Source: a virus. From it: 64,000 nt of DNA. Under the pieces are notes generated by a model that was given only the letters and a program-made list of their open reading frames with translations, did no database searches and had not been told where the DNA came from. The translations under genes and the position numbers were made by a program. The stretch is from positions 1-64,000 of the IMG/VR virus record IMGVR_UViG_3300017971_000190. One strand, written 5' to 3'. Positions within the stretch are counted from its first letter, which is position 1. Each line of letters starts with the position of its first letter. Positions 1 through 64,000 of this stretch are shown here, piece after piece.

Positions 1-213
1 ACAACTGAAATGTAATTGATGTTTGCCTTTGATATGGCTGAGGCCTACGTTGAGTAGGAGAGTTCTACCGGTGGGGTCGGGTACCGGGTAGACAACTGAA
101 ATGTAATTGATGTTTGCCTTTGATATGGCTGAGGCCTACGTTGAGTAGGAGAGTTCTACCGGTGGGGTCGGGTACCGGGTAGACAACTGAAATGTAATCG
201 ATGTTTGCCTTTC
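1..213. repeat. 91-bp tandem repeat, 2.3 copies
   Basis: Units start at 1, 92 and 183; the first two are identical over 91 bp and the third diverges after about 31 bp, where the 120-nt RNA at 214 begins. Each full unit holds two hairpins: CCTAC/GTAGG (44-58) and a longer one, 65-72 with 83-91, of 8 bp with one bulged G. The array may extend left of the window. The unit is too long and lacks spacers, so it is not a CRISPR. It could be duplicated RNA modules like the rest of this region. Confidence 0.9.
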
Positions 214-333
214 GTGGGTTTACACAGACTGTGGCTCGCAGAATCTGGGGAAGTAATTGGCGGTGAAGGAAGAAAATGAGCTTGGGGCATCTGGTGAAAC
301 ATCCAGACCGACTTTAACTGCCCGCCAACCCAC
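214..333 (+). ncRNA. Structured 120-nt RNA, copy A
   Basis: The element is closed by GTGGGTT (214-220) with AACCCAC (327-333). Inside are a hairpin at 225-247 (CAGA/TCTG stacked on CTGTG/CGCAG), a second stem GGCGG (259-263) with CCGCC (322-326), and a third CTGG/CCAG hairpin. Copy B at 1307 has the same length and conserved loops but a different inner stem that still pairs (GGTAAG/CTTACC), which is true covariation. I do not recognise the family. It lies directly before a tRNA-like element. Confidence 0.75.
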
Positions 334-341
334 ATAATTTT

Positions 342-427
342 TGAGGGGCTGATGACGGTCAGAGATTGCGACTTTAAACCACAAGTCGCTAGAATTAATA
401 ACTGTGGGTTCGAGTCCCACCCCCTCG
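342..427 (+). tRNA. tRNA-like element, anticodon unclear
   Basis: Acceptor TGAGGGG (342-348) pairs with CCCCTCG (421-427), and a perfect T-arm GTGGG-TTCGAGT-CCCAC directly precedes the 3' strand. The D-like hairpin CTGA-TGACGG-TCAG follows the acceptor with no U8-A9 linker. The anticodon-like arm is GCGACTT/AAGTCGC with an 8-nt loop, so it is too long and no anticodon can be read safely. It could be a decayed tRNA or a tRNA mimic. Confidence 0.5.
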
Positions 428-909
428 TTCCAGCAAGTTCCTAGAACATCTAAGAAGCTGTGATTGTATTGGGTCAGTGGCCTGTGCAGTACACAGTGGA
501 GACGGTTCGTTTAAGGAACGAGCTGCCTTTAGTCGAGATCCCGCGTTGGCGACTAGAGGGTTGGCAGTACCAATGCAGGGGTGCGAGGTGGGTAAGTCGG
601 TCTGGTAGATTTTACCTGTTTGTAATCCAGCGACACCACTTCAATAAATGGGACTAACAGGTCTCAACCATCTTTCGTTGTCACAAGTCGGTTGAGTATT
701 CACAAGATGACAACTAGGAGTGAGGACACTAGCTTGAGTGCTTCAACGGTTTCGGCTCAAGTCCATAGCCCTTCTCCGAAAAATTGATTGAAAACCGTTT
801 ACGCCTACACGGAGTTGGGGGTTCTACAGTTGTAGGAAGAGCTTAAAAACCCAAAGTAACAGGTGGGGCTACCGGGATGTATCTTTCCCTTTCAGTGTAA
901 GCCTGTTGC
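428..909 (+). other. Gene-free, hairpin-rich segment
   Basis: No convincing protein gene is visible. Perfect hairpins occur at 482-496 (CTGTG/CACAG), 561-573 (TTGG/CCAA), 663-696 (CTCAACC/GGTTGAG) and 733-761 (CTTGAG/CTCAAG). Around 595-640 there is a stretch resembling a tRNA D-arm followed by a TGT anticodon loop, but no matching T-arm or acceptor follows. The segment probably carries further structured RNAs of the same kind as its neighbours. Confidence 0.4.
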
Positions 910-967
910 GGTAGGGAGAGTGGTGGACACGCTTGCCCCAACCCTCTACCCGAATTTTTCGTTTTTG
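910..967 (+). terminator. Probable intrinsic terminator
   Basis: GGTAGGG (910-916) pairs with CCTCTACC (944-950) around a 27-nt loop, followed by T-runs at 955-959 and 962-966. The loop contains a GGTGGACACGC stretch typical of leucine/serine tRNA D-arms, so it may be a terminator built on tRNA debris. Confidence 0.5.
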
Positions 968-1039
968 GTAAATGGAAGGTTGGCCTAAAAGCAGCCATCC
1001 TTTAAAGAGTGAGGCGAAGACCTGTTGCTCGGATTTTTG

Positions 1040-1292
1040 CTGTGAGAGGCTTGGGTACGGTTAATCTCACAGGTTCCACGCGAGTCAAAAACGTAAAGTC
1101 GCTTTTTACGTAAATAGATTTGGGAGTGGCTCTCCCTAGCGTGCTGAAACAGGAGTACTTTCGGTTAAGTGAGGAGGCACCCCGGAGACGGTAAGGCCGA
1201 ATCCCTCTTTGGCGTAGCAGCACACCATTTACCTTTTTCAGCCCCGTACCAAGTGTCCTATGGAGTTCGGGTTTAAATACTCCTCTTGGTAC
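1040..1292 (+). ncRNA. Cluster of strong hairpins (structured RNA)
   Basis: There are consecutive perfect hairpins: CTGTGAGA/TCTCACAG (1040-1072), ACGTAAA/TTTACGT (1091-1111), GGGAG/CTCCC (1122-1136), and a two-level hairpin GTACCAAG/CTTGGTAC (1246-1292) enclosing GGAGT/ACTCC. No ORF with a ribosome binding site is seen. The boundaries of the individual RNAs are not defined; this is either one large RNA or several small ones. Confidence 0.45.
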
Positions 1293-1306
1293 GCATTTTC
1301 AACCTT

Positions 1307-1426
1307 GTGGGTGTACTCAGACTGTGGCTCGCAGAATCTGAGGCAGTAATTGGTAAGAGATGAAGCTAATGAGCTTGACACCTGTAAAATAAGTTGCAGG
1401 GTGACTAAAACTGCTTACCAGCCCAC
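1307..1426 (+). ncRNA. Structured 120-nt RNA, copy B
   Basis: This is the second copy of the RNA at 214-333, of identical length. The outer stem is GTGGGT (1307-1312) with GCCCAC (1421-1426), the inner stem GGTAAG (1352-1357) with CTTACC (1414-1419), and the conserved hairpin lies at 1318-1340. Shared single-stranded blocks are AGTAATTGG, AATGAGCTTG and GACTnnAACTGC. Stems differ from copy A but keep pairing. It is followed by a T6 run and a further RNA ending in a terminator. Confidence 0.75.
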
Positions 1427-1431
1427 ATTTT

Positions 1432-1514
1432 TTGAGTTGCCCCCTAAGCACTGGTCTAACGATCCTGCTTAGGTGATCGGGGAGTGGATGGTACCTGAAG
1501 CTCCCCACTTTTTT
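1432..1514 (+). terminator. Two-hairpin RNA ending in terminator
   Basis: CCTAAGC (1443-1449) pairs with GCTTAGG (1467-1473). It is followed by GGGGAG (1479-1484) with CTCCCC (1501-1506) and a T6 tract at 1509-1514, a standard Rho-independent terminator. It ends whatever transcript contains copy B of the 120-nt RNA. Confidence 0.6.
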
Positions 1515-1601
1515 GGAAGATGAACGGGAAGGCCGGGCATTAGTGCACAGTGTCGTACCGGTTCGACTCCGGTTTGGAAATCCAAGTTCTTGGCATCTTC
1601 C
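1515..1601 (+). ncRNA. tRNA-like RNA with displaced T-arm
   Basis: An 8-bp terminal stem GGAAGATG (1515-1522) / CATCTTCC (1594-1601) encloses a perfect T-arm ACCGG-TTCGACT-CCGGT (1557-1573). Unlike a tRNA, an extra hairpin TTGG-AAAT-CCAA (1574-1585) sits between the T-arm and the 3' acceptor strand. No anticodon arm is evident, so it is not a usable tRNA by the normal rules. Confidence 0.45.
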
Positions 1602-1983
1602 TTGAAAAACCGCCAGAGGAATTACACGTTATAATCTGGCCTCTACAGAGAGTAAAAAATGTGAGGTTGTGAGTGCTTTTCCAAAAACTCTCACCCGACA
1701 TAAGTTGGATTTAGTGTCTTGTGCAGTCATAGATGGGAGGCGTTGAACTCTGGTCACCAGGTTGGAGGGAGCCAACAGTGAAATACCATCCATTGGCATT
1801 AAATTGTATAAATACAACAATTTGTGTTGGGTAATTTTCAGTTGCAACCCCTGGGTTCTGAGGTATTTGCCGGTAGCCTGCAGAACAGGGAAGTCCCGTA
1901 GCCGGATGGGTTTGGTAGTAGAACCTCTGACCCTTTTAATTGAGTCAGTAGCTGTACACTAAGAAAAAACTACCACTTTTTCG
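1602..1983 (+). other. Gene-free, hairpin-rich segment
   Basis: No supported ORF. Hairpins: CCAGA/TCTGG (1613-1639), GTGAG/CTCAC (1669-1694, first copy of a dispersed GTTGTGAGTG element), CTGG-TCA-CCAG (1750-1760), GTTGG/CCAAC (1761-1776), TTGTAT/ATACAA (1804-1817), GTTCTG/CAGAAC (1855-1886) and CTGAC/GTCAG (1927-1948). Confidence 0.4.
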
Positions 1984-2049
1984 GAGCCTGTAATTTAAAT
2001 GGAAAAAGAAGCGTTAGCCTATTTCTAGGCTCGAATCCTAGCAGGTTCC
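1984..2049 (+). pseudogene. Shortened tRNA-like element
   Basis: Acceptor GAGCCTG (1984-1990) pairs with CAGGTTC (2042-2048), directly after T-arm CTAGG-CTCGAAT-CCTAG (2025-2041; C replaces the usual first T of the loop). U8-A9 is present. Only 34 nt remain for the D and anticodon arms, about 7 too few, and no 5-bp anticodon stem forms. It is probably a decayed tRNA or an armless mimic. Confidence 0.45.
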
Positions 2050-2304
2050 TTAAAGGGTGTAGTCTCCCTCCTGGGGAAACATTTCCTGGGTTATTTGGCC
2101 ATAAAAGACTACAACGCAAATCGAAAGTGCTTGTTGAATTGATTTGTGTAATCCGAACAAGCAGTTGTGAGTGCTTCTATAAACTCTCATTTGTGAGGTT
2201 CCTGGTTGTCCAAGGATGTAAACAGGTGAGTGCTTGGGTGTGTATTCTCGCTCAAGACTGGGCAGGCGAATTGACGCTAGCGAAGCTTGGCCTCACATTT
2301 TTAA
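2050..2304 (+). other. Gene-free segment with hairpins
   Basis: A long hairpin TGTAGTC (2058-2064) / GACTACA (2107-2113) is followed by the second copy of the GTTGTGAGTG element (2164-2190). A weak promoter-like pair, TTGACG (2271) and CACATT (2294), would start transcription at about 2305, the 5' end of the next tRNA-like element. An overlapping reading frame of about 100 codons (from 2127) has no ribosome binding site and crosses the RNA structures, so I do not call it. Confidence 0.35.
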
Positions 2305-2414
2305 TCCCTATGATAGAGGATCTACTGATCATTCTAGAACGGTCGGTTGGCAGAAAAAGCTTGTTGGACCCAACTTGTTTTTCTGTTGTCCTGGTTCGAT
2401 CCCAGGATGGGGAA
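2305..2414 (+). tRNA. tRNA-like element with giant variable arm
   Basis: Acceptor TCCCTAT (2305-2311) pairs with ATGGGGA (2407-2413), next to a perfect T-arm CCTGG-TTCGATC-CCAGG (2390-2406). Between the anticodon region and T-arm lies a very long hairpin (CAGAAAAA/TTTTTCTG with inner GTTGG/CCAAC), far larger than a Ser/Leu variable arm. The putative anticodon loop ATTCTAGAAC is 10 nt, so TCT (Arg) or even CTA (amber) could be read, neither safely. Confidence 0.45.
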
Positions 2415-2529
2415 CTAAAGCACTTGGTTGTGAGTGATTCCTAAAACTCTCGGTTGTTGGTATACCAGGGTACTAACAATCTTAACACCTGGAAAAGCGT
2501 TTTGGTAGTTATCGTCAATAAATTGCTCT
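2415..2529 (+). other. Third GTTGTGAGTG copy and hairpin
   Basis: The third copy of the dispersed GTTGTGAGTG...ACTCTC element lies at 2427-2452, followed by a CCAGG/CCTGG hairpin (2465-2492). No ORF is supported here. Confidence 0.4.
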
Positions 2530-2580
2530 ACTTGAGTGACGCCGGGCTCTCCTCAAGTGGTAAAACCCGGCAACCTTTTT
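2530..2580 (+). terminator. Intrinsic terminator with overlapping stem
   Basis: GCCGGG (2541-2546) pairs with CCCGGC (2566-2571), followed by T5 (2576-2580). The terminator loop contains CTCAAGT, which is complementary to ACTTGAG just upstream (2530-2536), giving either a pseudoknot or an alternative hairpin that would hide half of the terminator. It closes the 1-2.5 kb RNA region. Confidence 0.75.
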
Positions 2581-2587
2581 ATTTTTC

Positions 2588-2616
2588 TTGACTTCCTTCT
2601 TTTAGCACAGCATAAT
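2588..2616 (+). promoter_or_regulatory. sigma70-type promoter
   Basis: TTGACT (2588-2593), 17-bp spacer, CATAAT (2611-2616). It sits between the strong terminator and the gene at 2649, with a good ribosome binding site following. It matches the promoter pattern seen elsewhere in the window. Confidence 0.75.
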
Positions 2617-2648
2617 AATTGGTGTTAAACAGCTAAAAGGAGTCACAA

Positions 2649-3140
2649 ATGGTGCAGCAACACAAAATCCGAGAAGGCGTCCCCTACACCGATGGTAAAT
2701 CCATCAGAGTTATTGTTGATACTGAAGCTGGGAGTTTTGAGAACGGCACACCCGTGTATTATAGAACCACCCGAGACCTTTTCAAGGAAGTACACGAATG
2801 CTCTTTGGGAGCGTTTGCTCGGTGGGCAACACTGCAACACGAAGAGCTGTCAGATCAAATCGTACTGGCTATTCGCCCAAATAACGGAGCAGATGTTCTC
2901 CCAGACAATCTAGAAACCAGGGTGACAAGGATTTTGAAGACCGAGATTCTGAAAATTGAAGCCGGTTTGGGAACCGTTTCTTTTAATAAAAACGTAATTC
3001 CAGCCAAACTGCTGAGACAGTTGATTCAGGATTACGAAACACTCTACGGCTCAGAAACGCTTAATATCGAAGTAGTTTTCAGTCTTTTCCTTGACGGTGC
3101 GGTGGACCGCACGGAATTCCGGTTTAAGTCTGAACAATAA
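2649..3140 (+). CDS. Hypothetical protein (163 aa)
   Basis: I do not recognise this protein. It is soluble, with no signal peptide, membrane segment or cysteine cluster, and has a mixed alpha/beta composition. The ATG follows AAAAGGAG with ideal spacing. It is the first gene after a clear promoter (2588) and terminator, so it is expressed as its own unit, possibly with the tRNA-Glu region downstream. Its position at the head of an accessory/tRNA block suggests an early protein, but that is inference. Confidence 0.8.
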   Translation: MVQQHKIREGVPYTDGKSIRVIVDTEAGSFENGTPVYYRTTRDLFKEVHECSLGAFARWATLQHEELSDQIVLAIRPNNGADVLPDNLETRVTRILKTEILKIEAGLGTVSFNKNVIPAKLLRQLIQDYETLYGSETLNIEVVFSLFLDGAVDRTEFRFKSEQ

Positions 3141-3230
3141 AGGGAGTTCGAGCTAGCGCTTCTTCCTGAGGGGCTTTGGTCCTGAAAATTCTAGCACACA
3201 CACGCTTTTATCAAGAAAGGAGATAGGATT

Positions 3231-3266
3231 ATGAAGCGCATTCCTGTTAACCTAATCAACCTCTAA
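3231..3266 (+). CDS. 11-codon minigene / leader peptide
   Basis: A perfect AGAAAGGAG ribosome binding site precedes an ATG that opens only 11 codons (MKRIPVNLINL) before TAA. It is immediately followed by a folded RNA (3298-3368) and tRNA-Glu. The strong start signal on such a short frame suggests a leader peptide or attenuator-like role rather than a functional protein; the codons show no run of one amino acid. Confidence 0.4.
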   Translation: MKRIPVNLINL

Positions 3267-3297
3267 CCCTCCCACTTAAAGCTGAGTTAGCACTCAG

Positions 3298-3368
3298 GTC
3301 CGGTTGGTGGACGTACCAGAGGAAGTATTCTGTGTTCGTTGGTACCGACACAGGGTATTAAACCGGAC
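3298..3368 (+). ncRNA. tRNA-like folded RNA before tRNA-Glu
   Basis: An 8-bp terminal stem GTCCGGTT (3298-3305) / AACCGGAC (3361-3368) is followed by a D-arm-like GGT-GGACGT-ACC hairpin and a CTGTG...CACAG arm whose loop starts TTCG, like an enlarged T-arm. No anticodon arm can be drawn. It ends 5 nt before tRNA-Glu, so the two would be processed from one transcript. Confidence 0.4.
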
Positions 3369-3372
3369 ATCT

Positions 3373-3444
3373 GGCCCCATCGTTCAATGGTTAGGACACA
3401 GGATTTTCATTCCTGAGATCGGGTTTCGACTACCCGTGGGGTCA
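3373..3444 (+). tRNA. tRNA-Glu (TTC)
   Basis: This is a full cloverleaf: acceptor GGCCCCA/TGGGGTC, D-arm with GG, anticodon loop TTTTCAT with anticodon TTC, and T-arm CGGGT-TTCGACT-ACCCG, discriminator A, 72 nt. CCA is not encoded, so host nucleotidyl transferase must add it. Confidence 0.95.
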
Positions 3445-3474
3445 ATAAACTATTAAAAGAAAGGTCATACTACA

Positions 3475-3663
3475 ATGGTGGAAAAGGAAAACAGTTTCTA
3501 CAAAGAACAATTTTCTATTTTGCAAAGGCGTCTTCGTGGTTCCATAGAAGAAGCAAAGAAGGAAGGAGACACGAAGAGAGAGATTGCTCTTCTGAGGGTA
3601 GGTTGTGACGTTGCGAACATTTTGAAGGGTGTGAACATAAATTACAACCCTCCTGGTTACTAA
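3475..3663 (+). CDS. Hypothetical small charged protein (62 aa)
   Basis: Not recognised. It is a Lys/Glu-rich, probably alpha-helical small protein with one cysteine and a hydrophobic C-terminal end (NYNPPGY). The start is chosen at the ATG after AAAGAAAGG. It lies between tRNA-Glu and tRNA-Met and ends 7 bp before the latter, so mRNA and tRNA precursors share a transcript. Confidence 0.7.
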   Translation: MVEKENSFYKEQFSILQRRLRGSIEEAKKEGDTKREIALLRVGCDVANILKGVNINYNPPGY

Positions 3664-3670
3664 AAGTTTA

Positions 3671-3743
3671 GGGCTCGTCGTCTAATTGGTAAGGCTCCAA
3701 GCTCATAACTTGGTCATTCGGGTTTCGATCACCCGCGAGCCCA
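3671..3743 (+). tRNA. tRNA-Met (CAT)
   Basis: Acceptor GGGCTCG/CGAGCCC is perfect; the anticodon arm is CCAAG-CTCATAA-CTTGG (anticodon CAT) and the T-arm CGGGT-TTCGATC-ACCCG. The paired G1-C72 end suggests an elongator Met, or an Ile tRNA whose C34 is lysidine-modified; sequence alone does not settle which. Confidence 0.93.
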
Positions 3744-3746
3744 CTA

Positions 3747-3826
3747 TGTTACTGACTACCTGAGACCGCAGCTCAAAGGTTAGTAGCAGAACACCTCAAT
3801 TAAGTGACGGTAGAACACTGAGGTGT
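3747..3826 (+). ncRNA. Hairpins upstream of the 162-nt RNA
   Basis: TGAG/CTCA around 3760-3775 is followed by a perfect 8-bp hairpin ACACCTCA (3791-3798) / TGAGGTGT (3819-3826). The latter abuts the terminal stem of the next RNA and may stack on it coaxially. Confidence 0.45.
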
Positions 3827-3999
3827 GTGCAAGCAGGTACTACCGGGAAACTATTTTCTACCCTGTAACCACGTAGTTCCGAGGAGCACAAAAGAATGAT
3901 CCACCTTTTGTCCCTACCTGGAACTTAGCGTAGTTTCCCGCGTCTTTGGCGAAAGCCGTACTGCGTTGAGGATCAAACCTGCTTGCACTTTTTCTTTTT
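3827..3999 (+). ncRNA. Highly structured 162-nt RNA
   Basis: A perfect 12-bp terminal stem joins 3827-3838 to 3977-3988. Nested inside are GGGAAACTA/TAGTTTCCC (3845-3853 with 3931-3939), AGTTCC/GGAACT (3875-3880 with 3920-3925) and ACAAAAG/CTTTTGT (3888-3911), plus a GNRA-capped hairpin GGC-GAAA-GCC (3948-3957). A T-rich tract (3989-4000) follows, so the closing stem may act as terminator. I recognise no family: it is not RNase P, tmRNA or 6S by any motif I can see. tRNA-Leu begins at 4001. Confidence 0.7.
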
Positions 4000-4000
4000 T

Positions 4001-4082
4001 GCCCACATGGTGGAACAGGTAGACACGCGAATTTTAGGTGTTCGTGGCTAACGCCGTGGGAGTTCGAGTCTCTCTGTGGGCA
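4001..4082 (+). tRNA. tRNA-Leu (TAG)
   Basis: Acceptor GCCCACA/TGTGGGC, D-arm TGGTGGAACAGGTAGACACGC typical of Leu split by its loop, anticodon arm CGAAT-TTTAGGT-GTTCG (anticodon TAG), a class II variable arm, and a T-arm with TTCGAGT. 82 nt, no encoded CCA. Confidence 0.93.
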
Positions 4083-4084
4083 CT

Positions 4085-4174
4085 AGGTCATTCTAATTTT
4101 AAGTCCTGGTAATGGTGCTAGGCAAACGTGACAAGCTTTCCATCCTTCACGTTCGAGAAAAGTTAGAATGACCT
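4085..4174 (+). ncRNA. 90-nt RNA closed by 12-bp stem
   Basis: AGGTCATTCTAA (4085-4096) pairs perfectly with TTAGAATGACCT (4163-4174). Inside is AACGTG/CACGTT (4125-4153), with a possible CCTGG/CTAGG arm, giving a three-way junction. It starts 3 nt after tRNA-Leu and ends 43 nt before the next gene, so it could be a processed small RNA or a leader of that gene. Confidence 0.6.
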
Positions 4175-4217
4175 TAAATTTGTTGGGAGTTTGAGCTAAA
4201 CAAAAGAGGTACTTAAA

Positions 4218-4550
4218 ATGATTTTCACCTATGAGATAAAACGTCACAGTGTGGATTTCCTTTTCGAGGACGGCAGCTTTCATTCAATAGTGGTGGGACA
4301 AGGGCCTGGTTACTGGTACCGAATCATTTCAAAATTGAGAGAGTTGGGAAAAGAGATAAATCCGGAAGACTTTGACCAGGGTATAGAACGTCTATACTAC
4401 GATTACGCCACCGAGGAACTGAGAGGAAAAACAGAAAAGCAGAAAGAATTGGGATACTTTACCTGTCCCCAGTGCAACGTGATTTATCCTTGTCGTTCTT
4501 TCAAATATCAAAATCCTTGCGACAACTGTCGTTATGTAAAAATTACCTAG
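4218..4550 (+). CDS. Zinc-ribbon hypothetical protein (110 aa)
   Basis: The N-terminal 80 residues are unrecognised. The C-terminus carries a zinc ribbon with C83-x2-C86 and C101-x2-C104 (plus C92), which probably binds one zinc ion. Such small phage zinc ribbons often contact nucleic acid or protein partners, but no function can be assigned. The ATG follows AAAAGAGG. The stop is immediately followed by a conserved folded RNA motif (4551). Confidence 0.75.
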   Translation: MIFTYEIKRHSVDFLFEDGSFHSIVVGQGPGYWYRIISKLRELGKEINPEDFDQGIERLYYDYATEELRGKTEKQKELGYFTCPQCNVIYPCRSFKYQNPCDNCRYVKIT

Positions 4551-4612
4551 TCACTTCGTGGTTAGGAGTGGGGCAATGGAATTGAGAAACCCCCTAGAGG
4601 TTATTGGGCAAA
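4551..4612 (+). ncRNA. Conserved 62-nt RNA motif, copy 1
   Basis: It begins with the CAC-TTC-GTG mini-hairpin followed by GGAGTGGGGCAnTGGnATT and ends with GGTTATTGGGCAAA. The same order of blocks recurs at 4888-4950 with different connecting sequence, which suggests a folded RNA under selection. Both copies precede a tRNA or tRNA-like element. Confidence 0.5.
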
Positions 4613-4639
4613 AAAGAAAGCAGGAAAGATAGATTAATA

Positions 4640-4700
4640 GTTCACATGGTAGTTTAGGTACCAGCGGGAAACCGTGTAGGTTCGAGTCCTACTGTGGGCA
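4640..4700 (+). ncRNA. Cloverleaf tRNA mimic without anticodon arm
   Basis: All parts pair: acceptor GTTCACA (4640-4646) / TGTGGGC (4693-4699), a D-like hairpin TGGTA-GTTTAGG-TACCA, a minimal hairpin CGG-GAAA-CCG with a GNRA tetraloop where the anticodon arm should be, and a perfect T-arm GTAGG-TTCGAGT-CCTAC. Discriminator A at 4700. Its 3' end resembles tRNA-Leu at 4001. At 61 nt it cannot decode; it may be a tRNA mimic or decoy, or a tRNA-Leu remnant. Confidence 0.55.
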
Positions 4701-4703
4701 CTA

Positions 4704-4874
4704 GTTGGTAGTTCTGGGAGACCTTGGTGAAACACTCCATGGGAACCCACGGTAAAAACGAGACGTGGTAGGTTGTGTAGGTAACTACAGAGCCCTTCTA
4801 TCTAGTTACTCCTTGAGGGTAACGGGGGTAGTCGGATCTTGTTTTTAGAAACAAGGCCCACCTGAACTACCAAC
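4704..4874 (+). ncRNA. Highly structured 171-nt RNA
   Basis: An 11-bp perfect terminal stem joins GTTGGTAGTTC (4704-4714) to GAACTACCAAC (4864-4874). Internal hairpins are CCACG/CGTGG (4747-4768), TGTAG-GTAA-CTACA with a GNRA loop (4776-4789), GTTAC/GTAAC (4805-4823) and CTTGTTT/AAACAAG (4838-4855). It resembles the RNA at 3827 in size and plan (long closing stem, GNRA hairpin) but not in sequence. Family unknown. Confidence 0.7.
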
Positions 4875-4887
4875 AACTTCTTCCTAA

Positions 4888-5056
4888 GCACTTCGTGTTT
4901 GGGAGTGGGGCACTGGCATTTTAAAGTCCAACTCCATGTGGTTAGGGCAAACCAGTTCAAGACTTGGGCCTTTTGGCTAGCCCAGATGTATTTCTGATTG
5001 CCGACAAGTTACAGGCTGGTTGATACCAATTACCACGAAAGAAAGAGCTAGCCACT
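4888..5056 (+). ncRNA. Conserved RNA motif, copy 2, and hairpins
   Basis: Positions 4888-4950 repeat the CACTTCGTG...GGAGTGGGGCA...GGTTAGGGCAAA motif of 4551. Downstream, TGGGC/GCCCA (about 4964-4985) and AACCAG/CTGGTT form further stems. The segment ends just before tRNA-Ser and contains no ORF. Confidence 0.5.
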
Positions 5057-5059
5057 ATG

Positions 5060-5144
5060 GGAAGGATGACCGAGCGGCTGAAGGTACACGCCTGCTAAGC
5101 GTGCGTAGGGAAACCTACCGAGGGTTCGAATCCCTCTCCTTCCG
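5060..5144 (+). tRNA. tRNA-Ser (GCT)
   Basis: Acceptor GGAAGGA/TCCTTCC, anticodon arm CACGC-CTGCTAA-GCGTG (GCT), long variable arm CGTAGG-GAAA-CCTACCG as expected for class II, T-arm GAGGG-TTCGAAT-CCCTC. Discriminator G, as in bacterial serine tRNAs. Confidence 0.95.
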
Positions 5145-5150
5145 ACGCAG

Positions 5151-5246
5151 TTGGCCCCGCTGCACATCCTATCGAGAATAATTACCACAGATGTGTGTAC
5201 ACAAAGATGCTAGGATCTTTATTTGTGGTGGTTATTCTAGGGGCAA
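5151..5246 (+). ncRNA. Long-hairpin RNA (96 nt)
   Basis: TTGGCCCC (5151-5158) pairs with GGGGCAA (5240-5246) with one bulge. An inner helix of AGAATAA+ACCACA (5175-5189) with TGTGGT+TTATTCT (5224-5238) is broken only by a TT/GG internal loop. It lies between tRNA-Ser and the tRNA-like element at 5249. Confidence 0.55.
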
Positions 5247-5248
5247 TT

Positions 5249-5378
5249 GGCAGAGTGGCGAAACGAAAAGAGGCCCATACTAGTTAACCTCTTTCTTTGG
5301 TAAACGCGCGGTAACTCCGTGATTGGTCAATCAGTTAACTGGTTCACTATCTTCCAGGTTCAAATCCTGGCTCTGTCA
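5249..5378 (+). tRNA. tRNA-like element with ~60-nt insertion
   Basis: Acceptor GGCAGAG (5249-5255) pairs with CTCTGTC (5371-5377), and the perfect T-arm CCAGG-TTCAAAT-CCTGG (5354-5370) is in its correct place, discriminator A. The intervening stretch is about 98 nt rather than 41 and contains hairpins AAAGAGG/CCTCTTT, CGG/CCG and GATT-GGTC-AATC. It is far too short for a group I intron. No anticodon can be assigned. Confidence 0.5.
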
Positions 5379-5461
5379 AGATGCTATCGCATACACTGCC
5401 TTCAAAAAGTGTATTGACAAATTAAAAAATGTTGTCACAAGACTACTAGGAGGTATTAATC

Positions 5462-5632
5462 ATGGAAAGACTTATTTATCGCTTTATTCCTAACGTTGAG
5501 ACCTTAATTGAGCAATACGAGTTGGAAGGTTTCGAGGTGCGGGGATACAGTGAGTACAGTTCTGACGGGATTCCTAGGGTGGCTGAGATGGTCAAGTGGG
5601 TTTCTGATAAACCGTCTCAAGAAAAGGAATGA
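5462..5632 (+). CDS. Hypothetical small protein (56 aa)
   Basis: Not recognised. This short soluble protein starts at an ATG preceded by the very strong ribosome binding site AGGAGGT. It lies between a tRNA-like element and tRNA-Pro. A TTGACA box is present at 5414 but no good -10 follows, so it is probably read with the RNA cluster. Confidence 0.75.
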   Translation: MERLIYRFIPNVETLIEQYELEGFEVRGYSEYSSDGIPRVAEMVKWVSDKPSQEKE

Positions 5633-5657
5633 TTTTTGATTTTCTTCTCTTTCTTTT

Positions 5658-5732
5658 CGGGGAATAACTCAGTCTGGTAGAGTGCCTGCTTTGGGAGCAG
5701 GAAGTTCGCAGGTTCGAATCCTGTTTCCCCGA
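5658..5732 (+). tRNA. tRNA-Pro (TGG)
   Basis: Acceptor CGGGGAA/TTCCCCG, D-arm with CTCAGTCTGGTAGAG, anticodon arm CCTGC-TTTGGGA-GCAGG (TGG), T-arm GCAGG-TTCGAAT-CCTGT. C1-G72 is the usual proline identity pair. No encoded CCA. Confidence 0.95.
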
Positions 5733-5735
5733 TTA

Positions 5736-5768
5736 AGTTTATTTTTCAAAGTACACGAAAAATAAACT
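5736..5768. terminator. Perfect 11-bp A/T hairpin
   Basis: AGTTTATTTTT (5736-5746) pairs with AAAAATAAACT (5758-5768). With A-runs on one arm and T-runs on the other it could terminate in either direction, though GC content is very low; it might instead separate tRNA-Pro from the next tRNA-like unit for processing. Confidence 0.45.
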
Positions 5769-5798
5769 ACCTCACTGGTACAGAGGTTAAAGTACTGT

Positions 5799-5959
5799 GG
5801 ACAAGTGTTGTGCAGAGGGTAGCACAGAGAGTAAGCTAACGAAAAGCGAAACCTGCCGTGCGAGAAGAGCAGGTCCACGGTGTAATCGGAATGCCTCTAG
5901 TGTGGTGCACCACAGCTAGTTTTAATGCCAATGAGAGGTTCGATTCCTCTCCTTGTCCA
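5799..5959 (+). tRNA. tRNA-like element with ~85-nt insertion
   Basis: Acceptor GGACAAG (5799-5805) pairs with CTTGTCC (5952-5958). The D-arm GTGC-AGAGGGTA-GCAC is normal and the T-arm GAGAGG-TTCGATT-CCTCTC is correctly placed (6 bp). Between them lie about 105 nt with hairpins ACCTGC/GCAGGT and GTGGTGCACCAC instead of a 17-nt anticodon arm. It may be a tRNA interrupted in the anticodon region or a larger tRNA-like RNA. Confidence 0.5.
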
Positions 5960-5961
5960 AA

Positions 5962-6205
5962 TGTTGGGTTGGTACTTTACCAACGACAACAGCTTTCTTC
6001 GGGAGCCCGGAAGAAAGGCTTAACCAGCGCCAGTGAGCTTCAATGGGTCGTGCACACACCGCGTTGAAGATGACTCTGGGGTAGTAGGAAGGTGCACAGA
6101 ACGGCAAACTAGGCTTTTCCTAGGTTGGCTTCTAGGCACCGATCCCTCCTTCAGTGGTGTGTGGGGCTTGGTTGTTCGTTCACACAGGGCTCAATTTTAA
6201 AAATT
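5962..6205 (+). ncRNA. Structured RNA between tRNA-like unit and gene
   Basis: Hairpins in series: TTGGT/ACCAA (5969-5983), a long GCTTTCTTC/GAAGAAAGGC arm (5992-6019), CTTCAA/TTGAAG (6038-6069), then GGTGC/GCACC (6091-6140) enclosing AACTAGG/CCTAGGTT (6107-6126). The overlapping reading frames here follow the hairpins and lack ribosome binding sites. Unknown function. Confidence 0.5.
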
Positions 6206-6219
6206 ATTAAAGGTGAAAA

Positions 6220-6417
6220 ATGAAGCTAACTAAAAAACAAGAAAAATTGGTAAAAGAGGTTATTGGAGACGGCACCGATTTTCCAAAATTTACAAACGAC
6301 CCTTATGTTAATCACAGAGTAGACATGCTTGTTTGTGACTGTCCACCTTGGGAGGAGTTGAGTAAGGAAGAGCAAGATTTGTATTTTGAGGAAGTAGAAG
6401 CTTCTAAAATGGAATAA
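6220..6417 (+). CDS. Hypothetical acidic protein (65 aa)
   Basis: Not recognised. The first 20 residues are Lys-rich, then the protein becomes acidic with a C-x-C pair in the middle and an EE-rich helical end. The ATG follows AAAGGTGA. It sits between folded RNA and tRNA-Gln (6439). Confidence 0.7.
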   Translation: MKLTKKQEKLVKEVIGDGTDFPKFTNDPYVNHRVDMLVCDCPPWEELSKEEQDLYFEEVEASKME

Positions 6418-6438
6418 TTATTAATAGTATTGTTTCTT

Positions 6439-6510
6439 TGAGGCGTAGGCAAACGGTAAGCCACGAATTTTTGGTGTTCGGCATTGGAGGTTCGAATCCT
6501 CCCGCCTCAA
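6439..6510 (+). tRNA. tRNA-Gln (TTG)
   Basis: Acceptor TGAGGCG/CGCCTCA, D-arm with AAACGG loop, anticodon arm CGAAT-TTTTGGT-GTTCG (TTG), T-arm GGAGG-TTCGAAT-CCTCC. U1-A72 at the end of the acceptor is typical of glutamine tRNAs. Confidence 0.94.
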
Positions 6511-6512
6511 AA

Positions 6513-6662
6513 ATGAAAAAAGAAAAACCTTTGAAGGATTTACTGCCGAATCCATGTTGTTGCAGTTTTCCCATGGAACCATTGAAAGTAACAAAACCAC
6601 TTAGAGAAAAATTGTGGAAGTGTCTCAAGTGTGGTAAGTTGATCTATAAATACAAAAACTAG
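6513..6662 (+). CDS. Small zinc-ribbon protein (49 aa)
   Basis: A CCC triplet at residues 15-17 and a C-x2-CG pair near residue 38 suggest a small zinc-binding protein. The chosen ATG lies 2 nt after the tRNA-Gln discriminator base, with no ribosome binding site; tRNA 3'-end processing would leave an essentially leaderless mRNA. Reading the frame further upstream would run through the tRNA, so this start is preferred. Confidence 0.5.
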   Translation: MKKEKPLKDLLPNPCCCSFPMEPLKVTKPLREKLWKCLKCGKLIYKYKN

Positions 6663-6665
6663 TGC

Positions 6666-6755
6666 GGAGTGTATAGTGTTTAAATGGCAACACGGCTAGT
6701 GGCTAACGGGTCATACCTGCCAGGCAAAAGTGGGTTCAAATCCTGCAACACTCCA
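6666..6755 (+). tRNA. tRNA-like element, 90 nt, anticodon unclear
   Basis: Acceptor GGAGTGT (6666-6672) pairs with ACACTCC (6748-6754). The D-arm GTGTT-TAAATGGC-AACAC and T-arm GTGGG-TTCAAAT-CCTGC are present, but one extra A separates T-stem and acceptor. The middle contains TCATACC and CTGCCAG (possible CAT or GCC anticodons) without a proper 5-bp stem. Confidence 0.45.
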
Positions 6756-6824
6756 TATAATGTTTAGCGAGAGACAAGCAGTTGGGCTCTCGTGGCGACT
6801 TTGTAGAGGGTGTACAATTTTTCT

Positions 6825-6897
6825 GGGCGATTAACTCAGTTGGCAGAGTGCAATCTTTACGCGGTTGAAGTCACAGGTTCAAACCCTGTATCGCCCA
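6825..6897 (+). tRNA. tRNA-Val (TAC)
   Basis: Acceptor GGGCGAT/ATCGCCC, D-arm CTCAGTTGGCAGAG, anticodon arm CAATC-TTTACGC-GGTTG (TAC), T-arm ACAGG-TTCAAAC-CCTGT, discriminator A. A CGAGAG/CTCTCG hairpin lies just upstream (6770-6792). Confidence 0.95.
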
Positions 6898-6905
6898 AAA
6901 AGAAG

Positions 6906-6934
6906 TTGACTTTACCACTACTCTGTGTTAGCCT
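6906..6934 (+). promoter_or_regulatory. sigma70-type promoter for small RNA
   Basis: TTGACT (6906-6911), 17-bp spacer, TAGCCT (6929-6934) preceded by TGT, an extended -10. Transcription would start at about 6941, immediately before a folded, terminator-ended RNA with no ORF. Confidence 0.6.
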
Positions 6935-6940
6935 TTTCTT

Positions 6941-7053
6941 AATCCGTGAGAGATCAGGCTCAACTGCTCTCACGGGGTTGTCAACGGGGTGGGCCAATCC
7001 CCTGACGGCGGGAGCTGCGTTTCCTTTTGGAAGCAGTCTCCCGTTTTAATTTT
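6941..7053 (+). ncRNA. Stand-alone small RNA (~110 nt)
   Basis: Between its own promoter (6906) and terminator (7009-7053) lie a hairpin CCGTGAGAG/CTCTCACGG and a GGGG/CCCC arm. No start codon with a ribosome binding site is inside. This is the best-delimited small RNA of the region. It lies upstream of the gene at 7073 and could instead be an attenuated leader of that gene. Confidence 0.6.
7009..7053 (+). terminator. Intrinsic terminator
   Basis: CGGGAGCTGC (7009-7018) pairs with GCAG-t-CTCCCG (7033-7043), followed by TTTTAATTTT. It closes the small RNA and separates the RNA region from the following gene block. Confidence 0.8.
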
Positions 7054-7072
7054 AGAAAGGAAACAAAGCACC

Positions 7073-7273
7073 ATGGTAGAAGAAAAAGAAACCTACGAAG
7101 CTATCAATTTTGGTTGGGACGGTGATGATTTTGTAACCGAAGATGTTACAGGCAAAATTCGTCGCTATCACGGTGCCAAAATTACCGACGTTAAGCGAGA
7201 GTGTTCTGTGGAAGTTCAAGACGGTAAAGTGATTGGACACTTTTCGTTTCAATTACCGAAAAAGAAAGGCTAA
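7073..7273 (+). CDS. Hypothetical protein (66 aa)
   Basis: Not recognised. It is a small acidic protein rich in beta-forming residues, ending in a basic KKKG tail. The ATG follows GAAAGGAAACA; longer upstream frames cross the terminator and are rejected. It ends 4 bp before the next gene, suggesting one operon. Confidence 0.7.
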   Translation: MVEEKETYEAINFGWDGDDFVTEDVTGKIRRYHGAKITDVKRECSVEVQDGKVIGHFSFQLPKKKG

Positions 7274-7277
7274 GAGA

Positions 7278-7565
7278 ATGACTATGGTAAAAGAACACGA
7301 ACTTAAGTATGGGGTAGATGGTTGCCTCTTAACCTGGCAAAACCCTTTTCCTGAAGAAGTAACCTGTGCTTGTTGTGGAAAAGAAGGTGCACGTTTAGCT
7401 TTTGTTCTACAAGAATCAGGCAAAAAGGAGCACGCTTGTAATTTATATCAAAACGATCCGGATGGAGAGGGATTTTGGGTGCACGATTCAGCTGCTTTTG
7501 CAGTTTATTTGTGCAGAGATATTAATTGCCCTGAAAAAGCTACCGCTAAGTGGAATCAAGCTTAA
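7278..7565 (+). CDS. Cys-rich zinc-binding hypothetical protein (95 aa)
   Basis: It contains a C30-x-C32-C33 cluster and C79/C84 near the end, spaced as a split zinc site. No known domain. The start at 7278 is chosen because the longer frame overlaps the preceding gene; a second ATG follows 2 codons later. It ends 9 bp before tRNA-Lys. Confidence 0.7.
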   Translation: MTMVKEHELKYGVDGCLLTWQNPFPEEVTCACCGKEGARLAFVLQESGKKEHACNLYQNDPDGEGFWVHDSAAFAVYLCRDINCPEKATAKWNQA

Positions 7566-7574
7566 AATATTTTT

Positions 7575-7647
7575 GGGTCCTTAGCTCAGCTGGTAGAGCA
7601 CCGGACTTTTAATCCGTAGGTCTTCGGTTCAAACCCGAAAGGACTCA
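7575..7647 (+). tRNA. tRNA-Lys (TTT)
   Basis: Acceptor GGGTCCT/AGGACTC with one wobble, D-arm GCTC/GAGC, anticodon arm CGGAC-TTTTAAT-CCG.. (TTT), T-arm TCGGG-like TTCGG-TTCAAAC-CCGAA. Canonical 73 nt. It directly precedes the RNA ligase gene, which may repair cleaved tRNAs. Confidence 0.95.
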
Positions 7648-7762
7648 TTAGTTCACCCATCAGAATAGTAAGTTTTAAGGAGAAAGATCATGAAGAAGAT
7701 TGTGCCTTCAAATTGTTGTAAACAGAATCAAGTATTTAAACTTAAACGAAAGAAGAACTGTT

Positions 7763-8377
7763 TTGAAAACATACCCAAGTATGGTTTATCCTCCCTTTGG
7801 AGGATTGAAGGAGTACCTTCACACCTTTGCTAAGTTGGACGGCAGCAATCTCAGATTTGAATGGAGCAAGAAAAAAGGTTGGTACAAAGTTGGAACCCGG
7901 CATCGTCTTGTAGACGAAAGTGATTCTATTTTTGGAAAAGCTCCCCTTATTTTTCAAGAAACTTTGGCTGACCAGTGCGAGAAAATTTGTAGAGATAATC
8001 GTTGGCAGAGAGCTGTGATTTTCTGCGAGTACTATGGACCACAAAGCTTTGCTGGCCTGCATGAAATTGGAGGTACGATGACGCTAACGGTTATAGACGT
8101 AGCTCCTTACAAAAAAGGCATTTTACCACCTACTGATTTTCTAAAACTGTTTGGAGAATTAGGGCCGCATTACCTGGGATACTTGAAGTGGAATTTTAAT
8201 TTCATAAATCGAGTTCATCAGGGTTTAGAGCCTGAAGCTAGTTTTGAAGGAGTAGTTGGTAAAGCTAAAGGGAAAGGAAATACACTACTTCTCTACAAAA
8301 CCAAAACTCAAGCCTGGAAAGATGAAGTTAAAAAACGATACAGTAAGAAGGAAGCAGAAAAAATAATTCATAGCTAA
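7763..8377 (+). CDS. RNA ligase (nucleotidyltransferase superfamily)
   Basis: The N-terminus has a YPSM motif and then KLDGSN, the motif I nucleophile (K24), followed by a CEYYG element, EGVVGK (motif IV) and a KTK motif V, as in T4 Rnl2-type ATP-dependent RNA ligases. Such enzymes reseal broken RNA, classically tRNAs cut by host anticodon nucleases, and this gene follows tRNA-Lys. I prefer the TTG at 7763; a GTG at 7700 would add 21 unlike residues. A better ribosome binding site serves an ATG at 7690 in another frame (47 codons), so an initiation oddity or frameshift is possible. Confidence 0.85.
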   Translation: MKTYPSMVYPPFGGLKEYLHTFAKLDGSNLRFEWSKKKGWYKVGTRHRLVDESDSIFGKAPLIFQETLADQCEKICRDNRWQRAVIFCEYYGPQSFAGLHEIGGTMTLTVIDVAPYKKGILPPTDFLKLFGELGPHYLGYLKWNFNFINRVHQGLEPEASFEGVVGKAKGKGNTLLLYKTKTQAWKDEVKKRYSKKEAEKIIHS

Positions 8378-8414
8378 GGTAAACATCGATTAACTTTTCA
8401 GAAAGGAAAGCCCT

Positions 8415-8651
8415 ATGTCTATTGTGCGCAAAGCCACTGTTAAGGGTGAAGTGGAAACACCCGCGTGTGAAAAGTGTGGAGAACCCCTAAAGCTGGGTAC
8501 ACGAAAACCCGTTTTTAACCCTTTTCACGAGGGAGCCAAAAAACTAGGCAACGGGTTAATTTGTGAGACCCCCGTTGCTCATGATTATTGGTTTTCCCCT
8601 TGTTCGCATTGCACACCTCCTCATGTAGTAATTAGAAAATTGGTATGCTGA
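8415..8651 (+). CDS. Zinc-ribbon hypothetical protein (78 aa)
   Basis: C18-x2-C21 and C63-x2-C66 form a long-loop zinc ribbon, with an H-rich stretch around the second pair. Family not recognised. The ATG follows AGAAAGGAAAG. Next gene starts 1 bp after the stop. Confidence 0.75.
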   Translation: MSIVRKATVKGEVETPACEKCGEPLKLGTRKPVFNPFHEGAKKLGNGLICETPVAHDYWFSPCSHCTPPHVVIRKLVC

Positions 8652-8652
8652 T

Positions 8653-8946
8653 TTGTCTTCCCGCCGCACCACCAAAAAAGAAAAACATCAGGCCATTTTT
8701 CTTGGTCTCTACACCAATGAAACTGGTTCTGATGTTGTCTACGTTTGGGAAGTTTGTAACGATCTCAAACCTGTTAAAGATTTTGCTGTTTGCTACACCC
8801 CTATTGTTAAAAATGGTAAGATGCTTCGTGGTACTTTTGAACGCATAGCTGATTGGAAAGGGTTTCCTTATTACGGCGGTCAGGAAGAATTTCTAAAACA
8901 TTTTCCTCATAGAGTGGAAAAAATTAAAATAGAGTTTGAGGAGTAG
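8653..8946 (+). CDS. GLYT-domain hypothetical protein (97 aa)
   Basis: A TTG start with no strong ribosome binding site, coupled to the preceding stop. The protein consists of one copy of a module beginning GLYTNE and ending FPHRVEKIKIEFEE. The same module occurs twice in the protein at 10125. Its function is unknown; the conserved pattern suggests a compact beta domain. Confidence 0.7.
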   Translation: MSSRRTTKKEKHQAIFLGLYTNETGSDVVYVWEVCNDLKPVKDFAVCYTPIVKNGKMLRGTFERIADWKGFPYYGGQEEFLKHFPHRVEKIKIEFEE

Positions 8947-8951
8947 TTGTT

Positions 8952-9395
8952 TTGGCTCATCAATTAAATTGGCCTAGTATCAAGTATTTTCTTAAAGATT
9001 ACCTACTAGCTTTGGTCTACGAAGACTACAAACGGTGGCCTTATTGTTGTCAGGGTTTTCTTAAAAAAGAAAGCTACAGTGACTTTTTTTCTGGATTCAA
9101 GACTATTCTAACTAAAGGCTACGTGCCTTATGAAATTAGTGATCTTTGTGATCATCTTGCTCCTTTAATTCTTCCACGTCTCCAACGATTCAGAAAAGTT
9201 GTCTACAGTCATCCGGCTGATATGACTTTCGAAGAGTGGGAAGAAAAATTGGACAAAATGCTCTTTTCTTTTCAATTTGTTGTAGATAGAAGAGGCGATG
9301 ATGTTGGAGCTGACGACGAGAGTACGGCTACGCACAGTCAAGTAGAAGAAGGTTTTCAACTTTTTGGTGCTTATTTTCGCCACCTTTGGCTTTGA
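8952..9395 (+). CDS. Hypothetical protein (147 aa)
   Basis: TTG start 5 bp after the previous stop. It is rich in aromatic residues and predicted alpha-helical, with a conserved-looking block MTFEEWEEKLDKML around residue 96 that I have seen in small uncharacterised phage proteins; no function is known. Its C-terminus overlaps no gene, and a promoter follows at 9404. Confidence 0.7.
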   Translation: MAHQLNWPSIKYFLKDYLLALVYEDYKRWPYCCQGFLKKESYSDFFSGFKTILTKGYVPYEISDLCDHLAPLILPRLQRFRKVVYSHPADMTFEEWEEKLDKMLFSFQFVVDRRGDDVGADDESTATHSQVEEGFQLFGAYFRHLWL

Positions 9396-9403
9396 AAAAG
9401 TTG

Positions 9404-9432
9404 TTGACAACTTGTTAGCACTGTGTAATACT
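9404..9432 (+). promoter_or_regulatory. sigma70-type promoter
   Basis: TTGACA (9404-9409) with TAATAC at 9426-9431 (16-bp spacer) preceded by TGTG. It lies in the 47-bp gap upstream of the gene at 9443; transcription would begin very near that ATG, giving a short or absent leader. Confidence 0.65.
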
Positions 9433-9442
9433 ACTTTTTGTC

Positions 9443-9652
9443 ATGCCATTTTTGTACAAAGTCTCCTACCGTGGTGAGAGAAAGCTGGTAGAAGCCAATT
9501 TTCCTCACCAAGCTTTGAAAAAAGCCTTTCCTGGTTTTAAATTTGAAGCAGGTCTTAGGACCAATGCAGCTCCTCTTACCTTCGTTTATAGTGGACGCAC
9601 TGAAGAAGAGGGCCATGCTGTAGTAGAAGAGCAAGAGGAGTGGTTAACGTGA
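9443..9652 (+). CDS. Hypothetical protein (69 aa)
   Basis: Not recognised. Small, basic at the N-terminus and acidic at the C-terminus. The ATG is about 10 nt beyond the -10 box of the 9404 promoter, so the mRNA may be nearly leaderless. Its end overlaps the start of the following gene by 4 bp. Confidence 0.7.
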   Translation: MPFLYKVSYRGERKLVEANFPHQALKKAFPGFKFEAGLRTNAAPLTFVYSGRTEEEGHAVVEEQEEWLT

Positions 9653-9903
9653 GTAGGGTAGAAGTCAAAGGAAATGGTCGGTACAGTATGGCCTTTGGTG
9701 TTGACCTCTTTCCCTCCATTGGGGCCTTTGTTCAGGTGTGGGACCATACAAAGTACGACATGCCTGACGGCGACAACCTTGTTGAAGAACACGACCGGAG
9801 CACTACGGGTGGATTTAATCTCACTGAAGAGTTTGTAATTCAACTGGCTCGCCGGTACGATATTGATCTAGACCCCAGAGAAGTGTGGGAAGTTTTTGAC
9901 TAA
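9649..9903 (+). CDS. Hypothetical protein (84 aa)
   Basis: The GTG at 9649 is chosen because AGAGGAG lies about 9 nt upstream; a GTG at 9640 would sit on top of that site. Acidic soluble protein with no recognised motif. Overlap with both neighbours suggests translational coupling. Confidence 0.65.
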   Translation: MSRVEVKGNGRYSMAFGVDLFPSIGAFVQVWDHTKYDMPDGDNLVEEHDRSTTGGFNLTEEFVIQLARRYDIDLDPREVWEVFD

Positions 9904-10099
9904 ACGAGAAAAAATCATAAGGGGCCTTATTAGAGATAGTACCGATTGGGCTGTCCATCATATTTTGGAGCTGGAAAAAGAAAATGCAGCTCTTCGTGAG
10001 GAAATTGAAGAGTTGGAAGATAGATGTGATTGGACTGATACACACGGTCAAAAGTGTGACTGTATAGAATGCAAAGTACCAGGAGCTGACGAGCTTTAA
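9896..10099 (+). CDS. Coiled-coil protein with Cys cluster (67 aa)
   Basis: TTG start overlapping the previous gene. Residues 22-45 are a Glu/Leu-rich coiled coil; a later C-x-C-x2-C cluster could bind a metal. No family recognised; probably a small dimeric protein. Confidence 0.65.
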   Translation: MTKREKIIRGLIRDSTDWAVHHILELEKENAALREEIEELEDRCDWTDTHGQKCDCIECKVPGADEL

Positions 10100-10124
10100 C
10101 CAAATTTCAAGGAGAACAAACCTT

Positions 10125-10562
10125 ATGAGAAATTCAATTGCCAAAGGGCTTTATACCAACAACAGTGGGAGGCAAACTGTTTATCTTTTCGATTCTTGGC
10201 AAGACAACTGGTTAAACCCTCCTAAATTTACTGTGGATTACGAGGACGTTAAAACTGGAGACCAAGAAGAAATTCCTCTTGATCTATTTAAAATACGTTT
10301 TCCTCATAAAATTGACAAAATAGAAGTACAGTTCAAAGATGTGAATAAAAAATTCGACTGTGAAGCTAAGCCCTCTTTTGGTCTTTACACTGATCACAGG
10401 GGCAGAAGTGTGGTTTACGTTTATGATGTTTGGGGTACCAAGTACAGAAACGGTGTTGAGTACGCCAACGTCAAAAATAATGAGAGAATAGATTTATCGT
10501 GGGAAGAGTTCAACAAGAAGTACCCTCACAAGGTGGAAAAAGTTCTGATTGAGTTCAAGTAA
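10125..10562 (+). CDS. Two-copy GLYT-domain protein (145 aa)
   Basis: Residues 8-67 and 84-145 are two copies of the module seen once at 8653: GLYTNN/GLYTDH, then VYLFDSW/VYVYDVW, then FPHKIDKIEVQFK/YPHKVEKVLIEFK. This internal duplication of an undescribed domain is clear in the sequence. ATG follows AAGGAGAACA. No function can be inferred beyond a likely small beta domain. A structured RNA follows the stop. Confidence 0.8.
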   Translation: MRNSIAKGLYTNNSGRQTVYLFDSWQDNWLNPPKFTVDYEDVKTGDQEEIPLDLFKIRFPHKIDKIEVQFKDVNKKFDCEAKPSFGLYTDHRGRSVVYVYDVWGTKYRNGVEYANVKNNERIDLSWEEFNKKYPHKVEKVLIEFK

Positions 10563-10740
10563 CTCAGTCGGAGGGTCGTGCACGGCTGGCCCTTAGCGCA
10601 ATCTGAGTTAAGAAAATGGGCTGCCAGATGACATCGCTCATGAGACTGATCCTCTCGAAACCCCCGTTTTCTTGTAATAATTTTCTACGGCAGTGATCCC
10701 GGTTGTCTCAGACCCTGCAATCCGTGTGTTTTAAGATGCC
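10561..10740 (+). ncRNA. Structured RNA, ~180 nt
   Basis: AACTCAG (10561-10567) pairs with CTGAGTT (10603-10609), then AAGAAAA+GGG (10610-10620) with CCC+TTTTCTT (10661-10673), with a possible long-range GAGAC/GTCTC. There is no ORF between the genes at 10562 and 10746. It resembles the 160-170-nt RNAs of the tRNA region in size. It may be an independent RNA or the leader of the next gene. Confidence 0.5.
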
Positions 10741-10745
10741 CTCTC

Positions 10746-11033
10746 ATGCTGACTAAATTGCTATCTAAACTTGGAATTTCCTACAGTTTTAATTTTGAAA
10801 CTGAAGAAAGTAGACGAGAAGAACACGCTATTTTGCGAGCTTGGGAAAGATTTAGTATCAGACTAACTCCCTCTGACCTGGAAACAATCACTGCACAGCT
10901 TAAAAAAGAGAACCCTAAACCCATCAAAAATAAAAGCAGAAACAGAAGTGTATACGAGATTACTTATTTTGGTGTGCCGATGAAGGTACTCTGCAACAAC
11001 ACTTCTAAATTGATTTACACTTTTTTAAGGTGA
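10746..11033 (+). CDS. Hypothetical protein (95 aa)
   Basis: Not recognised. Basic, with a region rich in Lys/Asn/Arg in the second half. The ATG lacks a clear ribosome binding site and directly follows folded RNA, so its translation may be controlled by that structure (inference). Confidence 0.6.
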   Translation: MLTKLLSKLGISYSFNFETEESRREEHAILRAWERFSIRLTPSDLETITAQLKKENPKPIKNKSRNRSVYEITYFGVPMKVLCNNTSKLIYTFLR

Positions 11034-11037
11034 AGAG

Positions 11038-11238
11038 ATGGATGCAGATAAAACCAGCATATGTCATATCGAGTACGATGACGAAACCAACTCTTGGGTT
11101 TGTATTCATTGTAAAGATAAGTTTACAGAAGTTAGAAAGCCTCCCAAAACTACAGCGTTAGATATAGCTGTTCCTCTACTTGGAGCTGCTGCTGCTTTTT
11201 TCTTGATAATTGTAGTCCCAATTATCAGATTTAGATAA
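11038..11238 (+). CDS. Tail-anchored zinc/membrane protein (66 aa)
   Basis: The N-terminal half has C9 and a C22-x2-C25 pair (CIHCK); the C-terminal end is one strongly hydrophobic segment (about residues 44-63, LGAAAAFFLIIVV) followed by RFR. This predicts a protein with its Cys domain inside the cytoplasm and a C-terminal membrane anchor. ATG after GGTGAAGAG. Confidence 0.7.
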   Translation: MDADKTSICHIEYDDETNSWVCIHCKDKFTEVRKPPKTTALDIAVPLLGAAAAFFLIIVVPIIRFR

Positions 11239-11247
11239 TTTTTAAAG

Positions 11248-11276
11248 TTGACAACGCAAAGAAAATCTGCTAAATT
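11248..11276 (+). promoter_or_regulatory. sigma70-type promoter
   Basis: TTGACA (11248-11253), 17-bp spacer, TAAATT (11271-11276) preceded by TGC (extended -10). It drives the pair at 11304/11575, including the ADP-ribosyltransferase. Confidence 0.75.
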
Positions 11277-11303
11277 TTAGAAATCGAAAGGAAAGTGTGA
11301 CCC

Positions 11304-11627
11304 GTGTGTTATTTTCAGGACATTGCTGTAAAAAAAGTTGTAGTAGAAGTCATTTCCGAGCTGGTGGGAAAGCGTAAGCGCTTCACCGGTTGGGAAGTGA
11401 ATCAAAAATTACAAAACCGCAAAGGCTTTGCTCACCTTCCCCCACCCTGGCAGATCAGCTCCTATGTACGGGAACTGTTTAATGGGCATAACAGTGCTTT
11501 TTCAGGTTATGCCTGTTATCCAGTTGATGGAGGCCCCTTGCTCTATTTCCCAATTCCGTACTATGTGAGAAATCATGTCGAAAAAATCCAAAAAGAAATC
11601 CAAACGGAAGGCCAAACCGAAAAGTAA
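11304..11627 (+). CDS. Hypothetical protein (107 aa)
   Basis: GTG start after AAAGGAAAG. Residues 20-70 resemble a small winged-helix-like fold (GWEVNQKLQ, then SSYVRELF), and it ends in a charged coiled tail. The last 53 bp overlap the PARP-like gene in another frame, so the two are translationally coupled and perhaps partners, for example antidote or regulator of the transferase. That pairing is inference. Confidence 0.65.
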   Translation: MCYFQDIAVKKVVVEVISELVGKRKRFTGWEVNQKLQNRKGFAHLPPPWQISSYVRELFNGHNSAFSGYACYPVDGGPLLYFPIPYYVRNHVEKIQKEIQTEGQTEK

Positions 11628-12426
11628 CCCTTCTGTTTCGATGCCCAGTGTTCAGGAACTTTTTGGTTCCAGTTGTCGTTATCGCCTTAGCAGTTCTTTT
11701 CGTGGACCTCAATTAGAAGGTTACGAATTCTTATGTGCTTTCGAAAACAAAGTACACTCTTACCACACCCCCACAATGCAGAAGCTTGGCAATATTAAAC
11801 AAGCTTGGCATGGTACCAATAAGGCTGCACTTAAAAGCATTGCTGTGGATGGATTACTCACGCCTTTTCAGCGTCGAAAGCGAGATCGCTGGACTAGCAT
11901 ACACGGTATGTTTGGACCAGGAATTTATTTAGCTCCTAACATTGAAAAAGCGGCTATGTTCGCATGGCAGCATAAGCATTTGAAGTTTGTTCTTCAATGC
12001 TATGTTGCTTTGGGAAAACCTCATTTTGCTACTCAAACAGGAAACTATTACGAAACAGCTGAAATGGAAGACAAGCATAGTGTCATAGGTGGAAGAGGAT
12101 CACTGACTGGAGCTTGGGGTGGTAGACTCTTAAACGAAGAGTGGGTAATTTTCGATAATCAACAAGCTACTGTAGACATGGTACTCGTGTACAGATGCGT
12201 GGAAACTCCTAAGGCTACCCCATTTCGAGGCTCGATTGGACGACGATTTTATAACAGTAGTAGAGAACCACAAGGTGTTGTTCGTTACCACCCTTGCAAA
12301 CGAAATGGCAAGCTTTGTCGCAATGCTTTTGGCTCTGGTGGCTGTGTGGAAAAAGGTATAACTACTGGAGCGAGTGCCTTTTCAGATTACTGCAGAGATT
12401 ATCAAGTATCCTTGATTCACAAATAA
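11575..12426 (+). CDS. PARP-type ADP-ribosyltransferase (283 aa)
   Basis: The core (residues 75-207) matches the PARP catalytic fold: WHGT (H79), FGPGIYLA (Y118), an ALGK strand and NEEWVIFDNQQ, where E189 aligns with the PARP1 catalytic glutamate. The H-Y-E triad is thus intact, predicting transfer of ADP-ribose from NAD+. The first 18 residues are a Lys/Arg tail that may bind nucleic acid; the C-terminal 75 residues include several cysteines. Phages use ADP-ribosylation to remodel host transcription or counter defence (T4 Alt/Mod are other families). The target is unknown. Confidence 0.8.
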   Translation: MSKKSKKKSKRKAKPKSNPSVSMPSVQELFGSSCRYRLSSSFRGPQLEGYEFLCAFENKVHSYHTPTMQKLGNIKQAWHGTNKAALKSIAVDGLLTPFQRRKRDRWTSIHGMFGPGIYLAPNIEKAAMFAWQHKHLKFVLQCYVALGKPHFATQTGNYYETAEMEDKHSVIGGRGSLTGAWGGRLLNEEWVIFDNQQATVDMVLVYRCVETPKATPFRGSIGRRFYNSSREPQGVVRYHPCKRNGKLCRNAFGSGGCVEKGITTGASAFSDYCRDYQVSLIHK

Positions 12427-12441
12427 AATAAGGGGTTTTAA

Positions 12442-12627
12442 ATGAGATATCGGGACAGGCCAGAAAACCGCCTTTGTACTGGACACAGAGCTTCTCGTCC
12501 AGAAAAATATGTGTGCTCGGTTTGTAAAAAAGAGAGGCATCGAATTGAGATGAGCCGAACAAGGGACATTTGTTTAGAGTGTATTTTTAAAGAAGAGGAA
12601 AATATCAATGAGCACAGCTTTGAGTAA
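12442..12627 (+). CDS. Zinc-finger hypothetical protein (61 aa)
   Basis: C25-x2-C28 and C44-x2-C47 form a treble-clef/zinc-ribbon-like site within a basic small protein. ATG follows a weak AAGGGG site. Overlaps the next gene by 20 bp. Function unknown. Confidence 0.7.
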   Translation: MRYRDRPENRLCTGHRASRPEKYVCSVCKKERHRIEMSRTRDICLECIFKEEENINEHSFE

Positions 12628-13171
12628 AGACGATTTCAAAATTGTTTACTTTCATCTTCCCTCTCAAAATGAAGAGGAAGAACCTCCTAAAGGGGTTGTA
12701 GTAGTTCACTTATCTACAGGTCTTTCTGGAATCGGAGAAGACCCTAAATTAAATACCAGAGACAACATCCTAGTTGCTCTTAAAAAGATGGCACATCTAG
12801 CAAAAATTCCTCCAGGTGAAGTTGAGAGTTTTTTCTCTTGTCCGACCTGTCACCTGGAAAGACTACCTTATTTTGAAAATTGGAAAAGTGACCATAGTTA
12901 TGAATATGGTAGAATCTTTACTGCTAATGATCATCCCGCTAAAGCTAAGGATGTTAAATTTAAGCCTACTCCTATTTGTGCTGCCATAGTTTTCAAAAAT
13001 GAAAAGGATACATATTGGTTTTGGGATGTAGTCCCAACAGGAGAAGAGGATCATGAAGATCCTCTAGGTTTTTCTCACTTTGTTGAAGATGCTATTAAAG
13101 AAGCAGAAAAGGCAGCTCTTGAGATTGTGAATAAGTCTCTTAAAGCTGATGAACTCGGACCTCGGAATTAA
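12608..13171 (+). CDS. Hypothetical protein (187 aa)
   Basis: Not recognised. Soluble, acidic, with one CPTC pair at about residue 78 and an Ala/Glu helix at the C-terminus. The ATG follows AAGAGGAAAATATCA inside the previous gene. Followed within 1 bp by a gene of almost equal length. Confidence 0.7.
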   Translation: MSTALSKDDFKIVYFHLPSQNEEEEPPKGVVVVHLSTGLSGIGEDPKLNTRDNILVALKKMAHLAKIPPGEVESFFSCPTCHLERLPYFENWKSDHSYEYGRIFTANDHPAKAKDVKFKPTPICAAIVFKNEKDTYWFWDVVPTGEEDHEDPLGFSHFVEDAIKEAEKAALEIVNKSLKADELGPRN

Positions 13172-13172
13172 A

Positions 13173-13715
13173 ATGCCAGCAAAACCCACTGTTAAGAGTA
13201 CCATTAAAAAACATGTGCTTGAAAGTTTGTTAGAGGGTGGTAATGTAATCTTGCACATAAACCCCAAAGTTAAAGAAAAAGTTGTACTTCCACCTGATTT
13301 GGATGAAGCTTTTAATGTCGTTCTCTGTATTGGCCTGAATACTCCCTATCCAATTCCAGATTTAACCCTTTCTGATATAGGAGTCGAAGCTACACTGACT
13401 ATTAATCGAGAAGAGTATTTTTGTTCTTTACCTTGGAAATCGATTTATTATATGGGATTAGTAGGAGATATTGGGAGAGGTTGGCCAGAAGATGCTCCTA
13501 TGGCATTGCTTCATCATTGGCATCTACGATTGGCCCAACCCTTTGAAGAGCTTAGAAATGAATTAGAAAATGAGGGTGTCTCTACAGTTTATGAAGAATC
13601 AGAACCAGCTAAAAAGAAATACCCTTTTACAATTATTTCTGGAGACGGAGAGGCATCTTCCTCTCACCCCGTAGATTCACATTTCCTAACTTTACTTACT
13701 CCTTCCTCTGATTAA
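13173..13715 (+). CDS. Hypothetical protein (180 aa)
   Basis: Not recognised. No cysteine cluster or membrane segment; a Ser/Pro-rich C-terminal tail. The ATG at 13173 is preferred over 13149, which lies inside the previous gene. Last gene before the promoter at 13730. Confidence 0.65.
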   Translation: MPAKPTVKSTIKKHVLESLLEGGNVILHINPKVKEKVVLPPDLDEAFNVVLCIGLNTPYPIPDLTLSDIGVEATLTINREEYFCSLPWKSIYYMGLVGDIGRGWPEDAPMALLHHWHLRLAQPFEELRNELENEGVSTVYEESEPAKKKYPFTIISGDGEASSSHPVDSHFLTLLTPSSD

Positions 13716-13729
13716 TTGTCTTTTCTTCC

Positions 13730-13758
13730 TTGACAAAACTAGTTTTTCAGTCATAAAA
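13730..13758 (+). promoter_or_regulatory. sigma70-type promoter
   Basis: TTGACA (13730-13735) with CATAAA at 13752-13757 (16-bp spacer). A good AGAAGGAGA ribosome binding site and the lipoprotein start follow. Confidence 0.7.
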
Positions 13759-13801
13759 ATAGGAGGGAAATGTAATTTATCCTTTAGAAGGAGAAAGAAC
13801 C

Positions 13802-15319
13802 ATGTTGATTTTCAGAAGTTTTTTGCTCACCTTTTTCGTTTTCTTTTTGACTGCTTGTGGGGCTGGAAGTGGGGTCAGTAACGATATCCCTGACTCAGCG
13901 GTTGGAAATGATGCTGTTTCCAACAACAATAACAACAACGGAAACGAAAATACCAACAGCAACTCCAATTCAAATCCTGTTTGTGGTAATGGGAATATTG
14001 AGGAGGGGGAAATTTGTGATGATGGAGCTGCCAACAGCGATACGGAACCTAACGCCTGCCGAACTACTTGCACTCTACCTTCTTGCGGTGATGGTGTTGT
14101 TGATGACGACGAAGCCTGTGACGATTCGAACCTGGGTGGTTCTACTTGCGCCAGTGAGGGCTTCACAGCCGGTCTGCTAAGTTGCGCTTCGAGTTGCGAG
14201 TTGGATTTTACAAACTGTACAACTTGCGGTAACGGAGTAGCTGAAGGCTCTGACCCAGCGTGGCCGGGTTACGAGGTTTGTGACGGTACGGACCTTAGGA
14301 GTCTGAGCTGCACCGATTTTGGTCTCCCAGCTGGGGTATTGGCTTGTTCTGCGTGCACTTGGAACACCTCTGGTTGCGTCGGAGCGGCAACTTGTGGAAA
14401 CGGAACAGTGGAAGCGTGGGAAGGTTGTGACGACGGTAACACCACCCCTTGCGATGGTTGCAGCTCGACGTGTCAGGTAGAAGAGTGCGGTAACGGGGTG
14501 GTGGAGTGCTCGGAAACCTGTGACGATGCCAACAGTTCCAACGAAGATGCCTGTCTCAATATCTGCGTTCTCAATACTTGTGGAGATGGGTACATCAACG
14601 TTGGTGTTGAAACCTGTGATGACGGAAATAACAACGTCAACGACGCTTGTCCAGATGGACCAGCGGGTACTTGTCAAATTACCACTTGCGGTGATGGTTT
14701 CACTAATTTAAATACAGAGACTTGCGACGACGGCAACGGCAACAACGAAGATGCCTGTCCTGATGGTGTTGGCGGAACGTGCCTTGCCGCTTCTTGTGGA
14801 GATGGTTTTGTTCAGACGGGGGTTGAGAACTGCGATCCTGGTTTGGACCCTATCTGCAATGGTGATTGTACTGGTTCCTGTGGTGATGGAGTTTGGAACA
14901 GTACTTACGAGATTTGTGATCCGTCAGTATCTGGACATGAAATGTGTAATCCTGACTGTGCGGGTTATTGTGGAGATGGGATTTTGCGATCTCAGTGGGA
15001 AGACTGTGATCCTGGAATTTCTGGTGGTCCGCCATGTTTCTATCCTGAATGCACCTTGTCTGTTTGTGGTGATGGGATTTGTGATTGGAATAATGAGTCT
15101 CATAGTAGTTGTCCAGGAGATTGCCCTTGTAGTAATCCTACCGATACTTATTGTGGTGGACAGTGCTGGCCCCCAGCCAATGGCGAATACCCAACCTGTT
15201 GTTCTGATGGAATTGCAATGTACAACGATTTTCCGGGCGGTTATTATATTGTACATTGTGGTGACTGCTCGATCACCTGTAGTAGCACACAAGATTGTGT
15301 TTCTGGTCAGTGCGTTTAA
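13802..15319 (+). CDS. Cys-rich repeat lipoprotein (505 aa)
   Basis: The signal peptide (residues 1-18) ends in the lipobox LTAC with lipidated C19, followed by an Asn/Ser linker (about 35-60). Then come roughly eleven repeats of the form CGnGxxE...CDDGN, the DUF4215/Myxococcus cysteine-rich repeat. It should be exported and anchored as a surface lipoprotein with disulfide-bonded repeats. Such proteins are abundant in Myxococcota and relatives, so the gene was probably taken from the host; in a phage it might mask the cell surface against superinfection (inference). It has its own promoter. Confidence 0.8.
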
Positions 15320-15509
15320 AAATTATTTCTCTCCTTTCTTTTTAATTTTCAACAATTAAATAAATGAGGGAAGAAAAATAAAAATAAAAGTCAAAAAAGT
15401 CTTGACGAAAATACTTTCTTCAGTCACAAAATATATTGTGAGAGACAGAAAAACAAAAAACTCAACTGGAGAAATTAAAACTCCTACAAACCCAGAAAGG
15501 ACTGAAACC

Positions 15510-16031
15510 ATGAAGACCAAGACCAACAAGACGAGCATCATCGAGACCATCACCACCGCGCTGACGGACCTGCGTGCACAGCGAGACGATCTGAACAAGC
15601 AGATCTCCGAGCTGGAGGGAATGCTTTCCCATTACGAGTCGGAGCTGCACCGTGTCATCGCCTCCCTGAAGGGAACCAAGAAGGCCAAGCGCACCGTCAA
15701 GCGTGGTCCCGGTCGTCCCAAGGGCAGCAAGAACAAGGCGAAGACGAGCACTCGTCGCGGCCCCGGTCGCCCGAAGGGTTCGAAGAACAAGGCGAAGACG
15801 GCGAAGACCGAGAAGACGGTCGAGAAGAAGTCAGCCGCTCCGCTGAAGGCGGTCATCGTCTCCATGCTCCGCGAGTACGGCGAGCCCGTGCACGTCAACG
15901 AGCTGCAGCATCGGCTGGAGACCGAGGGTGTGACCGACAACGCCAAGACGGTCGCCGTCACCCTGTCCGCCCTGAAGAAGAAGGGTGAGGTCAAGAAGGG
16001 TGACGAGGTGGGCTTCTGGGCCGTCGCGTAA
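15510..16031 (+). CDS. GC-rich AT-hook / winged-helix protein (173 aa)
   Basis: Residues 10-55 form a coiled coil; two identical AT-hook segments (RGPGRPKGSKNKAKT) lie at about 65-78 and 83-96; residues 110-173 look like a winged helix. It should bind AT-rich DNA, as a nucleoid-type or regulatory protein. The base composition changes abruptly to GC-rich exactly over the coding region with codons unlike all neighbours, and a strong terminator follows, so recent transfer from a GC-rich host is likely. The ATG follows AGAAAGGA; an upstream TTGACG (15402) has only a weak -10. Confidence 0.8.
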   Translation: MKTKTNKTSIIETITTALTDLRAQRDDLNKQISELEGMLSHYESELHRVIASLKGTKKAKRTVKRGPGRPKGSKNKAKTSTRRGPGRPKGSKNKAKTAKTEKTVEKKSAAPLKAVIVSMLREYGEPVHVNELQHRLETEGVTDNAKTVAVTLSALKKKGEVKKGDEVGFWAVA

Positions 16032-16053
16032 TTCCTGCCACTTTCCTTCCCCC

Positions 16054-16092
16054 TGAAGGCCCTGGGAATTTTCCTGGGGCCTTCACCTTTTT
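16054..16092 (+). terminator. Strong intrinsic terminator
   Basis: TGAAGGCCC (16054-16062) pairs perfectly with GGGCCTTCA (16077-16085), followed by a T-rich tract to 16092. It ends the GC-rich gene and seems to have travelled with it. Confidence 0.85.
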
Positions 16093-16117
16093 GGCCCTCT
16101 CTTTGTAAAATACCCCC

Positions 16118-16510
16118 ATGAAAATTTTAGTGTGTGGTTCTAGGAATTGGGATAGACGAAAACCAATTTGGGAAGCTCTTGGAGCTGTTAAGAAAAAGAA
16201 AAATGTGACCGTTATACATGGAACTGCTAAAGGAGCTGATACACTGGCTGGGGAAATTGGGTGGGAGTTAGGATTTAATATAGAAAAATACCCAGCTAAT
16301 TGGGAAAAGTATGGTAAAGCTGCTGGTCCTCTTCGTAATCAAAAAATGATTGATAAAAATCCTGATGTGGTGTTGGCTTTTACAGAAGACTTAGATTCTT
16401 CACGTGGGACAGCTGATACAGTACGACGTGCAAAAAAAGCAGGTATTCCCGTTTTTGTTTATCCAAAAACTAAAAATTGGTACAAACGCTGGAAGAAAAT
16501 AAAAAGTTGA
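16118..16510 (+). CDS. DUF2493 / SLOG-family protein (130 aa)
   Basis: The N-terminus MKILVCGSRNW and the later GTAKGADTLAGEIG and AGPLRNQKMID blocks match the YspA/DUF2493 branch of the SLOG (cpYpsA-related) superfamily, which binds nucleotide or nucleotide-derived ligands. Members occur in phages and defence islands, where they are thought to sense or process such ligands. A TAAAAT box about 8 nt before the ATG and no ribosome binding site hint at a leaderless mRNA. Confidence 0.85.
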   Translation: MKILVCGSRNWDRRKPIWEALGAVKKKKNVTVIHGTAKGADTLAGEIGWELGFNIEKYPANWEKYGKAAGPLRNQKMIDKNPDVVLAFTEDLDSSRGTADTVRRAKKAGIPVFVYPKTKNWYKRWKKIKS

Positions 16511-16535
16511 CACTCTTGTTACCTTGTGCTAGCGT
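16507..16535 (+). promoter_or_regulatory. sigma70-type promoter
   Basis: TTGACA (16507-16512), 17-bp spacer, TAGCGT (16530-16535) with TGC before it. It overlaps the end of the preceding gene and lies about 20 bp before the next start; it would drive the long run of small genes beginning at 16556. Confidence 0.65.
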
Positions 16536-16555
16536 AGTCTAATTGGAGGTGGTAG

Positions 16556-16783
16556 GTGAGTATTCGAGCTAGAAGTGACGGTCGGGCCGATATGTACCTT
16601 TGTGATGCTGAAGGTTGTCACACCCGACGAGCTAGTTCTGTAGGAACTCCTAGAGGTTGGGTTCAAGGTGAGCATGGTTACTACCACCTCTGTACTTTCT
16701 GTAAACATCTTAAACCTCGCTACGACCAAATTGTTAGAGTTCACGGTGTAAAAGCTTTGACCGGCAGAAAAGGACCAGGTTGA
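16556..16783 (+). CDS. Zinc-binding hypothetical protein (75 aa)
   Basis: C16, C21, C46 and C49 form a likely zinc site (CDAEGC...CTFC) in a basic small protein. GTG start after TTGGAGG. First gene of a dense 9-kb accessory run in which many products are Cys-rich. Confidence 0.7.
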   Translation: MSIRARSDGRADMYLCDAEGCHTRRASSVGTPRGWVQGEHGYYHLCTFCKHLKPRYDQIVRVHGVKALTGRKGPG

Positions 16784-16784
16784 A

Positions 16785-17273
16785 ATGGATAGACTTACTG
16801 AAACAGTTCCATATCAAATTCTTCCAACTACTTTTAAACGCTGTCAGCTTTGTGGTTACACAAGTGATGATATTTGCGAATTCAGGTTGTGGTGTGAATG
16901 TGATGAAAATGACAAACCTGAGCCCTATAATATTTTGATTGCTTGTAAAAGTGATGATTGCTTTCAAATAATTAAAGAGCACGAGCGTCTTTATTTTGAA
17001 CTCTCTTGGAGTACTGGTGAACCAGGTCATTTTATCTTGCTTTGTGGAGATTGTCCTCATAGAGATGGAACACACTGTACTCATCCAGATTTAAAGATTA
17101 ATGGTGGGAATGGTTTACTTCTTCATAGAGCTGGAGATCCAATTTTCCGCGCTAATATTTGCTACCATGACGATAATGCAGAATACGGATTAAAGTGCGG
17201 AAAATTGAAAGCTCCTTTTGTAGGGTGTGCTGGTTTGCCATCAGATCACGATAATCACATTAAAGATATGTAA
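16785..17273 (+). CDS. Cys-rich hypothetical protein (162 aa)
   Basis: Thirteen cysteines include a CxxC near residue 20 (CQLCG), C-x-C, CGDC and others, enough for two or three metal sites. No domain recognised. Starts 1 bp after the previous stop and ends where the next gene begins. Confidence 0.7.
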   Translation: MDRLTETVPYQILPTTFKRCQLCGYTSDDICEFRLWCECDENDKPEPYNILIACKSDDCFQIIKEHERLYFELSWSTGEPGHFILLCGDCPHRDGTHCTHPDLKINGGNGLLLHRAGDPIFRANICYHDDNAEYGLKCGKLKAPFVGCAGLPSDHDNHIKDM

Positions 17274-17546
17274 ATGCAGACTAAATCCAAAGACGACGTT
17301 GTTTGGGAAGGTGGAATTAACGATGCTCACCATTGGTTACCTAATGGTTTGCATGTACGAATTACAGCAATCACTCTTCCTAGTGGTCCAAGTATCTTTA
17401 TTTGGGATGTGAGTGACCCCTTAATCCGGGCTCCAGTGGCAGCTAGTATTTACGAGTTTCAATTGGAGAACCACCCTAAAACTTTTGAGGTGGCTGCAAG
17501 TCAAGCTCTACACGCCGCTTCTAAAATCAAACCTTACGGGAGTTGA
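17274..17546 (+). CDS. Hypothetical protein (90 aa)
   Basis: Not recognised. Soluble, beta-rich N-terminal half and an Ala-rich helix at the C-terminus. ATG abuts the previous stop; its own stop overlaps the next start (TTGA). Confidence 0.65.
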   Translation: MQTKSKDDVVWEGGINDAHHWLPNGLHVRITAITLPSGPSIFIWDVSDPLIRAPVAASIYEFQLENHPKTFEVAASQALHAASKIKPYGS

Positions 17547-17761
17547 TCTTGCCTTATCAAAAACATCAACATAAGTGGACTTTTTTGAATGCCGCAGGAG
17601 CTAAAAAATTCTCCTGGTGCAAAGGATGTGGTTCATTGAGAGTAGAAACTTTGTTTGGAAAAGTTTCTTATCGTCTGAGCAATTCTTATAAAGCTTCACT
17701 GCCCAAAGTAGCTGATGGATTACCAACACAAGAGGAGAAAGAAACTGGTGCAGAAGATTAA
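17543..17761 (+). CDS. Zinc-ribbon-like hypothetical protein (72 aa)
   Basis: TTG start coupled to the previous stop. It has an H-x-H-K motif near the N-terminus and WCKGCG, which together could hold one zinc ion, then a basic Tyr/Ser region. Function unknown. Confidence 0.6.
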   Translation: MILPYQKHQHKWTFLNAAGAKKFSWCKGCGSLRVETLFGKVSYRLSNSYKASLPKVADGLPTQEEKETGAED

Positions 17762-17924
17762 AAAGAAAAGCGTGTGGTCTAAAAAAGGAGAGACTACTCC
17801 GTCTGTGCGTGTAAGTAGAATAAGAAAAGAAGAGATTTGTTTTTATCCCTACTTTGGTGGTGGGGCTGAACAAAAGCTAAACCGAGATCAATTTCTCCAT
17901 TTTTATGAGCTTTGTGAGGGTTAA
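17715..17924 (+). CDS. Hypothetical basic protein (69 aa)
   Basis: Very Lys/Arg-rich in the first half, so possibly nucleic-acid binding. The start is uncertain: ATG 17715 overlaps the previous gene by 47 bp, whereas GTG 17748 has AGGAG upstream and gives 58 residues. Overlaps the next gene at its end. Confidence 0.55.
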   Translation: MDYQHKRRKKLVQKIKKKSVWSKKGETTPSVRVSRIRKEEICFYPYFGGGAEQKLNRDQFLHFYELCEG

Positions 17925-18135
17925 CGTGGCTACTACTAAATTTACACACGAGGGAGATCTTCTCAACACAGTTTCTAGCCATGATTTGGTAATTGATACT
18001 GTTCGTTTACGAAAAGTTGGAGCCTGTTGGGTGGACGAAAAAGGTAGAAAGTTTGATTTAAAAACAGGCTATGATACTAAGCGTGCTTGGGGGTTGGTGA
18101 AGTTAGATTTGGCTTCGGTCAAAAAAATGAAATAA
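17905..18135 (+). CDS. Hypothetical protein (76 aa)
   Basis: Not recognised. Contains a GACWVDEKGRKFDLKTG block resembling a short beta-hairpin domain. The start may be ATG 17905 or GTG 17926, which follows GTGAGGGTT. The stop overlaps the next ATG (ATGA). Confidence 0.6.
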   Translation: MSFVRVNVATTKFTHEGDLLNTVSSHDLVIDTVRLRKVGACWVDEKGRKFDLKTGYDTKRAWGLVKLDLASVKKMK

Positions 18136-18557
18136 TGAGTAAACTACCCGTTCAACCTACATTGCCTGGTACAAGAATTAACCCTAACGCAGTATTGTGT
18201 CCATACTGTGGCAAAAGAGCTGTACTCACCACCAGTAAAGAGATTTACGGTAAAGATTATGGACCAGTCTACCTGTGTAAATGCAAGAAGGAGTGGGCTT
18301 ACGTTGGATGTCATCCTGGTACCACCAAACCTTTGGGAAGATTAGCTGATGCTCAATTGCGAGCTGCTAAAAAAGGGGCTCACAGGGTTTTTGATAAACT
18401 TTGGAAACGCAAAGGTGGGAATAGAAAAAAAGCTTACGCTTGGTTGGCTAAGCAATTAGATATACCTGGAAAAGAGTGTCATATTGGGGAAATGGATGTA
18501 GATCTGTGTATGAGAGTAATTGAGGTTTGTAAAAAGAAACTTCACGGAGAGTCGTAA
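18135..18557 (+). CDS. DUF3268-type zinc-finger protein (140 aa)
   Basis: C22-x2-C25 and C48/C50, then YVGCHPGT, PLGRLADAQLR, AHRVFDKLW, AYAWLA and CHIGEMD, the order of conserved blocks of the zinc-finger-containing DUF3268 family found widely in phages. The family has no proven function; the zinc site and basic helices suggest nucleic-acid binding. The ATG overlaps the previous stop, and longer upstream frames are out of phase with the family. Confidence 0.8.
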   Translation: MSKLPVQPTLPGTRINPNAVLCPYCGKRAVLTTSKEIYGKDYGPVYLCKCKKEWAYVGCHPGTTKPLGRLADAQLRAAKKGAHRVFDKLWKRKGGNRKKAYAWLAKQLDIPGKECHIGEMDVDLCMRVIEVCKKKLHGES

Positions 18558-18561
18558 ATAA

Positions 18562-19065
18562 ATGATGACACCAATTTGCTTAAATGATTGGTTTGAGGCT
18601 AATAAACCAAAGGTAGGATTGTTCTGGGAAAAAGCTGCGTATAAACAAATTGAATTTTTTAGACATTTAGTTTTGGCGGTTTGTTTAAACGAACATCAGT
18701 CCAGTCTAGAAGAATTAGATTCAGCACGTCCTGTAGTAATTGGAGAACATACCTCTAAATCTATAAAATTGCCGGTAGTTGAATTTCGTAGTAAGAATGG
18801 TATAATTTTTACCATTCGAGATAATTTTTTAAACTATAAAATTTCTGTATCTTCCCCATTTCCTGTGGAAGTTGATTTCTTTGATTTATTCAATCCAAAA
18901 CCAAACGAATGTTTGCATCCTGTTTATTTTGAAGGTTTTCCACCCCATAAAATTTTTGGATCTTTTAGCGAAAATAATAAACAATTCTCAGCACATCTTC
19001 TTTTAAAAGAGGAAGTGTACCTTTTAATTTGGATAATAGTCCGAACTTTGGCAGACAAAGAATAA
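18562..19065 (+). CDS. Hypothetical protein (167 aa)
   Basis: Not recognised. Soluble, aromatic-rich, with a hydrophobic last 20 residues (LLIWIIVRTL) that could pack in a core or touch a membrane. It precedes a gene for an integral membrane protein. Confidence 0.65.
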   Translation: MMTPICLNDWFEANKPKVGLFWEKAAYKQIEFFRHLVLAVCLNEHQSSLEELDSARPVVIGEHTSKSIKLPVVEFRSKNGIIFTIRDNFLNYKISVSSPFPVEVDFFDLFNPKPNECLHPVYFEGFPPHKIFGSFSENNKQFSAHLLLKEEVYLLIWIIVRTLADKE

Positions 19066-19080
19066 TTAAGGAGTAGTACC

Positions 19081-19431
19081 ATGCCAATTTGGATGTATTT
19101 TATACTGATATTTTGCTTCCTTTTTGGTCTAGGTTTTCGTTATCTATCTATTAAATGTCGTCTTCGTTTTTATGTTTTTCTTTGGCCTGTTTTAGGTTTT
19201 CTCCTTCCACTTCCTGCATCAGCTACAAAATTTATGTGGAGACCTGTTGCTTTTTGCTTAGCCTATGTAGCTGGTGTTATCGTAGGGTCTTTCCTTTTTA
19301 GAAAAGTTAAACCACTACCAGATCCAATTAAAGAATTGATTAAAGATATTAAAGCAAATGGAAAAATAATAGTTGTAGGTGAAGCTACAGGTGAAATTGT
19401 AGAAACTAAAGATTTTAGTAGAGAGGACTAA
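19081..19431 (+). CDS. Membrane protein, 2-3 TM segments (116 aa)
   Basis: Hydrophobic segments cover about residues 3-20, 30-45 and 56-78; a cytoplasmic tail of about 40 charged residues follows. The ATG follows AAGGAGTAG. No homolog recognised; it might alter the host envelope or block superinfection, but nothing shows this directly. Confidence 0.7.
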   Translation: MPIWMYFILIFCFLFGLGFRYLSIKCRLRFYVFLWPVLGFLLPLPASATKFMWRPVAFCLAYVAGVIVGSFLFRKVKPLPDPIKELIKDIKANGKIIVVGEATGEIVETKDFSRED

Positions 19432-19433
19432 AA

Positions 19434-19700
19434 ATGTATATTCCAGTCCGGTGTGCTCTTTGTGGTGAAGAAGCAGATCAAGATGACTATACTCGTTCAA
19501 TTCTAACACGCAGTGTTTGTGACTCTTGCTACAATGTATTTATGGAACTGAAGCGAACAGTTGAAAATAAAGAAGGAAATTCTGAAGAAACTAATTATGC
19601 GGCAAAATTGTACAATCTTGCTTGGAATAAAATTACAGCAGGAAAAGTAAGTGGATTCGATTGGCTCTTTACCTACGCCGAAGAGAAATGGGGAGAATAG
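19434..19700 (+). CDS. Zinc-ribbon hypothetical protein (88 aa)
   Basis: C7-x2-C10 and a later C-x2-C (CDSC) make a zinc ribbon at the N-terminus; the rest is helical. Starts 2 bp after the membrane protein gene. Function unknown. Confidence 0.65.
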   Translation: MYIPVRCALCGEEADQDDYTRSILTRSVCDSCYNVFMELKRTVENKEGNSEETNYAAKLYNLAWNKITAGKVSGFDWLFTYAEEKWGE

Positions 19701-19705
19701 ATACC

Positions 19706-20035
19706 ATGCTGACAGACGGTGAAAAGATGGTTTGGGCAGCTGCATTTGTAAGTGTTTATATGGAGGGAGGCAGAAGTATTGGACGCTGTATAACAGCAGC
19801 TACAAAAGCAGTTACAAAATTAAAAGAGGGTTCTTCTCATTTTTGCCAAACCTCGGGAAATCCTGAGGCTAATTCTATGCTGCAAGAAATGTTAGGGAAG
19901 ACAGGAGAATCTACAAGCTTTACTTGTTATTCTTGCGAAACGATTGTAATATGTTCGCCTGAAGAAGCACACCTTACAGGTCCTAAACTTTGTGGAGACT
20001 GTCTTCAGAAGGAGTACGATAAACATGACACCTAA
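19706..20035 (+). CDS. Helical / zinc-ribbon protein (109 aa)
   Basis: An Ala-rich helical N-terminal half is followed by a zinc ribbon (CYSC...CGDC) at about residues 77-102. ATG 19706 is chosen for the GGGAG site upstream; earlier in-frame starts overlap the previous gene. Ends 11 bp into the next gene. Confidence 0.6.
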   Translation: MLTDGEKMVWAAAFVSVYMEGGRSIGRCITAATKAVTKLKEGSSHFCQTSGNPEANSMLQEMLGKTGESTSFTCYSCETIVICSPEEAHLTGPKLCGDCLQKEYDKHDT

Positions 20036-20264
20036 ACCTGTTTTTGAAGTGCAAACTAGAGATGTTAGTGGAGAATTGAGGTGGTGGTCTACTCTCAAAG
20101 AAGCTCTAGCCTACGCTAAAGAAAATGAGACAGTTTGGAAAATCAGTTTTCCTGTGGGACCCCCCGAAAATGGTGAGCGTTGTCGTTTTGTGCGCAGTGA
20201 AGAGGGCTGTTGGTTTTACGAAGATATTGTAGCTGCTGTGCAAGCCGAGCTGGAGAAAAAATGA
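20025..20264 (+). CDS. Hypothetical protein (79 aa)
   Basis: Not recognised. Short mixed alpha/beta protein; residues 20-45 (RWWSTLKEALAYAKE) resemble an amphipathic helix. ATG after AAGGAG, overlapping the previous stop; TGA overlaps the following ATG. Confidence 0.6.
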   Translation: MTPKPVFEVQTRDVSGELRWWSTLKEALAYAKENETVWKISFPVGPPENGERCRFVRSEEGCWFYEDIVAAVQAELEKK

Positions 20265-20491
20265 ATCGTTCAGACCAGCTTTTGACAATTACTTGTCCAA
20301 TTTGTGGTACTGGTATTGCTACAGCTTGTCATCTCGTGTTCGAAGATGATGACCCCATAGAATATACAAGTGCTATAGCTTGCTGTGAAGAAAATTGCGG
20401 TCATAGGGTGAGTACTTCCTCAAACAAAAGTATGGATGATGCAATGTTTAAAGCTTGGGAACATTATGTTTCCGATGGGAGTAAAAAATGA
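20261..20491 (+). CDS. Zinc-ribbon hypothetical protein (76 aa)
   Basis: CPICG near residue 12 and CCEENCG near residue 42 form a zinc ribbon resembling the Lar/restriction-alleviation type small phage proteins, which also end with a helix containing a W (AWEHYV). That resemblance is loose. ATGA overlap with both neighbours. Confidence 0.65.
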   Translation: MNRSDQLLTITCPICGTGIATACHLVFEDDDPIEYTSAIACCEENCGHRVSTSSNKSMDDAMFKAWEHYVSDGSKK

Positions 20492-20667
20492 CATATTTAT
20501 CTCCGATTCTGAAACCACTTAGCAAGACGGCCATTAGGTTTCGTTTTAAAGTAAGTGAGAAAGAATTAGAATAATTAATTACTAGTGGACAATTTCCTCC
20601 TCCAGATGGAGTATATGGTGAAAAACTATTCCAAGTTCCTGTATGGAAACAAAGATACACTGAATAA
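20488..20667 (+). pseudogene. ORF interrupted by in-frame TAA
   Basis: An ATG coupled to the previous stop opens 28 codons to TAA (20572-20574); the same frame then continues 30 codons to a second TAA (20665-20667), with a coding-like sequence (SGQFPPPDGVYGEKLFQ). There is no frameshift. This is either a nonsense-mutated gene, a stop read-through site, or a sequencing error. TAA serves as an ordinary stop elsewhere, so recoding is unlikely. Confidence 0.5.
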
Positions 20668-20699
20668 TTTTTTTGCGATCTACAGAAAGAAAAATTGAA

Positions 20700-21050
20700 A
20701 TGGGAGCAGTAAACATACCACCCGAAGAAATCAAAATAGTTCCTGTGGATTGTGGGTCTATTAGAAAACCTAGTTGTCCTCATGAAGAGTGTGATTATCG
20801 CTTAGACACAGCAATTGTTGGCTGTAACCTGACTGGTAAAACAAATGTTCGTTTTGGTTTTTGGTGTAATCACTGTAAAACCTTTTTTAGGTATACAGCC
20901 GATGTTTTTGATGCCAGTGGTCACTACTGGCTTCTTTGCCGTGCTATTGAAGACACCCATTTGGTTACATTTACAGGCGATGAAAACTCTTTAAAAGAAG
21001 AGTACTACGACCAAACCTTCAACAAAAAAGAGGAGAAACAAAATGGATAG
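20700..21050 (+). CDS. Zinc-binding hypothetical protein (116 aa)
   Basis: CPHEEC (about residue 26) and CNHC (about 58) form a wide zinc site. The rest is beta-rich. ATG 20700 is chosen; a TTG at 20673 would add 9 residues. It overlaps the next gene by 8 bp. Confidence 0.65.
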   Translation: MGAVNIPPEEIKIVPVDCGSIRKPSCPHEECDYRLDTAIVGCNLTGKTNVRFGFWCNHCKTFFRYTADVFDASGHYWLLCRAIEDTHLVTFTGDENSLKEEYYDQTFNKKEEKQNG

Positions 21051-21342
21051 TGTACAGTATGTTGGCGCTGGCAAAGAAGAAACCAAAAAAGCTATTGTAG
21101 CTGCTAAAGCAAAATTGAACTTGGGACAACATTGGACTCTCAAAGCAGATCATGAGGATATGCTTCCTATTTATCCTACCGATATTTTAATTCTAAGCAC
21201 CTCAGATTTTTCTTTTGGAGGAGTTGTGAGTCTTTGTCTAGCCCCATCCAAATTAGAAGGTAGACATTTTCCAGCAAGAGCTGATATCATTCTAGACTAC
21301 TATAAGCTAGTTTATGACCCTTATGAAAAAGAGGCAGTTTAA
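21043..21342 (+). CDS. Hypothetical protein (99 aa)
   Basis: Not recognised. Alpha/beta, soluble, no cysteine cluster. ATG after GAGGAGAAACAAA inside the previous gene; its stop overlaps the next ATG (TAATG). Confidence 0.65.
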   Translation: MDSVQYVGAGKEETKKAIVAAKAKLNLGQHWTLKADHEDMLPIYPTDILILSTSDFSFGGVVSLCLAPSKLEGRHFPARADIILDYYKLVYDPYEKEAV

Positions 21343-21956
21343 TGTCTCACCCGCCAAATTGTCCTGGAGACATTGGTGTTTGTTCTTTTTGTGGCAACAC
21401 AGATGCTGACGGACGACGCCTTATTCAGGGTCCTCTGGTAGTCATTTGTGAAGAGTGTGTAGGCACTTGTCAAATTCAATTGAGACAATGGCCTTTTACT
21501 CACGGCGTAAGAAACGTCTACATAAGCTCCAGCTGGAAAAATAGAGAGAATGTCAGAGAGCTAGCCACTCAATTAACTGAGGCTGGTTACGACGTTTACG
21601 ACTTCACCAACCCAGCTTGCAGAAAAAGCCCAGAGATTCCACCCGAGAAATTTCCTGAACAATTCGATCCCGCGAAACACCGATACAAGGATTACATAAG
21701 CTCTGTTCCAGCTTGGCGCGAAGCTGTAGAAGGTAATCGAGAAGCGCTTGACAATTGCGATGCAGTTGTGTTACTACTACCCTGTGGGTTAGATGCCCAT
21801 GCGGACGCTTTCTATGCTTTAGGAAAAGACAAGTACCTAATCGTTTGCGGACAACCCCGAGCTGGAGATAGAACCCCAACTCACCTTTGGGCAGACAAAA
21901 TTGTCTCTGATTTTGCTTCTGTACTCTCTATTTTGAAGGAACTTAAAAATGGTTGA
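21342..21956 (+). CDS. ClpX-type zinc finger fused to nucleoside deoxyribosyltransferase-like domain
   Basis: Residues 12-42 match the ClpX N-terminal C4 zinc finger (C14, C17, C36, C39 with LIQGPLVVICEECV). Residues 57-200 resemble nucleoside 2-deoxyribosyltransferase/SLOG-like enzymes: VYISSSWKN, GYDVYDFTNP, a CDAVVLLLPCG strand and the AHADAFYALG active-site-like helix. In ClpX the finger binds substrates and adaptors. The fusion suggests an enzyme acting on a nucleotide ligand that docks on a partner, perhaps in anti-defence or salvage (inference). Confidence 0.75.
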   Translation: MSHPPNCPGDIGVCSFCGNTDADGRRLIQGPLVVICEECVGTCQIQLRQWPFTHGVRNVYISSSWKNRENVRELATQLTEAGYDVYDFTNPACRKSPEIPPEKFPEQFDPAKHRYKDYISSVPAWREAVEGNREALDNCDAVVLLLPCGLDAHADAFYALGKDKYLIVCGQPRAGDRTPTHLWADKIVSDFASVLSILKELKNG

Positions 21957-22254
21957 TGACTTGCTCAGTGCTCAAGAAATTGCTCATATTGTAAATAAGA
22001 CCACAGCTCTTCGTTATAACATGTCAGAAGTTATTGGAGATTCTCTTAAAAAGAGTCCTATCTTTGCCCATTTTGTAGAAGGGGAAGTTAACAAGTACTT
22101 TGAACAATTTTTGGATTGTCCCTCTTGTCAAAGTGTAGACGAGGAACTCTTTCAACGATGTCTTAGTCGTCGTAATGCTGTAGTGAAAAGGTTGATTAAA
22201 AAATTTGCCGAGGTAACAGCTTTTAAAATGAAACATATTGCTGCAAAGGGCTGA
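21949..22254 (+). CDS. Hypothetical helical protein (101 aa)
   Basis: Not recognised. Almost fully alpha-helical with one CPSC pair. ATGGTTGATGA start overlaps the previous gene by 8 bp. Confidence 0.65.
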   Translation: MVDDLLSAQEIAHIVNKTTALRYNMSEVIGDSLKKSPIFAHFVEGEVNKYFEQFLDCPSCQSVDEELFQRCLSRRNAVVKRLIKKFAEVTAFKMKHIAAKG

Positions 22255-22257
22255 TAA

Positions 22258-22479
22258 ATGTCAACTACAACAAACTACAATTGTGACTATGGACTCTGTA
22301 CCATTTTCGCAGAAGACAATAAAATCTTTCGCTTTTCAGGGGATTCTAAATACCTTCGATTTGGGCCTGAAAATGGACTTATTAGACTTTGGTGTGCTCA
22401 GTGTGGTGACACCATTTGCCTTCTAAGCTCCTCTACTAAAAAGGCTTCTTTGTCTGTATACTGTTTGGAAGGAATCTAA
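22258..22479 (+). CDS. Zinc-binding protein, paralog of next gene (73 aa)
   Basis: The pattern NCDYG...SGDSKYLRFGPEN...LWCAQCGDTI is shared with the first 55 residues of the next gene. Two Cys pairs probably hold one zinc ion. Tandem duplication of this domain is evident. Function unknown. Confidence 0.65.
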   Translation: MSTTTNYNCDYGLCTIFAEDNKIFRFSGDSKYLRFGPENGLIRLWCAQCGDTICLLSSSTKKASLSVYCLEGI

Positions 22480-22483
22480 GAGA

Positions 22484-23155
22484 ATGACTCTTTATACTTG
22501 TGAGTGTGGGGCTGTTGTCATCAAAACTGGTAACACTGATTTTAAATTTGAGGATAGATATGACAAATTACGTTGTACGGTAGAAAATGAACAACTCAAA
22601 TTTTGGTGTATTAATTGTAAGGGTGTGATTAACTTTCCCTTTCCAATTTTGGCTAGAGAAGGGCTCATTAAAGTTGGTACTTTTATGTCCGAGTACGAAG
22701 AAGATCCAGGGAGGTATGCTCCTCAAGCTGTGGTAGATGTTGTTCGTCAAATTATAGAATATTTTACACCACCAAGTAAAGGTGCTAAATCCAAAAAGTT
22801 TAAAGAATTACCTTCTTCAAAATATGAAGTACTGCAAGAGGGATCAAATTTTGAATACGATGTGCTTGCAGAACCTGGGGAAGAAGAATCCATTAATTAT
22901 CATTCTGTTTGGGTGGGGTTTTCTAGTGGAGTAAATAATGTAACACGTTTGATAGTTTCTAAAACAAAACCAGAAACTGATCACTGTGAATTTTTTAAAG
23001 GTCCCTTCAATGTTCAGATTCTAACTAAACCAGACGAAAAACCTGTTAATCCAACTGGTAAAACCTACAAATACAAGAAGAAAGAAAAATCAAATCACTC
23101 TTTGCAAGAGCTTAAAGATACTCACGTGGGAGCTGCTTGGGAGTGTACACGATAG
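22484..23155 (+). CDS. Zinc-binding protein with extended C-terminus (223 aa)
   Basis: The N-terminal domain (C5-x-C7-G ... FWCINC) is a paralog of the preceding protein. Residues 75-223 are unrecognised, with a proline/lysine-rich linker around 92-105 and a basic C-terminal part. ATG 4 bp after the previous stop. Confidence 0.65.
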   Translation: MTLYTCECGAVVIKTGNTDFKFEDRYDKLRCTVENEQLKFWCINCKGVINFPFPILAREGLIKVGTFMSEYEEDPGRYAPQAVVDVVRQIIEYFTPPSKGAKSKKFKELPSSKYEVLQEGSNFEYDVLAEPGEEESINYHSVWVGFSSGVNNVTRLIVSKTKPETDHCEFFKGPFNVQILTKPDEKPVNPTGKTYKYKKKEKSNHSLQELKDTHVGAAWECTR

Positions 23156-23156
23156 G

Positions 23157-23291
23157 ATAAACGAAGACGGTTCTCCTTCTTGGAATCAGGATGAGTCCCA
23201 ATTCCGCTGGCACTTGTTAAATGCTGTAGGTGCTCTTTACGATTATTTTATTGACAAACAAAAAGAGGAGAGTAAAGGCCATGAAGATTGA
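23157..23291 (+). CDS. Possible 44-aa ORF with ATA start
   Basis: An open frame covers the otherwise empty 125 bp between genes and ends 11 bp inside the next gene, the usual overlap here. Its composition looks coding (SQFRWHLLNAVGALYDYF). There is no ATG/GTG/TTG in frame; ATA at 23157 lies 10 nt after GGGAG. It could be a gene with a rare start or the end of a frameshifted neighbour. Confidence 0.35.
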   Translation: MNEDGSPSWNQDESQFRWHLLNAVGALYDYFIDKQKEESKGHED

Positions 23292-23496
23292 CGAAATTTG
23301 GGTGGTAACCAGTGTTGCTACCGATTATTCGGTAAGAACTGAAGTGTATGGCGATGAAGAAACATCTCTGGCAGATGCCAAGTATAATAAAGAAAGAGAA
23401 GATTGGAAAGCTGTGTGGGTAGATCATGTAGTTTTATCTGATTGGGTGGATCAAGATGGTGCTATGAGGGAGGATAAATATGCTTATGACGGTTGA
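23281..23496 (+). CDS. Hypothetical protein (71 aa)
   Basis: Acidic, Trp-rich small protein (EIWVVTS, DWKAVWVDH) typical of phage proteins reporting no known domain. ATG after GAGGAGAGTAAA. Overlaps the next gene by 17 bp. Confidence 0.65.
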   Translation: MKIDEIWVVTSVATDYSVRTEVYGDEETSLADAKYNKEREDWKAVWVDHVVLSDWVDQDGAMREDKYAYDG

Positions 23497-24292
23497 AAAT
23501 AATCTAGCCCAACAAACGCTTAAAAAGATGACTTCAGTTTGGGATGATCCTGGTTTTCACCTCGTTCTAATTTCCAAAGGTGTATCTCTCCCATCTTTTT
23601 TTGGAGTAGATCGTTGGTTTGTTTACTCCTACGATACTTTCAAAAAGTTAGAGAAAGAACACAAGCTGCGAACAATTATCAGAGACCGTCCACCAAATCT
23701 AGGATATGTAATTACTAATGTTCCCTCTTTTAGAAACAAAGCGGAAAAAATAGTCATAAGAGATTTAGATCATCTACTTCCCCAACATGTTATCAGTAGA
23801 GCTACAACTATTAGTGAACTTTTTTACAATGATCTCCTTTACGTAGCAAAAGCTAGATATGAAATCGAGCCTGGTACTATTTTTCCATGTAGAAATAGCG
23901 ATTGGATAATCGTCAATTCTGGGACTAAGCAAACAAACTATTCCTCTACTAGACCTTTTGTTTTTGATAACCTTTACTATTTAATTCACCATGGCGCCTC
24001 TATTTTAAACAATATTCAGGACAGGTGTACAGGACCACAAATTAAAATACTAAAAAACTTGCTTCAATCTTGTCAAATGGGAAATAGTTTTGGAACTTGG
24101 ATCAAGACTTGTAAACGTTATCCAACCAACAGTCTTAAATCTCTTGAAAAGTTAGGACTTGTAGAGGTTAAAGAAAGTTGGAAAACGGTGAATCACAAAG
24201 ATGGTTCTTTTCACACTGAACCAGACAATAAATTTAAACTCACGCCCCTAGGACAAGTTTTTCTAGATTGTGCAGTAGTTGTCGAAAGATAA
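23480..24292 (+). CDS. Hypothetical protein with winged-helix-like end (270 aa)
   Basis: Not recognised overall. Residues 190-265 look like a winged helix: helix around KILKNLLQSC, second helix NSLKSLEKLGLV, beta wing ending FKLTPLGQVFL. The next protein shares this layout. The N-terminal 180 residues are alpha/beta of unknown fold. It could be a DNA-binding regulator. Confidence 0.6.
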   Translation: MLMTVENNLAQQTLKKMTSVWDDPGFHLVLISKGVSLPSFFGVDRWFVYSYDTFKKLEKEHKLRTIIRDRPPNLGYVITNVPSFRNKAEKIVIRDLDHLLPQHVISRATTISELFYNDLLYVAKARYEIEPGTIFPCRNSDWIIVNSGTKQTNYSSTRPFVFDNLYYLIHHGASILNNIQDRCTGPQIKILKNLLQSCQMGNSFGTWIKTCKRYPTNSLKSLEKLGLVEVKESWKTVNHKDGSFHTEPDNKFKLTPLGQVFLDCAVVVER

Positions 24293-24373
24293 AGATTTGT
24301 GGGTTAGCATGTTTAAAGGATGTGTTGACGCCTCTACTGGATTATCTTGAAGAAAAGCAGGAGAAAAAAGAAA

Positions 24374-24775
24374 ATGACTAAAAAGGAAAAGAAGATTAAG
24401 CAACCTGTGAATTCAGAAGTTAGGAAGGCAATTCAAAAAAGATACTACAATTCTCTAACTGAAGAAGTGGCACCTATTTCAGCTGCTCAATTTAAAGTAT
24501 TAAGAACCCTTAGTGCACAAACTTGGGGCACTCGAAATTGGAGAAGCGTAAAAAGCTTTTGCCAAACTTATGATTACCAAGAGAAGACAATCGAAGCTCT
24601 TGTTTCTAAAAAATTAGCTAAGTTCAAATACCCAAATCTGTACAAAAATTCAGATTTTTCTAGACAGTGGAAAAACAAAGAAGTGATGATTACCAATTTA
24701 GGCCAACAAATTACAGAGTACATGGCTGCTGTAGAAAAGATTAGAATTGGTATTTCTATTCGGAAGCTTAAGTGA
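24374..24775 (+). CDS. Winged-helix-like hypothetical protein (133 aa)
   Basis: A Lys-rich N-terminus, then FKVLRTLSAQTW, TIEALVSKKLAKF and VMITNLGQQITEYM, laid out as the winged helix of the preceding protein. ATG 24374 follows GCAGGAG; an upstream TTG (24347) is less likely. Possibly a small DNA-binding partner of the upstream gene product. Confidence 0.6.
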   Translation: MTKKEKKIKQPVNSEVRKAIQKRYYNSLTEEVAPISAAQFKVLRTLSAQTWGTRNWRSVKSFCQTYDYQEKTIEALVSKKLAKFKYPNLYKNSDFSRQWKNKEVMITNLGQQITEYMAAVEKIRIGISIRKLK

Positions 24776-24777
24776 CT

Positions 24778-24942
24778 ATGCAACAAACTTGGGTCATTAT
24801 TTTTATTTGTGCTCTCGTAAGTTGGAGTTGTATTAGCCCGGTAATTATTTTTGCGGCTTGGGATCGCGGAAAAGCTCACGGACGTGTAGAGGGCAGGAAG
24901 GAAATACTAGATCGTGTTAAGTCTGAAAGCAATCAAAAATAA
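24778..24942 (+). CDS. Small single-pass membrane protein (54 aa)
   Basis: ATG 2 bp after the preceding stop. Residues 5-27 form one hydrophobic segment (VIIFICALVSW, then PVIIFAAW), followed by a charged cytoplasmic tail. Overlaps the next gene by 29 bp. Similar short TM proteins in phages are often uncharacterised. Confidence 0.65.
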   Translation: MQQTWVIIFICALVSWSCISPVIIFAAWDRGKAHGRVEGRKEILDRVKSESNQK

Positions 24943-25288
24943 AATAGTTGACACCTACTACTTTTTCAATCTGGTCTACCAGGTTTTTAAAAAGTGGAGA
25001 AAAGAAAGACGTTGCCCAACTTGCGGAGCTAAGACGTGGGCCGGAAAAATACCAGTAGCCACAGTTACTTTAACAAGTGGAAAAGAGGTACCAATTGAAT
25101 TGGTAGTTAGAGGCTGTGAAAACAACTGTCCTTACCACATGGACCAGACCACCATAGATCTAGAAGGAGAGCAGTTAACCATTGACGAATTTTTGTACGT
25201 AGCAGAAAGGCTTGACAAAAAGAAAGCCTTGTGGTACTTTCGAGACTTGTTCAAGCAGACACAGGCTCAACATAAAAGAGCCAACTAA
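24914..25288 (+). CDS. Zinc-binding hypothetical protein (124 aa)
   Basis: CPTCG (about residue 35) and CENNC (about 72) form a zinc ribbon between a helical N-terminus and a helical C-terminal half. The GTG start overlaps the preceding gene; an internal start cannot be excluded. Confidence 0.6.
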   Translation: MLSLKAIKNKIVDTYYFFNLVYQVFKKWRKERRCPTCGAKTWAGKIPVATVTLTSGKEVPIELVVRGCENNCPYHMDQTTIDLEGEQLTIDEFLYVAERLDKKKALWYFRDLFKQTQAQHKRAN

Positions 25289-25303
25289 CTAGACGATGAA
25301 AGG

Positions 25304-25579
25304 ATGACGAAAAAGATGACTAGTAAAGCTGAATTTGGTAATGAAACTGTACGTTTTGCTTTTGATGCCAATGACGAAATTGGTCAAATTTCTAACCTAC
25401 TAGATGTTTTCACTCTTTCCGGCTCTCCTGAAATGAGAGAGCTGCTGGAGTGGGATGCTAAAAATGATGATAAACTGAAGAACAAGGTACGCAGTTTCCA
25501 GCTCAACACCATTGAAACTCTCATTGAAATGACGCAGCAAATTAAAAGTAAAAAGCTTGGTATGAGATCCGGCCGCTAG
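25304..25579 (+). CDS. Hypothetical protein (91 aa)
   Basis: Not recognised. Soluble, helical C-terminal half, basic last 15 residues. ATG after GAAAGG. Last short gene before the virion block except the ACG-start frame at 25691. Confidence 0.65.
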   Translation: MTKKMTSKAEFGNETVRFAFDANDEIGQISNLLDVFTLSGSPEMRELLEWDAKNDDKLKNKVRSFQLNTIETLIEMTQQIKSKKLGMRSGR

Positions 25580-25690
25580 AACCCTTCCTCCTCTCCCTCC
25601 GTCCCTTCCTTTTTAAAATTTTGTGCTGTGGGGTTTGTAAACAAGTAGGTGTGGTGAGGTCGATCAACAACATAGAAAAGGAGATTCACC

Positions 25691-25900
25691 ACGAGCAAAA
25701 TTTCTAAATATGAAGAAACCTACAGTGCTCTCAATAGATGCCTTCAACATCTTGTTGAGATGCAAATTATGACCGGTCTTGAAAACGCTGCGTTATTCAC
25801 AAGTGAATTTAGAGAACAGTTAACTGGTCTTCTAAAGGATACAGCTGAGTTAATGAAAATAACCGGATCTAATTTAAAACTAGAACTTGAGGCCCTGTAA
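25691..25900 (+). CDS. Possible 69-aa protein with ACG start
   Basis: A 69-codon frame with coding-like, helical sequence (a leucine/glutamate-rich protein ending LKLELEAL) lies exactly 8 nt after AAAGGAG, but its first codon is ACG; the only in-frame ATGs are 23 or more codons later. ACG is a rare but known start. A point mutation or sequencing error in an ATG is the alternative. Confidence 0.5.
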   Translation, partial: TSKISKYEETYSALNRCLQHLVEMQIMTGLENAALFTSEFREQLTGLLKDTAELMKITGSNLKLELEAL

Positions 25901-25976
25901 GTATGTAAGACTCTTTTTTGCCTTCCTTCTTTCCCTCCCTTTTCCTTCCAAACAAAGTTAGTTTCTACTAGACCGG

Positions 25977-26033
25977 TAGAAAAGCCGTAATAGATGTGTA
26001 AGAGTGTATTCTCCTACACTAACTACTTTTCTA
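25977..26033 (+). promoter_or_regulatory. Structured leader before virion genes
   Basis: TAGAAAAG (25977-25984) pairs with CTTTTCTA (26026-26033) around an inner GTGTA/TACAC hairpin, in the 170-bp gap before the first structural gene. No TTGACA promoter is visible here, so this leader may carry a late-promoter or translational control element. Confidence 0.4.
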
Positions 26034-26073
26034 TCGTTCACAACACATTTGTAGTTGCAGGGGCAAACAACTC

Positions 26074-27606
26074 ATGAGTAGTGCAATTCTATACGACCAA
26101 TTTAAAGCTTTTTTAAAACAACTGGTCAATGATCCAGATGTTATGCGAAAACACAGCGCTCTTTCTGATGACAGCTACCGTCAAGATATTCTAGACCGCA
26201 TTGACGCTCAAAATCCAGAAACTAGTATTGTGCAAGACGTTACTAACGCTCTCACACCCACTTACGGAATGATGAGTAAGGACCCTAGCCACAGAACTAT
26301 TGTTTTTGATTCCATTGGTTTCATCACCAAACTAAGTGCTTTTCGAGAAGGTACAGTTAGTAACCCTTCTAAGTTTTTCCGTCGCCCCTCTACAGATGCT
26401 TATGGTGTTCGTTATATTTTAGCTGACCGTGGAACTGGTCTCATACTGCTCAATCCTGAGCTGGAAGTTTTAAGCCGCTTTCCTACATTTGGTCCAATTG
26501 TAGTTGAAGAGTATAATGATCCCTCTGCTGTCTGTGTCTTTAACGTAGGTGGTACAGATTACCTGGCTGTTACGAGTTATAGTCACCATATTTGCCAAAT
26601 CTATCTCTATGACCCTCCCTACACCTATCAAGCTACAATTGGTTCTTTGGATACTCCTGGAGCTACACCGGCTCTTCTCTACAATCCTGTTGGAGTAGCA
26701 GTAGACGAAACAAATAGTCTACTCTACATTTTGAACGAAAACGGAACTCCAGCTGGGGCTACCCTTGACAGAGGTTTTGTAACTGTTTTTGACGTCAGCA
26801 ATCCTGCTGCTCCGGTCAACACCGGAATTCCCATGTATTATGGAAATACTGGTAGTCTTTTAGATAGCGAAGTAGATAGCGCTGCTGATATTTTCTTTGA
26901 CAACAATTCTAATTTACTTTGGTTGACAAATGGACCTGCTAAAAATGAAGCCGCTGCTTTTACCACAAGTAGCGGTATTTTGCTCTCTTCATACATTGAA
27001 TCAAGTGGCGCTGGATATACTCTAAGAACCCCCAAACAGATTTATATTCAAACGCAACTGGGGGGCTATAAACGGATTTTTATTGCCAATGGAGCTACAG
27101 GTACAATTGAGGTATTTGACCAGGTTAGCTTACAACATTTAGGAAGTTACGGTTACCGAGCCAGTGAAGATGAACTGAGTGGCTATGACCGCCTAAGTGA
27201 AGATATTTATGGCGCAATTGGATTTCCTCAAGCTGTAGTTGCAGATACAGTTACTTTGGATGGGAAAGAAGCCGATGTTTTCGTTGTTGGTGATTCTATT
27301 AATCGACGCCTTCACCGATTTAATACTAATGCTTACACCGAAAACAATTGGGTCAATTTTGAGCTTTTGGAATTGGATGTTCCAGTCAGTCTTTACGGGT
27401 GGAGTTTTTCTGGAACCATTCCTCCAGACATGATGACAGTTTACTACCGTTTTGATGAAACGGAAGAGTTTAGAGAACTGCCTCAAGAAACCAATACTCC
27501 ACCTAGTAGCACCTTCCAATTCAGAGTAGCTGTACACCTAGACACCCGTCGTTTTGTGCGCCCGTGGAAACTAGATAAACTTCGCATTCACGCTACGCAG
27601 GTTTAA
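26074..27606 (+). CDS. Virion protein with beta-propeller-like repeats (510 aa)
   Basis: From about residue 110 the sequence shows NHL/propeller-like blades: GVAVDETNSLLYILN, DIFFDNNSNLLWLTNG, and KRIFIANGATGTIEVFD. The first 100 residues are helical and may attach to the particle. The C-terminus (from about 430) forms a separate beta domain. First gene of the structural block, so probably a tail fibre or baseplate protein; that role is inferred from context. Confidence 0.65.
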   Translation: MSSAILYDQFKAFLKQLVNDPDVMRKHSALSDDSYRQDILDRIDAQNPETSIVQDVTNALTPTYGMMSKDPSHRTIVFDSIGFITKLSAFREGTVSNPSKFFRRPSTDAYGVRYILADRGTGLILLNPELEVLSRFPTFGPIVVEEYNDPSAVCVFNVGGTDYLAVTSYSHHICQIYLYDPPYTYQATIGSLDTPGATPALLYNPVGVAVDETNSLLYILNENGTPAGATLDRGFVTVFDVSNPAAPVNTGIPMYYGNTGSLLDSEVDSAADIFFDNNSNLLWLTNGPAKNEAAAFTTSSGILLSSYIESSGAGYTLRTPKQIYIQTQLGGYKRIFIANGATGTIEVFDQVSLQHLGSYGYRASEDELSGYDRLSEDIYGAIGFPQAVVADTVTLDGKEADVFVVGDSINRRLHRFNTNAYTENNWVNFELLELDVPVSLYGWSFSGTIPPDMMTVYYRFDETEEFRELPQETNTPPSSTFQFRVAVHLDTRRFVRPWKLDKLRIHATQV

Positions 27607-27610
27607 AACA

Positions 27611-28147
27611 ATGACACTTAGAAGACGACGCAGAAGAATTAGGACCATAGTAGCTGATAAAGAGAAGCAACAACTGACTCTTCTTAACGGATACGCTCGT
27701 CTTTTGGCTCAATGTCAAAAAATAAAAGGTAGTGAAGAAGCTTGTCAGCAACAAGCCAAAAAACTGGATGATCTCATAGCTACCGTTCCAGACAGTATTA
27801 ACGATGAAACTATTAACTCCATTTTAGAAAATAATGGTTTAGATGGTTGGAAATTGAAGGCTGCTAGTTTTAGAAGAAGAACTTCTACTGCATCTCCTAA
27901 AAGTGTTCAGCTCCAACTTAAAAAGTTGGCAGTTAATTTGAAAGTCATTTCCGGATTATCTACTGAATTATTAGATCGTGTTAATGCCGAAAGACAATTA
28001 CGAAAATGGGGTGATCCGTCTTACGAAACATTTTACGGAGCGGAGTGGGACGAGTTTTTAAATCGCACAAAAGAGTTACTAAACGAGGCTCATGGTTATT
28101 TATCCGAAAGTGAAGCCACTTTTGATTATTATGAAATTGGGGAGTAA
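27611..28147 (+). CDS. Coiled-coil hypothetical protein (178 aa)
   Basis: The N-terminus is strongly basic (RRRRRRIR), then long helices with QQ/KK-rich stretches. No family recognised. Position between fibre genes suggests a virion-associated or fibre assembly protein. ATG 4 bp after previous stop. Confidence 0.6.
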   Translation: MTLRRRRRRIRTIVADKEKQQLTLLNGYARLLAQCQKIKGSEEACQQQAKKLDDLIATVPDSINDETINSILENNGLDGWKLKAASFRRRTSTASPKSVQLQLKKLAVNLKVISGLSTELLDRVNAERQLRKWGDPSYETFYGAEWDEFLNRTKELLNEAHGYLSESEATFDYYEIGE

Positions 28148-28153
28148 GTAAAC

Positions 28154-28444
28154 GTGACACAATTAAATTACCAAGTACTACCCACTCCTTCTGTTGAGGT
28201 TGCTATTGTAACCGCTAAAACAGATGGTGTCATAACTCAAATTAAGGTGTGGTTGCAAACTCTCACATCACTAAGTGACCCAATCGCTTTTATTACTGTT
28301 AATAATCTGAAACCAAATATTTTAGCTTTAGCTGGTGTTACCGACGATACCGATGATTATTTCAACCTACTAACCGAAGTGGATGACTACACAGAAGGTG
28401 ACTACTACATTTATGAAGTACGCCTAAGTCACACAGAAAACTAG
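28154..28444 (+). CDS. Hypothetical structural protein (96 aa)
   Basis: GTG start after GGGGAG. Beta-rich; its sequence pattern (ITQIKVWLQTLT, then a YYIYEVRLSHTEN end) resembles the N-terminal portion of the next protein (YYYKLSMTFDRTH), suggesting paralogous attachment domains. Confidence 0.6.
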   Translation: MTQLNYQVLPTPSVEVAIVTAKTDGVITQIKVWLQTLTSLSDPIAFITVNNLKPNILALAGVTDDTDDYFNLLTEVDDYTEGDYYIYEVRLSHTEN

Positions 28445-28453
28445 AACGTTCCA

Positions 28454-29572
28454 ATGGCAATATCTATTTTAAGCCAAGTTGAATCTTCAACTAAAGTTTA
28501 CGTCATAACCGTAAATCTTACTAGTTTTGACCCTATTGTAGACCCTGTTAGCTATGTCTCCCAACCAACTGTTTGGATGGATGTTCTAGCAATTGCGGGT
28601 TTACCTGAATTACTTTTCATTGGGGCAGAGCTTATAGACCAAGGTTATATAGGGAGAGAATACTATTACAAGCTAAGCATGACTTTTGACCGCACTCACG
28701 TTGTAGCTACAGGTCACAGTCACGATAGTTCAACTATTTTCCACCCTCTCAATAATGCCTACTTAGACGGCCCTTGGATTGAAGTTGTAGATAATTTAGG
28801 CCCTGTAGATATTAGAAGAGACGCTACCGGTACAACTGATTACTTAAGAGTTAGAGAAGAAAATGGAGATGATTATTTTAAAGTAGATAAAGATGGTTAT
28901 CTTCAATTTGGAAATCATGTTCGATTTTTAAGAGATTGTGAATTCGATATTGGTTCCGTAGATGATGGAGCTACTCTTCGTAGACCACGAGATATTTATG
29001 TTTGCAGAAATGTGGACATGGGTGGAAATTTGACTGTGGGAGGAAATGGAACATTTCAGGATTTTCTCCAGGCTACACACTACGAATTTACTTCACAAGC
29101 TGCCAATCCAGATTCAGACCCAGCTAGCAGGCATATTTACTGGAACAGCGTTGATAATACTCTTAGAGGTTGGGATGGGAGCGTTGAATTTATTTTAGGA
29201 GGGGGTAGCACACCTCTTGGCTTAACAGGAATTTATACGTGCCCCTCCTCTGTTGCAGTTGGAAATGTGGTTTCTATAATTGGCGGAACAACTGTTGATA
29301 AAGCAGATGCTACCATTTTAGGTCTACGCCCAGTAATTGGTGTTGTTGTTTCTAAAATAGATCCAACTACAGCCGTTGTCCAACTTTACGGAGAGGCTGG
29401 AGTTTTTGCTGGTTCTCTTGTACCTGGGGAGCTTTATTTCTTAGGAAAAGTTCCTGGTACACTTACCAATAGTTTAGCTGGTTACGTATCTGGAGATACT
29501 GTCCAATTGGTGGGAGTGGCAAAAGATGCGAACACTCTTACTTTGAGATTTGAGTCACGAGTACATCTCTAA
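28454..29572 (+). CDS. Tail fibre / receptor-binding-like protein (372 aa)
   Basis: An N-terminal beta domain, a shaft-like middle (VDIRRDATG, LQFGNHVRFL, DIGSVDDGATLRRPRDIYV, GNLTVGGNG, patterns typical of trimeric phage fibres), then a C-terminal domain from about 270 that parallels the end of the 831-residue fibre. Its exact partner is unknown. Ends 23 bp beyond an upstream in-frame start of the following gene, but not overlapping the start chosen there. Confidence 0.7.
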   Translation: MAISILSQVESSTKVYVITVNLTSFDPIVDPVSYVSQPTVWMDVLAIAGLPELLFIGAELIDQGYIGREYYYKLSMTFDRTHVVATGHSHDSSTIFHPLNNAYLDGPWIEVVDNLGPVDIRRDATGTTDYLRVREENGDDYFKVDKDGYLQFGNHVRFLRDCEFDIGSVDDGATLRRPRDIYVCRNVDMGGNLTVGGNGTFQDFLQATHYEFTSQAANPDSDPASRHIYWNSVDNTLRGWDGSVEFILGGGSTPLGLTGIYTCPSSVAVGNVVSIIGGTTVDKADATILGLRPVIGVVVSKIDPTTAVVQLYGEAGVFAGSLVPGELYFLGKVPGTLTNSLAGYVSGDTVQLVGVAKDANTLTLRFESRVHL

Positions 29573-29612
29573 AAAAATAGAGAAAAAGGAAAACAGGAGG
29601 TACCTGGAAATC

Positions 29613-30074
29613 ATGGCGAAGTTTAAACTACGACCGGAGTTAATTACTCCACTAACCAACGCAGGCTTTATTGATGATGTTACCGGTCTTATGAAGTACA
29701 GAATCCCTTACAAACAAAATCGTATTACCGGTTTGACTATGTATGAGCTTATGTTTGATCCTGCTAAAGTGATCCATGTGAATAATGACTATGCCGCTTC
29801 TGTTTTACGTCTTCGGAAATCTCCTAAAATTAAAAGTGGAGGAGATTGGTTGGTAGACGACGGAACAGTTCCGTGGTTTATTGAACTTTCTGAAGATGAT
29901 GTTACGGCTACTCATGTAGTACACGAAGAAGGAACAGAAGTTCTTCCTAGAAAAGACAGAAGACTAATTAAAAAGTATAAAAAGGCAAGTGGAGAAATAA
30001 TTCCTGACCAAATTGACGTAGCTACGATGGCTACTCACGTCGCAGCTGCGAAAACATTTTTTGCGAATCAATAG
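29613..30074 (+). CDS. Hypothetical structural protein (153 aa)
   Basis: ATG 29613 is chosen for the upstream CAGGAGG; an earlier start at 29550 would overlap the previous gene. Not recognised; charged, with an Ala-rich C-terminal helix. Located just before the large fibre, it may be a connector or assembly protein (inference). Confidence 0.6.
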   Translation: MAKFKLRPELITPLTNAGFIDDVTGLMKYRIPYKQNRITGLTMYELMFDPAKVIHVNNDYAASVLRLRKSPKIKSGGDWLVDDGTVPWFIELSEDDVTATHVVHEEGTEVLPRKDRRLIKKYKKASGEIIPDQIDVATMATHVAAAKTFFANQ

Positions 30075-30108
30075 GTTTCAAACAACATAAAGAAAGGGAC
30101 AAGAAACC

Positions 30109-32604
30109 ATGGCAGACGCACGACCACTTTATCTTAACGGCGGAACTGTAACACGGTATGGTTCAGCAGATGCTATCCAAATCGAAACCATTAAAAGCAT
30201 CGATGGACCTGGAACTAACACTGTGGCCCTTTTCACAGATTTGGGCAGTGGTGATACTATTCAAATTGGGGGTGCTAGTTCTTTAGCTCAAATTCAGGGT
30301 GATCTTCAGGTAGATGGTGATGAAACTGTTGTAGGTGATACAGTTCTTTCGGGTGATACTCAGATTGGTGATGCCGCTTCGGATACACTAGATGTTCAAG
30401 CAGATATTATTAGTGATCTTAATTTCGACGGAACAGACCAAGCGGTTACCAATGACAGTACTGGTACTTTAGGACTTCTTAAATCTGGTACTAGTGGAGA
30501 TGTTACCGTTGGTAACTCTGCTACTGCTGGTAACGTTGTTTTAACCAGTACTAATGGTGTCGTCCAGGTTGCTAGTGGTGCACTGGATATCAATACTAGC
30601 ATTGACGCTGATGTAACCACAGCTGATGTACTTGCTAGTGGGGCCATTAGTTTAGATGCTGGTGCAGCTTCCAACTTCACTACAACTGTTGGCGCTCTTA
30701 CTCTCGATGGTGCTGGCGGTGTCAACATTGCTGGTAATGCAGCTGAAATTGATCTCACTACAACCGGCGCAATCGATATTAATGGTAATGGTGTTACTAT
30801 TGATGGTAGTACTGACGTAAATATCGGTTCTAATGCCATTTGGACAGATGGGTCTCAGGTTGCCATTAACAACAATACCGGTACTGGTGACTGGGTAATG
30901 TCTGTTGATGGTATTGATGGAACCAATGATACTGAAACTATTTTACTATCTGGATTTAATGGTGAAACCGCTGGTATTCATGTTTACAACGGTGATCCGA
31001 CCAATAACGTTACTCCTCAGGGTATTGGTGATATTTGTTTAAATACATCAGGTGGTACGGTATATTTTGCAAATAATACTACTTCTGCTGACTGGGTTGC
31101 TGTTGGTAGTGCTACCGGTAATAGTCTCCAGCAAGCTTACGATGTTGGTACATCTATTCAGCTGAGCGATGCTAAAGGTGACATGACTATCGATACCGAT
31201 GACACCGTTACGGTAGCGAATTTCATCGTGCAAAATGAAGCTCAAACTGCACAGTATCTTGCCACTGATGCTACCAATGCTCAGCTCGAATTAGGTCATG
31301 CTAATATTACTGTTGGCATGATTGGTAAAATTGATACCGACGTTACTTTCGAAACCAGTGGTGGGGCGAAAACAATTACCGGTGATGGTACCAATGGTCT
31401 CACGGTAACAGCAGGTGCTTCTACAGCACTTACTCTTACTTCTCCTGTTGCAGCTACTTGGTCTACAACTGCTGGTATTCTCACTCTTGACGGTGCGGGT
31501 GGGGTTGCTGTTCAGGGTAACGCTGGGGAAATTGATCTCACCACTACCGGTGTTGTAGATATTAACGGTACAGGTGGTGTTACGATTGATTCTGTTTCTA
31601 CCGATATCGCTCTTACGACCACAACTGCTGGCGATCTGGACTTCAACAGTGCTAATGATATTTTAGCTGATGCTACAGCTGGTATTTCTCTCGACGCTGG
31701 TGCAGCGTCTAATTTCACTACCAGTGGTGGCGCTCTTACTCTCGACGGAGCAACTGGAGTAAATATTGCTGGTAACGCGAGTGAAATTGATCTCACTACA
31801 ACTGGTGTCGTAGACATTAACGGTACAGGTGGTGTCACGATTGATTCCACAAGTACTGATATTGCTCTTACAACTACAACTGCTGGTGACTTAGACTTTA
31901 ATAGTGCCAATGATGTTTTGGTAGACGCCGCAGCTGGTATTTCTCTTGACGCTGGCGCAACTTCTAATTTCTCCACCAGTGCTGGTGATATTGACATTAG
32001 TGCTGCTGCTGCTCTTGACTTGGACGCTGTTGCTGGTAATGTTACTGTTGATGCTGCTGCAACGTACGACATTGCGCTTACAGTTGCAGACAATGCTGCT
32101 AGTGATATTACTTTTGATGCTCACGGTGCAGCGGCTCCAATTCCGATTAACTCGGCTACAGATCCAGATTTAGACACTACAGCTCAGAACATTGTTGGCG
32201 CTATTAATGAGCTGTACGCTGCCAGTTCTGATGTAGCCATTTCGGTTACTACTGGTGAAGCGTATAGTGTGGGTGATGCTATTTATCTGAGTACTGCTGA
32301 TGGCAAGGCGTATAAAACGGACGCCGACGCTGCTGCGTCTTCCGTGTTTGTTGGTATTGCCCAAGATGCTTCTACTGGTATAGATGAAACTCACACTGTT
32401 ATTGTTAATGGTGAAGTTACGTCTAGCACGGATTTTGCTGCTATGGCAAATGGTGATGTTCTTTATTTAGACACCACTACTGCTGGTGGGCTTACCACCA
32501 CTCCTCCTAGTGCTGAAGGTGATACCGTTCTTAAGGTTGGTATCGTTTCTGACCAGGCTAACGACAAATTCGTTATTCAGGTTGGCGTACCGTTCCTTCT
32601 GTAG
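30109..32604 (+). CDS. Repeat-rich tail fibre (831 aa)
   Basis: The shaft is built from parallel-beta repeats such as LTLDGAGGVNIAGNA, EIDLTTTGVVDINGTGG and ISLDAGAASNFTT, with an 85-residue unit nearly duplicated at 31531-31785 and 31786-32040. The C-terminal 110 residues form a distinct domain (GDAIYLSTADGKAY, GDVLYLDTTTAGG). This fits a trimeric fibre for host attachment. Ala, Thr, Asp and Gly dominate; almost no cysteine. Repeats should allow recombinational length change. Confidence 0.8.
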   Translation: MADARPLYLNGGTVTRYGSADAIQIETIKSIDGPGTNTVALFTDLGSGDTIQIGGASSLAQIQGDLQVDGDETVVGDTVLSGDTQIGDAASDTLDVQADIISDLNFDGTDQAVTNDSTGTLGLLKSGTSGDVTVGNSATAGNVVLTSTNGVVQVASGALDINTSIDADVTTADVLASGAISLDAGAASNFTTTVGALTLDGAGGVNIAGNAAEIDLTTTGAIDINGNGVTIDGSTDVNIGSNAIWTDGSQVAINNNTGTGDWVMSVDGIDGTNDTETILLSGFNGETAGIHVYNGDPTNNVTPQGIGDICLNTSGGTVYFANNTTSADWVAVGSATGNSLQQAYDVGTSIQLSDAKGDMTIDTDDTVTVANFIVQNEAQTAQYLATDATNAQLELGHANITVGMIGKIDTDVTFETSGGAKTITGDGTNGLTVTAGASTALTLTSPVAATWSTTAGILTLDGAGGVAVQGNAGEIDLTTTGVVDINGTGGVTIDSVSTDIALTTTTAGDLDFNSANDILADATAGISLDAGAASNFTTSGGALTLDGATGVNIAGNASEIDLTTTGVVDINGTGGVTIDSTSTDIALTTTTAGDLDFNSANDVLVDAAAGISLDAGATSNFSTSAGDIDISAAAALDLDAVAGNVTVDAAATYDIALTVADNAASDITFDAHGAAAPIPINSATDPDLDTTAQNIVGAINELYAASSDVAISVTTGEAYSVGDAIYLSTADGKAYKTDADAAASSVFVGIAQDASTGIDETHTVIVNGEVTSSTDFAAMANGDVLYLDTTTAGGLTTTPPSAEGDTVLKVGIVSDQANDKFVIQVGVPFLL

Positions 32605-32623
32605 TTTTTTGTAACCTTAATCG

Positions 32624-32664
32624 CGAGGGGGCAAGCTTTTGGGTTTGCCTCCTCGTTTAAGTTT
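32624..32664 (+). terminator. Probable intrinsic terminator
   Basis: An 11-bp stem (32624-32634 with 32645-32655, one G-T pair) is followed by TTTAAGTTT, between two large fibre genes. The weak T tract suggests partial termination. Confidence 0.6.
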
Positions 32665-32688
32665 GCAAAAAGGGAAGGTTAAAGTCGC

Positions 32689-35600
32689 ATGAGTGGACAG
32701 CAAAAGCCCCTTCGTTTTAACCCTAGTACAGGTAGTTTTACCAATTTTCAAGGGGATGACGTTCTTTGGCTGAATTATACGGAAAATACCGGCTACATAA
32801 CTCAGCTCCAAAAAAGTACTAACGACGTTTTTTCTATTAATAATAAAGGTGAGGTGGTAATTGATATTCAAGCCTCCTCTACAGAACCAGCTCTTAAAGT
32901 TGCAGGTCGTCCTACTGAAGCCAATATTTTAAATCTTTACGACAATACTGCTGGTGATGACTTACTTAGCCTTACCAAAACTGTAAACGGAAGTTCTTTT
33001 GCTGCGGATTTAATTACTAATAGCACCAACCACGCTGACTCCGAAGGTCTCCGGGTCACACATGATGTAAATAATGATACTCCTCTTGGGAAGGTGTTGG
33101 CTCTTGGTTATAGTAATACTGCTGGTAGCTGGGTAGAACAATTTAATTTTACTCCTGAAGGGGCCTTTACCCTTAACGATAATGGTGGAGCAGATATTCT
33201 CTGGACCAATGACGGTGGTGGGGACATTGGAGCTAGTGGCGCTACTCGTCCTGGAAATGTTTTTGCTGAGATTTCTGTTGTGGCTGGGGTTGCTACGACG
33301 CTTAAAGATAATTATTTTAATATTGGTCCTAATACTAGTGATGGAAATCGACAAATAAATGCCCTTCAAAACGGAACGGGTGATAGTGATAGTCCAGCCA
33401 TTAAATATGATCAATCTACACAAAAATGGCAGGTAAAGCAAACTGGTGGTGGTTCCTTTGTAGATATTAATACCGGAGCTGGTAACGATCTTGATCAAGC
33501 GTATGACGCTTTTGGTGGTGCTGGACAAGTAGATGTTGATGCAGGTACACTGACTTGGCAGTGCACCAGTCCTTATGATTTTTATATTAGGTCAAGCGCT
33601 TCTCGTTGGTTCTGGGCCGATAGTAGTGCAGACACTATCTATATGGAAACTACGTCAAATACTAATGGCTGGGGGAACATTGATATAAGAGCTAAAGGTA
33701 ATTATGGTAATGTTACTTTAGCAGCTGAAGGAGCCCTTAGCGGAGACGTTATATTTGACGCTCAAATTGGTATTCAAGGAACAGCTGGAAGTGGTATAAG
33801 TTTTAGTGCTGGTAGTGCATCTTCATTTTCTACTACAAGTGGAGCTATGACGGTTAGTACTGATACTGGTTTATTAACTGCGGAAGGTGCCAACGTTGAT
33901 ATTACCGCCGATGGCAGTACTGGAACTATTTCATTAGAGTGTAGTACAGTACACGACAGTGCAAATATCCTCTTTGCAGCTCATGGTAGTGGAGATATCC
34001 CGTTTAATTCATCTGTTCCTGGGCAAACTACTTTAGCTACATCTGCGCAAAATATTATCGGTGCTATTAATGAAGTAAACAGTGGTGGAGCAATTACATG
34101 GGATGATATTTATGCTAATTCTAATTCTTTAAATATAGATAGTTCAACATTAGTTTTTTCTCAAACAAGTACATCTGGGATAGGATTTAAGGTGGATCGC
34201 GCTTTAGGAAGCGCTAGCACAGATTCACCTATTATGCAGATATATAATATTCCTAATGTAAGTACCGATGACCAGCCTGGTTTCCAATCTTATTATAGAG
34301 ATGACTTGGGAATGGCTGGGGATACAGTCAAAACTATTGAAGCTGCTTTTGAATCTGCTTCTGGTGTAACTGGAGGTTCTGTAAAACTATTTAATACTAA
34401 ATTAACTCTCAATGCAGGGGATAGTGGCGGTACTTTTTATGGTTATTTTGCTGACGGTTCTACAACTGGTAGTTGGACAGCATATGGATTTTACGCTGAC
34501 TCAGATTGGGATTATGGTCTATATTCAGTATCGGATATTTTAGTCACTAAAACTGTATCAGGGGCACAATCTGAACAAGATTTTATAGGTTCTTCTGTTG
34601 TTAGTAGTGGAAGAAGTGACGCGGAACGAATTTCACTATTTCGTGGTGACGTTACAGATAATGCAGGAGACAGTGGTACAGAAGAATATGCTGGTATATA
34701 TCTTACTACAACTAACAACGGTTCCGGTTCCAAAATAGGTGTTTTGTTAGGTTCAGACTGGGATTATGGAATTTATAGCACTTCTGATGTTCGGGTACAT
34801 AAATCTTTAACTGGCAACCAACCAGAGCAAAACTTTATTCTATCTTCTATTACTAGTACTGGATCCGGAAGATCAGACGCCGAAAATATTAGTTTATTTA
34901 AAGCAGACATTACAGACAATGCAAGTGATAGTGCTTCAGCAGAGTATACTGCTGTTTATTTAGACACAACTGACCTTGGTAGTGCTGCAAAATGGGGATT
35001 GAGGGTTAACAGTGGATTTGACTTAGGCGTAACCTCTGCGTCCCCTGGACGATTTAGTTTAAGTCAGCTTACTGCTTCTGTTGATGCTTTCACAGTAAGT
35101 CTTTCTTCTGGTGGAATGTCTAGCACTCTAGTCAAAGGTGTTAAATCTATTTATTCTGGTGATGCAGGAGATGCTGGTACAGCAGTTATTTACGGTTTCT
35201 CTGCTGAAGCCGATACAGTTGGAAGTGCTTCTAAGTATGCTTTTTATAGCGATGCTAATTGGGCGTACAGTTTTTACGGATTGTCTCCTTCTTTAATTTC
35301 TGTAACCCCTACTGCAGCTGCTGGAGGAGCGTACATTGTTTCTTCCAGTAGTTACAGTGCTGCTTCTGCTGCATTAGGCGCTAGCGATATTGTCAGTGTA
35401 AGTAAATCAACTATTACACCAAATGCCGGTGATAATGGTGCAGCTAAATATTATGGATTCCATGCTGCTGGGTCCGGTACTGGTAATGCTACTAAATACG
35501 GGTTTTATGCTGATGCAAATTGGGATTATGGTCTATATTTTGAATCTCCAACAAACGTAACAACAACTCCTAGTTCTGCTCCAGGGGGGACATATATTAC

Positions 35601-37305
35601 CAGCAATAGTACATATAATGCAAATTCTGCTGCACTTGGATTAGGAGATATTGTTAAAGTAATTAATACATCAATTGCAGCAAATGCTGGTGATAATGCT
35701 TCCTCAATTTACTATGGACTTTACGCAGAAGGTAGTACAACAGGAAGTGCGTATAAAGCAGGAGTATTTGTCGATTCTAATTGGAATGCTGGTATTTATG
35801 CAACCAGTCCAGTAATTGTTAGTACAGAAGCAGCAAGTGGAGTTGGATCCACTGGACATTGGTCAACATATAGTAGAATAGCTCCAGCTACTACCTTAGC
35901 TAGTAATGATGAAGTTTCAGCCTTCACTGCTGATATAAACGATGACTCTGGTGATGCTGGAGCATTCTATTATGGCCTTTATGTTAAATGTAGTGGAGAT
36001 GCTGGAGCAGCTTCAAAAAGAGGAATTTATTTTGATACTAATTGGCCGAGTGATCATCATGCTACTTGGATTAACTCTGGTTTGCATTATTGGGCAGAAG
36101 ATTTTGGAACCGTCACATCAAATACAGATCATTTAGACGTAAATCTCAGCGGTCTTTTAAATTCTTCAATTGATGGTCGTTGTATTAATTTAGATATTAC
36201 TCCTGATTCAGGGCAATCTGATGGTAGTAGTTGGTATGGTGTTAGAGCCAATATGGTAAATGCCAATGCTAACGATGCTGTTGGGTCTTTTGCTTTTCAT
36301 GCTAATGATAATTGGCATTATGGTCTTTATGTAGGAAATGATCTTAGTAAACAACAAGCTCCTAATGAGGGGACGGTCCACGTTGAATCCACGTCTAGTT
36401 CGCTGATAGCTAGTGGGGATTACTATGGGTATAGTTATTACCACACCAGACATGTTTCTGATACAGGAGGAAATCTTAGTTGTTTCTATGCTCAAGCTAA
36501 TACTGCTGTAGCAATTGGGAGCACACTAACACTTACTGGAATAGAAGTTGGGGATAATCTGAACTATGGTATAACTACTGGAGCCGAAACTAATATTTTT
36601 GCAAGAGGAGCGTCTGATTGGACTAGTTCCATATTACCTGTTGTAGCTATCGGTAGTTCTAATTCAAGTAACACTGCTGCTAGTCTTTATGTTGGTAATG
36701 CGTCTACTAGTGCAGCTGGCAAATGTCTCGAAATTGATCATAGTTATGACGGAGGTAATACTCAAGATACTAAACGAGCTGTTATTCTTTCTAATACAAG
36801 TCGTAATAGGAGATCTGTTGATATAGATTTATGGCAGTCACTAATAGCTGACGGAACTAGTTATTCTGACTACTATATGAATAGTAGCAGCACTGGAGGA
36901 ACAGCACATAGATGGAGAACCAATGCTGGAGATCCTTTTAATAAAGTACTCCATATTCCGCTTTTACTTCCACATGCTAGTACACTACAAAATGTAATAT
37001 TTTTGTTCGATGAATATAATGGGAACTCAGCTACTGAGAGTGAACGTCCTTTCCTGCAAATATTTAAGCAAGCAGTAAATAGCCCTAGTGCTACTCAATT
37101 AGGATCTACCACCTATGTAGCGTATAGTACTGGTACTGAAAGCTTGACTATTACTATTAGCAGTCTCAATGAAACAGTGGATAACACTTCTTACACATAT
37201 TTTGCCAGATTTACGAGTGGAGACAATACGCATGGAGCCATATTTGGAAATGGGTGTCAATATGATTATGACATCACAGATTTAGGGGCAGCACCTGGAC
37301 TGTAG
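32689..37305 (+). CDS. Giant fibre/adhesin with ~8 repeats (1538 aa)
   Basis: The N-terminal 400 residues contain fibre motifs as in the 831-residue protein (including TSAQNIIGAINE, also present there). From about residue 570 to 1230 come some eight imperfect repeats with the signature YYGxYAxGSxTGSAxKxGFYADxNWDYGLY, alternating with serine-rich linkers. The C-terminal 150 residues are a different domain, perhaps the receptor-binding tip. A long tail fibre is the likely role; no chaperone motif is seen. The DNA repeats are too diverged for easy recombination. Confidence 0.75.
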   Translation: MSGQQKPLRFNPSTGSFTNFQGDDVLWLNYTENTGYITQLQKSTNDVFSINNKGEVVIDIQASSTEPALKVAGRPTEANILNLYDNTAGDDLLSLTKTVNGSSFAADLITNSTNHADSEGLRVTHDVNNDTPLGKVLALGYSNTAGSWVEQFNFTPEGAFTLNDNGGADILWTNDGGGDIGASGATRPGNVFAEISVVAGVATTLKDNYFNIGPNTSDGNRQINALQNGTGDSDSPAIKYDQSTQKWQVKQTGGGSFVDINTGAGNDLDQAYDAFGGAGQVDVDAGTLTWQCTSPYDFYIRSSASRWFWADSSADTIYMETTSNTNGWGNIDIRAKGNYGNVTLAAEGALSGDVIFDAQIGIQGTAGSGISFSAGSASSFSTTSGAMTVSTDTGLLTAEGANVDITADGSTGTISLECSTVHDSANILFAAHGSGDIPFNSSVPGQTTLATSAQNIIGAINEVNSGGAITWDDIYANSNSLNIDSSTLVFSQTSTSGIGFKVDRALGSASTDSPIMQIYNIPNVSTDDQPGFQSYYRDDLGMAGDTVKTIEAAFESASGVTGGSVKLFNTKLTLNAGDSGGTFYGYFADGSTTGSWTAYGFYADSDWDYGLYSVSDILVTKTVSGAQSEQDFIGSSVVSSGRSDAERISLFRGDVTDNAGDSGTEEYAGIYLTTTNNGSGSKIGVLLGSDWDYGIYSTSDVRVHKSLTGNQPEQNFILSSITSTGSGRSDAENISLFKADITDNASDSASAEYTAVYLDTTDLGSAAKWGLRVNSGFDLGVTSASPGRFSLSQLTASVDAFTVSLSSGGMSSTLVKGVKSIYSGDAGDAGTAVIYGFSAEADTVGSASKYAFYSDANWAYSFYGLSPSLISVTPTAAAGGAYIVSSSSYSAASAALGASDIVSVSKSTITPNAGDNGAAKYYGFHAAGSGTGNATKYGFYADANWDYGLYFESPTNVTTTPSSAPGGTYITSNSTYNANSAALGLGDIVKVINTSIAANAGDNASSIYYGLYAEGSTTGSAYKAGVFVDSNWNAGIYATSPVIVSTEAASGVGSTGHWSTYSRIAPATTLASNDEVSAFTADINDDSGDAGAFYYGLYVKCSGDAGAASKRGIYFDTNWPSDHHATWINSGLHYWAEDFGTVTSNTDHLDVNLSGLLNSSIDGRCINLDITPDSGQSDGSSWYGVRANMVNANANDAVGSFAFHANDNWHYGLYVGNDLSKQQAPNEGTVHVESTSSSLIASGDYYGYSYYHTRHVSDTGGNLSCFYAQANTAVAIGSTLTLTGIEVGDNLNYGITTGAETNIFARGASDWTSSILPVVAIGSSNSSNTAASLYVGNASTSAAGKCLEIDHSYDGGNTQDTKRAVILSNTSRNRRSVDIDLWQSLIADGTSYSDYYMNSSSTGGTAHRWRTNAGDPFNKVLHIPLLLPHASTLQNVIFLFDEYNGNSATESERPFLQIFKQAVNSPSATQLGSTTYVAYSTGTESLTITISSLNETVDNTSYTYFARFTSGDNTHGAIFGNGCQYDYDITDLGAAPGL

Positions 37306-37315
37306 GAGTAATTCA

Positions 37316-37810
37316 ATGCTAATAGACAGAACAACAGCAAATACACTTATAAAACAAAGTCTCGTAGTTCTAGATTTAAAAGGTAAAGTATGTAAAGACG
37401 TAAAGACTTTTGACACTAGTAATATGGAAATTGTATTTGGAGATTTAAGTACTGATACCGGAAGCGAGTTCTATTTTGTGGTAGCTAATGATGCTGATAA
37501 AAATGATTTAGAAGGTCAAATAGATACATCTATACATTTTTCTATAATTGTAAATGAAAATGGTCCTCCTAAAAGGTCTTTAGATGAAACTGATACAGCA
37601 GAATTTTTAAGTGTTATATCAAAAATAGAAAGTACCATATGTCAGTGTTCAAACTGTGATACTAATTTTTTGGTGCACGTGGACTCACAACGAAATGTGT
37701 GGGTGATGGATAAACCAAATGCATCTGATACATTTTTTACTATGACAAAAGTTACTGGTTCGTTAAACTGTGATAACTGTGGTTCGGCTATCACAGTTTT
37801 ATTTCCTTAG
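37316..37810 (+). CDS. Hypothetical zinc-ribbon protein (164 aa)
   Basis: C-x2-C pairs near residues 108 and 150 (CSNC, CDNC) form a C-terminal zinc ribbon; the N-terminus is alpha/beta. Located directly after the giant fibre with a 10-bp gap; it may assist assembly. Function unknown. Confidence 0.6.
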   Translation: MLIDRTTANTLIKQSLVVLDLKGKVCKDVKTFDTSNMEIVFGDLSTDTGSEFYFVVANDADKNDLEGQIDTSIHFSIIVNENGPPKRSLDETDTAEFLSVISKIESTICQCSNCDTNFLVHVDSQRNVWVMDKPNASDTFFTMTKVTGSLNCDNCGSAITVLFP

Positions 37811-37857
37811 TTTGTAAATACCTTATAGTTGAAGACAAACAAAACAGGAGAAAAACC

Positions 37858-38637
37858 ATGAAAAAACTTAGTATATGTCTTCTAGTATCCATCTTTATTT
37901 TAATGTTTGGTGTCGTTGCAGTTAATGCTCAATCAGTTATGACACCACCTAAAACTACGGGTATGAAAGCGGTTCCAGTAATGAAATCAGCTCCTCGTCC
38001 TGTTGTGATGAGAGCAATTTCAAAACCAAAGCCGAAGGTTATGAAGCCTGTTCCAAAACCGGTTGCTCCGGTGGCTGTCGCTGCGATGCCAGTCCCGTCA
38101 ATGGTTGCTGTTCCGGCCACTCAACCAGCAGCCAGGCTATCGGATACAAAACCCGATGCCAAGCCTACCGTAAAAGCTGCGCCTGTTGAAAAACAAGACA
38201 ACTGGTGGCAAACTTTACTTGGTGGATTGATTAATATTGCACTTCTTTTTGTTCTTGGTATTTTGACAGTACTAGGTAAATTCTTTATTCAATGGTTAGC
38301 TACTAAAGTTAAAATATCAGATCATGAAAAAGTTGCTGCTATGCAAGGGCTTTATACTTCAGCAATTGAAATGGGGGTTAATTTTGCTACCCAAAAAGCT
38401 AATCAACTAAATAATAATCCTGATGCAAAAAGCCAGCGTATTAAATGGGCTACAGATAAAGCTACGGAAATGATTAAAGCCTTTAACCTTCCAGAAAAAA
38501 CAGCTGGTTGGATAGAAGATGCTATTGAAGCCAAGCTTGGAGAAAAAAATGGTACAAAAACTGTAGAATCTGAAGATGCTGAAAAACCCGCAAAAGAAAA
38601 GTCTGAAGAAAAAGCAAAAGATAACGACAACAGCTAA
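37858..38637 (+). CDS. Holin-LLH-like membrane protein (259 aa)
   Basis: Residues 1-25 are a signal peptide or first TM (ending VNAQ); 30-100 are a Pro/Lys/Val-rich linker; 115-145 a strong TM (GLINIALLFVLGILTVLG); 160-235 a helical domain with an AIEMGVNFATQKA and WIEDAIEAKLGE layout like the cytoplasmic part of phage holin LLH family proteins. The charged tail is KE-rich. A lysis role is plausible; the long exported linker is unusual for a holin and could instead indicate an envelope-spanning protein. Confidence 0.55.
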   Translation: MKKLSICLLVSIFILMFGVVAVNAQSVMTPPKTTGMKAVPVMKSAPRPVVMRAISKPKPKVMKPVPKPVAPVAVAAMPVPSMVAVPATQPAARLSDTKPDAKPTVKAAPVEKQDNWWQTLLGGLINIALLFVLGILTVLGKFFIQWLATKVKISDHEKVAAMQGLYTSAIEMGVNFATQKANQLNNNPDAKSQRIKWATDKATEMIKAFNLPEKTAGWIEDAIEAKLGEKNGTKTVESEDAEKPAKEKSEEKAKDNDNS

Positions 38638-38670
38638 ACATTTTTGCTAATTATTAATTAGGAGTCAGTC

Positions 38671-39084
38671 ATGCCAGATGTAATCCCACCTCTTCCTGAA
38701 AAACAAAAAGAAGTAAAAAATACCGTATCTTCTGGGGAAGATAAAAAGACGGTAGAAATACCTAAAGAGTTAAAAGAGGATCTGAAGAAAGAAACAGGAT
38801 CTCTTTGGAAAAAAGCACTGTGGTGGGTCTTAGGTATTTTAGGAGTAGTTGGTTCTATTATTGGTATTGTTTGTTTGCTTAAGGAAAAAGGACCACTTAG
38901 TGCTGCTGAAGATGTAATTAAAATTAGTAAAAGAGAAATTGCAAAAAGTGATATTGAAGCTAAAATAAAATTAGCAGAAGCAAAAAAAGCTGAGACAGAA
39001 GTCATAGTGAAGCTTAAAAAAATCAAGGAAGAAAAAGATGAAGTCAAAGCTCTTGAAGAACTCAACAAGTTGTTGGGGCCGTGA
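38671..39084 (+). CDS. Membrane/coiled-coil protein, i-spanin-like (137 aa)
   Basis: One TM segment (residues 47-70, WWVLGILGVVGSIIGIVCLL) follows a charged N-terminus; the rest is a Lys/Glu coiled coil. This topology is that of an inner-membrane spanin, and the next gene starts inside its 3' end as in many Rz/Rz1 pairs. There is no sequence similarity that I recognise, so this is a hypothesis. Confidence 0.5.
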   Translation: MPDVIPPLPEKQKEVKNTVSSGEDKKTVEIPKELKEDLKKETGSLWKKALWWVLGILGVVGSIIGIVCLLKEKGPLSAAEDVIKISKREIAKSDIEAKIKLAEAKKAETEVIVKLKKIKEEKDEVKALEELNKLLGP

Positions 39085-39637
39085 GTTAAAAAAGCTCAAT
39101 ACTAATCTAACTCCGTTTGTTTTAATTATAATTGGGCTGTTTATAACAGGGATAAGTTTACTTTTTAGTGGGTGCCTTAAAATTCCGTCGATTAAAACAT
39201 ATGAACAAGCTAAAAAAGAAGTAGAAGCTAAAGGTTCCCAAGTTACACCCCCCATTGAAATCAGAGAAAGTTATAAACCAGGGCAGTCTAAAGTAATCCC
39301 TAAAGATTCTACAGCCCCTTATAATGGTATTTTGATTGATAAAGATAGAGCTACTTATTTGGCTGCTATTAAAGCAGAAAGAGATCGGCGTAGATCTGAG
39401 TTGGAAACAACTTTGAAAAAAGCTGCTATTGACAAATTAATTTACGATAGCACCCTCGAAAACATTAAAGCACGTGCGAATTATATGAAATGGTGGCACG
39501 ATAACAAAGGTTGGATTGGTTTCGTTTTAGGAGGAACTTTAATTGGTGGACTCGTGGTAGGTATAGTTTATGCTTTAACAAATGGTAAGGGAGTGAATGC
39601 ATCTACCAACACAATGGTTCTACAATCTATCAAGTAG
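39038..39637 (+). CDS. Possible lipoprotein / o-spanin-like protein (199 aa)
   Basis: A hydrophobic segment (residues 26-45) ends in LFSGC, a weak lipobox with C46; a charged helical region follows and a second TM lies at about 163-185. It starts 47 bp inside the preceding gene. Overlap plus lipobox suggest an outer-membrane spanin partner, but the second TM is atypical for one. It could alternatively be a two-TM membrane protein. Confidence 0.45.
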   Translation: MKSKLLKNSTSCWGRELKKLNTNLTPFVLIIIGLFITGISLLFSGCLKIPSIKTYEQAKKEVEAKGSQVTPPIEIRESYKPGQSKVIPKDSTAPYNGILIDKDRATYLAAIKAERDRRRSELETTLKKAAIDKLIYDSTLENIKARANYMKWWHDNKGWIGFVLGGTLIGGLVVGIVYALTNGKGVNASTNTMVLQSIK

Positions 39638-39719
39638 AAAGAGTTTAATTATAGAACTTTGTGTGTGGTTTATAGCAACTATACTTTTAGGGATAGCTGT
39701 TTACTTTTTGGAGCGGTAA
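39597..39719 (+). CDS. Micro membrane protein (40 aa)
   Basis: ATG after AAGGGAG inside the end of the preceding gene, 40 codons. Residues 17-37 form one TM helix (IIELCVWFIATILLGIAVYF) followed by LER. Its size, topology and place in a membrane-protein cluster fit a small holin or antiholin, or a regulator of one. Seen only by reading the third frame. Confidence 0.6.
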   Translation: MHLPTQWFYNLSSRKSLIIELCVWFIATILLGIAVYFLER

Positions 39720-39720
39720 A

Positions 39721-39921
39721 ATGGACTCTGTAGATCTTAATTGGAAAATGTGTTGTAGGGGTAGCGGTAATTGTCCCGAAGTAAGTGTGACCAGTATTAA
39801 AGAAATTATTACTGTTTTTATTAAAGACGATGCTGGGGACTCTGTAAGACTAACTTTAGACCAATTAGACTCAATAAATATCCAAGTTGCATCTATCATT
39901 CCTCACTATTTCTCTAAATAA
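39721..39921 (+). CDS. Hypothetical protein (66 aa)
   Basis: Not recognised. Contains CC and a later C near the N-terminus, then a beta-rich half. ATG 1 bp after the micro membrane protein stop. Confidence 0.6.
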   Translation: MDSVDLNWKMCCRGSGNCPEVSVTSIKEIITVFIKDDAGDSVRLTLDQLDSINIQVASIIPHYFSK

Positions 39922-39922
39922 G

Positions 39923-40342
39923 ATGATTAATCCGTTAACCCAATTGCTAACCTTTCTTTGGTTTTCTTTTTTCTGCTTCGGTTTTGCAGTTTTATTGGCT
40001 GATGCCCATATTCTCGGTTGTAATGTTTACGACTATGAAGAAAAAGGCTCTCGTATAGCACGACATATTGGAATTATTCCGGTAAGATGTTACTTATTTC
40101 ACTTTAAGTTTTTTAGAGAGCTTTTTCGTTGTTATTTTTGTACTGGAGTTTGGTGTGGAGTTTTAACTCATGTACTATTTCGTGATTTTTATGGGGAAGT
40201 GTATTGGCTCTGGCACGAATCCACTCCATTAAAATGGTTTGAAGGTATTTTAATTGCCGCAATTAGTGGGGCTTTTATTTGTTATGGAATAGACCTCATT
40301 TTTAAATGTTTAGAACGTTACAGTACCAGTTTGGAAGATTAA
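39923..40342 (+). CDS. DUF1360-like membrane protein (139 aa)
   Basis: Three hydrophobic segments surround a CYFCTGVWCG motif, the hallmark of DUF1360-type small membrane proteins found in phages and bacteria. Function unknown. ATG 39923 is chosen; an upstream start would overlap the previous gene. Part of the membrane-protein group following the fibres. Confidence 0.7.
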   Translation: MINPLTQLLTFLWFSFFCFGFAVLLADAHILGCNVYDYEEKGSRIARHIGIIPVRCYLFHFKFFRELFRCYFCTGVWCGVLTHVLFRDFYGEVYWLWHESTPLKWFEGILIAAISGAFICYGIDLIFKCLERYSTSLED

Positions 40343-40345
40343 AAA

Positions 40346-42460
40346 TTGCCTAGTTTTCTCCGTACAGTTGAAGATGTCATAACGCGCCAGATGTACACTG
40401 GTGCGCAAATGCACATTGTGCCTCGTGGACTTGTGTATCCACTTGATATTGGGGGTTTAGGAAAAGTTAGATTTGGTAAAAAAGTGGGAAATTTACTCCC
40501 ACTTTTAACACCAGACAACAGTTATGAACTAGTAGAAGATGCAATTTATTTGACTGATAGTTTAGTAGTGGAACGTAATCCTATGTGGATAGATGTTGGG
40601 GGTTATGTTTACGTAGCAGAAAGGGAATTACACAAAGTTGATGACGTTGTAGACGACACAATCTATATTGAAGGAAAATTACTGGCAGATCATGTTACAG
40701 GACAGAGAGTTTATCATTATAGCAATCCAATTAAAATAGAGGGAAGCTATGATGTTGGTCAAGATGTTATTGTTGTAGATAGTTCTTATTTTATGGTCAG
40801 AGGTGATGTTATTTCCATTCCTAAAGCTACTGTAGGAGTGGACGTTACAATTACCACCTTTGTTGATTATAAAGTAATTGATCTTTTAGGGGTAAGTGTA
40901 GTTAACGGAATTTATCAATACCAATTAACTTTAGACAGAAGATTGGTACATGCTTTAGCTGATGAAACAATTGTGCAATTAAAAGCCAATTTAGCATACC
41001 AATCTAAAATACTGAATGTTCCTTCTACAAGCGGCTTTCAACGAAGAGTTAGTGGTCCTTTTGTTGTAGATTGGGTTAGTGCTCCTCTTCGTAATAAATT
41101 AGAGCTGGACGAGACTCAAACACTTTATCTTTACACTACTGCAAGATCTCAGCTTGAAGATCCTCGCGTTGTTGAAAAAAATAGCGTTATTTTGAGAGAA
41201 CCTATTAGAGCAGATCAATTTCTTTTTTGGGATAAAGTTGATGGAGGGATTAACTATGATAATGGTCTAAAAAGATTTGTTATGTTACCAAATAAAAATG
41301 GTGAATGGAGAATTAAACATAAGTGTGTACCATTGTTAGATCCTCCTTCAAAAACTGCTACTGGTGTTATTGCAACAGTAGATCCAGGATTGTTAAATAA
41401 CAATGAAGGTTTTATTTTAGATGATAGCGAAGATACAGTTATTTTTGAATATGAAGTAAATGGTGCATATGTTCCTACACCTAGTTCAGCGGCTTCTGGT
41501 TCTATTAGTGTTGGAGGTATGCCTACAAATAATCAATGGATACAATTGGACGATGGATTTGGGACCATACTGCAATTTGAGTTTAAAGTCAACTCATCTT
41601 TTTCTCATACTATAGGATTTTATACGCTTGACGTTTCTAGTGCTGTTGTGCCTACAGATGTAGCAATTTTAATTCAAGAATTTATTAACAATTTGAGTGG
41701 TTTTCAGATAACAGCTATAGCGGCTGGAATTCTTATTAATTTAAATCATGAACATGTAAGTACACGAGGAAATAAACTTGTTGTTCTTGACGGGACTTTA
41801 GTTGGTTGGCTTGCTACCGGAATGAGTGGTGGTACAGATGATGTTAAAACAATAGACATAACAGCTGCTACTACAGATATGGAAGTTGCTCAACTTACTA
41901 GTGCAGCAATTAATTCTCAACAAATGTATATTAAAGCAGATTGGCCTGTGTTAGTTCCTAGTATGCTTCTAACAACGTCTATTGAAGGTATAGCTGCAAA
42001 TAAACCTATTGTTAAAAATGTAGCTGCACCTGGTTTTTCTGTGTCAGGAATGAGTGGTGGTTATGGTGGAATGCAATGGAATGTCTCTATTAAGCCTATT
42101 ACAGATGCCCTTTTCAGAATCCGGTTTTATCCGAACGATTGGACAAGTTATAATCTAACAGGTGGAGTTGATAATAATATTTCTGTATTTATTGATGCGA
42201 ATGATGACCCTGTTGAAATGATTGATATGTTAATTTCTACAGATCCACACAGTGAAGTTCTAATGAAAGAATGGGCTTTAACTGGGCCTAGAGTAGGCGC
42301 ACTTAAATATGAGTATGTAGCTCGTCATTTTGGTGCCTACGATTTTGTTAGTACAACTCTTTTATTGAAACAAATGTTTCAAAGCATTGATGACGTTGCC
42401 TCTATACATGATGCAGGATTTGCTCTTGATAGCGGTTTCGTTAAAGCAGGTAATCCTTAA
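40346..42460 (+). CDS. Large virion structural protein (704 aa)
   Basis: TTG start after GGAAGA. Beta-rich, Val/Asp/Thr-rich protein without cysteines apart from a few; internal GMSGG motifs recur (about residues 495 and 570). No family recognised. It heads three consecutive large structural genes and is probably a baseplate, tail or adhesin component. Confidence 0.65.
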   Translation: MPSFLRTVEDVITRQMYTGAQMHIVPRGLVYPLDIGGLGKVRFGKKVGNLLPLLTPDNSYELVEDAIYLTDSLVVERNPMWIDVGGYVYVAERELHKVDDVVDDTIYIEGKLLADHVTGQRVYHYSNPIKIEGSYDVGQDVIVVDSSYFMVRGDVISIPKATVGVDVTITTFVDYKVIDLLGVSVVNGIYQYQLTLDRRLVHALADETIVQLKANLAYQSKILNVPSTSGFQRRVSGPFVVDWVSAPLRNKLELDETQTLYLYTTARSQLEDPRVVEKNSVILREPIRADQFLFWDKVDGGINYDNGLKRFVMLPNKNGEWRIKHKCVPLLDPPSKTATGVIATVDPGLLNNNEGFILDDSEDTVIFEYEVNGAYVPTPSSAASGSISVGGMPTNNQWIQLDDGFGTILQFEFKVNSSFSHTIGFYTLDVSSAVVPTDVAILIQEFINNLSGFQITAIAAGILINLNHEHVSTRGNKLVVLDGTLVGWLATGMSGGTDDVKTIDITAATTDMEVAQLTSAAINSQQMYIKADWPVLVPSMLLTTSIEGIAANKPIVKNVAAPGFSVSGMSGGYGGMQWNVSIKPITDALFRIRFYPNDWTSYNLTGGVDNNISVFIDANDDPVEMIDMLISTDPHSEVLMKEWALTGPRVGALKYEYVARHFGAYDFVSTTLLLKQMFQSIDDVASIHDAGFALDSGFVKAGNP

Positions 42461-42470
42461 GGTGATTTAG

Positions 42471-44741
42471 ATGGCAACTGGAATTCCTCATCTCACTTTT
42501 GCTATTCGCCAAGCTTTAGATAGATTGGCATGGCAGCATGGTATTTATGATCAAGAATTTCTTGAAAGGATGAAATTCTGTTTTGGGCATCCTTCTTATT
42601 TTACTAACTCTTATTATGGAATTGTAGCCCAAGAAGATCCAGCTAGCAATATATCTGGGGGACCTGAGCCTTTAGTAGTTTCCACCAACGCTAGTAATCA
42701 AGACACTACTACTATTGATGTAAATCCTGGGGCCATTATTACTAAAAGTGGAAATTGGGCTGTTCTTTCTGTGCATGCTCGGCAAATAAGTCTAGCCAAT
42801 ACAAGTCCTGGAATTCCAAATGTCGTTTATATGGTCTATACACTGCAACCGGCAGATGTAACAAGAAATGACTACGAAAAACAAATAACCCCTCTTTATG
42901 CTCGTTTAGGGGATTTAGCAGCTTCAGAATTAGACAATGTTGTACTGGGGGGTTTAGAAGAATCTCAGATTTATGTAGACGATGTAGATACTTATTTAGG
43001 CTATGCTGAAGAAGCAAGCGTAGAGTATGTTCCACTTGCTATTGTTACTGTACAAGAAACTGTGGACCAGACAACCGGCTTAACTGTTACATCTTTAGTA
43101 ATCGATCACACTAGAGACAATTATACTTGGAATAGACCGTGGTTTTCAGCACAAGATGTTGAGCATAGAAGTAAACTAGGTTCTGGAACACAAACAGATA
43201 ATAATACACACGCACTTGGAATTGGAGATATTGATGACAACGGTTATACTCTCTACAAACTTTTACTTAATCATGGCATGATTAAAGCTGATGACAAAAG
43301 CGTTGCAAAAGTTCCCGGATATCGTTGTGAAGCTGCTGTTTTAACTGATCAACTTTTAACTGATGATACACAAGGAACGGTTACAGGATTTCCCTCTAAA
43401 AAATATGCAGAACTTCCTTATTTTCCTGTTAGACTTGGAAAATGTTGGATACAAAGTTCGGGTGAAGAACGAGCTGCACTTATTGTAACAGGAACAAACA
43501 AAATTGTTTTTGTAGGAGAAGATCCTCCTAGTGGAGAGACACTAAACATATATTTTACTCGGGTAGAAGCCTGTGAACCTCCCTCTGGTTCTGACGAAAT
43601 TGTTTTCTCTACTTCTAATCCAACTGATGGTGAAATGATTATTGCTGGGGGTCAAGGTAAAAATCAGTTAGCAAATACACAAGAAAGTTTTTCAGACTCT
43701 CAAAAGTTCCCTATGAGGTATCTTCTTTATGTAGACGGGGAAGCGGCTATTCGTAGAACACCTCAAGTAATTTATTGCTACAAAACTTTGGCTTCTATCG
43801 GTACACAAGATGCTCCTACTATTGACCAGTATGCTCCTGGTCATATTATGGTAGGGCTTACAAAAGCAGCTACCGTTGCTACGATGGTAATTAAAATTCA
43901 TATTTATGGTACTGATGAAAACGGAGCTTCTATTGATGAGGTAGTAGAATTCATTGGTACAAATTGGTCTGATTTTACTATTCCCTCAACAACCGTTCCT
44001 CTCAGCTCGGTTCAAGTAACTGATGCTATTTTTGCTTCTGTAACGAATATTGTAGTTGATGAAGCTACTGATGAGGGTCCAAACGCAGCTATTATGCTGT
44101 GGGTAATTAATACTCCCTATGATTCTTATGATAAAGTTAGTGATGGTTGTTTAATTTCTGACGTCATGTGGGACGGTTTGAGAATGGCAACCGTTTATGA
44201 CAAAAGAATAATTGAGACAACAGTTCGAGATTTTCAAAGTGGCGATATTGGAAAAGACGGTTTTTACTATTGGATCAATCTTCTAGCAGGAAATAAAACT
44301 ACTCTTTACGTAGAGGATTTCAAACGCCCACTTTATCACTGTTTGCAACAGACTAAAGAGTATTTAACATCAGGATTTAATGTAAACAAAAATAAATATA
44401 TGCCTTATAATAATTTCAACAAATTGCAGGTACATTTAGAAGGAATATATAGAACTAGAGCTTTACCTGTTTTTGATGGGTCATCTTCAATTTGGACAGC
44501 TTCATTTTTACCTCAGCAGAAAACAACAGGTACAAATCCTTTTGCTGCCACTCCTCCTCGTTTCCGATACAGGTTAGCCAATGGTACGTGGGGAAGTACA
44601 TGGCACTATATGAATCCTGTAGCTGGCATACCAAATACTTTTAGTTGGGAAACAATTGAGAGTGGATCTCCTGTAATACCTGTGGAAATTCAACTAGAAT
44701 TAAATCCTTTTCCTTATGTCGCCATGGTTGTATTTGGATAA
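42471..44741 (+). CDS. Large virion structural protein (756 aa)
   Basis: A mixed beta-rich protein, no recognised domain. The N-terminal 50 residues are helical and may attach to the particle. Context between two structural genes supports a baseplate or adhesin role. ATG after AGGTGATTT. Confidence 0.65.
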   Translation: MATGIPHLTFAIRQALDRLAWQHGIYDQEFLERMKFCFGHPSYFTNSYYGIVAQEDPASNISGGPEPLVVSTNASNQDTTTIDVNPGAIITKSGNWAVLSVHARQISLANTSPGIPNVVYMVYTLQPADVTRNDYEKQITPLYARLGDLAASELDNVVLGGLEESQIYVDDVDTYLGYAEEASVEYVPLAIVTVQETVDQTTGLTVTSLVIDHTRDNYTWNRPWFSAQDVEHRSKLGSGTQTDNNTHALGIGDIDDNGYTLYKLLLNHGMIKADDKSVAKVPGYRCEAAVLTDQLLTDDTQGTVTGFPSKKYAELPYFPVRLGKCWIQSSGEERAALIVTGTNKIVFVGEDPPSGETLNIYFTRVEACEPPSGSDEIVFSTSNPTDGEMIIAGGQGKNQLANTQESFSDSQKFPMRYLLYVDGEAAIRRTPQVIYCYKTLASIGTQDAPTIDQYAPGHIMVGLTKAATVATMVIKIHIYGTDENGASIDEVVEFIGTNWSDFTIPSTTVPLSSVQVTDAIFASVTNIVVDEATDEGPNAAIMLWVINTPYDSYDKVSDGCLISDVMWDGLRMATVYDKRIIETTVRDFQSGDIGKDGFYYWINLLAGNKTTLYVEDFKRPLYHCLQQTKEYLTSGFNVNKNKYMPYNNFNKLQVHLEGIYRTRALPVFDGSSSIWTASFLPQQKTTGTNPFAATPPRFRYRLANGTWGSTWHYMNPVAGIPNTFSWETIESGSPVIPVEIQLELNPFPYVAMVVFG

Positions 44742-44758
44742 ACGGAGAAACTTTTAAG

Positions 44759-45682
44759 ATGCCACAAATTCGTTATTGGGATTATTTATCTCCTGTCCCT
44801 TCTGCATGGGACAATATTGTCAATCGTGTACTTAATAATGCAGGTGTGTATGAAGGTTTAGATTTAGACGTCAACAGCTCGAATCAGTTGATTGCTACCG
44901 TGGGTTTTGGTCTCCAACCTGATGGTGTAATTTGGGAAGAAACCACTGATGTAGAGATTGATTTTTCTCCTACTGTCGCTCAAGATTATACTATTGTCGC
45001 TATTCATGAAAATGAAGAAAGACCTGGAGGGGCTCCTGTTACGTATGAAGCCTTAGCAGGCATTTTTACGACTTACAACGATGCAGTTATTCTTGGTTGG
45101 GTTTACTATCCTGGAGGTGGTGTTCCTGTAACCATAGATTATATTCTTAAGGCTCCTAAAGCTCTTCCAAATGAAAGAATTATCGAAAAACAAGATTTAG
45201 CACCCATTGTTCTCATTCCTGAATTTCCTCGTAGTTACTATGATATTGGTGCTAGTGGTGTTAATACTACGTTTACTCCATTAGAGTGGACAACTGTTGG
45301 TACTTTCCTTATGTATCAAAAATGCGCTAACAGTGCAGCAGCTCCAGGCGCACAACAAATTGTTCAACATTTCCAGTTTTATAGAGACACTGCTCCGCGT
45401 CCGATCAGTTTTGATTTTTGGGTTAATATTCCAGCTGCTCCTTTGACAAATCTGACAGTTCAGATTTATGGATCTGATCAAGTACTTGTGCCCATTATTA
45501 GTGGTAGTCCTATTACTGGTACTGGAAGCTGGGAAAAGAAAACAGTGGTGGTGCATCGTTACAATGGTGTTTTTGATCAAGATGAACCCTATACTATGCG
45601 CCTTATCTTTAATCTCGGCATTGGACAGGAAATAAAATTGGGTAGGATCAAAGCAAATTTCTGGCCTTATCCAATTTTGTAG
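44759..45682 (+). CDS. Structural/adhesin-like protein (307 aa)
   Basis: N-terminal PQIRYWDYLSPVPS and a VNSSNQLIATVGFGLQPDGVIWEE block resemble attachment domains of phage baseplate fibres; the C-terminal 130 residues look like a jelly-roll (carbohydrate-binding-like) beta domain (FDFWVNIP, KKTVVVHRYNG). Probably a receptor-contact protein; inference. Confidence 0.6.
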   Translation: MPQIRYWDYLSPVPSAWDNIVNRVLNNAGVYEGLDLDVNSSNQLIATVGFGLQPDGVIWEETTDVEIDFSPTVAQDYTIVAIHENEERPGGAPVTYEALAGIFTTYNDAVILGWVYYPGGGVPVTIDYILKAPKALPNERIIEKQDLAPIVLIPEFPRSYYDIGASGVNTTFTPLEWTTVGTFLMYQKCANSAAAPGAQQIVQHFQFYRDTAPRPISFDFWVNIPAAPLTNLTVQIYGSDQVLVPIISGSPITGTGSWEKKTVVVHRYNGVFDQDEPYTMRLIFNLGIGQEIKLGRIKANFWPYPIL

Positions 45683-45708
45683 CTAATTAGAAAGGTTTGT
45701 TGTTCCTC

Positions 45709-46266
45709 ATGATCACTCTCGTTAAATTTATTCGCAACAAGCAAAAAGAAGACAAAAATAAATTTGTTACTCGCACTTTGGGAAAAGTGGGAGTAATCCA
45801 TAGTACTATTTATCATGCTATGGAAGAAAAACCCAAGAATGATGAATTTTGGTATGTAGAAATTTTAGATGAAGTTGGAAAAGGGCTAGCTACAGGCTGT
45901 TTTATTCTTCGTCCTATTAAACGTGTCTCTACTGTTGACAGGTTTGGACGAAAAGTGCCAGATATTGTAAGATTAATTCCTGGAACATATGATACTGAAC
46001 GGAGAGGAAATACTATTTATGTCTATCCTAGACAAGTTTTAAATAAAGAATTAACTGGACCACACTGGATTTTAGATGTAAGCACTAAAACTCACCTCGC
46101 AAGCCTGCATAAAGAAAGAGAAGCTGATTCTACCAAGTATAATATTAATAGCATGGTAGTAGTTTTTGATGAACCTTACCTTCCTATTGTTGCTAAAAAA
46201 GATGAGCCAATTTTAGATATTGAAGACGTAGACGAGGAAGAAAATATTGATTTTGGAGAACCGTGA
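45709..46266 (+). CDS. Hypothetical protein (185 aa)
   Basis: Not recognised. Basic N-terminus, acidic C-terminal tail (IEDVDEEENIDFGE), the composition of some DNA-binding or assembly proteins. ATG 45709 is preferred to TTG 45697, which is too near the AGAAAGG site. Stop overlaps the next start (GTGA). Confidence 0.6.
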   Translation: MITLVKFIRNKQKEDKNKFVTRTLGKVGVIHSTIYHAMEEKPKNDEFWYVEILDEVGKGLATGCFILRPIKRVSTVDRFGRKVPDIVRLIPGTYDTERRGNTIYVYPRQVLNKELTGPHWILDVSTKTHLASLHKEREADSTKYNINSMVVVFDEPYLPIVAKKDEPILDIEDVDEEENIDFGEP

Positions 46267-46682
46267 CAATCATGCGTCATATTAAAGGAGTTCACCTCAT
46301 TATTGACGGTTATGTTGGCTGTGAAGACGTTTTTTCACAGCCTTTTATTTTTGATTTAATTTATAGACTAGTAGATAATTTAGAAATGAAAATATTGACT
46401 GAGCCACTTTGTAAAGAGGTTCCAGTTGATTGGGACAAATTAAATAGTGAAAATGATGAGGGTGGTACATCCTATTTTTGCATGATTACTACATCTCACA
46501 TTTCTCTCCATATTTGGCCCCTTCGAAAAGCATTTATGATGGATATTTTTTCTTGTGTTCCTTTCGAGGTTGAGTTAGCAAAAAATTTGGTAATTGACTC
46601 TTTAGGAGTAACCGAGTATACTAAAAATGTTCTGTTCAGAACTGATCCTCGCATGGAAGAAAAATTAATCAGCCAAAGGTAA
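46263..46682 (+). CDS. speD: S-adenosylmethionine decarboxylase (SpeD-like)
   Basis: The segment TTSHISLHIWPL and MMDIFSC match the bacterial AdoMetDC core: S78 is the self-cleavage/pyruvoyl serine, H83 and C98 the processing and proton-donor residues. The residue before the serine is Thr instead of the usual Glu. The enzyme makes decarboxylated SAM for spermidine synthesis; no spermidine synthase lies in this window, so it would feed host enzymes. Length (139) is typical. Polyamines help package and neutralise DNA. Start GTG 46263 or ATG 46272. Confidence 0.85.
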   Translation: MTIMRHIKGVHLIIDGYVGCEDVFSQPFIFDLIYRLVDNLEMKILTEPLCKEVPVDWDKLNSENDEGGTSYFCMITTSHISLHIWPLRKAFMMDIFSCVPFEVELAKNLVIDSLGVTEYTKNVLFRTDPRMEEKLISQR

Positions 46683-46689
46683 AAGTAGT

Positions 46690-47073
46690 ATGAGCCGCTG
46701 TTGTTGTGGACGAGGGAGACCTTCCCGTGTGGCAGGTGGCCCCCCAGTTTGTAAAGCTCTAGAAGAGAGTGGAAGTTCCTTTTTGGTGTGGCCTATACGT
46801 ACTGGTTCAGGCTTACACTTGGCTGTGAAATTACCCGTTGGAAAACAAATCAAACAGGTGGATCTTTTTTCATTTTTGACCAGTGTAAATTGCAATGGTC
46901 CTACAGCAACTTGGTTGAAAAGAGAAATTTCTTTTATTCAAAATGCTGTGCAGAAAAAAGAAGAATTGTTTTATGGGTACACGTCATCAGGAATATCCGT
47001 CAATAAATTAGTGCAAATCTCTAGGAGAGCTACACGTGACCAAGAAAAATTACCAACTAACTCCTCTCGGTAA
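46690..47073 (+). CDS. Hypothetical protein (127 aa)
   Basis: Not recognised. An N-terminal RCCCGRGRP cluster is Cys/Arg-rich; the remainder is alpha/beta. Overlaps the polymerase gene by 38 bp. ATG without a clear ribosome binding site, 7 bp after the previous stop. Confidence 0.55.
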   Translation: MSRCCCGRGRPSRVAGGPPVCKALEESGSSFLVWPIRTGSGLHLAVKLPVGKQIKQVDLFSFLTSVNCNGPTATWLKREISFIQNAVQKKEELFYGYTSSGISVNKLVQISRRATRDQEKLPTNSSR

Positions 47074-50071
47074 GCGCTGCAAAGGGTGCCCTCTTCAACC
47101 CAAAAACCTCACACAGGTTGCTACTGAAACACATGGGGGTAAAACCCGCATTCTTTTAATTGCGGAAGCTCCTGGTAGAACTGAAGACCAAACGGGTAGG
47201 CCAGTAACAGGTGTAACAGGTCAAATAGAACGACGAGTAATTAAACAATTAAATGGGGGAACAGAAAAAGGAATTGCTTACGCAAATATTGTTCGTTGTC
47301 GTCCTACCAAACGAGAAAAAAATAAAAAAACAGGAAAAAGTTTTCTTAAAGACAGACCGCCTATTGATGAAGAAATACGCTGCTGCAAAAAATATTTATT
47401 AAAAGATATTGAACGTATTAATCCTCAGTATATAGTTCTAGTGGGTTCTATAGCAGCTCATATTTTAGCCTGCAAACCTGAATCTAAAGATGTTGTGGGG
47501 AGTGATTTATCAATATCACAATTGCGTGGTCTAGATTATGTAGTTCATACTCCTTCCGGAAAAACTTATCCGGCAACAGTTACTTTTCATTTTTCAAATG
47601 TTAGCCGCAATCCTCAAAGAGGAGGAGTATTTAAAGAAGATATTCAAAAAGCTTTTATTAGAACAGATCCGAAAGCCAAGGATTACAGTAAGCGTGGTAA
47701 AGAGACAATTATCCTAGATACGGTTCCGAAAGTCAAGAAACTTTTACACAAGCTTCAGCACAAACTGACAAAAAAACATATTGTAGCACTAGACTATGAA
47801 ACTGCAGGCTTAGAACGGATAGATCCTACTCTTCTTACTATTGGATTTGCTTACAGTCCCAATAAATCTTATGTAATCCCTTATGAACACAAGGATACGC
47901 CATTTACCGGAAAAGAAATTAGACAAGTTAGAAAATTACTTCAGAAATTATTCAAAGGTCCGGTTAGTTTTGGAGCCTTGGTTGCTCACAATTTGAAATT
48001 CGAGGCAGCAATTACTAAGGAAGTATTTGGAGTTAGTTTACTCAATGTTCCGACTGAGTGTACACTGCTTAGAAGTCATAGTATTAATGAAAATAGAACT
48101 GTGCTTGGCAAAGAGCCTTTTTCTCTGAAAACTCTTGATAAAGAATGGTTAAGTTTTTATCATTATGAAGATCCAGATATTGCCCCCATTGTAGACCTAC
48201 GTAATTTGGGGCGATTATCAGAAGCTCCTCTTTATGAATTGTGTCAGTACAATGGAATGGATTGTTATGTAGAATGGAGACTTTACCGCTACCAAAATTA
48301 CCGAGCCAGAAAAGAAAATTACGTTAAAACACTTCGTAGACTTCACCGAACTCTTAAAGGACCGGCTTCTGTTTTTGCTGCCCAACTTGAGCGAAATGGT
48401 ATTAGAGTAAATAAACCTCAGATTAGATTTTTAAGAGGAGAGGAATCTCCAATTTTAACACGCATTGCTGAAATCGAAGAGGAACTTTATGGGTTTGAAA
48501 GTTGTATAAAAGCCAATGAGTTACTTCTAGAAGAGGAGAGTAGGGTCCGTGGTATGCGCCCTATTTTCAAAGCTCCATGGGTTTTTAAGCTTAGTAAACC
48601 CAGGGCTAAGGAAATACTTTATCTAGATGTTCTCAAATTAAAACCTGTTTCTCACACAACTAAAGGTAGACCTCAAATAAATAAGCCCTTTTATGAAGAA
48701 TATGTGGGAGTACCTGAAATAGATTTACTTGCAGAATGGTCTGGTTTAGAACAAATTAGAGGAACCTATGTAGAAGGTCTTTATAAACGACTACAAAACG
48801 ATCCAGACATGAGGGATGGAAGAGTACGGGGAAATTTGGTTTTAGGAACTGCTAAAACAGGCAGAACCAGTTTTCAAAATCCAAACATGCAAAATATTCC
48901 TAAAGGGAAGACAGAGCATGCCAAAGGAATTAAACGTCTTTATGTAGCAGCTCCTGGTAGACTGCTAATGTGTATGGACTATAGTCAAGCTGAAGTACGT
49001 TGGATGGCTCAAATTGCTAACGATAGTGGACTCATTAGGGCATTTGGCCAAGTTCAAGAGGTTGTAGACGATTTTCTTAAAAATCCTACAAAAGAAAATG
49101 CAATCAGGCTAGCTACAGAAGGGGATTTTCATAAAAGAACTGCAAGTCAGGCATTTGAAATTCCACTCCTAGAGGTGGGTAAAAATGAACGTAATGCTGC
49201 GAAAAGCATTATGTTTGGTAATATTTATGGACGTGGAGATCAAGCTTTAGCAACTGCACTGGGAAAAACAATTCAGGAAGCCAGAGACTTTAAAAAGAGA
49301 TTCTTTAATCAATTTCCAGAAGCTTCTCAGTGGTTAAAAGATATTGAGTTACAAGGTTATAAAGACGGTTATGTAGAAAGTCCTATTGGACAACGAAGAC
49401 ACCTTATTACTAGTTTTCTGTTAGATGAAAAATTTGAAGACCGTGTAGAAACATACGAAAAAGAAAAAAGAAAAGTAGAAAAATTAAGGTCTAAAGGCCG
49501 TAGAATTTACGCTAAAAGGATACTAAAAGAGGGTGATAGAGACTGGCTGGGTTTTCGAGGATACGAACGTAGAATCAGTAGAAATAGCCCCATTCAAAGT
49601 GTAGCAAGTGATACAAATCTTTTAGCTTGTGTCGAAATTAGTCGCTATATTGAGAAAAATAAAAAAGAATGGTGGCTTTGTAATGTAGTTCATGATAGTA
49701 TTATTGCCGACGTTCCGTTTGAAGATGCTGAAGAATATACAGAAGTAGCTCAAAGTATTATGGAAAGTGGATATTTGTTTAAACCTTTTGGTTTCACTCC
49801 AGATGTAAAATTCGTTTCAGATGTGAGTGTGGGTGTTAATTGGGGTGATCAATACGACGTCAGCCCCGTCAAAACATGGGATTTAGAGTGTCCACGTTGC
49901 AAACGACGAGCGGAGAAAAAAGATAAAAAGTACAAAACTAAAGAAGTTTATATCAAACGGCCTAAAAAATGTCCAGATTGTGGTAGTAAAAAGCACAAGT
50001 GTACCTTCACAGCTGGACCTTTACCTTTTATTCTCAAACGGTTAGATAGAGAACACGGATTTACCAGTTGA
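47036..50071 (+). CDS. polA: UDG-exonuclease-DNA polymerase I fusion (1011 aa)
   Basis: Residues 1-210 are a family 4 uracil-DNA glycosylase-like domain: iron-sulfur cysteines C15, C18, C88 and C116, the AEAPGRTED active-site loop, and a TFHFSN block in place of the HPS motif. Residues 245-420 are a DEDDy 3'-5' exonuclease (LDYET with D253/E255, HNLKFE, YNGMD). The polymerase follows: motif A MDYSQAE (about 648), motif B RNAAKSIMFGNIYG (718-731), motif C VHDS (about 885, with S where Pol I has E). A zinc ribbon (CPRC...CPDC) ends it. Replicative polymerase; starts inside the preceding gene. Confidence 0.9.
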   Translation: MTKKNYQLTPLGKRCKGCPLQPKNLTQVATETHGGKTRILLIAEAPGRTEDQTGRPVTGVTGQIERRVIKQLNGGTEKGIAYANIVRCRPTKREKNKKTGKSFLKDRPPIDEEIRCCKKYLLKDIERINPQYIVLVGSIAAHILACKPESKDVVGSDLSISQLRGLDYVVHTPSGKTYPATVTFHFSNVSRNPQRGGVFKEDIQKAFIRTDPKAKDYSKRGKETIILDTVPKVKKLLHKLQHKLTKKHIVALDYETAGLERIDPTLLTIGFAYSPNKSYVIPYEHKDTPFTGKEIRQVRKLLQKLFKGPVSFGALVAHNLKFEAAITKEVFGVSLLNVPTECTLLRSHSINENRTVLGKEPFSLKTLDKEWLSFYHYEDPDIAPIVDLRNLGRLSEAPLYELCQYNGMDCYVEWRLYRYQNYRARKENYVKTLRRLHRTLKGPASVFAAQLERNGIRVNKPQIRFLRGEESPILTRIAEIEEELYGFESCIKANELLLEEESRVRGMRPIFKAPWVFKLSKPRAKEILYLDVLKLKPVSHTTKGRPQINKPFYEEYVGVPEIDLLAEWSGLEQIRGTYVEGLYKRLQNDPDMRDGRVRGNLVLGTAKTGRTSFQNPNMQNIPKGKTEHAKGIKRLYVAAPGRLLMCMDYSQAEVRWMAQIANDSGLIRAFGQVQEVVDDFLKNPTKENAIRLATEGDFHKRTASQAFEIPLLEVGKNERNAAKSIMFGNIYGRGDQALATALGKTIQEARDFKKRFFNQFPEASQWLKDIELQGYKDGYVESPIGQRRHLITSFLLDEKFEDRVETYEKEKRKVEKLRSKGRRIYAKRILKEGDRDWLGFRGYERRISRNSPIQSVASDTNLLACVEISRYIEKNKKEWWLCNVVHDSIIADVPFEDAEEYTEVAQSIMESGYLFKPFGFTPDVKFVSDVSVGVNWGDQYDVSPVKTWDLECPRCKRRAEKKDKKYKTKEVYIKRPKKCPDCGSKKHKCTFTAGPLPFILKRLDREHGFTS

Positions 50072-50096
50072 CAAAAGTAGCACCTTGTGATAAAGT
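50068..50096 (+). promoter_or_regulatory. sigma70-type promoter
   Basis: TTGACA (50068-50073), 17-bp spacer, TAAAGT (50091-50096) preceded by TGA (extended -10). It overlaps the polymerase stop codon and drives the 50.1-52.6 kb genes and perhaps the topoisomerase. Confidence 0.75.
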
Positions 50097-50107
50097 GAGG
50101 TGTTCAA

Positions 50108-50182
50108 ATGGATAAATGCGAAGAAAAACAAGTAGTTAAGGAAAAACAAGAATGCCTAAGTTTTGCAAAAGACCTACAATAA
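50108..50182 (+). CDS. 24-codon minigene
   Basis: ATG after GTGAGGTG opens 24 charged codons ([13 protein letters not shown]...) and overlaps the next gene by 31 bp. It directly follows a promoter, so it may be a translated leader that couples translation to the next gene rather than a functional peptide. Confidence 0.4.
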
Positions 50183-50370
50183 TTGAGGCAGTTCGTTTAA
50201 CTGAAAGAGTCACCATAAAAACTCTTGAAGGGACTATGATAGGGGAGGTTGGAGATTGGCTTATCACTGGAGTAAGAGGTGAGCAATATCCTTGTAAAGA
50301 TGACATCTTTCGTGAAACTTACGAACCGGTTGATGCTGAAGCAGAAAGGTTATGGTATAAGAAATGTTAA
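50152..50370 (+). CDS. PGDYG-type phage protein (72 aa)
   Basis: The block [27 protein letters not shown] is (split) [14 protein letters not shown] then [13 protein letters not shown], the conserved core of the small PGDYG-domain proteins found across phages. Function is unknown. The upstream EAVRLTE is also conserved in that family. Stop overlaps the next ATG. Confidence 0.8.
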
Positions 50371-50594
50371 GTAAGGGTAAATGTAATTTATGGCTACAAC
50401 CTTCCAATATCCCTAAAAAGAAAACCATTTATTTTCTCGAAGATTTTTCTAAACATTGGGGCAACCATCTTCCCTTTAAACCACAGAAAAATACTGTAGA
50501 AAGTACATTGGAGTTTAGAAGAAGCTGGATTTGGCCTCCTCACTACAAGCATGTCAGACCAATCCCGATTAGTCTGAGAAAGGTAATTTACTAA
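50364..50594 (+). CDS. Hypothetical protein (76 aa)
   Basis: Not recognised. Basic, Trp/Pro-rich, ending [11 protein letters not shown]. Overlaps the previous gene by 7 bp (ATGTTAA). Confidence 0.55.
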
Positions 50595-50596
50595 CC

Positions 50597-51394
50597 ATGA
50601 AAACTGTAATGAGCCATCCAATTCCTCATAATCTTGAAGAGTGTTTCGCTCAGCTCGAAACAATGTTCGAGGACGAAGAACAAAAAGAGCGATTTAAAGA
50701 GCCGGACAGAAAAGGTAAATGCTCAGCTTACAAGTATCATCATGGTGTTGGTAGATGGATTAGAAATAACTGGGGATTTTGGAAAAAAGAAGGACCACTT
50801 TACGATTGGATGGTAAGCATTGGTCTTCATCATGCAGATGACATGAGTGGTTTGATTCTAGACGCTTTTTGGTACCATCTTAACGGTTGTGCTTTTTCAG
50901 TAGAGGAAAAGGTTAATCATTATCGTGAGTACTGGAAAAATATGGAGGAGCTTGACGTACCAGGTGGAACTGCTCTAAACTACACACCTGAAGCAACAGT
51001 TAGAACTTCAAAAGTTACATTCTCCACCAAGAAAAATTTTCGTGTTAAAGAAACACATGGTACTAGAGTTATAGCTAAAGAACGTATTAGACAAATTTAC
51101 GATGAAGGTTTTACTACCGAACACGACATTCAAAATCACCCCAACGAAGAGCTACTGAAAGCTGCTATTTGCTATGCTGTTGCTGGTTTGAAAACCCCCT
51201 TTGATTTACCTGATGATCTTTGGCCTTTTGACAAAAGTTGGGATAAGCGAGACAAAAATCCTTCCATCCGAAATTTAGAATTGGCTGGCGCTCTCATTGC
51301 TGCTGAAATTGATAGACGCCACACTACTTATATTGACGAAAGTTGTAGCGAAGAACAGGAGATTAGTTGTGAGGAAGAGTCTAAAATTAAGTAA
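50597..51394 (+). CDS. Two-domain phage protein, DUF6794-like + diphosphohydrolase-like (265 aa)
   Basis: Residues 5-95 carry GVGRWIRNNWGFW and HHADDMSGLILDAFW, as in small phage proteins of the DUF6794 type. Residues 155-250 show KERIRQIYDEGFTTEHD, LLKAAICYAVAG, WPFDKSW and LELAGALIAAEIDRR, the order seen in MazG-like dATP/dGTP diphosphohydrolase-related phage proteins. The second half may therefore trim nucleotide pools. Family assignment is by motif memory only. Confidence 0.65.
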   Translation: MKTVMSHPIPHNLEECFAQLETMFEDEEQKERFKEPDRKGKCSAYKYHHGVGRWIRNNWGFWKKEGPLYDWMVSIGLHHADDMSGLILDAFWYHLNGCAFSVEEKVNHYREYWKNMEELDVPGGTALNYTPEATVRTSKVTFSTKKNFRVKETHGTRVIAKERIRQIYDEGFTTEHDIQNHPNEELLKAAICYAVAGLKTPFDLPDDLWPFDKSWDKRDKNPSIRNLELAGALIAAEIDRRHTTYIDESCSEEQEISCEEESKIK

Positions 51395-51770
51395 ACAACA
51401 AAAAGAAAACATTACTAACCTTTATGGGCAATTTAAAACACTAGAAGATGAGTACGTAAAAAGCAAGAACGTGCTAGAACGAGAGTTTGATAAACTTGTT
51501 GCTTCCATACTTGAAAATCATTTACCTCTTCGAACTAAATTTAAAAGTACACGATATGATGATGATCCAACTGCTACTTATGTGGTTCTGCGTCATTTTA
51601 TTCCTATTTATCTTAAAAATAAGAACTGGTTTTCTAATTTACCTAAGAGGTATTTAGAAGCAAACGCCGCTTTTAAATACAAAAAGCTGGACAAACGAGG
51701 TCATCCTAATGGCCTCACGAAACAAATGGAGTTGCGAGATTTTAAAAAGCTTTGCAAGATTGTGGAGTAG
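51369..51770 (+). CDS. Paralog 1 of a three-gene family (133 aa)
   Basis: GTG 51369 follows ACAGGAG; longer frames overlap the upstream gene. Layout: N-terminal coiled coil (residues 5-50), a LPLRTKF strand, and a C-terminal LDKRGHPNG...FKKLCKIVE signature. The next two genes share all three blocks. Function unknown. Confidence 0.65.
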   Translation: MRKSLKLSKQQKENITNLYGQFKTLEDEYVKSKNVLEREFDKLVASILENHLPLRTKFKSTRYDDDPTATYVVLRHFIPIYLKNKNWFSNLPKRYLEANAAFKYKKLDKRGHPNGLTKQMELRDFKKLCKIVE

Positions 51771-51775
51771 CCACC

Positions 51776-52168
51776 ATGCAAATTAAGAATGTAAAATTTA
51801 GCCATTTACTTGGTTTGCGAGATAAACTCAGACAGTTAAGAATTGATTTTAGAAAAGAAGAACGTAAATTAGATGATGAGTTTCAAAGAACAGCTAAAAA
51901 GATTGTTCAAGAAAAAGTGCCAGTAGGGACTAAATTTAAATTCAAAGAACGTTCTTATAATTCTTTCGAAGTTACAGAAATTCTACGGGTAGAAGGAGAT
52001 CTGTTTCATGATACGCTTACTGTTGAAGAATTTTTAACTAGACATGTTATTCTTACTTATCGTATGCTTGACTCAGAAGGTAATCATGTTCAAGGGACTA
52101 ATCTAATCAATCTACAACAATTTTTTGGCAAATGTGAGATTGTGGGAAGCGGAACAACTTCAAATTAA
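51776..52168 (+). CDS. Paralog 2 of a three-gene family (130 aa)
   Basis: A coiled coil at 5-45, VPVGTKFKF, then LDSEGNHVQG and FFGKCEIV, in the same order as its neighbours. Starts 5 bp after paralog 1. The conserved VPVGTKF and CEIV elements suggest a small beta-barrel-like fold; unknown role. Confidence 0.65.
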   Translation: MQIKNVKFSHLLGLRDKLRQLRIDFRKEERKLDDEFQRTAKKIVQEKVPVGTKFKFKERSYNSFEVTEILRVEGDLFHDTLTVEEFLTRHVILTYRMLDSEGNHVQGTNLINLQQFFGKCEIVGSGTTSN

Positions 52169-52196
52169 GACACCCACCAGATTGTGAGGTAAAAAC

Positions 52197-52625
52197 ATGA
52201 AAAAGATTAGATATCGGAAACTGACTAAGAAACAAAAAGAAGAACTCAGATCCAAAATAGAAGTGTTAGAAAACTTTGAGAAGGAATACAGAGCAAAACG
52301 ACATCAACTCGCTAAAAACTGTGGTCACATTTTAAATCAGATAGTTGGTGCAGGTACAGTTCCTGTAGGTACGCATTTTAGAAAGGACTTTAAATTCTCT
52401 AAAAAAGAGTCAAACAAAATACGTATTGTAACTAGTTTAAATATAAGTCTTAGTAGTAGTAGTAATTACATTGCAACAGTAAAGCATATAATTGAAACCG
52501 GTAAGTATAATCCTGAAAATGTTTACGTTATTTTTAAAACCTTGGATAGGTTGGGTCGCCCCAATGGTTCTGAAAAGTCAGTTCGTTGGCATCTTTTTAA
52601 AAGATGGTGTGAAATTGTAAAGTAG
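52197..52625 (+). CDS. Paralog 3 of a three-gene family (142 aa)
   Basis: A coiled coil at 8-48, VPVGTHF, then LDRLGRPNG and FKRWCEIVK. With the two genes before it, this is a clear tandem triplication with strong divergence. ATG after GTGAGGTA. Confidence 0.65.
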   Translation: MKKIRYRKLTKKQKEELRSKIEVLENFEKEYRAKRHQLAKNCGHILNQIVGAGTVPVGTHFRKDFKFSKKESNKIRIVTSLNISLSSSSNYIATVKHIIETGKYNPENVYVIFKTLDRLGRPNGSEKSVRWHLFKRWCEIVK

Positions 52626-52663
52626 CTCCCACCACTTCTTGTAGGAAAGGCAAAATTCTCCCC

Positions 52664-54559
52664 ATGGCTCCGAGAAAAAAGAAAAAAGGGTACAGTGCTG
52701 ACGATATCGATGTACTTCTCGATCTTGACGGAATTAAAAAACGCCCTGGAATGTACATTTCGGATACCAATACTACTGGGTATCATCAAATTCTAAAAGA
52801 AGTAATTGATAACGGAATTGACGAATATACAGACGGACACGCAGACAAGATTTCAATTCGCATCAATACTCAAAAACAAATTGCAGAGGTGAGGGACAAT
52901 GGCCGTGGCATCCCTATTTCTAAACACAAGGTTGCAAAAATCCCTACCCTTACAGCCATATTCACCAAGCTCCACAGCGGTGGCAAATTCGGAGGAGCAT
53001 ATACTAGTGCTACAAGTGGTCTTCACGGAATTGGTGTCAAGGCTACTAACGCGCTATCAACACAGCTCGACGTGTGGACCTGTTGGAACGGCACTGTTTA
53101 CCATCAGCGGTTTAAGCACGGGGAAATAGCCAGCGAGCTGAAGAAAGACCCCAAAAAGAAATTAAAATCTGGTACCATTATTAAATTTCAACCAGACCCC
53201 ACTATTTTTGGGAAGACCAAGTTTAATCCCAAAAGAATCAAAGAGCAGCTTAGAGATATTCCCTTCCTTTGCCCTGGCTTAACCATCACCCTCAAAGTAG
53301 ATAAAGAGGAGCCTAAAGTATTTAGTAGCGATCAAGGTCTAGTAGACATGCTTACCACTGCTACTGAAGCTGCTGGTATTGAGCTGCTCCATAAACCACT
53401 CTTTGCTTCTTCCCCTATCTGTGATTTTGTTTTAGCCTGGTCAGGGGATGCTGATGGAGAAGCTTGGAAAAGCTTCGTCAATGTCTCCCCTACCCCTCAA
53501 CACGGAACCCATGTGGCTGGGCTGAAAAAAGCCATTCAAAAAGTACTCCTGGTTACCAAAGAAGCTAAGAAAGAAAAACTGCGTGGAGATGATCTTCGGG
53601 ATGGTCTAATTGCCATTATTCATGCCAAGGTAATTGAACCCCAATTTCAGGGCCAGACTAAAGTCAAGCTCAACAATAAAGAAACAGAAGATGAAGTTTA
53701 CACGCTAGCTATTACGCATCTCAAAAAATTCGCCGCCAACAATCCAGATGTAATTAAGTATATTGTCAACAAAGCTGTTAAACTACGGTCAGCAAGAAAT
53801 CAGTTCAAAGCACAAAAAGCAGCCATAAGATCTGTTAAGGTTACCCGTGGTGCTAAGGGATTGCTTCCTGGAAAATTGTGTGAAGCTCCTGATTGCCCAC
53901 CTGCGTACCGAGAGCTGTTTATTGTTGAGGGGGATAGTGCTAGTGGCCCTGTTAAGCGGTCCAGAGTAAAGTGTGAAGTTGGAAAAAGTAAGAAAAAAGT
54001 TCATTTTCAAGAGGTTTTGCCTCTGCGAGGAAAAACTCTTAATACAGCTCGTGTAGGAGATCTTGAAAAAGTTATTAATAACAAAGAAATAAGTGCTATT
54101 ATTCAAGCTATTGGTACTGGTATAGGAGATGCATTTAATTTGAGTAAATGTCGATACAGGGGTATTTTCCTTTTAGCTGATGCTGATCCTGATGGTCGCC
54201 ATATTAGTAGTATTCTCCTTGCCTTCTTTGCCCGGTACATGCCTGAGCTTATTGAAGCCGGTATGATTTTCATTGTTAAAAATCCTCTCTTCATGGGTGT
54301 AAGTGCCAAAGACCGCGCTTTTGGGATGACTAAAGCTGAAGTAAAAAAGAAACTTGGGAATCCTAAGAACGTCAGACTAACTCGCTATAAAGGATTAGGG
54401 GAGGCTTCAACAGAAGCTATGCGAACTACCTGTATGGCTCCAGAAACCCGTCAGGTAATTAAAGTTCGTTGGGGTGGGGAAAAGGATCGTCAGCTTGTTC
54501 TCAAATATATGGGTAATGACAGCTCGATTAGAAAAAGGTTGTTGGGGGTCGTAGAATAA
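52664..54559 (+). CDS. parE: Type II topoisomerase subunit B (ParE/GyrB-like, 631 aa)
   Basis: The GHKL ATPase is complete: EVIDNGIDE (Mg-binding Asn), DNGRGIP and GLHGIGVKATNALS. The transducer domain spans about 225-390. The TOPRIM domain has FIVEGDSASG, LPLRGKTLN and DADPDGRHI. Length equals bacterial ParE (630). With the A subunit at 56284 it should form an active heterotetramer that relaxes or decatenates phage DNA. T4 encodes a related but split enzyme. ATG follows AGGAAAGGCAA. Confidence 0.95.
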   Translation: MAPRKKKKGYSADDIDVLLDLDGIKKRPGMYISDTNTTGYHQILKEVIDNGIDEYTDGHADKISIRINTQKQIAEVRDNGRGIPISKHKVAKIPTLTAIFTKLHSGGKFGGAYTSATSGLHGIGVKATNALSTQLDVWTCWNGTVYHQRFKHGEIASELKKDPKKKLKSGTIIKFQPDPTIFGKTKFNPKRIKEQLRDIPFLCPGLTITLKVDKEEPKVFSSDQGLVDMLTTATEAAGIELLHKPLFASSPICDFVLAWSGDADGEAWKSFVNVSPTPQHGTHVAGLKKAIQKVLLVTKEAKKEKLRGDDLRDGLIAIIHAKVIEPQFQGQTKVKLNNKETEDEVYTLAITHLKKFAANNPDVIKYIVNKAVKLRSARNQFKAQKAAIRSVKVTRGAKGLLPGKLCEAPDCPPAYRELFIVEGDSASGPVKRSRVKCEVGKSKKKVHFQEVLPLRGKTLNTARVGDLEKVINNKEISAIIQAIGTGIGDAFNLSKCRYRGIFLLADADPDGRHISSILLAFFARYMPELIEAGMIFIVKNPLFMGVSAKDRAFGMTKAEVKKKLGNPKNVRLTRYKGLGEASTEAMRTTCMAPETRQVIKVRWGGEKDRQLVLKYMGNDSSIRKRLLGVVE

Positions 54560-54560
54560 C

Positions 54561-55046
54561 GTGGCTACTTACTGTGAAACTTGTAAAACTTGCAACGGCC
54601 AAAAAAATTGGCCAAAGGGTTCTATTACAAATTGTCCTACTTGTAATGGTTTAGGTTTTATTCCAATTTCTTTACCGTGTCCAAAGTGCGGAGTAGTTCA
54701 CCACCATAAAAATGGTACCTATAATTGTGATTGCAGCTCTAAAATTTACCATAGTCTCAATCGATGGTTAAAGCATGTAGCCTCCTTAAATGCTAGAAAA
54801 ATAGAACCTCTTAGTACCACTATTACTGAAGATGATTTTTGGGCTCATGTTTCTGCTAAAGTGAGAGAGCTTCGTAAGTCTAAATCTTTAAGTCAAGCTC
54901 AGCTAGCCGATGATCTTGGATACACTAGTAGAACTAGTTTTGTCAATTTTGAAGCTGGCAGACAACGGGTACCTGCTTACGTTCTTTTTCATATTGCTTA
55001 TTTGTTAGATGTTAAATTGGAAGAGCTTTTACCATCAGTGGAGTAA
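54561..55046 (+). CDS. Zinc-finger + XRE helix-turn-helix protein (161 aa)
   Basis: Residues 5-60 hold DnaJ-like CxxCNG repeats (CKTCNG, CPTCNG, CPKCG, CDC). Residues 95-158 are a Cro/CI-type helix-turn-helix (VRELRKSKSLSQAQLADDLG, split here as VRELRKS, LSQAQLADDLG, then RTSFVNFEAGRQRVP). Probably a transcriptional regulator whose zinc module contacts a partner. GTG start 1 bp after the topoisomerase stop. Confidence 0.8.
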   Translation: MATYCETCKTCNGQKNWPKGSITNCPTCNGLGFIPISLPCPKCGVVHHHKNGTYNCDCSSKIYHSLNRWLKHVASLNARKIEPLSTTITEDDFWAHVSAKVRELRKSKSLSQAQLADDLGYTSRTSFVNFEAGRQRVPAYVLFHIAYLLDVKLEELLPSVE

Positions 55047-55051
55047 AACCA

Positions 55052-55439
55052 TTGTCTAAAAAAGAAGAAATTACCACTTATACCTACACTGATGGTAAGG
55101 TGTCTACTATTGATATAAGTGCAGCAAAAGAAGCTGGTTGGGGTAGTGCTACCGTACATTGCAGCGGAAATCCTCCTCCAGCTGTTACTAAAATCGAAAT
55201 GGAAGAAGTAGACCTTAGTACTCTTACCCTTCCGTTTTGCAATTTGTGTGGGGACAGAACAACACTTTTTAAACCGGTGGGATTTTGTTTCGACCCGATA
55301 CAACCAGATAAAATTCATTATTTTTTTACTCAAACCAGTTTGTGAACCATGCTCGCACATAATGTTTGACTGGGACGACGAAATTTTGTATACTGACGTG
55401 TTTGGTAAAACAGCCTATCGGTTTAAGAAGGAAAAATGA
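55052..55439 (+). pseudogene. Zinc-ribbon gene split by frameshift at T7
   Basis: The frame from TTG 55052 contains CNLC and stops at 55345. The next frame, entered just after the T7 run at 55321-55327, continues with CEPCSHIMFDWDDEILY to 55439, supplying the missing second half of the ribbon. Dropping one T joins them into a 128-residue protein. A sequencing slip, a true mutation or a programmed +1 shift are all possible. Confidence 0.6.
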
Positions 55440-55440
55440 C

Positions 55441-55623
55441 GTGCACACAGCAAAAGTAGAAATAACCCTGTTAGAAACTAGGTTGGAAGAAATACAGAGT
55501 AGTGGTGCGTCTGGTGTAATTATTGCTCCCTACTTACTGGATAAAATAGTGCGCGATTTAAAAGCTTTCTCTCGTCAAGAAGTTAGAAAAGGAAACAAAA
55601 GTGCAAACGTTCTTGCCATATGA
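55441..55623 (+). CDS. Hypothetical protein (60 aa)
   Basis: GTG 55441 after AGAAGGAAAA. A short helical protein, not recognised; its frame is open further upstream but overlaps the previous gene. Overlaps the next gene by 23 bp. Confidence 0.6.
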   Translation: MHTAKVEITLLETRLEEIQSSGASGVIIAPYLLDKIVRDLKAFSRQEVRKGNKSANVLAI

Positions 55624-56023
55624 GGATTTCTACAAATCTGCTCAGTGTCTTGACCGATTAAGATTAGGAAAACAGCGGGTAGAAGTGAAGCAGATTTTAA
55701 TTGCTCTCTTTGACTCTGATTATGGTTGGCAGAATCATCCTGCTGTTCTTATGTGGAAAGGCCACGAAAAATTCTTAGTCCAGTATGGTCTCGCAATCTG
55801 TACAACATGGATTGAAAGAGGTTACAAAGACAAGTGTAAACCACAAATAAAAACACTGGGAAAGTTGTTTAGGAAAAGTACGGAACCACCTTGGTTGGGA
55901 TTAAAAAAGTTCCATCTTTCCCATCGTTCCAATTTGGTACGTAAAAATCCAAAGCACTATGGTCCACTGTGGCCAACTATTAAACCAGATTTGCCTTACT
56001 ACTGGCCGACGAAGGAAAATTAA
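55601..56023 (+). CDS. Pyrimidine-dimer glycosylase-family protein (140 aa)
   Basis: MQTFLPYEDFYKSAQCLD, RLGKQRVEVKQIL, NHPAVLMWKGHE, ERGYKD and WLGLKKFHLSHRSNL match the conserved blocks of the MSMEG_6728/Pyr_excise family related to T4 endonuclease V (DenV). It may repair UV damage by cleaving the glycosidic bond of dimers; activity of this branch is not well shown. GTG start inside the previous gene. Confidence 0.8.
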   Translation: MQTFLPYEDFYKSAQCLDRLRLGKQRVEVKQILIALFDSDYGWQNHPAVLMWKGHEKFLVQYGLAICTTWIERGYKDKCKPQIKTLGKLFRKSTEPPWLGLKKFHLSHRSNLVRKNPKHYGPLWPTIKPDLPYYWPTKEN

Positions 56024-56268
56024 TGTCACAAGTTCATAAAGACTTTCTTTACTGTCCGTTTTGTTTAATGGAAGGAATACTAAAACCAATTGAAAACGGT
56101 ACGTGTTTGGACACTTTATTGGGAGGACATGGTACAAAAGTACAAGGTTTAGAATTAAGCTGGAATGAAGTGCAGTTTATAGCGCTTAATTACGTACTAA
56201 GTTCTGCCTCTAAAAAAGATTTAGAAATTGGAGTTAAATTAGCATTAAGCGGAAGAAACCCGAAGTGA
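56023..56268 (+). CDS. Hypothetical protein (81 aa)
   Basis: Contains a CPFC pair near residue 11 and a later C, so perhaps a partial zinc site; C-terminal half helical. ATG overlaps the previous stop (TAATG). Confidence 0.6.
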   Translation: MSQVHKDFLYCPFCLMEGILKPIENGTCLDTLLGGHGTKVQGLELSWNEVQFIALNYVLSSASKKDLEIGVKLALSGRNPK

Positions 56269-56283
56269 GTGAGGAGAAACACC

Positions 56284-58521
56284 TTGGCTAAGAAAGCTAC
56301 CACTACTGAAGTTGTTGACATTCAAGCTGCCTTGGATGAAGTGGACGTTGTCAAACGAGTACGTACTCACAAAATCGTAAAGAGAGACTTACGGTTATTC
56401 GGTCATTACACTATCGAAAATAGGGCTCTTCCTCGTGTATATGATGGACTTAAGCCAGTACAACGGAGAATTCTCTGGACTCTTTGGAATTTGAGACGCC
56501 ACAGTAAGTCTATTCCGGTTAAATGTGCCACAGTTACTGGAAAAGCAATGGGGGAGCTGCATCCTCACGGTGATGCAGCTATTTATGACGCTCTAGTTAA
56601 GATGGGGTGGTTTCGTTACCCCCTTGTTCAGAAGCATGGTAATTTCGGTGATTCCTATGGGTTGGAGGATGACCCTCCTGCTGCTATGCGTTACACTGAG
56701 ACGCAACTGGAGGCTTTTGGGGATCGCTTCTTTGACGACATTGATGTAATGCCTCTAGCGAAGAGCTTTACAGATGAGCACGAAGAACCCCTTCTGCTTC
56801 CAGCTAGAGTACCTATTACACTGATTAACGGTTGCTCCGGTATTGCTGTAGCTATTGCAACGGATATTCCTCCTCACAATCTAAGAGAGGTAATCGACGC
56901 CACTATTTATTTAGTAGAAAATCCGGATTGTGATCCAGTAGATTTGTTACCCTTTATTAAAGGTCCAGATTACGGTGAAGCAGCTTTAACATCTCCTCGT
57001 GAGGACGTGGAAGCACTTTATCTAACAGGAGAGGGAAAACTCTCTTACGAATGTATTTACTACATTGAAGAAGGGAAGAAAAGTAACAAGTTAATTATTA
57101 CTTCCAAAGCTCCTGGCTTGAGACTGGGGAAGCTGATAAAAGAGACGACAGACCTTCACGAGAAAAAGCTTCTGGTCAGCCCAATTAATGATGAAGGTAC
57201 GATGGAGAACCCGACGTGCCTTACTATTGAGTTCACAGATTTTTCAATTATTAGGGATCGTATTTTTCCACTTCTTAAAACCAACCAAAGCTATCGTTTT
57301 TACGCTCTCGATTCTGAAAATCATCCTCACCGTTACAACCTTCACGGAATTCTAGAAGAGTTTATCGAATTTCGTCGTCAGATTGAAGAGGCTGTTCTAA
57401 ACCGAGAAAAAGCTGCTGTTGAGAAAAAGTTAGGCACCGATGAAGCTAAACTAGTAGCTATTAACAACATTGATTTTGTTGTTGAGGTGATGAAGACTAG
57501 TACCACTATTGAGATAGCTCTTCAGAAACTGATGAAGAAGCTACACATTGAGGAGTGGCAAGCTGAAGTAATTGTCAACAGTCAAATCCGTTCTCTAATG
57601 AAATTGAACAGCAAGTCTGTTCAGAATCGTATTGAAGGGTTTAAAGAACGTCTGGACGAAATTACTGAAGATTTAGGACAGATTGATGTTGTAGTAATTC
57701 GTCGTCTCAAAGAAATGTTAATCTACGCAGATAAAAGAGGTACGCAAATTGGATCCTCTTCTCTAAATCTCAGTGAGACCGCTACAGAGACAAAAGGCTA
57801 CAATTATTTGGCTGTAGATGAAAAAGGAAAGCTTGACCGATTTGAAGAGCTTCCGCTTGACAGTAAAGCAGCTTGGAAGTACGTGGATTTTATAAAATCA
57901 GCTGATCCTCTTGTTATGATGACTGGGGATAATAGAGGCCAGACTGTTTCTATTTCCTACCTGGATAAATTCTCCAGCGGTCAATCTAAAGTAATTGGAA
58001 TGGTTCCAGCTGACGAATCTAAAGCAATTGTGGTGGTAGCTAAAGACGGCTCCTATGTAGCATTTGATCCTCAAAGTATTAAAAAAGACAGATTCAATCT
58101 ATTTAGAAAATTGGAAAGTTCTTTAGTGCGAGCTGTTCCACTCATGCACCCTAAAGATGAACTTATAGTATTGTATAACGATGACAGTGCTACTACACAT
58201 ACTATCACTGATTTGAAAATTACCAGACCTAATGTTGGTGCAAAAAGACTGCGACATAAAGCTAAAGGAAGAGAAGTTATAGACGTATTTGTAAAACGAC
58301 CTAGTGAGTTTCTACTAACAACTGCTGGAGATGAAGTTGGTAGTGGCGAGCTGGATGAGGTTGGAAGCTCCCTCTTTGTGGTGGGGAAGAAGAATCTGGT
58401 AGTTGTTAAAGGTGGTAAGAGGTACCAGTGTACAGAAGATGACGTTCTAGATTTGTTTGAAAGTGGTAAGAATATCACAACCATTATTCCAATTAAAAGA
58501 AAGATTAGAAAGCAAAAATAA
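56284..58521 (+). CDS. parC: Type II topoisomerase subunit A (ParC/GyrA-like, 745 aa)
   Basis: The breakage-reunion domain has RALPRVYDGLKPVQRRILW, GELHPHGDAAIYDALV (in short form HPHGD) and AAMRYTE with catalytic Y137. A coiled coil follows at about 370-470 and a beta-rich C-terminal domain from 510 without a clear QRRGGKG box, so it is ParC-like; its length matches ParC (752). Partner of the B subunit at 52664. TTG 56284 is chosen since GTGAGGAGAAAC is its ribosome binding site. Confidence 0.95.
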   Translation: MAKKATTTEVVDIQAALDEVDVVKRVRTHKIVKRDLRLFGHYTIENRALPRVYDGLKPVQRRILWTLWNLRRHSKSIPVKCATVTGKAMGELHPHGDAAIYDALVKMGWFRYPLVQKHGNFGDSYGLEDDPPAAMRYTETQLEAFGDRFFDDIDVMPLAKSFTDEHEEPLLLPARVPITLINGCSGIAVAIATDIPPHNLREVIDATIYLVENPDCDPVDLLPFIKGPDYGEAALTSPREDVEALYLTGEGKLSYECIYYIEEGKKSNKLIITSKAPGLRLGKLIKETTDLHEKKLLVSPINDEGTMENPTCLTIEFTDFSIIRDRIFPLLKTNQSYRFYALDSENHPHRYNLHGILEEFIEFRRQIEEAVLNREKAAVEKKLGTDEAKLVAINNIDFVVEVMKTSTTIEIALQKLMKKLHIEEWQAEVIVNSQIRSLMKLNSKSVQNRIEGFKERLDEITEDLGQIDVVVIRRLKEMLIYADKRGTQIGSSSLNLSETATETKGYNYLAVDEKGKLDRFEELPLDSKAAWKYVDFIKSADPLVMMTGDNRGQTVSISYLDKFSSGQSKVIGMVPADESKAIVVVAKDGSYVAFDPQSIKKDRFNLFRKLESSLVRAVPLMHPKDELIVLYNDDSATTHTITDLKITRPNVGAKRLRHKAKGREVIDVFVKRPSEFLLTTAGDEVGSGELDEVGSSLFVVGKKNLVVVKGGKRYQCTEDDVLDLFESGKNITTIIPIKRKIRKQK

Positions 58522-59145
58522 ATGACAGGAAAATTAATTGCATTTGAGGGGGCTGATGAAAGTGGGACCACCACACAAGTGAAAGCTGTGGCTGACTACT
58601 TCTCTGGAAAGTTAGAAAAACCAGTACATACTACTTTTGAGCCTTCCTCTTTTCCAATAGGAAAAGTTATTAAAAGTTGGTTGCGAAAAGAGCTACCTCG
58701 TCCTAGTGAGAGAGTGCTAGCCACTTCGTTTATGGTGGACAGATTGCACCATTGGGAAAGTCAAATTAAGCCAATACTGATGGATGGTAGACACGTATTT
58801 ACAGATCGTTTTAGTCTTTCTACTTTTGTGTACCAAAGTGTTAAGCAACCTTTAAAGTGGTTGCAAAAGCTGGATTATTTTCTAGGAGTTCCATTTCCAG
58901 ATTTGACTTTGATTTTAGATCTTCCTGTAGATGTAGCTTTTGAGCGCATATCTAAGCGTGGTGAAGAAAAAGAAATATATGAGGAAAAAGAGTTTCAAAA
59001 AATAGTTGCAAATGGTTATCGTACTCTTCCCTCGGAATTAGATATGCCTTATAAAATTGTTGATGTTTCTCAGTCCGAAAGGGAAGTGACAGAGGACATC
59101 ATAAGTATTCTCCAACCAATTTTGTCTTATGCCGGGATCGCATAG
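58522..59145 (+). CDS. tmk: Thymidylate kinase-like protein, Walker lysine missing
   Basis: The fold is clear: FEGADESGTTTQ P-loop, TFEPSS, the DRF motif, PDLTLILDLP and RISKRG. Canonical dTMP kinases have GxxxSGKTTQ; here the P-loop lysine (position 16) is threonine, coded ACC. Without it phosphoryl transfer should be much reduced unless another lysine substitutes, so it may bind dTMP or act differently. ATG abuts the topoisomerase stop. Its last 15 bp form the 5' acceptor end of tRNA-Thr. Confidence 0.8.
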   Translation: MTGKLIAFEGADESGTTTQVKAVADYFSGKLEKPVHTTFEPSSFPIGKVIKSWLRKELPRPSERVLATSFMVDRLHHWESQIKPILMDGRHVFTDRFSLSTFVYQSVKQPLKWLQKLDYFLGVPFPDLTLILDLPVDVAFERISKRGEEKEIYEEKEFQKIVANGYRTLPSELDMPYKIVDVSQSEREVTEDIISILQPILSYAGIA

Positions 59146-59211
59146 CGGTCGAGTGCACCACTCTTGTAAGGTGGAATTTAAACGTCGTAGGTTCGAATCC
59201 TACTCCCGGCT
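59131..59211 (+). tRNA. tRNA-Thr (TGT)
   Basis: Acceptor GCCGGGA/TCCCGGC, anticodon arm CCACT-CTTGTAA-GGTGG (TGT), T-arm GTAGG-TTCGAAT-CCTAC. The variable region is unusually long (about 12 nt) for Thr, giving 80 nt plus discriminator T. The first 15 nt overlap the end of the kinase gene, so processing of the tRNA removes the kinase stop codon from its mRNA. Confidence 0.93.
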
Positions 59212-59236
59212 AAAACAACCCTTAAAAGGAACAATC

Positions 59237-59629
59237 ATGAATAAAGAAAGACGCCTTCCTATTTTGTATCATATTCAGCACGTAGAAGAAGGAGTTCCTG
59301 TTTCCGAGCTTCCAGAGGGGCATGGTATTGCTGACAGTATTTTCATCGGTTCTGTTATTAACGACGAGGAAGATGAAAGTAAACGTAACTTTTCTTTTAT
59401 GGGAATTGATGGTCAAGCTGGTGATCAAATGTCGCCAGAGGAAGTTTTTGAAATTTGGACTATGATGGCTTTTATGATGAAGGAAAATAACTTCTTTGAA
59501 GAGGAAGACCCTCGTCACAGTATTATTCACAAAACCCTTGAAGAGAATGAGAAGTTCACTTCTTCCTATGTAGAAACAGAAGAGGAAAAAGAAGTAATGG
59601 AAAAAGAACCCAGTCGAATTATTCACTGA
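59237..59629 (+). CDS. Hypothetical acidic protein (130 aa)
   Basis: Not recognised. Very acidic with Met/Phe-rich helix (WTMMAFMMKENNFF) and an EEEKE-rich tail. ATG after AAAAGGAAC, 25 bp after tRNA-Thr; longer frames run through the tRNA. Confidence 0.7.
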   Translation: MNKERRLPILYHIQHVEEGVPVSELPEGHGIADSIFIGSVINDEEDESKRNFSFMGIDGQAGDQMSPEEVFEIWTMMAFMMKENNFFEEEDPRHSIIHKTLEENEKFTSSYVETEEEKEVMEKEPSRIIH

Positions 59630-59643
59630 GGAGATAAAACACA

Positions 59644-61131
59644 ATGTCCAAAGTAGAAAGAATCAGACTCAACAAATATGTTGAAGTACCACTAGAAACA
59701 AATAGTATTAGTAGTCGTGTTACCGTCAGACTTCAACCGGGAGCTGAGGGATTTCTTATTTATTCTACGATAGAGAGTGATCTTCCTACTGCAAAGTTTG
59801 ATGTGGATTTAGAAAAGTCTAGAATTAGTGTAAGTACAACTTCTCTTCCATCTTCTGCTTACACAGTTTTAGAAGAAGTAGCTCCAGCTGTTGAAGAACC
59901 AACAGCCACAGTGGAAGAACCAAAAATTGAAGGTCCACAACCAAAGGAAGATAAACATATGGAACCTTACAGGCTTAGTTTCTTCGCAATCAAAAAAGGA
60001 ATGCACAGACCCGCTACCAACATGTTCCAACTGGTAGCGTCTAAGCTAGCAGAAACAACAGGCGAGCCTTGGCAATTAAATACTGATGGAATATTTGGAC
60101 CAGGAACAGATGACGTAGCTGAAGCAATTCAAAAATATTATAAACTAACTCCAGTTGATCGCTGGATTGGCAAAGGTAGCTGGAGAGCAATGACTGCTAA
60201 TCTTCCAGAAGATTGGCGAGCACCTTTAAGACTAAGAATTGCAGAATGTCAATGCACTTTCGAAAGTGGTAAAAAAGGCTACGGTTACTATGGGGCTATT
60301 TTTAGAGAAGGTTGGTTTAATTTTGGGATTTGGAATTGCAATCGTGGTAGTGCTAAGAGGATGCTTAAATTAGGTGGAGCACCAAATCATTTAATTAAAG
60401 TTATTGATCAAGCTGATGCTGCTTATCGTGCTTATAAAGAAGCAGATAAAAGTGGTCAGGCTGAAGAAAAAGTGAAGCAGTTAAAAACTACAGCTTACAA
60501 TATTGCTTCTGAAGTAGGAGAATGGTACGGCTCTAAGGCAGGAAGAGAAGCTCAAGTTGGAGTTTATTTCCTTCGTGAAACTCTAAAGCCTAGTATTAAG
60601 AATTTGGTTAATGTGGGATTCGATATTAAGAACTTCGGTATCGACAATCTAGATGACCTAGACAGTGTAGACAAGATCCCGAATCAGTTAGATCCATTTT
60701 ACGAACGTCTGTTGACTCTTTCTTGTGACATCACGATCAACAGTGGTCCTGGAGGGTTTCAGCCAAAGAAGACCCCAAGAGCTTGGGGTGGTCATGGGGA
60801 TGAGGCTTGGCCAGAGGATCGTCTTCCTGACAAAGAATCTGTTAAACATATTTACAGTGAAGTATGGGGAAAAGAAATCCCTGATGATTACACGTTCTTC
60901 TATAGCAGCACCAGAGACACTTATAGACAGGCTTTAAAGCGTTGTTTATGGGAACTTTGTGAAACAGACGAACAACGTATTGAACTGATTGCTGAGCTTC
61001 AATCTCGCTGTATTGTGAGTACATGGAGAAGCATGGTAATTAAACGTCGTCGTTGTGTGGCTCGCAAAGAGGGAGGAAGCTTTCAATTAAGTTATTATTG
61101 CTTATCAGAGCACTTTGGTTTAGGTGTTTGA
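59644..61131 (+). CDS. Candidate endolysin with peptidoglycan-binding domain (495 aa)
   Basis: Residues 1-75 form an unknown beta domain, 80-105 a Pro/Glu linker, and 118-185 a PG_binding_1-like domain (NTDGIFGPGTDDVAEAI, WIGKGSWRAM). Residues 195-495 resemble a lysozyme/chitosanase-like hydrolase: ECQCTFESGKKGYG then FNFGIWNCN, where E208 could be catalytic. A role in cell-wall digestion, as endolysin or virion lysin, is likely. The first domain could attach it to the particle. It is far from the holin-like genes. Confidence 0.65.
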   Translation: MSKVERIRLNKYVEVPLETNSISSRVTVRLQPGAEGFLIYSTIESDLPTAKFDVDLEKSRISVSTTSLPSSAYTVLEEVAPAVEEPTATVEEPKIEGPQPKEDKHMEPYRLSFFAIKKGMHRPATNMFQLVASKLAETTGEPWQLNTDGIFGPGTDDVAEAIQKYYKLTPVDRWIGKGSWRAMTANLPEDWRAPLRLRIAECQCTFESGKKGYGYYGAIFREGWFNFGIWNCNRGSAKRMLKLGGAPNHLIKVIDQADAAYRAYKEADKSGQAEEKVKQLKTTAYNIASEVGEWYGSKAGREAQVGVYFLRETLKPSIKNLVNVGFDIKNFGIDNLDDLDSVDKIPNQLDPFYERLLTLSCDITINSGPGGFQPKKTPRAWGGHGDEAWPEDRLPDKESVKHIYSEVWGKEIPDDYTFFYSSTRDTYRQALKRCLWELCETDEQRIELIAELQSRCIVSTWRSMVIKRRRCVARKEGGSFQLSYYCLSEHFGLGV

Positions 61132-61132
61132 A

Positions 61133-61510
61133 ATGACAAAGCCAATATCTATTTTGGTCGTTGATGATGACCAGAGTATGGCAGAATTGGCTTGTGAGAT
61201 CTTAAATGCCTCCAATTTTAAAACCACTTACGCAAAAAATGGAGTTATTGCTCTCGCTCTTTTATCGATATCAACGTCGTTTGATCTTGTGCTTACTGAT
61301 TTAGATATGCCGTATATTAACGGTATTGAATTGATAAAACAAATCAAAACAAGTTTTCCTCGTGTGAAAACCATTCTCATGACAGGTGGAAGTCACAAAG
61401 GTGTGCAAATTCCTGAGGACATTGATTATTTGGAAAAACCTTTCGACTTAGAAGGTCTTTTAAGTCGAGTCAATTTGGAATTAGAAAAAACAACAGGAGA
61501 AAAACCATGA
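61133..61510 (+). CDS. Stand-alone receiver (REC) domain protein (125 aa)
   Basis: A complete response-regulator receiver: D11-D12, phosphoacceptor D56 in LTDLDMP, T84 (MTGG) and K102 (EKPF). No output domain follows, as in CheY/Spo0F-type proteins. It could be phosphorylated by a host histidine kinase and divert signalling, for example motility or development. ATG 61133 is chosen over GTG 61124 inside the previous gene. Its stop overlaps the lipoprotein start (ATGA). Confidence 0.9.
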   Translation: MTKPISILVVDDDQSMAELACEILNASNFKTTYAKNGVIALALLSISTSFDLVLTDLDMPYINGIELIKQIKTSFPRVKTILMTGGSHKGVQIPEDIDYLEKPFDLEGLLSRVNLELEKTTGEKP

Positions 61511-62166
61511 AGCGGATTGCATCTTTAATTTTGGTAAGTTTATTTGTTTTATCTTTAGTGGGTTGTCCTACTCCAGATCCAGCAAATCCAAAGGCTAAGT
61601 ACCAGGCAGCTTTTACTACTATTGCTGTTGCTAAAGCTACCGTTACAGCTGCCTACGGCGTATGGAAGGGAGTAGAAGCAAACAAATACCAAGAGTGTAC
61701 AAAAAGGGTTTGTGTTAAACTTCACCCTGTTAAAACCAGCACTGAATTTAAAAGTTGTATGGCTACTGACCAGAGTGGTGTAGACGAGTTCAAAACTTGC
61801 TATGGGGACATGGGTAAGGCAAAAGCTATTATTGATAAAGCTGTTCCGCTTACGCTTTCTTTATTAGATGATACAAAAGACGCCATTGAATTTGCAGTAG
61901 AGTATGAGGTTGCTAAAGAGGCTAAGGAAGCGCAAAAAGATCCTGCTAAGCTTAAAGAATTTTGTGACAAGGCTTTTCCGGCTAAAACTGGAGATCAGTA
62001 TCAGCTTTGCTTGGATGGGAAAGATGTTAAAAAAGCAGACTGGAAAGGTTTTCTAGTAGCCCGCTGTTGTACTGTAGACAAAGCATTTGCCTTCATGCCT
62101 GATGCGTGGGCTAAGTATGTGGAGCCAATTCGAGTTTGGTTTAGAGCTTACGGTAATTGCAAGTAA
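61507..62166 (+). CDS. Lipoprotein (219 aa)
   Basis: The signal peptide ends in LVGC (lipobox, C20). The mature part is helical with eight further cysteines, probably disulfide-bonded in the periplasm or on the surface. No family recognised. Translational coupling to the REC gene suggests linked function, such as envelope remodelling or superinfection exclusion (inference). Confidence 0.75.
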   Translation: MKRIASLILVSLFVLSLVGCPTPDPANPKAKYQAAFTTIAVAKATVTAAYGVWKGVEANKYQECTKRVCVKLHPVKTSTEFKSCMATDQSGVDEFKTCYGDMGKAKAIIDKAVPLTLSLLDDTKDAIEFAVEYEVAKEAKEAQKDPAKLKEFCDKAFPAKTGDQYQLCLDGKDVKKADWKGFLVARCCTVDKAFAFMPDAWAKYVEPIRVWFRAYGNCK

Positions 62167-62254
62167 CAAACACAGTTTAATTACCCTTTCTTTTTTCTTT
62201 AGCTCCCTTTTGTAAAACTAATTTGTTGGTCAATTAAAGTAGGAGAAGACCCAT

Positions 62255-62599
62255 ATGGAACAGCCTACATGTGTTTATTTGGTTTACTGTGATAATTTGT
62301 TTACAGGATTGACTGACTTACCGACACTAGAAAGAATATTTCTCAGTCAAGAAAAGGCGGAAGCTTACTTGGCTAAAAACCCTCGTCCTGGACAAATTGA
62401 AAAGTGGTTTCTAGAAGATTTTTTCGAGAAAAACTCTGAAAATAAGAGGGTAAGTACAATAAATACAAAAGATACTTACGATCACGAAGTCCTTGCAAAA
62501 GAAAATGAAGAAATTAAAGAGAGAACTAAACGCTTACGGGAAGCAGATCAAAAAAGGAAGAATCAGCGGATAAAACACCGTACCCCTAACTGGACGTGA
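62255..62599 (+). CDS. Hypothetical protein (114 aa)
   Basis: Starts as a small alpha/beta domain with VYLVYCDN and AEAYLAKNP, resembling short phage proteins that report no function; the C-terminal half is a charged helix ending basic. ATG after AGGAGAAGACC. The stop overlaps the next start (GTGA). Confidence 0.65.
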   Translation: MEQPTCVYLVYCDNLFTGLTDLPTLERIFLSQEKAEAYLAKNPRPGQIEKWFLEDFFEKNSENKRVSTINTKDTYDHEVLAKENEEIKERTKRLREADQKRKNQRIKHRTPNWT

Positions 62600-63414
62600 A
62601 CAAAATGTTTAAAGAAACAGCTTACCACCGCTACCTTTGGTACGTACTGCGACATAAATGGTACGTGGCGTTAGAATGTTGGAAGGAAGGTTTGTACTGG
62701 GCAGCTCTAGTGCACGACTGGAGCAAGTTTTTACCTGACGAATTTATCCCTTATGCTCGTCATTTTCATGGGCCACAAGCTAAAGAAAACTTGTCTGCTG
62801 AAAAAGGTAAAAGCGGTTACAAGAAACCAGTGAAGACGAATGATTCTTCTTTCGATCAAGCGTGGCTTCGGCACACTAGACGTAACCCTCACCATCCCGA
62901 ATACTGGGTTATGGGGAGAGTAGGAGAAGAAGCTACACCATTCCCTATGCCAGAAAAGTATGTACGTGAAATGGTCTGTGACTGGCGTGGGGCTGGGCGA
63001 GCACAAAATAATCCAGTACCTACTCACGAATGGTATCTATCTAATTTAGACCGACTACTTCTACATCCTCAAACTCAAGCTTTGATAGAAGATACTCTAG
63101 ATGTATTTAGAACGGTTATTGGGACCGCTGAAAATACTGCTAAAGGTGGAGAAACAGTTAGAGTTCTTACTGCTGCTAGTGGTTTTAACAGGGTAGAGGT
63201 TGATTTTCAAGTTGCTCCCAGTTTTACTGTAGAAAGTGGGGATTTAGTTTGTTTGCATAATAGTAATAAAGAGGTAAGACCTTTTATCCGTTATAAATAT
63301 GATAAACCGAAAATGATTACTAGATTAATGTCAAGCGCAATTCGAAAAGTTGGAATTTTTAATATCGATTACGCAGCACTGCTTATAGACCAAACCGAAA
63401 ATAAGGAAATTTAA
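62596..63414 (+). CDS. DUF5662-family protein with extra C-terminal domain (272 aa)
   Basis: Residues 8-165 match DUF5662: LVHDWSKFLPDEFIPYARHF and AWLRHTRRNPHHPEYW, with His/Asp residues arranged as in HD-type metal hydrolases. Phage members are common but uncharacterised. The last 100 residues are unrecognised. GTG start coupled to the previous stop; ATG 62605 is an alternative. Confidence 0.7.
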   Translation: MNKMFKETAYHRYLWYVLRHKWYVALECWKEGLYWAALVHDWSKFLPDEFIPYARHFHGPQAKENLSAEKGKSGYKKPVKTNDSSFDQAWLRHTRRNPHHPEYWVMGRVGEEATPFPMPEKYVREMVCDWRGAGRAQNNPVPTHEWYLSNLDRLLLHPQTQALIEDTLDVFRTVIGTAENTAKGGETVRVLTAASGFNRVEVDFQVAPSFTVESGDLVCLHNSNKEVRPFIRYKYDKPKMITRLMSSAIRKVGIFNIDYAALLIDQTENKEI

Positions 63415-64000
63415 ATGTCGTCACAGCGTTTCAGTCTTCTCAGCAAACCAGCAATTTTACACTACTTAGAAGCTGATGACATAATTATTGATCCTTTTGA
63501 TCCTGAAAATGTTGGAACAAACAGTTACGACGTTCGATTAGGTCGTCATATTTGGAGAGAACATCGGTTAGATGTTTCTCTTCCTTCTATTCACCAAAAA
63601 TATCTTTATAACCCTTATGATCAAGGACATGTAGAAACACTTTGGCACAAAGAGGAAGCTAGACCAGCCAAAGAAGTTTTAGAAATAAGCTTCATGCGTG
63701 GACATATTAAGGGTATTGATCCAGAGGATTTAATAGTTCTCATCAAACCAGGTGAGAGCATTTTAGCTCACACTCAAGAATTTATTGGTAGTCTTAGTCC
63801 CTTTATAACCACTAAAATGTTTGCTCGTAGCTCAACAGGTAGAAATTTCCTTCATGTATGTGCTGATGCTGGTGTTGGAGATGTAGGATTTGCAAATTTT
63901 TGGACCATGGAAATTTTTAATCGTAGTCGTTATCATACTATTCCTTTAGTGGTAGGTAGACGGTATGCTCAAATGACTTTCTTTGAAATTGAACCAATAG
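63415..64000 (+). CDS. dcd: dCTP deaminase / dUTPase family, 3' truncated
   Basis: VGTNSYDVRLG, then FARSSTGRNFLHVCADAGVGD and FANFWTMEIFN match the trimeric dCTP deaminase/dUTPase fold; E in TMEIFN corresponds to the catalytic glutamate. It would convert dCTP to dUTP (or dUTP to dUMP), feeding thymidylate synthesis and complementing the kinase at 58522. The usual TAGWIDPGF segment is altered (ADAGVGDVGF). The window ends in the gene after 195 codons. Confidence 0.85.
   Translation, partial: MSSQRFSLLSKPAILHYLEADDIIIDPFDPENVGTNSYDVRLGRHIWREHRLDVSLPSIHQKYLYNPYDQGHVETLWHKEEARPAKEVLEISFMRGHIKGIDPEDLIVLIKPGESILAHTQEFIGSLSPFITTKMFARSSTGRNFLHVCADAGVGDVGFANFWTMEIFNRSRYHTIPLVVGRRYAQMTFFEIEPI

Follow-up and report, generated by a model that had tools for sequence, protein, structure and literature searches.

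A single-copy structured RNA of no recognised family in the tRNA-rich array of a phage, beside RNAs resembling parts of the bacterial ribosome

Introduction

Phage tRNA islands contain a few structured RNAs that have no known function. The locus studied here raises the question of whether the segment between a tRNA-Met and a tRNA-Leu gene encodes another such RNA, whether this RNA belongs to a described family, and what it might do. The window is a stretch of 64,000 nucleotides, positions 1 to 64,000 of the IMG/VR virus record IMGVR_UViG_3300017971_000190. In an earlier note, made from the letters of the DNA, the segment was read as a 162-nt RNA of unknown family with nested perfect stems of an order that could not arise by chance.

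Results and discussion

Fold of the RNA at positions 3827-3988

The predicted fold is a branched domain closed by helix P1 (Table 1). It recovers the architecture given in the earlier note, with the 12-bp closing stem, the three perfect stems nested within it (P2, P2b and P2c, each at the place described), the T-rich tract TTTTTCTTTTTT and the length of 162 nt. The claimed GGC-GAAA-GCC hairpin, P3, is present as well; it is found in the centroid structure but is displaced in the minimum free energy (MFE) structure by a longer rival pairing, 3942-3951/3964-3973, with pair probabilities of about 0.3-0.43. Competing pairings occur only around P3, and P1 has no visible competitor when 3827-3988 is folded.

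Table 1. Positions of the structural elements, candidate signals and flanking genes around the RNA, numbered as in the window.
Feature	Position	Strand	Remarks
tRNA-Met, preceding gene	3671..3744	+	ARAGORN
P1 closing helix, 5' arm	3827..3838	+	12 bp, perfect; pair probabilities 0.93-1.0
P2, 5' arm	3844..3853	+	10 bp, perfect, with 3931-3940; high pair probabilities
P2b, 5' arm	3875..3880	+	6 bp, perfect, with 3920-3925; pair probabilities 0.9-1.0
GAGGAG, Shine-Dalgarno-like	3881..3886	+	9 nt upstream of ATG
P2c hairpin	3888..3911	+	7 bp, 3888-3894/3905-3911; 10-nt loop; pair probabilities 0.96-1.0
Mini-ORF MIHLLSLPGT-stop (tentative)	3896..3928	+	noticed post hoc
Candidate pseudoknot strand TGATCC in P2c loop	3897..3902	+	partner 3970-3975
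P2b, 3' arm	3920..3925	+	pairs with 3875-3880
P2, 3' arm	3931..3940	+	10 bp with 3844-3853
P3 hairpin GGC-GAAA-GCC (GNRA loop)	3948..3957	+	in centroid, absent from MFE
Candidate pseudoknot strand GGATCA, just before P1 3' arm	3970..3975	+	partner 3897-3902
P1, 3' arm	3977..3988	+	pairs with 3827-3838; P1 interior 138 nt
T-rich tract directly 3' of P1	3989..4000	+	probably the 3' end or a partial terminator
tRNA-Leu (anticodon TAG), next gene	4001..4083	+	ARAGORN

The folding energy of a 181-nt stretch had a z-score of -4.6, and that of the precise 162 nt one of -5.8; no shuffle was as low, out of 200 and 500, respectively. The 64 kb contain a single helix of at least 12 bp around a helix of at least 10 bp, and 60 shuffled 64-kb windows contain none, which together with the z-score of -5.8 bears out the claim that chance does not account for the fold. 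The looser nesting of 10 over 9 bp also occurs once, near the shuffled mean of 0.47, so that the length of the helices is the unusual property. The minus strand folds almost equally well (z -5.1) and energy alone therefore cannot give the strand; the plus strand was assigned because of the T-tract and the neighbouring genes. No ORF of at least 60 aa runs across 3827-3988.

The T-tract also bears on a termination or processing spacer, in which P1 and the U-tract would act as a long-looped terminator or RNase III-type site parting tRNA-Met from tRNA-Leu, while the inner fold would merely join the two arms. The tract follows P1 directly and long stems recur between the RNA genes of the array, as such a spacer would have it; however, the inner helices are no simpler than P1, and no ordinary terminator was called in the region 3827-4000, the wider stretch 3000-5200 containing no intrinsic terminator in the sense of a GC-rich short-loop hairpin with a U run. 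The interval from the U-tract to tRNA-Leu also showed no promoter-like site, so that tRNA-Leu would be left without a promoter if termination were complete. We regard this explanation as improbable.

Two further elements lie within the fold, a candidate pseudoknot of six Watson-Crick pairs and a short ORF led by a Shine-Dalgarno (SD) sequence. In chance tests that were run after both had been seen, the pseudoknot pairing arose in 1.4% of shuffles when restricted to its two segments and in 3.1% when any segment was allowed, and an SD match of 6 letters with ATG and at least 8 codons arose in 0.05% of shuffled RNAs, or in 0.95% when at least 5 letters were accepted. The mini-ORF, if real, would imply a role in cis, against a trans-acting RNA. 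The main rival to the explanation preferred below is accordingly a cis attenuator of tRNA-Leu(UAG), in which translation of, or stalling on, MIHLLSLPGT would rearrange P2b, P2c and the pseudoknot and so decide on termination at P1 and the U-tract before tRNA-Leu. At the sequence level, this would explain the spacing of GAGGAG from an ATG followed by ten codons and a stop, which is rare in shuffles, and the position of the T-tract between P1 and tRNA-Leu. The peptide contains the Leu codons CTT, TTG and CTA, but three in ten is little proof, and the mini-ORF is without a homologue and was seen post hoc. The 5' arm of P1 lies upstream of the mini-ORF, and no antiterminator was seen that could take up the 3' arm.

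A precedent for such an arrangement exists in the same array, where an SD-led mini-ORF at 3231, MKRIPVNLINL, lies upstream of a closed RNA at 3298-3369, followed by tRNA-Glu. Its counterpart in a related locus (L014 5823-5938, matching 3231-3369 of the window) precedes a tRNA-Val and has the mini-ORF MKRFALNNL, as read from the aligned DNA. The closing stem of the closed RNA, GTCCGGTT/AACCGGAC, is identical in L014, and by eye its inner pseudoknot appears to covary, from GTACCA-TGGTAC to ATGCCA-TGGCAT. A pattern scan for this closed RNA returned the L014 record and two unrelated terminase genes, the latter judged to be chance. Taking both sides together, we find attenuation of tRNA-Leu unlikely.

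Search for relatives

In agreement with the claim that the family is unknown, the Rfam search suggested in the earlier note gave zero matches to 3820-4000 at gathering and permissive thresholds, even at E 10. BLAST of the RNA region found zero matches in 50,697 phage records and only chance 22-mers, located on plasmids, in E. coli genomes, and the RNA occurs once in the source virus record of 221,679 bases. For a comparison with related loci, the gene of an RNA ligase at 7763-8377 (phrog_548, E 2.7e-7, conserved K-DG motif) was used as bait, which yielded an alignment with huge-phage relatives and 80 further loci. This ligase family is common to huge phages, Lak phages and XacN1, and is usually, not always, found near tRNAs; at least one tRNA was present in 65 of the 89 loci, with the loci of near-identical contigs counted separately. 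The loci L014, L015 and L016 have other array RNAs in common with the window; L094, L097, L098 and L101 were added by pattern scans. Other protein baits (a 163-aa neighbour, a 756-aa protein and a topoisomerase) brought up no relative in viral_contigs.

A covariance model of the RNA, weak by nature as it was built from a single sequence, matched only itself in the window and the 89 loci and had zero matches in 14 whole viral records, related or array-bearing (10 + 4), and in 20 further loci. With filters off, it gave weak, short and partial matches, of which those listed were hairpins mimicking P1, the best at E 0.36. The earlier reading of a structured RNA outside any Rfam family and adjoining tRNA-Leu is thus upheld by the folding statistics and the RNA-array setting, but the homologues sought beside tRNA-Leu in other phages did not appear in the 14 records and about 110 loci.

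Comparisons with particular kinds of RNA were negative. A different conserved RNA stretch (GTGGGCTGTGGTAAGCTCAAGCA...) was observed in L098 (3748-3931) and on the minus strand of L097 (~960-1130), with an MFE no better than shuffles; in L098 it precedes a tRNA-Leu(TAG), but common descent with 3827-3988 found no alignment (local score 11). Mimicry of rRNA by the RNA itself was assessed against the E. coli rRNAs, where 74 of 200 shuffles scored equally high with 23S, 185 of 200 with 16S and 124 of 200 with 5S; the best 23S match, 1953-2017, is not above shuffles. Finally, neither ARAGORN nor Rfam called a tRNA at 3827-3988 and a T-arm motif is absent, so it was not taken as a tRNA or tRNA-like element.

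The lack of homologues and the several abnormal tRNA-like elements in the array would fit a chance structure or the decayed remains of an RNA gene, tRNA-like or otherwise, within an array that is degenerating. However, twelve and ten consecutive perfect pairs are unlike the leftovers of decay, and shuffles do not reproduce them (0 of 500 and 0 of 60), which makes this origin highly improbable. The segment 3827-3988 is a real, unclassified, single-copy structured RNA without detectable relatives.

The RNA array at positions 1-7700

From position 1 to ~7.7 kb, tRNAs, abnormal tRNA-like elements and further RNAs with closed stems form an array, with eight tRNAs called by ARAGORN between 3372 and 7648. 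It contains 8 perfect stems of at least 10 bp within 230 nt, as opposed to 1.87 in shuffles (0 of 200 as high). A sliding 160-nt scan of the first 9 kb gave a mean z of -0.79 on the plus and -0.64 on the minus strand versus -0.07 for a coding control, in a register too coarse for ranking single array units. A search for T-arm and acceptor located tRNA-like elements at 342-427, 1984-2048, 4640-4699, 5249-5377, ~5800-5958 and ~6667-6754, none of which ARAGORN calls; T-arm and acceptor are present, and the anticodon regions are missing, shortened or enlarged. As read from the sequence, the anticodon arm of 4640-4699 is a short CGG-GAAA-CCG hairpin.

Several other features of the region were observed. 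Closed-stem units follow tRNA-Leu (4085-4174) and the tRNA-like element 4640-4699 (4704-4874), with perfect arms of 12 and 11 bp. A 91-bp tandem repeat occupies the start of the record (1-212), and two pairs of noncoding units are repeated at 74% and 72% identity (214-345/1307-1436 and 4546-4612/4883-4951). Two short noncoding stretches are conserved in the arrays of relatives, 893-957 in L014 (4489-4551, 89%) and L016 (4141-4199, 80%), and 6017-6096 in L014 (9381-9459, 71%). Further downstream, 11575-12426 encodes a protein with a PARP (ADP-ribosyltransferase) domain (E 6e-13).

Apparently circularly permuted tRNA genes were also seen in other loci, in which the T-arm and 3' acceptor are followed by a short linker, the complementary 5' acceptor and, in several cases, the D-arm. 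The candidates are L015 12090, 12294 and 12473; L067 8059 and 8213; L093 14220; L062 14676; L032 8963; L107 5046, in the cultured phage UNO-G1W1; and L044 16471. For L015 12090, a different partner exists downstream, and the L044 case is possibly an ordinary tandem. The arrangement was found at 10 of 133 T-arm sites without an upstream partner versus 1.36 in shuffles (maximum 7, 500 shuffles).

Ribosome-like neighbours

Two RNAs of the array resemble 23S rRNA of E. coli in BLAST: 1720-1794 matches 2109-2182 at 76% over 75 nt (E 7e-10) and 979-1008 matches 1059-1088 at 27 of 30 nt (E 3e-4). These parts of 23S are the L1 stalk and the GTPase-associated centre, which binds L11, respectively. By sequence likeness, the array RNAs 1720-1794 and 963-1239 are interpreted as mimics of parts of the bacterial ribosome. 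No match to the first was found in the phage collection.

The GTPase-centre RNA (963-1239) contains an insert whose core, of the CACCCCGGAGACGGTAAGGC type, is strongly conserved, and the closing helix of the RNA, 967-1233, is followed by TTTTTC; the homologue in L016 (8334-8627) likewise has a closing helix and then a T-tract. Further homologues were found in L015, L094, L097 and L098 (~3338-3520) and in eight records of the phage collection, including cultured phages (L106-L110): the Pseudomonas phages Astolliot, UNO-G1W1, pf16 (two records) and Milchi, Aeromonas phage 4_4572 (two records) and, with 37 bases only, Xanthomonas phage XacN1. In the cultured-phage records, the RNA either lacks an annotation or is listed as a hypothetical protein, and it mostly lies beside tRNAs. 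Across nine aligned sequences, 96.3% of 81 cells of the closing helix are paired, both sides have changed in 7 of 9 pairs (26 cells), and the covariation score was reached in 0 of 500 shuffles, with no slid register near it. The GTPase-centre RNA and its homologues form a covarying family, which in pf16 and other cultured phages seems not to have been annotated as RNA. Its motif had no exact match in genome_contigs. A GTPase-centre-like stretch was also noted in another phage, at L018 2820-2854 (88.6% over 35 nt), and 240 nt further, at 3097-3107, the sarcin-ricin-loop string AGTACGAGAGG, of which about two would be expected by chance in the bases scanned.

Possible function

We tentatively propose, with a probability of roughly 40%, that 3827-3988 is a stable, trans-acting phage RNA belonging to a set directed at translation. 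We favour this explanation because an autonomous domain on a long helix ends in a T-tract, as in the GTPase-centre RNA, and because the segment sits among tRNAs and rRNA mimics. It would be a compact noncoding RNA of ~162 nt from a large phage, presumably transcribed from the plus strand together with the flanking tRNA genes. Its 12-bp helix would join both RNA ends and hold the branched domain, which the putative pseudoknot, formed by the P2c loop and the segment preceding the P1 3' arm, would probably lock, and the 3' end would form at the U-rich tract. Such an RNA would most likely work in trans by binding a protein of the translation machinery, as one component of an array that appears to be aimed at this machinery with tRNAs, tRNA-like RNAs and mimics of the L1 stalk and the L11/GTPase centre.

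This assessment takes into account the z-score of -5.8, the unique 12/10-bp nesting, the missing ORF of 60 aa or more, the stem-rich array with its further closed-stem units, the covariation of the GTPase-centre family and the plus-strand order of RNA genes, in which tRNA-Met ends at 3744 and tRNA-Leu starts at 4001. Counted against it are the lack of a homologue and of covariation, the likeness to E. coli rRNA at chance level and the strands, which energy does not separate. The step from neighbourhood to function is one that we infer, and the RNA is linked to the mimics solely by its location among them. More doubtful is the wider proposal that the phage carries a battery of RNAs copying or contacting the host translation machinery (the L1 stalk, the L11/GTPase centre and tRNA bodies without normal anticodon arms), in which 3827-3988, as a regulator or decoy, would bind a ribosomal protein, a translation factor or a tRNA-directed enzyme by its structure and not by rRNA sequence.

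Relation to known RNAs and significance

The nearest known kind of RNA is GOLLD and ROOL, which, according to a published account (PMC12286853), are structured RNAs that phages and prophages encode, often near tRNA islands, and whose function is not known. The RNA at 3827-3988 shares the phage origin and the tRNA island, but its membership fails on model and size, as the GOLLD and ROOL Rfam models do not match 3820-4000, and GOLLD exceeds 800 nt in many members, GOLLD and ROOL forming very large, ornate folds with multimeric cages, in contrast to 162 nt with a simple closing helix. With the GTPase-centre mimic it shares the array and the T-tract after the closing helix (present in the window copy as well as in L016), but it has neither the L11-site sequence of 23S nor a deep family.

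Phage T4 produces the stable RNAs C and D (species 1 and 2), which are small, have no known function and are made with the phage tRNA cluster; 3827-3988 would resemble them in these general traits. Bacterial Y RNAs (YrlA) have paired ends and a Ro-binding consensus. Paired ends are also present here, as is a string, GGCGAAAG, that fits this consensus, although the string forms a hairpin loop in 3827-3988. An identity as Y RNA was rejected, given the missing Rfam match and the lack of a Ro/TROVE protein in the one phage record, which may be incomplete, while Ro could also be provided by the host. No title or abstract found in a literature search of open-access journal papers describes the RNA or the rRNA mimics.

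The RNA at 3827-3988 is an orphan, and its main value lies in the array that surrounds it. For two neighbours of the RNA, the sequence allows a guess at their function, since they appear to be copies of the two flexible stalks of the 50S subunit. As the GTPase-centre RNA is present in cultured Pseudomonas and Aeromonas phages, it is directly testable. If it is true that phages make mimics of the ribosome stalks, this would mean that ribosomal proteins or factors are handled at the RNA level during infection.

What the first reader, a model, noticed from the sequence alone, without database searches (positions are those of the whole stretch)
5799..5959. tRNA-like element interrupted in anticodon region
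Acceptor, D-arm and T-arm are normal, but about 105 nt with its own hairpins replaces the anticodon arm. The position matches that of tRNA introns, yet no known intron fits.
Basis: partly seen in the sequence, partly recalled or inferred. Interest (0 to 1): 0.7.

Follow-up and report, generated by a model that had tools for sequence, protein, structure and literature searches.

The report
Phage tRNA-like RNA lacking an anticodon
A large phage carries, inside its tRNA gene array, an RNA that keeps three arms of a tRNA but has 105 nucleotides where the anticodon arm should be; cutting the extra piece out in one step would not give a normal tRNA, so it is probably a tRNA look-alike with another job.

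Summary
Observation confirmed; intron reading not supported. At 5799-5958 there is a perfect 7-bp acceptor stem (8 bp with T5798-A5959), a 6-bp D-arm with a tRNA-like loop and a 6-bp T-arm with a standard loop. Exactly 105 nt (5828-5932) stand where the anticodon arm belongs. The acceptor/T-arm composite is far beyond chance (0 in 300 shuffles); the insert's own hairpins are not (fold z = +0.1). No single excision leaves an anticodon arm, whereas an intron-like tRNA of another phage passes the same test. It is not a tmRNA (A3-U70 instead of G3-U70; no ARAGORN or Rfam hit), and no homologue was found. It is one of five acceptor/T-arm composites that ARAGORN misses in this array (0.003 expected), in a region that also holds two 23S rRNA mimics (L11-binding centre, L1 stalk) and, just downstream, an RNA ligase gene. 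Best reading: a non-decoding tRNA-like RNA, matured like a tRNA and carrying another domain in place of the anticodon arm, perhaps a decoy for tRNA-binding factors. Structure is well supported; function is inferred. Main rival: a remodelled, functionless tRNA relic.

The parts
5799..5805 (+). acceptor stem, 5' strand GGACAAG (T5798 adds an 8th pair with A5959)
   Evidence: sequence; pair probability 0.98-1.0
5808..5827 (+). D-arm: 6-bp stem, loop AGAGGGTA
   Evidence: sequence; 0.0002 of 20,000 shuffles; pair probability 0.28-0.48
5828..5932 (+). 105-nt insert in place of the anticodon arm
   Evidence: sequence; no anticodon arm recoverable; fold z = +0.10
5851..5874 (+). hairpin ACCTGC/GCAGGT inside the insert
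   Evidence: pair probability 0.77-0.85
5897..5919 (+). hairpin CTAGTGTGG-TGCA-CCACAGCTAG, placed like a long variable arm and followed by TTTT
   Evidence: inner pairs 0.91-0.93, outer 0.41-0.60; also scored as terminator-like, 1 found against 1.1 expected
5933..5951 (+). T-arm: 6-bp stem, loop TTCGATT
   Evidence: sequence; pair probability 0.98-0.99
5952..5958 (+). acceptor stem, 3' strand CTTGTCC; A5959 in the discriminator place
   Evidence: sequence
342..427 (+). another acceptor+T-arm element without a normal anticodon arm
   Evidence: tRNA-Sec model only 23 bits, below gathering
1984..2048 (+). another acceptor+T-arm element, 65 nt
2305..2413 (+). another acceptor+T-arm element, 109 nt
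4640..4700 (+). 61-nt tRNA-like element, acceptor with 2 G-T pairs, anticodon arm reduced to a mini-hairpin
   Evidence: (20.1 bits, below gathering)
5249..5377 (+). another acceptor+T-arm element, 129 nt
7700..8377 (+). RNA ligase gene directly downstream of the tRNA array
   Evidence: PHROG 548 RNA ligase, E = 2.7e-7

Best explanation
It is a non-decoding tRNA-like RNA. The acceptor stem, D-arm and T-arm fold as in a tRNA (supported at sequence level) and the anticodon arm is replaced by a 105-nt domain (shown). The acceptor/T-arm half would let the host's tRNA machinery cut the 5' end (RNase P), trim the 3' end and add CCA, giving a stable RNA (inferred from what these enzymes recognise). 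The RNA then acts as a tRNA look-alike that cannot decode. The most likely use is to occupy or distract tRNA-binding factors, for example tRNA-targeting nucleases, or to carry the inserted domain as a cargo (inferred). It sits in an array with further acceptor/T-arm elements and two 23S rRNA mimics, which fits a set of RNA mimics of translation parts.
For: Perfect acceptor and T helices and a tRNA-like D-arm beyond chance. No single excision leaves a decoding tRNA. Five acceptor/T composites not called by ARAGORN, this one included, lie in the array, against a mean of 0.0033 in 300 shuffles. None of the phage's 8 array tRNAs encodes CCA, so its absence here is normal. Comparable elements occur in other phages: Pseudomonas phage UNO-G1W1 (L003:919-1040, followed by ACCA), and tRNAs with a replaced anticodon loop in Aeromonas phage 4_4572 (L007:5136-5255) and Vibrio phage MS02 (L055:4002-4115). 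Precedents: tmRNA, a tRNA-like half without an anticodon whose 5' end RNase P cuts (PMC3985003, passages), and the YrlA tRNA-like domain, suggested as a possible competitive inhibitor of an anticodon nuclease (PMC7790460, passage).
Against: No homologue was found, so no covariation can be tested. The insert folds no better than shuffles. The D-arm has an about equally stable competitor. Of the six other tRNA-like elements tested in the window, five have no D-arm by the same rule and one has 3 bp, so they may not be one class; the rule also misses 2 of the 8 canonical array tRNAs. Transcription, processing and any binding partner are untested.
Confidence: 0.55

Rival explanations
1. A remodelled tRNA relic: a former tRNA gene whose anticodon half was replaced by unrelated sequence, kept by chance in a fast-changing array, with no function.
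For: Insert fold z = +0.10; no homologue; other arrays hold odd tRNA-like genes with different inserts.
Against: All acceptor, T and D pairs are intact, although a neutral relic should lose some; a plain insertion would leave the anticodon stem on both sides, as in L027, and none remains.
Confidence: 0.27
2. A tRNA precursor whose insert is removed by splicing, with the neighbouring RNA ligase sealing the halves.
For: Position of the insert; RNA ligase at 7700-8377; intron-like inserts do occur in phage tRNAs (L027: 57 nt, 8 excision solutions).
Against: 0 excision solutions for this element with short or long variable regions, and none by ARAGORN's intron mode. Two-step or trans-splicing was not tested. 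RNA ligases are common in phages (general knowledge).
Confidence: 0.1
3. A miniature tmRNA (tRNA-like domain plus message-like part).
For: Same plan: acceptor and T-arm kept, anticodon replaced by a long part. The fold with helix 5807-5823/5915-5932 resembles a tmRNA-type long helix (tmRNA helix recalled).
Against: Third acceptor pair is A-U; in tmRNA it is completely conserved G-U (PMC3985003). No ARAGORN tmRNA and no Rfam tmRNA hit. The D-arm is regular by sequence, not deformed as in tmRNA. No tag-like frame seen by eye.
Confidence: 0.03

Closest known systems
tmRNA tRNA-like domain (SsrA)
   Same: acceptor stem and T-arm kept, no anticodon, long extra part; expected RNase P substrate
   Different: A3-U70 not G3-U70, regular D-arm by sequence, 160 nt, no recognised tag frame, no Rfam or ARAGORN match
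YrlA (bacterial Y RNA with a tRNA-like domain)
   Same: non-coding RNA with a tRNA-like domain; suggested as a possible nuclease inhibitor (PMC7790460, passage)
   Different: no Rfam Y RNA match; no Ro60 (TROVE) gene in this phage record; here the RNA ends lie at the acceptor as in a tRNA
Intron-containing tRNAs
   Same: extra sequence at the anticodon position
   Different: excision leaves no anticodon arm; too short for a self-splicing group I intron (general knowledge)
Phage tRNAs that evade anticodon nucleases (PMC10264068, title and start of abstract seen in the listing)
   Same: phage tRNA genes changed at the anticodon loop
   Different: those are changed by mutations in the loop; this one has no anticodon arm

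Membership tests
tRNA | acceptor stem and T-arm with conserved T-loop | tested here: met
tRNA | D-arm next to the acceptor | tested here: met
   (p = 0.0002); energy alone ambiguous
tRNA | anticodon arm with 7-nt loop | tested here: not met
tRNA | match to the Rfam or ARAGORN tRNA model | tested here: not met
   intron mode
intron-containing tRNA | one excision restores an anticodon arm | tested here: not met
   0 solutions; control L027 gives 8
tmRNA | G3-U70 alanine identity pair | tested here: not met
   A3-U70; requirement from PMC3985003
tmRNA | tag reading frame | tested here: inconclusive
   no ARAGORN tmRNA; three frames read by eye only
tmRNA | tRNA-like half without anticodon | tested here: met
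YrlA / Y RNA | Ro60 (TROVE) partner gene | tested here: inconclusive
   none in the 221,679-base phage record; host unknown
RNase P RNA (specificity-domain lead) | sequence match to RNase P RNA | tested here: not met
   alignment score 20 against a shuffle mean of 21.4 for E. coli rnpB, 218 of 300 shuffles at least as high; no Rfam match

The most novel reading that the evidence does not exclude
This phage, and other phages with tRNA arrays, encode a set of RNA mimics of translation parts: tRNA bodies without an anticodon, a 23S L11-binding (GTPase-centre) copy and, in this phage at least, a 23S L1-stalk copy. They work together as decoys or sponges for the host's tRNA-binding factors, ribosomal proteins and tRNA-targeting defences.
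Probability: 0.3. Interest if true: 0.85.

Novelty: new variant of a known kind. Interest (0 to 1): 0.5.

Why it matters
Phage tRNA arrays are usually read as decoding genes, and annotation tools skip what does not fit. If these arrays also carry non-decoding tRNA look-alikes and rRNA mimics, part of the long-standing question of why phages keep tRNA arrays becomes testable: the RNAs can be made and tested for RNase P processing, protein binding and protection against tRNA-cutting defences.

Tried and rejected
Homologue searches that found none: exact 19-mer in viral contigs, degenerate core pattern, blastn of 5770-6215 in phages at E up to 10 (292 records, best E = 2, 9% of the query), the element in 26 records (8 of 26 with hits at E <= 10, all of 12-21 bases) and in 5 more (1 of 5, hits of 11-19 bases), 3' end pattern in genome contigs. 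Relatives of the RNA ligase (2, at 37-39% identity) and of a structural protein (3, at 43-44%, on records of 22-44 kb) gave no second copy; the latter 3 records have no Rfam tRNA at E <= 0.001. The DNA polymerase found no relative in viral contigs.

RNase P specificity-domain resemblance: a lead by eye, rejected (and no Rfam match). Similarity of 5760-5960 to E. coli 16S, 23S or 5S: none (z 0.1, 0.3, 0.0). Rfam hits overlapping the element are sub-threshold matches to human lncRNA regions (5766-5881 and 5755-5891), judged chance.

Antisense lead: 5921-5933 is a perfect 13-nt complement of 1791-1803 beside the L1-stalk mimic. Shuffled elements reach 13 nt in the array in 2% and in the whole window in 13% of 300 trials, so it is weak.

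Count caveats: of 19 composites in 37 loci (strands without an ARAGORN tRNA were skipped, except for the window and L039; some loci are of the same record), 11 had no anticodon arm by my rule. Three (L013:2800, L021:2673, window 1984) are of about tRNA size, the first two probably near-normal tRNAs that fail only the loop rule; L016:2723 and L024:764 may also be tRNAs with unusual arms. The same loose rule calls an arm in window 5249 and L007:5136, probably by chance. One search had an off-by-one (variable region of 3 nt left out), repaired.

Full report
Setting. The window is the first 64,000 bases of a 221,679-base virus record. ARAGORN finds nine tRNAs, eight of them between 3372 and 7648. 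The left 7.6 kb is largely without long genes and rich in structured RNA. An RNA ligase gene follows the array (7700-8377; PHROG 548, E = 2.7e-7; no Pfam hit at E <= 0.01, and no solved-structure hit at E <= 1).

At 5799-5958 the acceptor (7 of 7 Watson-Crick, 8 with T5798-A5959), D-arm (6 bp, loop AGAGGGTA) and T-arm (6 bp, loop TTCGATT) are present, and exactly 105 nt separate D-arm and T-arm. The 8+6 pair composite occurs once in window 1-7650 and not once in 300 shuffles. The D-arm in that place has a shuffle frequency of 0.0002. Energy alone is less clear: acceptor 0.81-1.0, T-stem 0.98-0.99, D-stem 0.28-0.48, with a competing long helix 5807-5823/5915-5932 at about 0.40-0.46. The whole element folds better than shuffles (z = -2.1; -2.4), but the insert alone does not (z = +0.10).

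It is not an interrupted tRNA in the simple sense. I listed every contiguous excision that would leave a 5-bp anticodon stem and a Y32-U33...R37 loop: none for a short variable region, and none when the variable region may be up to 45 nt, so that the hairpin at 5897-5919 is kept as a variable arm. With 4 pairs allowed, 4 to 6 stems appear, as in over 90% of shuffles, and none has such a loop. As a control, a 132-nt tRNA from another phage (L027:6232-6363) gives 8 solutions with 57 nt removed. ARAGORN's intron mode finds nothing at the element. Of six insert-bearing elements of other phages searched, four match Rfam tRNA at 46.5-52.4 bits and two do not; this element does not match at E up to 10.

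It is not a known tRNA-like RNA either. In tmRNA the third acceptor pair is completely conserved G-U and the D-arm is deformed (PMC3985003, passages); here the pair is A-U and the D-arm is regular by sequence. The phage record has no TROVE (Ro60) gene. Similarity to RNase P RNA was tested and failed.

It is not alone. Five acceptor+T-arm composites that ARAGORN does not call, this one included, lie in the masked array, against a shuffle mean of 0.0033; outside the array the + strand has one composite in 56 kb, presumably the tRNA-Thr at 59131. By the D-arm rule, however, none of the six other tRNA-like elements tested has more than 3 D-stem pairs, so they need not be one class. Across 37 loci there are 19 such composites, 11 without an anticodon arm by my rule, 8 of these 86 nt or longer (caveats in Tried and rejected). 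Examples are Pseudomonas phage UNO-G1W1 L003:919-1040, followed by ACCA, and Vibrio phage MS02 L055:4002-4115. The insert of the window element shows no clear similarity to the ten loci compared (scores 24-32; one shuffled insert per locus 24-42).

Mechanism. Shown: the tRNA-like half at sequence level and the loss of the anticodon arm. Inferred: maturation by RNase P and CCA addition; the phage's 8 array tRNAs also lack encoded CCA. Inferred with less confidence: a decoy for tRNA-binding factors. A published precedent is the suggestion that the YrlA tRNA-like domain may competitively inhibit an anticodon nuclease (PMC7790460, passage); that phage tRNAs evade tRNA-targeting defences is the subject of PMC10264068 (title and start of abstract in the listing; a find for four terms in the 22,760 characters held gave nothing).

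Literature. Searches for phage tRNA-like or array non-coding RNAs and for phage rRNA mimics listed no paper whose title or abstract start describes either. One listed review (PMC10931766, passages) says that L1-binding sites on bacterial mRNAs mimic the 23S site, so rRNA mimicry as such is known; its passages name no phage-encoded mimic. Most subscription papers are not in the library, so this is weak evidence of novelty.

Verdict. A real tRNA-like element that has lost its decoding arm, in an array of similar oddities. As a single-copy sequence without known relatives its function cannot be settled here. The wider pattern, tRNA look-alikes beside 23S rRNA mimics, is the more interesting lead.

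Noticed in passing
window 979-1230: Mimic of the 23S rRNA L11-binding (GTPase-associated) centre: 979-1008 matches E. coli 23S 1059-1088 at 27 of 30 bases (z 8.5), with a long insertion before the last part of helix 44. Relatives in five other phages, each next to an annotated tRNA (the first part is diverged in the Aeromonas one), and 27 IMG/VR loci, not all independent and one of them phage pf16 by its length. Of 28 loci with the window, 22 lie within 2 kb of a same-strand tRNA and 19 show the helix-44 3' part by a fixed pattern.
   Followed up: partly
window 1720-1794: Mimic of the 23S rRNA L1 stalk (E. coli 23S 2109-2182; z 16.4). A near-identical copy (23S 2109-2180) lies at bases 9-80 of a 42,788-base viral contig (L073); the long flank is not rRNA, but the copy sits at the contig end, so it may be an assembly artefact. 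The other hit of that scan, L074, is ordinary 23S rRNA. Bacterial L1 mRNAs are known to mimic this site (PMC10931766, passage).
   Followed up: partly
L054:15530-15900, L055:3700-3900 and 4190-4250; L007:5136-5255, L039:2820-2937, L055:4002-4115: Aeromonas phage 4_4572 and Vibrio phage MS02 carry tRNAs whose anticodon loop is replaced by a stem followed by a motif like UUACAGCAACCC, and tandem stand-alone hairpins with the same motif circularly permuted around anticodon-arm-like hairpins (UUU, GCU, CAU). L055 also seems to hold a split, permuted tRNA (3' half near 3955, 5' half near 4120). Possibly fragmented tRNA genes.
   Followed up: partly
L027:6232-6363 (minus strand): tRNA with a 57-nt intron-like insert in the anticodon loop; several excision points leave a decoding loop, e.g. 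CTTTGAC (UUG) or CTTGGAC (UGG).
   Followed up: partly
window 217-340 and 1310-1433: Two diverged copies of a structured RNA sharing CAGACTGTGGCTCGCAGAATCTG; the exact core was not found in viral contigs.
   Followed up: partly
window 5960-6200: 241-nt strongly structured non-coding stretch (fold z -2.9) between the element and the next gene; no Rfam match at gathering score.
   Followed up: no
window 11575-12426: Protein with a PARP catalytic domain (Pfam PF00644, E = 6e-13), a possible ADP-ribosyltransferase.
   Followed up: no
window 5921-5933 and 1791-1803: 13-nt perfect complement between the linker before the T-arm and the sequence beside the L1-stalk mimic; reached in the array by 2% of shuffles.
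   Followed up: partly

What the first reader, a model, noticed from the sequence alone, without database searches (positions are those of the whole stretch)
11304..12426. PARP-type ADP-ribosyltransferase overlapped by a small gene
The H-Y-E triad is intact (H79, Y118, E189) and a basic tail precedes it. Eukaryote-like PARP domains are uncommon in phages. The upstream gene overlaps it by 53 bp under a strong promoter, which suggests a regulator or antidote.
Basis: partly seen in the sequence, partly recalled or inferred. Interest (0 to 1): 0.75.

Follow-up and report, generated by a model that had tools for sequence, protein, structure and literature searches.

The report
Phage two-gene unit with mini-PARP
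A large bacterial virus carries a stripped-down version of the human-style PARP enzyme, and the small overlapping gene in front of it has stayed with it in a distantly related phage, which suggests that the two work together on a still unknown target.

Summary
Window 11575-12426 encodes a 283-aa PARP-type ADP-ribosyltransferase (Pfam E 6e-13) with H79, Y118 and E189, a Lys/Arg-rich start and a 53-bp overlap with an upstream 107-aa ORF, U, in a 221,679-bp phage record.

Beyond the reading: a distantly related phage contig (G010) carries the same pair, PARP and U each about 39% identical, overlap 47 bp in the same phase, with different neighbours. So U-PARP is probably a unit, though only two members are known. 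U models as a winged-helix protein (pLDDT 75.7; fold matches weak). Neither PARP has a WGR match; 16 of 17 other phage/plasmid PARPs gathered do. Both have a four-Cys C-terminal extension.

Phage PARPs are in print (PMC4245714, PMC7824862, PMC9503650); the catalytic-only form with an overlapping partner was not found in the searches made. Best reading: a phage ADP-ribosyltransferase acting on a nucleic-acid-associated target, U a co-expressed regulator or adaptor. 'Antidote' is possible but untested; no activity, target or toxicity is shown.

The parts
11248..11276 (+). promoter-like site TTGACA-17-TAAATT with TG before the second hexamer, in front of U
   Evidence: 10 of 12 matches, intergenic; not above chance in number; no transcript data
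11304..11627 (+). U: 107-aa predicted winged-helix protein, start GTG with a purine-rich stretch (about 11287-11295, by eye) upstream
   Evidence: homologue in G010 E 1.6e-20; AF2 model pLDDT 75.7, order H-H-H-E-E-H-H; no Pfam, PHROG, NCBIfam or PADLOC match at E <= 0.1
11575..11627 (+). 53-bp overlap of U and PARP frames (47 bp, same phase, in G010)
11575..12426 (+). PARP-type ADP-ribosyltransferase, 283 aa, catalytic domain only
   Evidence: Pfam PF00644 6e-13; phrog_23333 9.3e-7; G010 homologue
11575..11625 (+). Lys/Arg-rich N-terminal tail, aa 1-17 (K4 S5 K7 K8 S9 K10 R11 identical in G010)
11779..12192 (+). ART/PARP catalytic domain match, aa 69-206
11809..11811 (+). H79 codon of the H-Y-E triad
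11926..11928 (+). Y118 codon of the triad
12139..12141 (+). E189 codon of the triad
12211..12423 (+). C-terminal extension, aa 213-283, with H239, C241, C248, C257 and C273 identical in G010; possible metal site (inferred)
   Evidence: no Pfam match for aa 216-283; no other copy above threshold among the ORFs of the two records

Best explanation
U-PARP is a conserved two-gene phage unit. Shown from sequence: U and the PARP overlap in the same phase in two distantly related phages with different neighbours; the PARP keeps the ART domain and the H-Y-E triad, has no recognisable WGR or PARP_reg domain, is very basic and ends in a four-Cys extension. Modelled: U is a winged helix. Inferred: the enzyme moves ADP-ribose from NAD+ to a nucleic acid or a nucleic-acid-bound protein during infection (host takeover, anti-defence, or repair of phage DNA), its tail and Cys extension standing in for the missing WGR as nucleic-acid contacts. 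U, encoded first and tied to the enzyme by the overlap, binds DNA and/or the enzyme and sets its dose or place. Rough odds: enzyme active on a macromolecule 0.75; nucleic-acid-associated target 0.5; U mainly an autoregulator 0.45, an adaptor 0.25, a direct inhibitor 0.2 (that last case is rival 1).
For: PARP domain and triad. Pair conserved with same-phase overlap. Six reciprocal-best ORFs lie at 5.6-21.5 kb of G010; of the five consecutive pairs among them only U-PARP is adjacent in both records, and the gene right after PARP in G010 lies 49 kb away in G000. No U homologue at E <= 1 among ORFs of the nine IMG/VR loci L018-L026 that hold full-length PARPs, so U goes with the short form in what was examined. 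U fold: fold-search lists rich in proteins that I know as winged-helix ones, such as PadR/LmrR (Foldseek E 0.036-0.06) and Fur/Zur (VIA Z 8.8 and 8.3, rmsd 6.6 and 3.4, 95 and 90 residues). PARP pI 9.9 and 10.1, net charge about +24 and +28. No WGR or PARP_reg match in either. The PARP is not beside the terminase-like gene, which lies at 181-183 kb of the record.
Against: Only two members of the family are known here, so each 'conserved' rests on one comparison. Adjacency in both records is not rare in itself: 12 of 42 consecutive reciprocal pairs show it, 9 in the 44-64 kb block and 2 at the left end of G010. No activity, target, expression or binding data. The Ser904- and Tyr907-equivalent positions differ from most other PARPs in the set, so NAD+ handling may be altered. 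U's fold rests on an AF2 model from two sequences; no match at E <= 0.001 in PDB or BFVD, several PadR rows have rmsd of 13-15, and Z around 8 can be a common arrangement. U is basic in G000 (pI 9.1) but slightly acidic in G010 (pI 6.3), odd for a DNA binder. No operator shared by the two phages was seen upstream of U.
Confidence: 0.5

Rival explanations
1. Type II-like toxin-antitoxin: the PARP is toxic to the host and U neutralises it by binding, while repressing the operon. It would serve superinfection exclusion or maintenance.
For: Order (small gene first), overlap and modelled DNA-binding fold match the usual layout of type II pairs (layout recalled). Phage ART toxin-antitoxin pairs are described, though as a small number (PMC9503650, section read).
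Against: No toxicity or neutralisation data. What an addiction module would do for a large phage is unclear (inference). The U model is helical up to residue 105, though at pLDDT about 62 for the last block, without an evident disordered tail. No PADLOC match for either protein.
Confidence: 0.2
2. Writer-eraser system: the PARP marks a target and the DarG-like macrodomain protein of the same record (record 219005-219508, minus strand, outside the window) removes the mark.
For: Macro match in the record, 21.1 bits, 22 with its neighbours in the frame; DarG PADLOC model 4.1e-19, NCBIfam DarG 5.7e-20; solved 5m3i and 5m31 (named RNase III inhibitor and Appr-1-p processing protein; recalled as DarG-type) E 4e-10 and 8e-10, with an aligned FPxK lysine. 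Macro hits in 10 of 14 other PARP-bearing records at E <= 0.1, 7 of 14 over the cut-off.
Against: The gene is about 207 kb away in the record's linear coordinates and on the other strand (about 13.5 kb if the ends join, which is not known). As a protein alone it scores 21.6 bits, just under the Pfam cut-off of 22, and 71.9 against a DarG cut-off of 250 in NCBIfam. G010, the only other record with the pair, has no match in its 105,713 bp, which may be a fragment. Macro domains occur in 56% of jumbo phages anyway (PMC9503650).
Confidence: 0.15
3. Inactive or binding-only PARP: the triad is kept but the altered nicotinamide pocket makes it an NAD+/ADP-ribose binder or decoy.
For: Ala at the Ser904 position in both, Phe/His at the Tyr907 position.
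Against: Three of the 17 other PARPs also have Ala at the first position; H, Y, E and the lysine before the Ser position are kept in 19 of 19 sequences.
Confidence: 0.12

Closest known systems
Phage and plasmid WGR-PARPs (Xanthomonas phage XacN1 BBA65562.1, Stenotrophomonas RAS14, Klebsiella 05F01 and FBKp34, Cellulophaga phi4:1; phrog_23333)
   Same: PF00644 catalytic domain, H-Y-E triad, carried by large phages
   Different: The 17 gathered are 383-553 aa and 16 of 17 have WGR by Pfam. The window PARP is 283 aa without it, 24-27% identical to five of them, with a basic tail and Cys extension. No U homologue at E <= 1 in the nine loci L018-L026; among phage records U's tblastn matches are at E 0.9 or worse
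PARP4-type and tankyrase-type catalytic domains (eukaryotic)
   Same: Best matches of the two-sequence profile among solved structures, PARP4 E 5.1e-8
   Different: Only the ART domain region matches; 283 aa leave no room for the partner domains of those proteins
DarTG and other ART toxin-antitoxin pairs
   Same: ART enzyme with a partner gene
   Different: No PADLOC match for the PARP; the partner is a modelled winged helix, and the macrodomain gene is not adjacent
T4 Alt/ModA/ModB
   Same: Phage transferases that modify host proteins (PMC9503650, section read)
   Different: Placed there in the R-S-E clade; this one has H-Y-E

Membership tests
PARP/ARTD catalytic family (PF00644) | Profile match above the curated cut-off | tested here: met
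   49.2 bits vs 26.7; G010 31.1 bits
PARP/ARTD catalytic family (PF00644) | H-Y-E triad | tested here: met
   H79, Y118, E189 aligned; H, Y, E in 19 of 19 sequences
PARP/ARTD catalytic family (PF00644) | Ser and Tyr of the nicotinamide pocket (PARP1 S904, Y907; recalled, common rather than strictly defining: 3 of 17 others lack the Ser) | tested here: not met
   Ala/Phe here, Ala/His in G010; Ser in 14 of 17 and Tyr in 17 of 17 others
PARP/ARTD catalytic family (PF00644) | NAD+-dependent transfer | not testable with these tools
   needs protein
WGR-PARP (phage/bacterial type) | WGR domain | tested here: not met
   no match; only about 50 aa before the ART domain
WGR-PARP (phage/bacterial type) | PARP_reg helical domain | tested here: not met
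   no match and no room for it; 10 of 19 in the set match, and modelling finds helical domains where Pfam does not (PMC5966428, passages)
Type II toxin-antitoxin | Two co-directional, overlapping genes kept together | tested here: met
   two records
Type II toxin-antitoxin | Antitoxin with DNA-binding fold | tested here: inconclusive
   modelled winged helix, pLDDT 75.7; weak fold matches
Type II toxin-antitoxin | Toxicity and neutralisation | not testable with these tools
   bench test
DarTG | DarT-type ART next to DarG macrodomain | tested here: not met
   PARP has no PADLOC match at E <= 1; the DarG-like gene is not adjacent

The most novel reading that the evidence does not exclude
U-PARP is the first of a class of catalytic-only phage PARPs whose DNA targeting has moved from a fused WGR domain to a separate, overlapping winged-helix partner plus basic and Cys-rich tails. 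It would be a two-component, nucleic-acid-directed ADP-ribosylation device that marks host or rival DNA, or RNA polymerase on DNA, during infection, with U both aiming and limiting it.
Probability: 0.2. Interest if true: 0.75.

Novelty: new variant of a known kind. Interest (0 to 1): 0.5.

Why it matters
Phage PARPs are named in surveys, but in the passages and sections that I read none is given a tested activity or target. A 283-aa catalytic-only member with a conserved partner would be a small, testable system: it can ask whether a PARP without its DNA sensor can be directed by a second protein, and which host or phage molecule is modified. If U is an inhibitor instead, it would be a new ART toxin-antitoxin type.

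Tried and rejected
Single-sequence scans for close relatives of PARP and U in IMG/VR and of PARP in GTDB contigs found none; a scan by the MFGPGIY pattern found the one informative relative. Further profile and pattern scans gave no third member: one search returned G010 again and two full-length PARPs, G010 alone, nothing. Records near the window's own may be hidden by the tool.

U paralogues among the record's ORFs: none above threshold. The C-terminal extension elsewhere in the two records: none. U against phage records gave only matches at E 0.9-9, not taken as relatives; the Erwinia Asesino match lies antisense to an annotated gene. The BFVD search with the U model gave a best E of 5.6e-3 to an uncharacterised phage protein; a phi4:1 protein is also listed (E 0.09), from a phage that has a PARP, and was not followed.

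The PARP structure model was poor (pLDDT 39) and was not used. PadR, Fur or Z-alpha membership of U is not claimed: matches are weak and the fold is common.

Operator search: a 9-bp inverted repeat (11204-11227) lies upstream of the promoter-like site; 7 of 300 mononucleotide shuffles reach that length. It lies inside the preceding ORF and has no counterpart in G010, so it gets little weight. The promoter as evidence: rejected beyond its position.

Macro co-occurrence as evidence of a writer-eraser pair: rejected, because the published base rate is high (PMC9503650). I ran no control set of large phages without PARP.

Full report
What is there. The window is bases 1-64000 of a 221,679-bp virus record. 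ORF 11575-12426 (+, 283 aa) matches Pfam PARP over aa 69-206 with 49.2 bits (cut-off 26.7) and phrog_23333 at 9.3e-7. It is the only PARP match in the record at E <= 10. U has no match in Pfam, PHROGs, PADLOC or NCBIfam at E <= 0.1.

The pair is conserved. A scan of IMG/VR with the back-translated motif MFGPGIY gave 7 stretches. Two hold full-length PARPs of contigs already found; one, L044 in a 105,713-bp contig called G010 here, was new and informative. It encodes a 273-aa PARP (phmmer 1.8e-56) and, just upstream, a U homologue (1.6e-20). MAFFT identities are 43% and 39%; BLAST gives 39.3% and 38.7%. The overlap is 47 bp in G010 and the PARP frame is shifted against U in the same sense in both. 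In G010 the listed U ORF begins upstream, but the similarity begins at an internal ATG ('MC'), so its true length is probably 106 aa. The two records share 43 reciprocal best ORF matches (at least one an antisense ORF inside a real gene), including a block around the terminase-like gene at 24-50% identity. So they are distant kin, not near copies. Of the 42 consecutive pairs of such matches, 12 are adjacent in both records: 9 in the 44-64 kb block, 2 at the left end, and U-PARP. Among the six matches at 5.6-21.5 kb of G010, U-PARP is the only adjacent pair of five, and the next gene in G010 has its match 49 kb away in G000. This is the main new evidence. It rests on one comparison, and further scans found no third member. 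U was also sought among ORFs of the nine loci L018-L026 with full-length PARPs and not found at E <= 1.

Architecture. I gathered 17 other PARPs from phage, plasmid and IMG/VR records: L002-L008, L018-L026 and Cellulophaga phi4:1 in L055. Not all known ones are in: one search lists 15 phage records, of which six are used. They are 383-553 aa. With the two U-PARPs, 19 of 19 match PARP, 16 of 19 match WGR and 10 of 19 match PARP_reg at E <= 0.01. The window and G010 proteins match neither WGR nor PARP_reg, so 16 of 17 others have WGR. The set came from searches seeded with such proteins and is not a random sample. The U-PARPs instead have a basic tail and a C-terminal extension with H239, C241, C248, C257 and C273 kept in both, and pI values of 9.9 and 10.1. 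A metal site is inferred, not shown. The triad is kept in 19 of 19; the position of PARP1 Ser904 is Ala in both U-PARPs and in 3 of 17 others; the position of Tyr907 is Phe or His in the U-PARPs and Tyr in 17 of 17 others (PARP1 numbering recalled). So activity is likely but not assured. Whether chains or single ADP-ribose units are added cannot be told. The AF2 model of the PARP failed (pLDDT 39).

U. With the two-sequence alignment, AF2 gave pLDDT 75.7, pTM 0.58 and the order helix-helix-helix-strand-strand-helix-helix. Foldseek has no match at E <= 0.001 in the PDB or BFVD. The PDB list opens with a clostridial transcriptional regulator (E 0.021), yeast Cdt1 C-terminal domain (0.028) and PadR (0.036), and goes on with LmrR, Fur and others that I know as winged-helix proteins; several of these rows have rmsd of 13-15. 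VIA-align puts Fur/Zur proteins first (Z 8.8, rmsd 6.6, 95 residues; Z 8.3, rmsd 3.4, 90 residues), with 6 of 999 chains at Z 8 or more. I take U as a probable winged-helix protein; DNA binding is not shown, and the charge differs between the two phages.

Context. The terminase-like protein (record 181133-183463, minus strand) matches 162 phage records, among them PaBG and Erwinia jumbo phages at 27-29% identity. The PARP lies in the left, plus-strand region of small ORFs, far from that gene, so packaging in the head is not suggested by position. A DarG-like macrodomain protein lies at 219005-219508 on the minus strand; alone it scores just under the Pfam macro cut-off. Of 14 other PARP-bearing records, 10 have a macro match at E <= 0.1 and 7 exceed the cut-off; the four without any are contigs of 24.6-52.2 kb. 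Macro domains are present in 56% of jumbo phages (PMC9503650, passages) and I ran no control set, so I draw no link. G010 has no match.

Promoter. The site at 11248-11276 is plausible by position only. In the record, 58 sites reach 10 of 12, 7 of them intergenic by a greedy ORF map, and mononucleotide shuffles give more sites, not fewer.

Mechanism. I favour an ADP-ribosyltransferase acting on nucleic acid or a protein bound to it, because the enzyme is extremely basic, has a Cys-rich tail and is tied to a modelled winged-helix protein. All of this is inference from make-up. The overlap suggests coupled translation, with U encoded first. U as autoregulator is the simplest role; adaptor and inhibitor are open. 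Timing is unknown. Host takeover, anti-defence and repair cannot be separated with these data.

Known work. PARP genes in Aeromonas phage Aeh1 and Cellulophaga phi4:1 were reported in PMC4245714 (passages). PMC7824862 notes PARPs in few jumbo phages, naming BBA65562.1 (passages), which is the XacN1 protein. PMC9503650 counts PART among the most frequent viral ART families, ARTs in over 40% of jumbo phages, and a small number of ART toxin-antitoxin pairs (passages, outline and two sections). PMC5966428 describes WGR architectures of bacterial PARPs (passages). For a phage PARP with a winged-helix or antitoxin partner I searched as follows: 0 papers; one each (the two just named); 2 papers, 1 listed; 6; 24, of which 15 listed. 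Apart from the four papers cited I saw the listings only. No such pair is in what I saw. The library holds only open-licence papers, so this is no proof of absence.

Verdict.

Noticed in passing
window 13802-15319 (+): 505-aa protein with a lipoprotein-like signal (by eye) and DUF4215 repeats (Pfam 4.8e-20, five stretches), unusual cargo for a phage.
   Followed up: partly
window 61507-62166 (+) and G010 17384-18070: Lipoprotein-like gene (by eye), 52% identical between the two phages; in G010 it directly follows the PARP, in G000 it is 49 kb away.
   Followed up: partly
L050:415-1233 (G010): DNA/RNA non-specific endonuclease (PF01223, 3.4e-41) with a lipoprotein-like start (by eye); could act against incoming phage DNA at the envelope.
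   Followed up: no
window 3372-7648: Eight plus-strand tRNA genes within 4.3 kb, followed at 7700-8377 by an ORF with a sub-threshold RNA ligase match (E 0.014).
   Followed up: no
record 219005-219508 (-), L009:1432-1935: Stand-alone DarG-like macrodomain protein, next to an ORF that looks RecA-like by eye; a candidate anti-DarT factor.
   Followed up: partly
L050:1393-1971 (G010): 192-aa ORF that by eye resembles another ART-fold protein; no Pfam match at E <= 0.1.
   Followed up: no
L003:1825-4946 (LR756511.1, 595 kb phage): A full-length PARP lies next to an ORF that looks like a DNA ligase by eye; phi4:1 has an annotated DNA ligase two genes from its PARP. Hints at DNA repair for the full-length type.
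   Followed up: no
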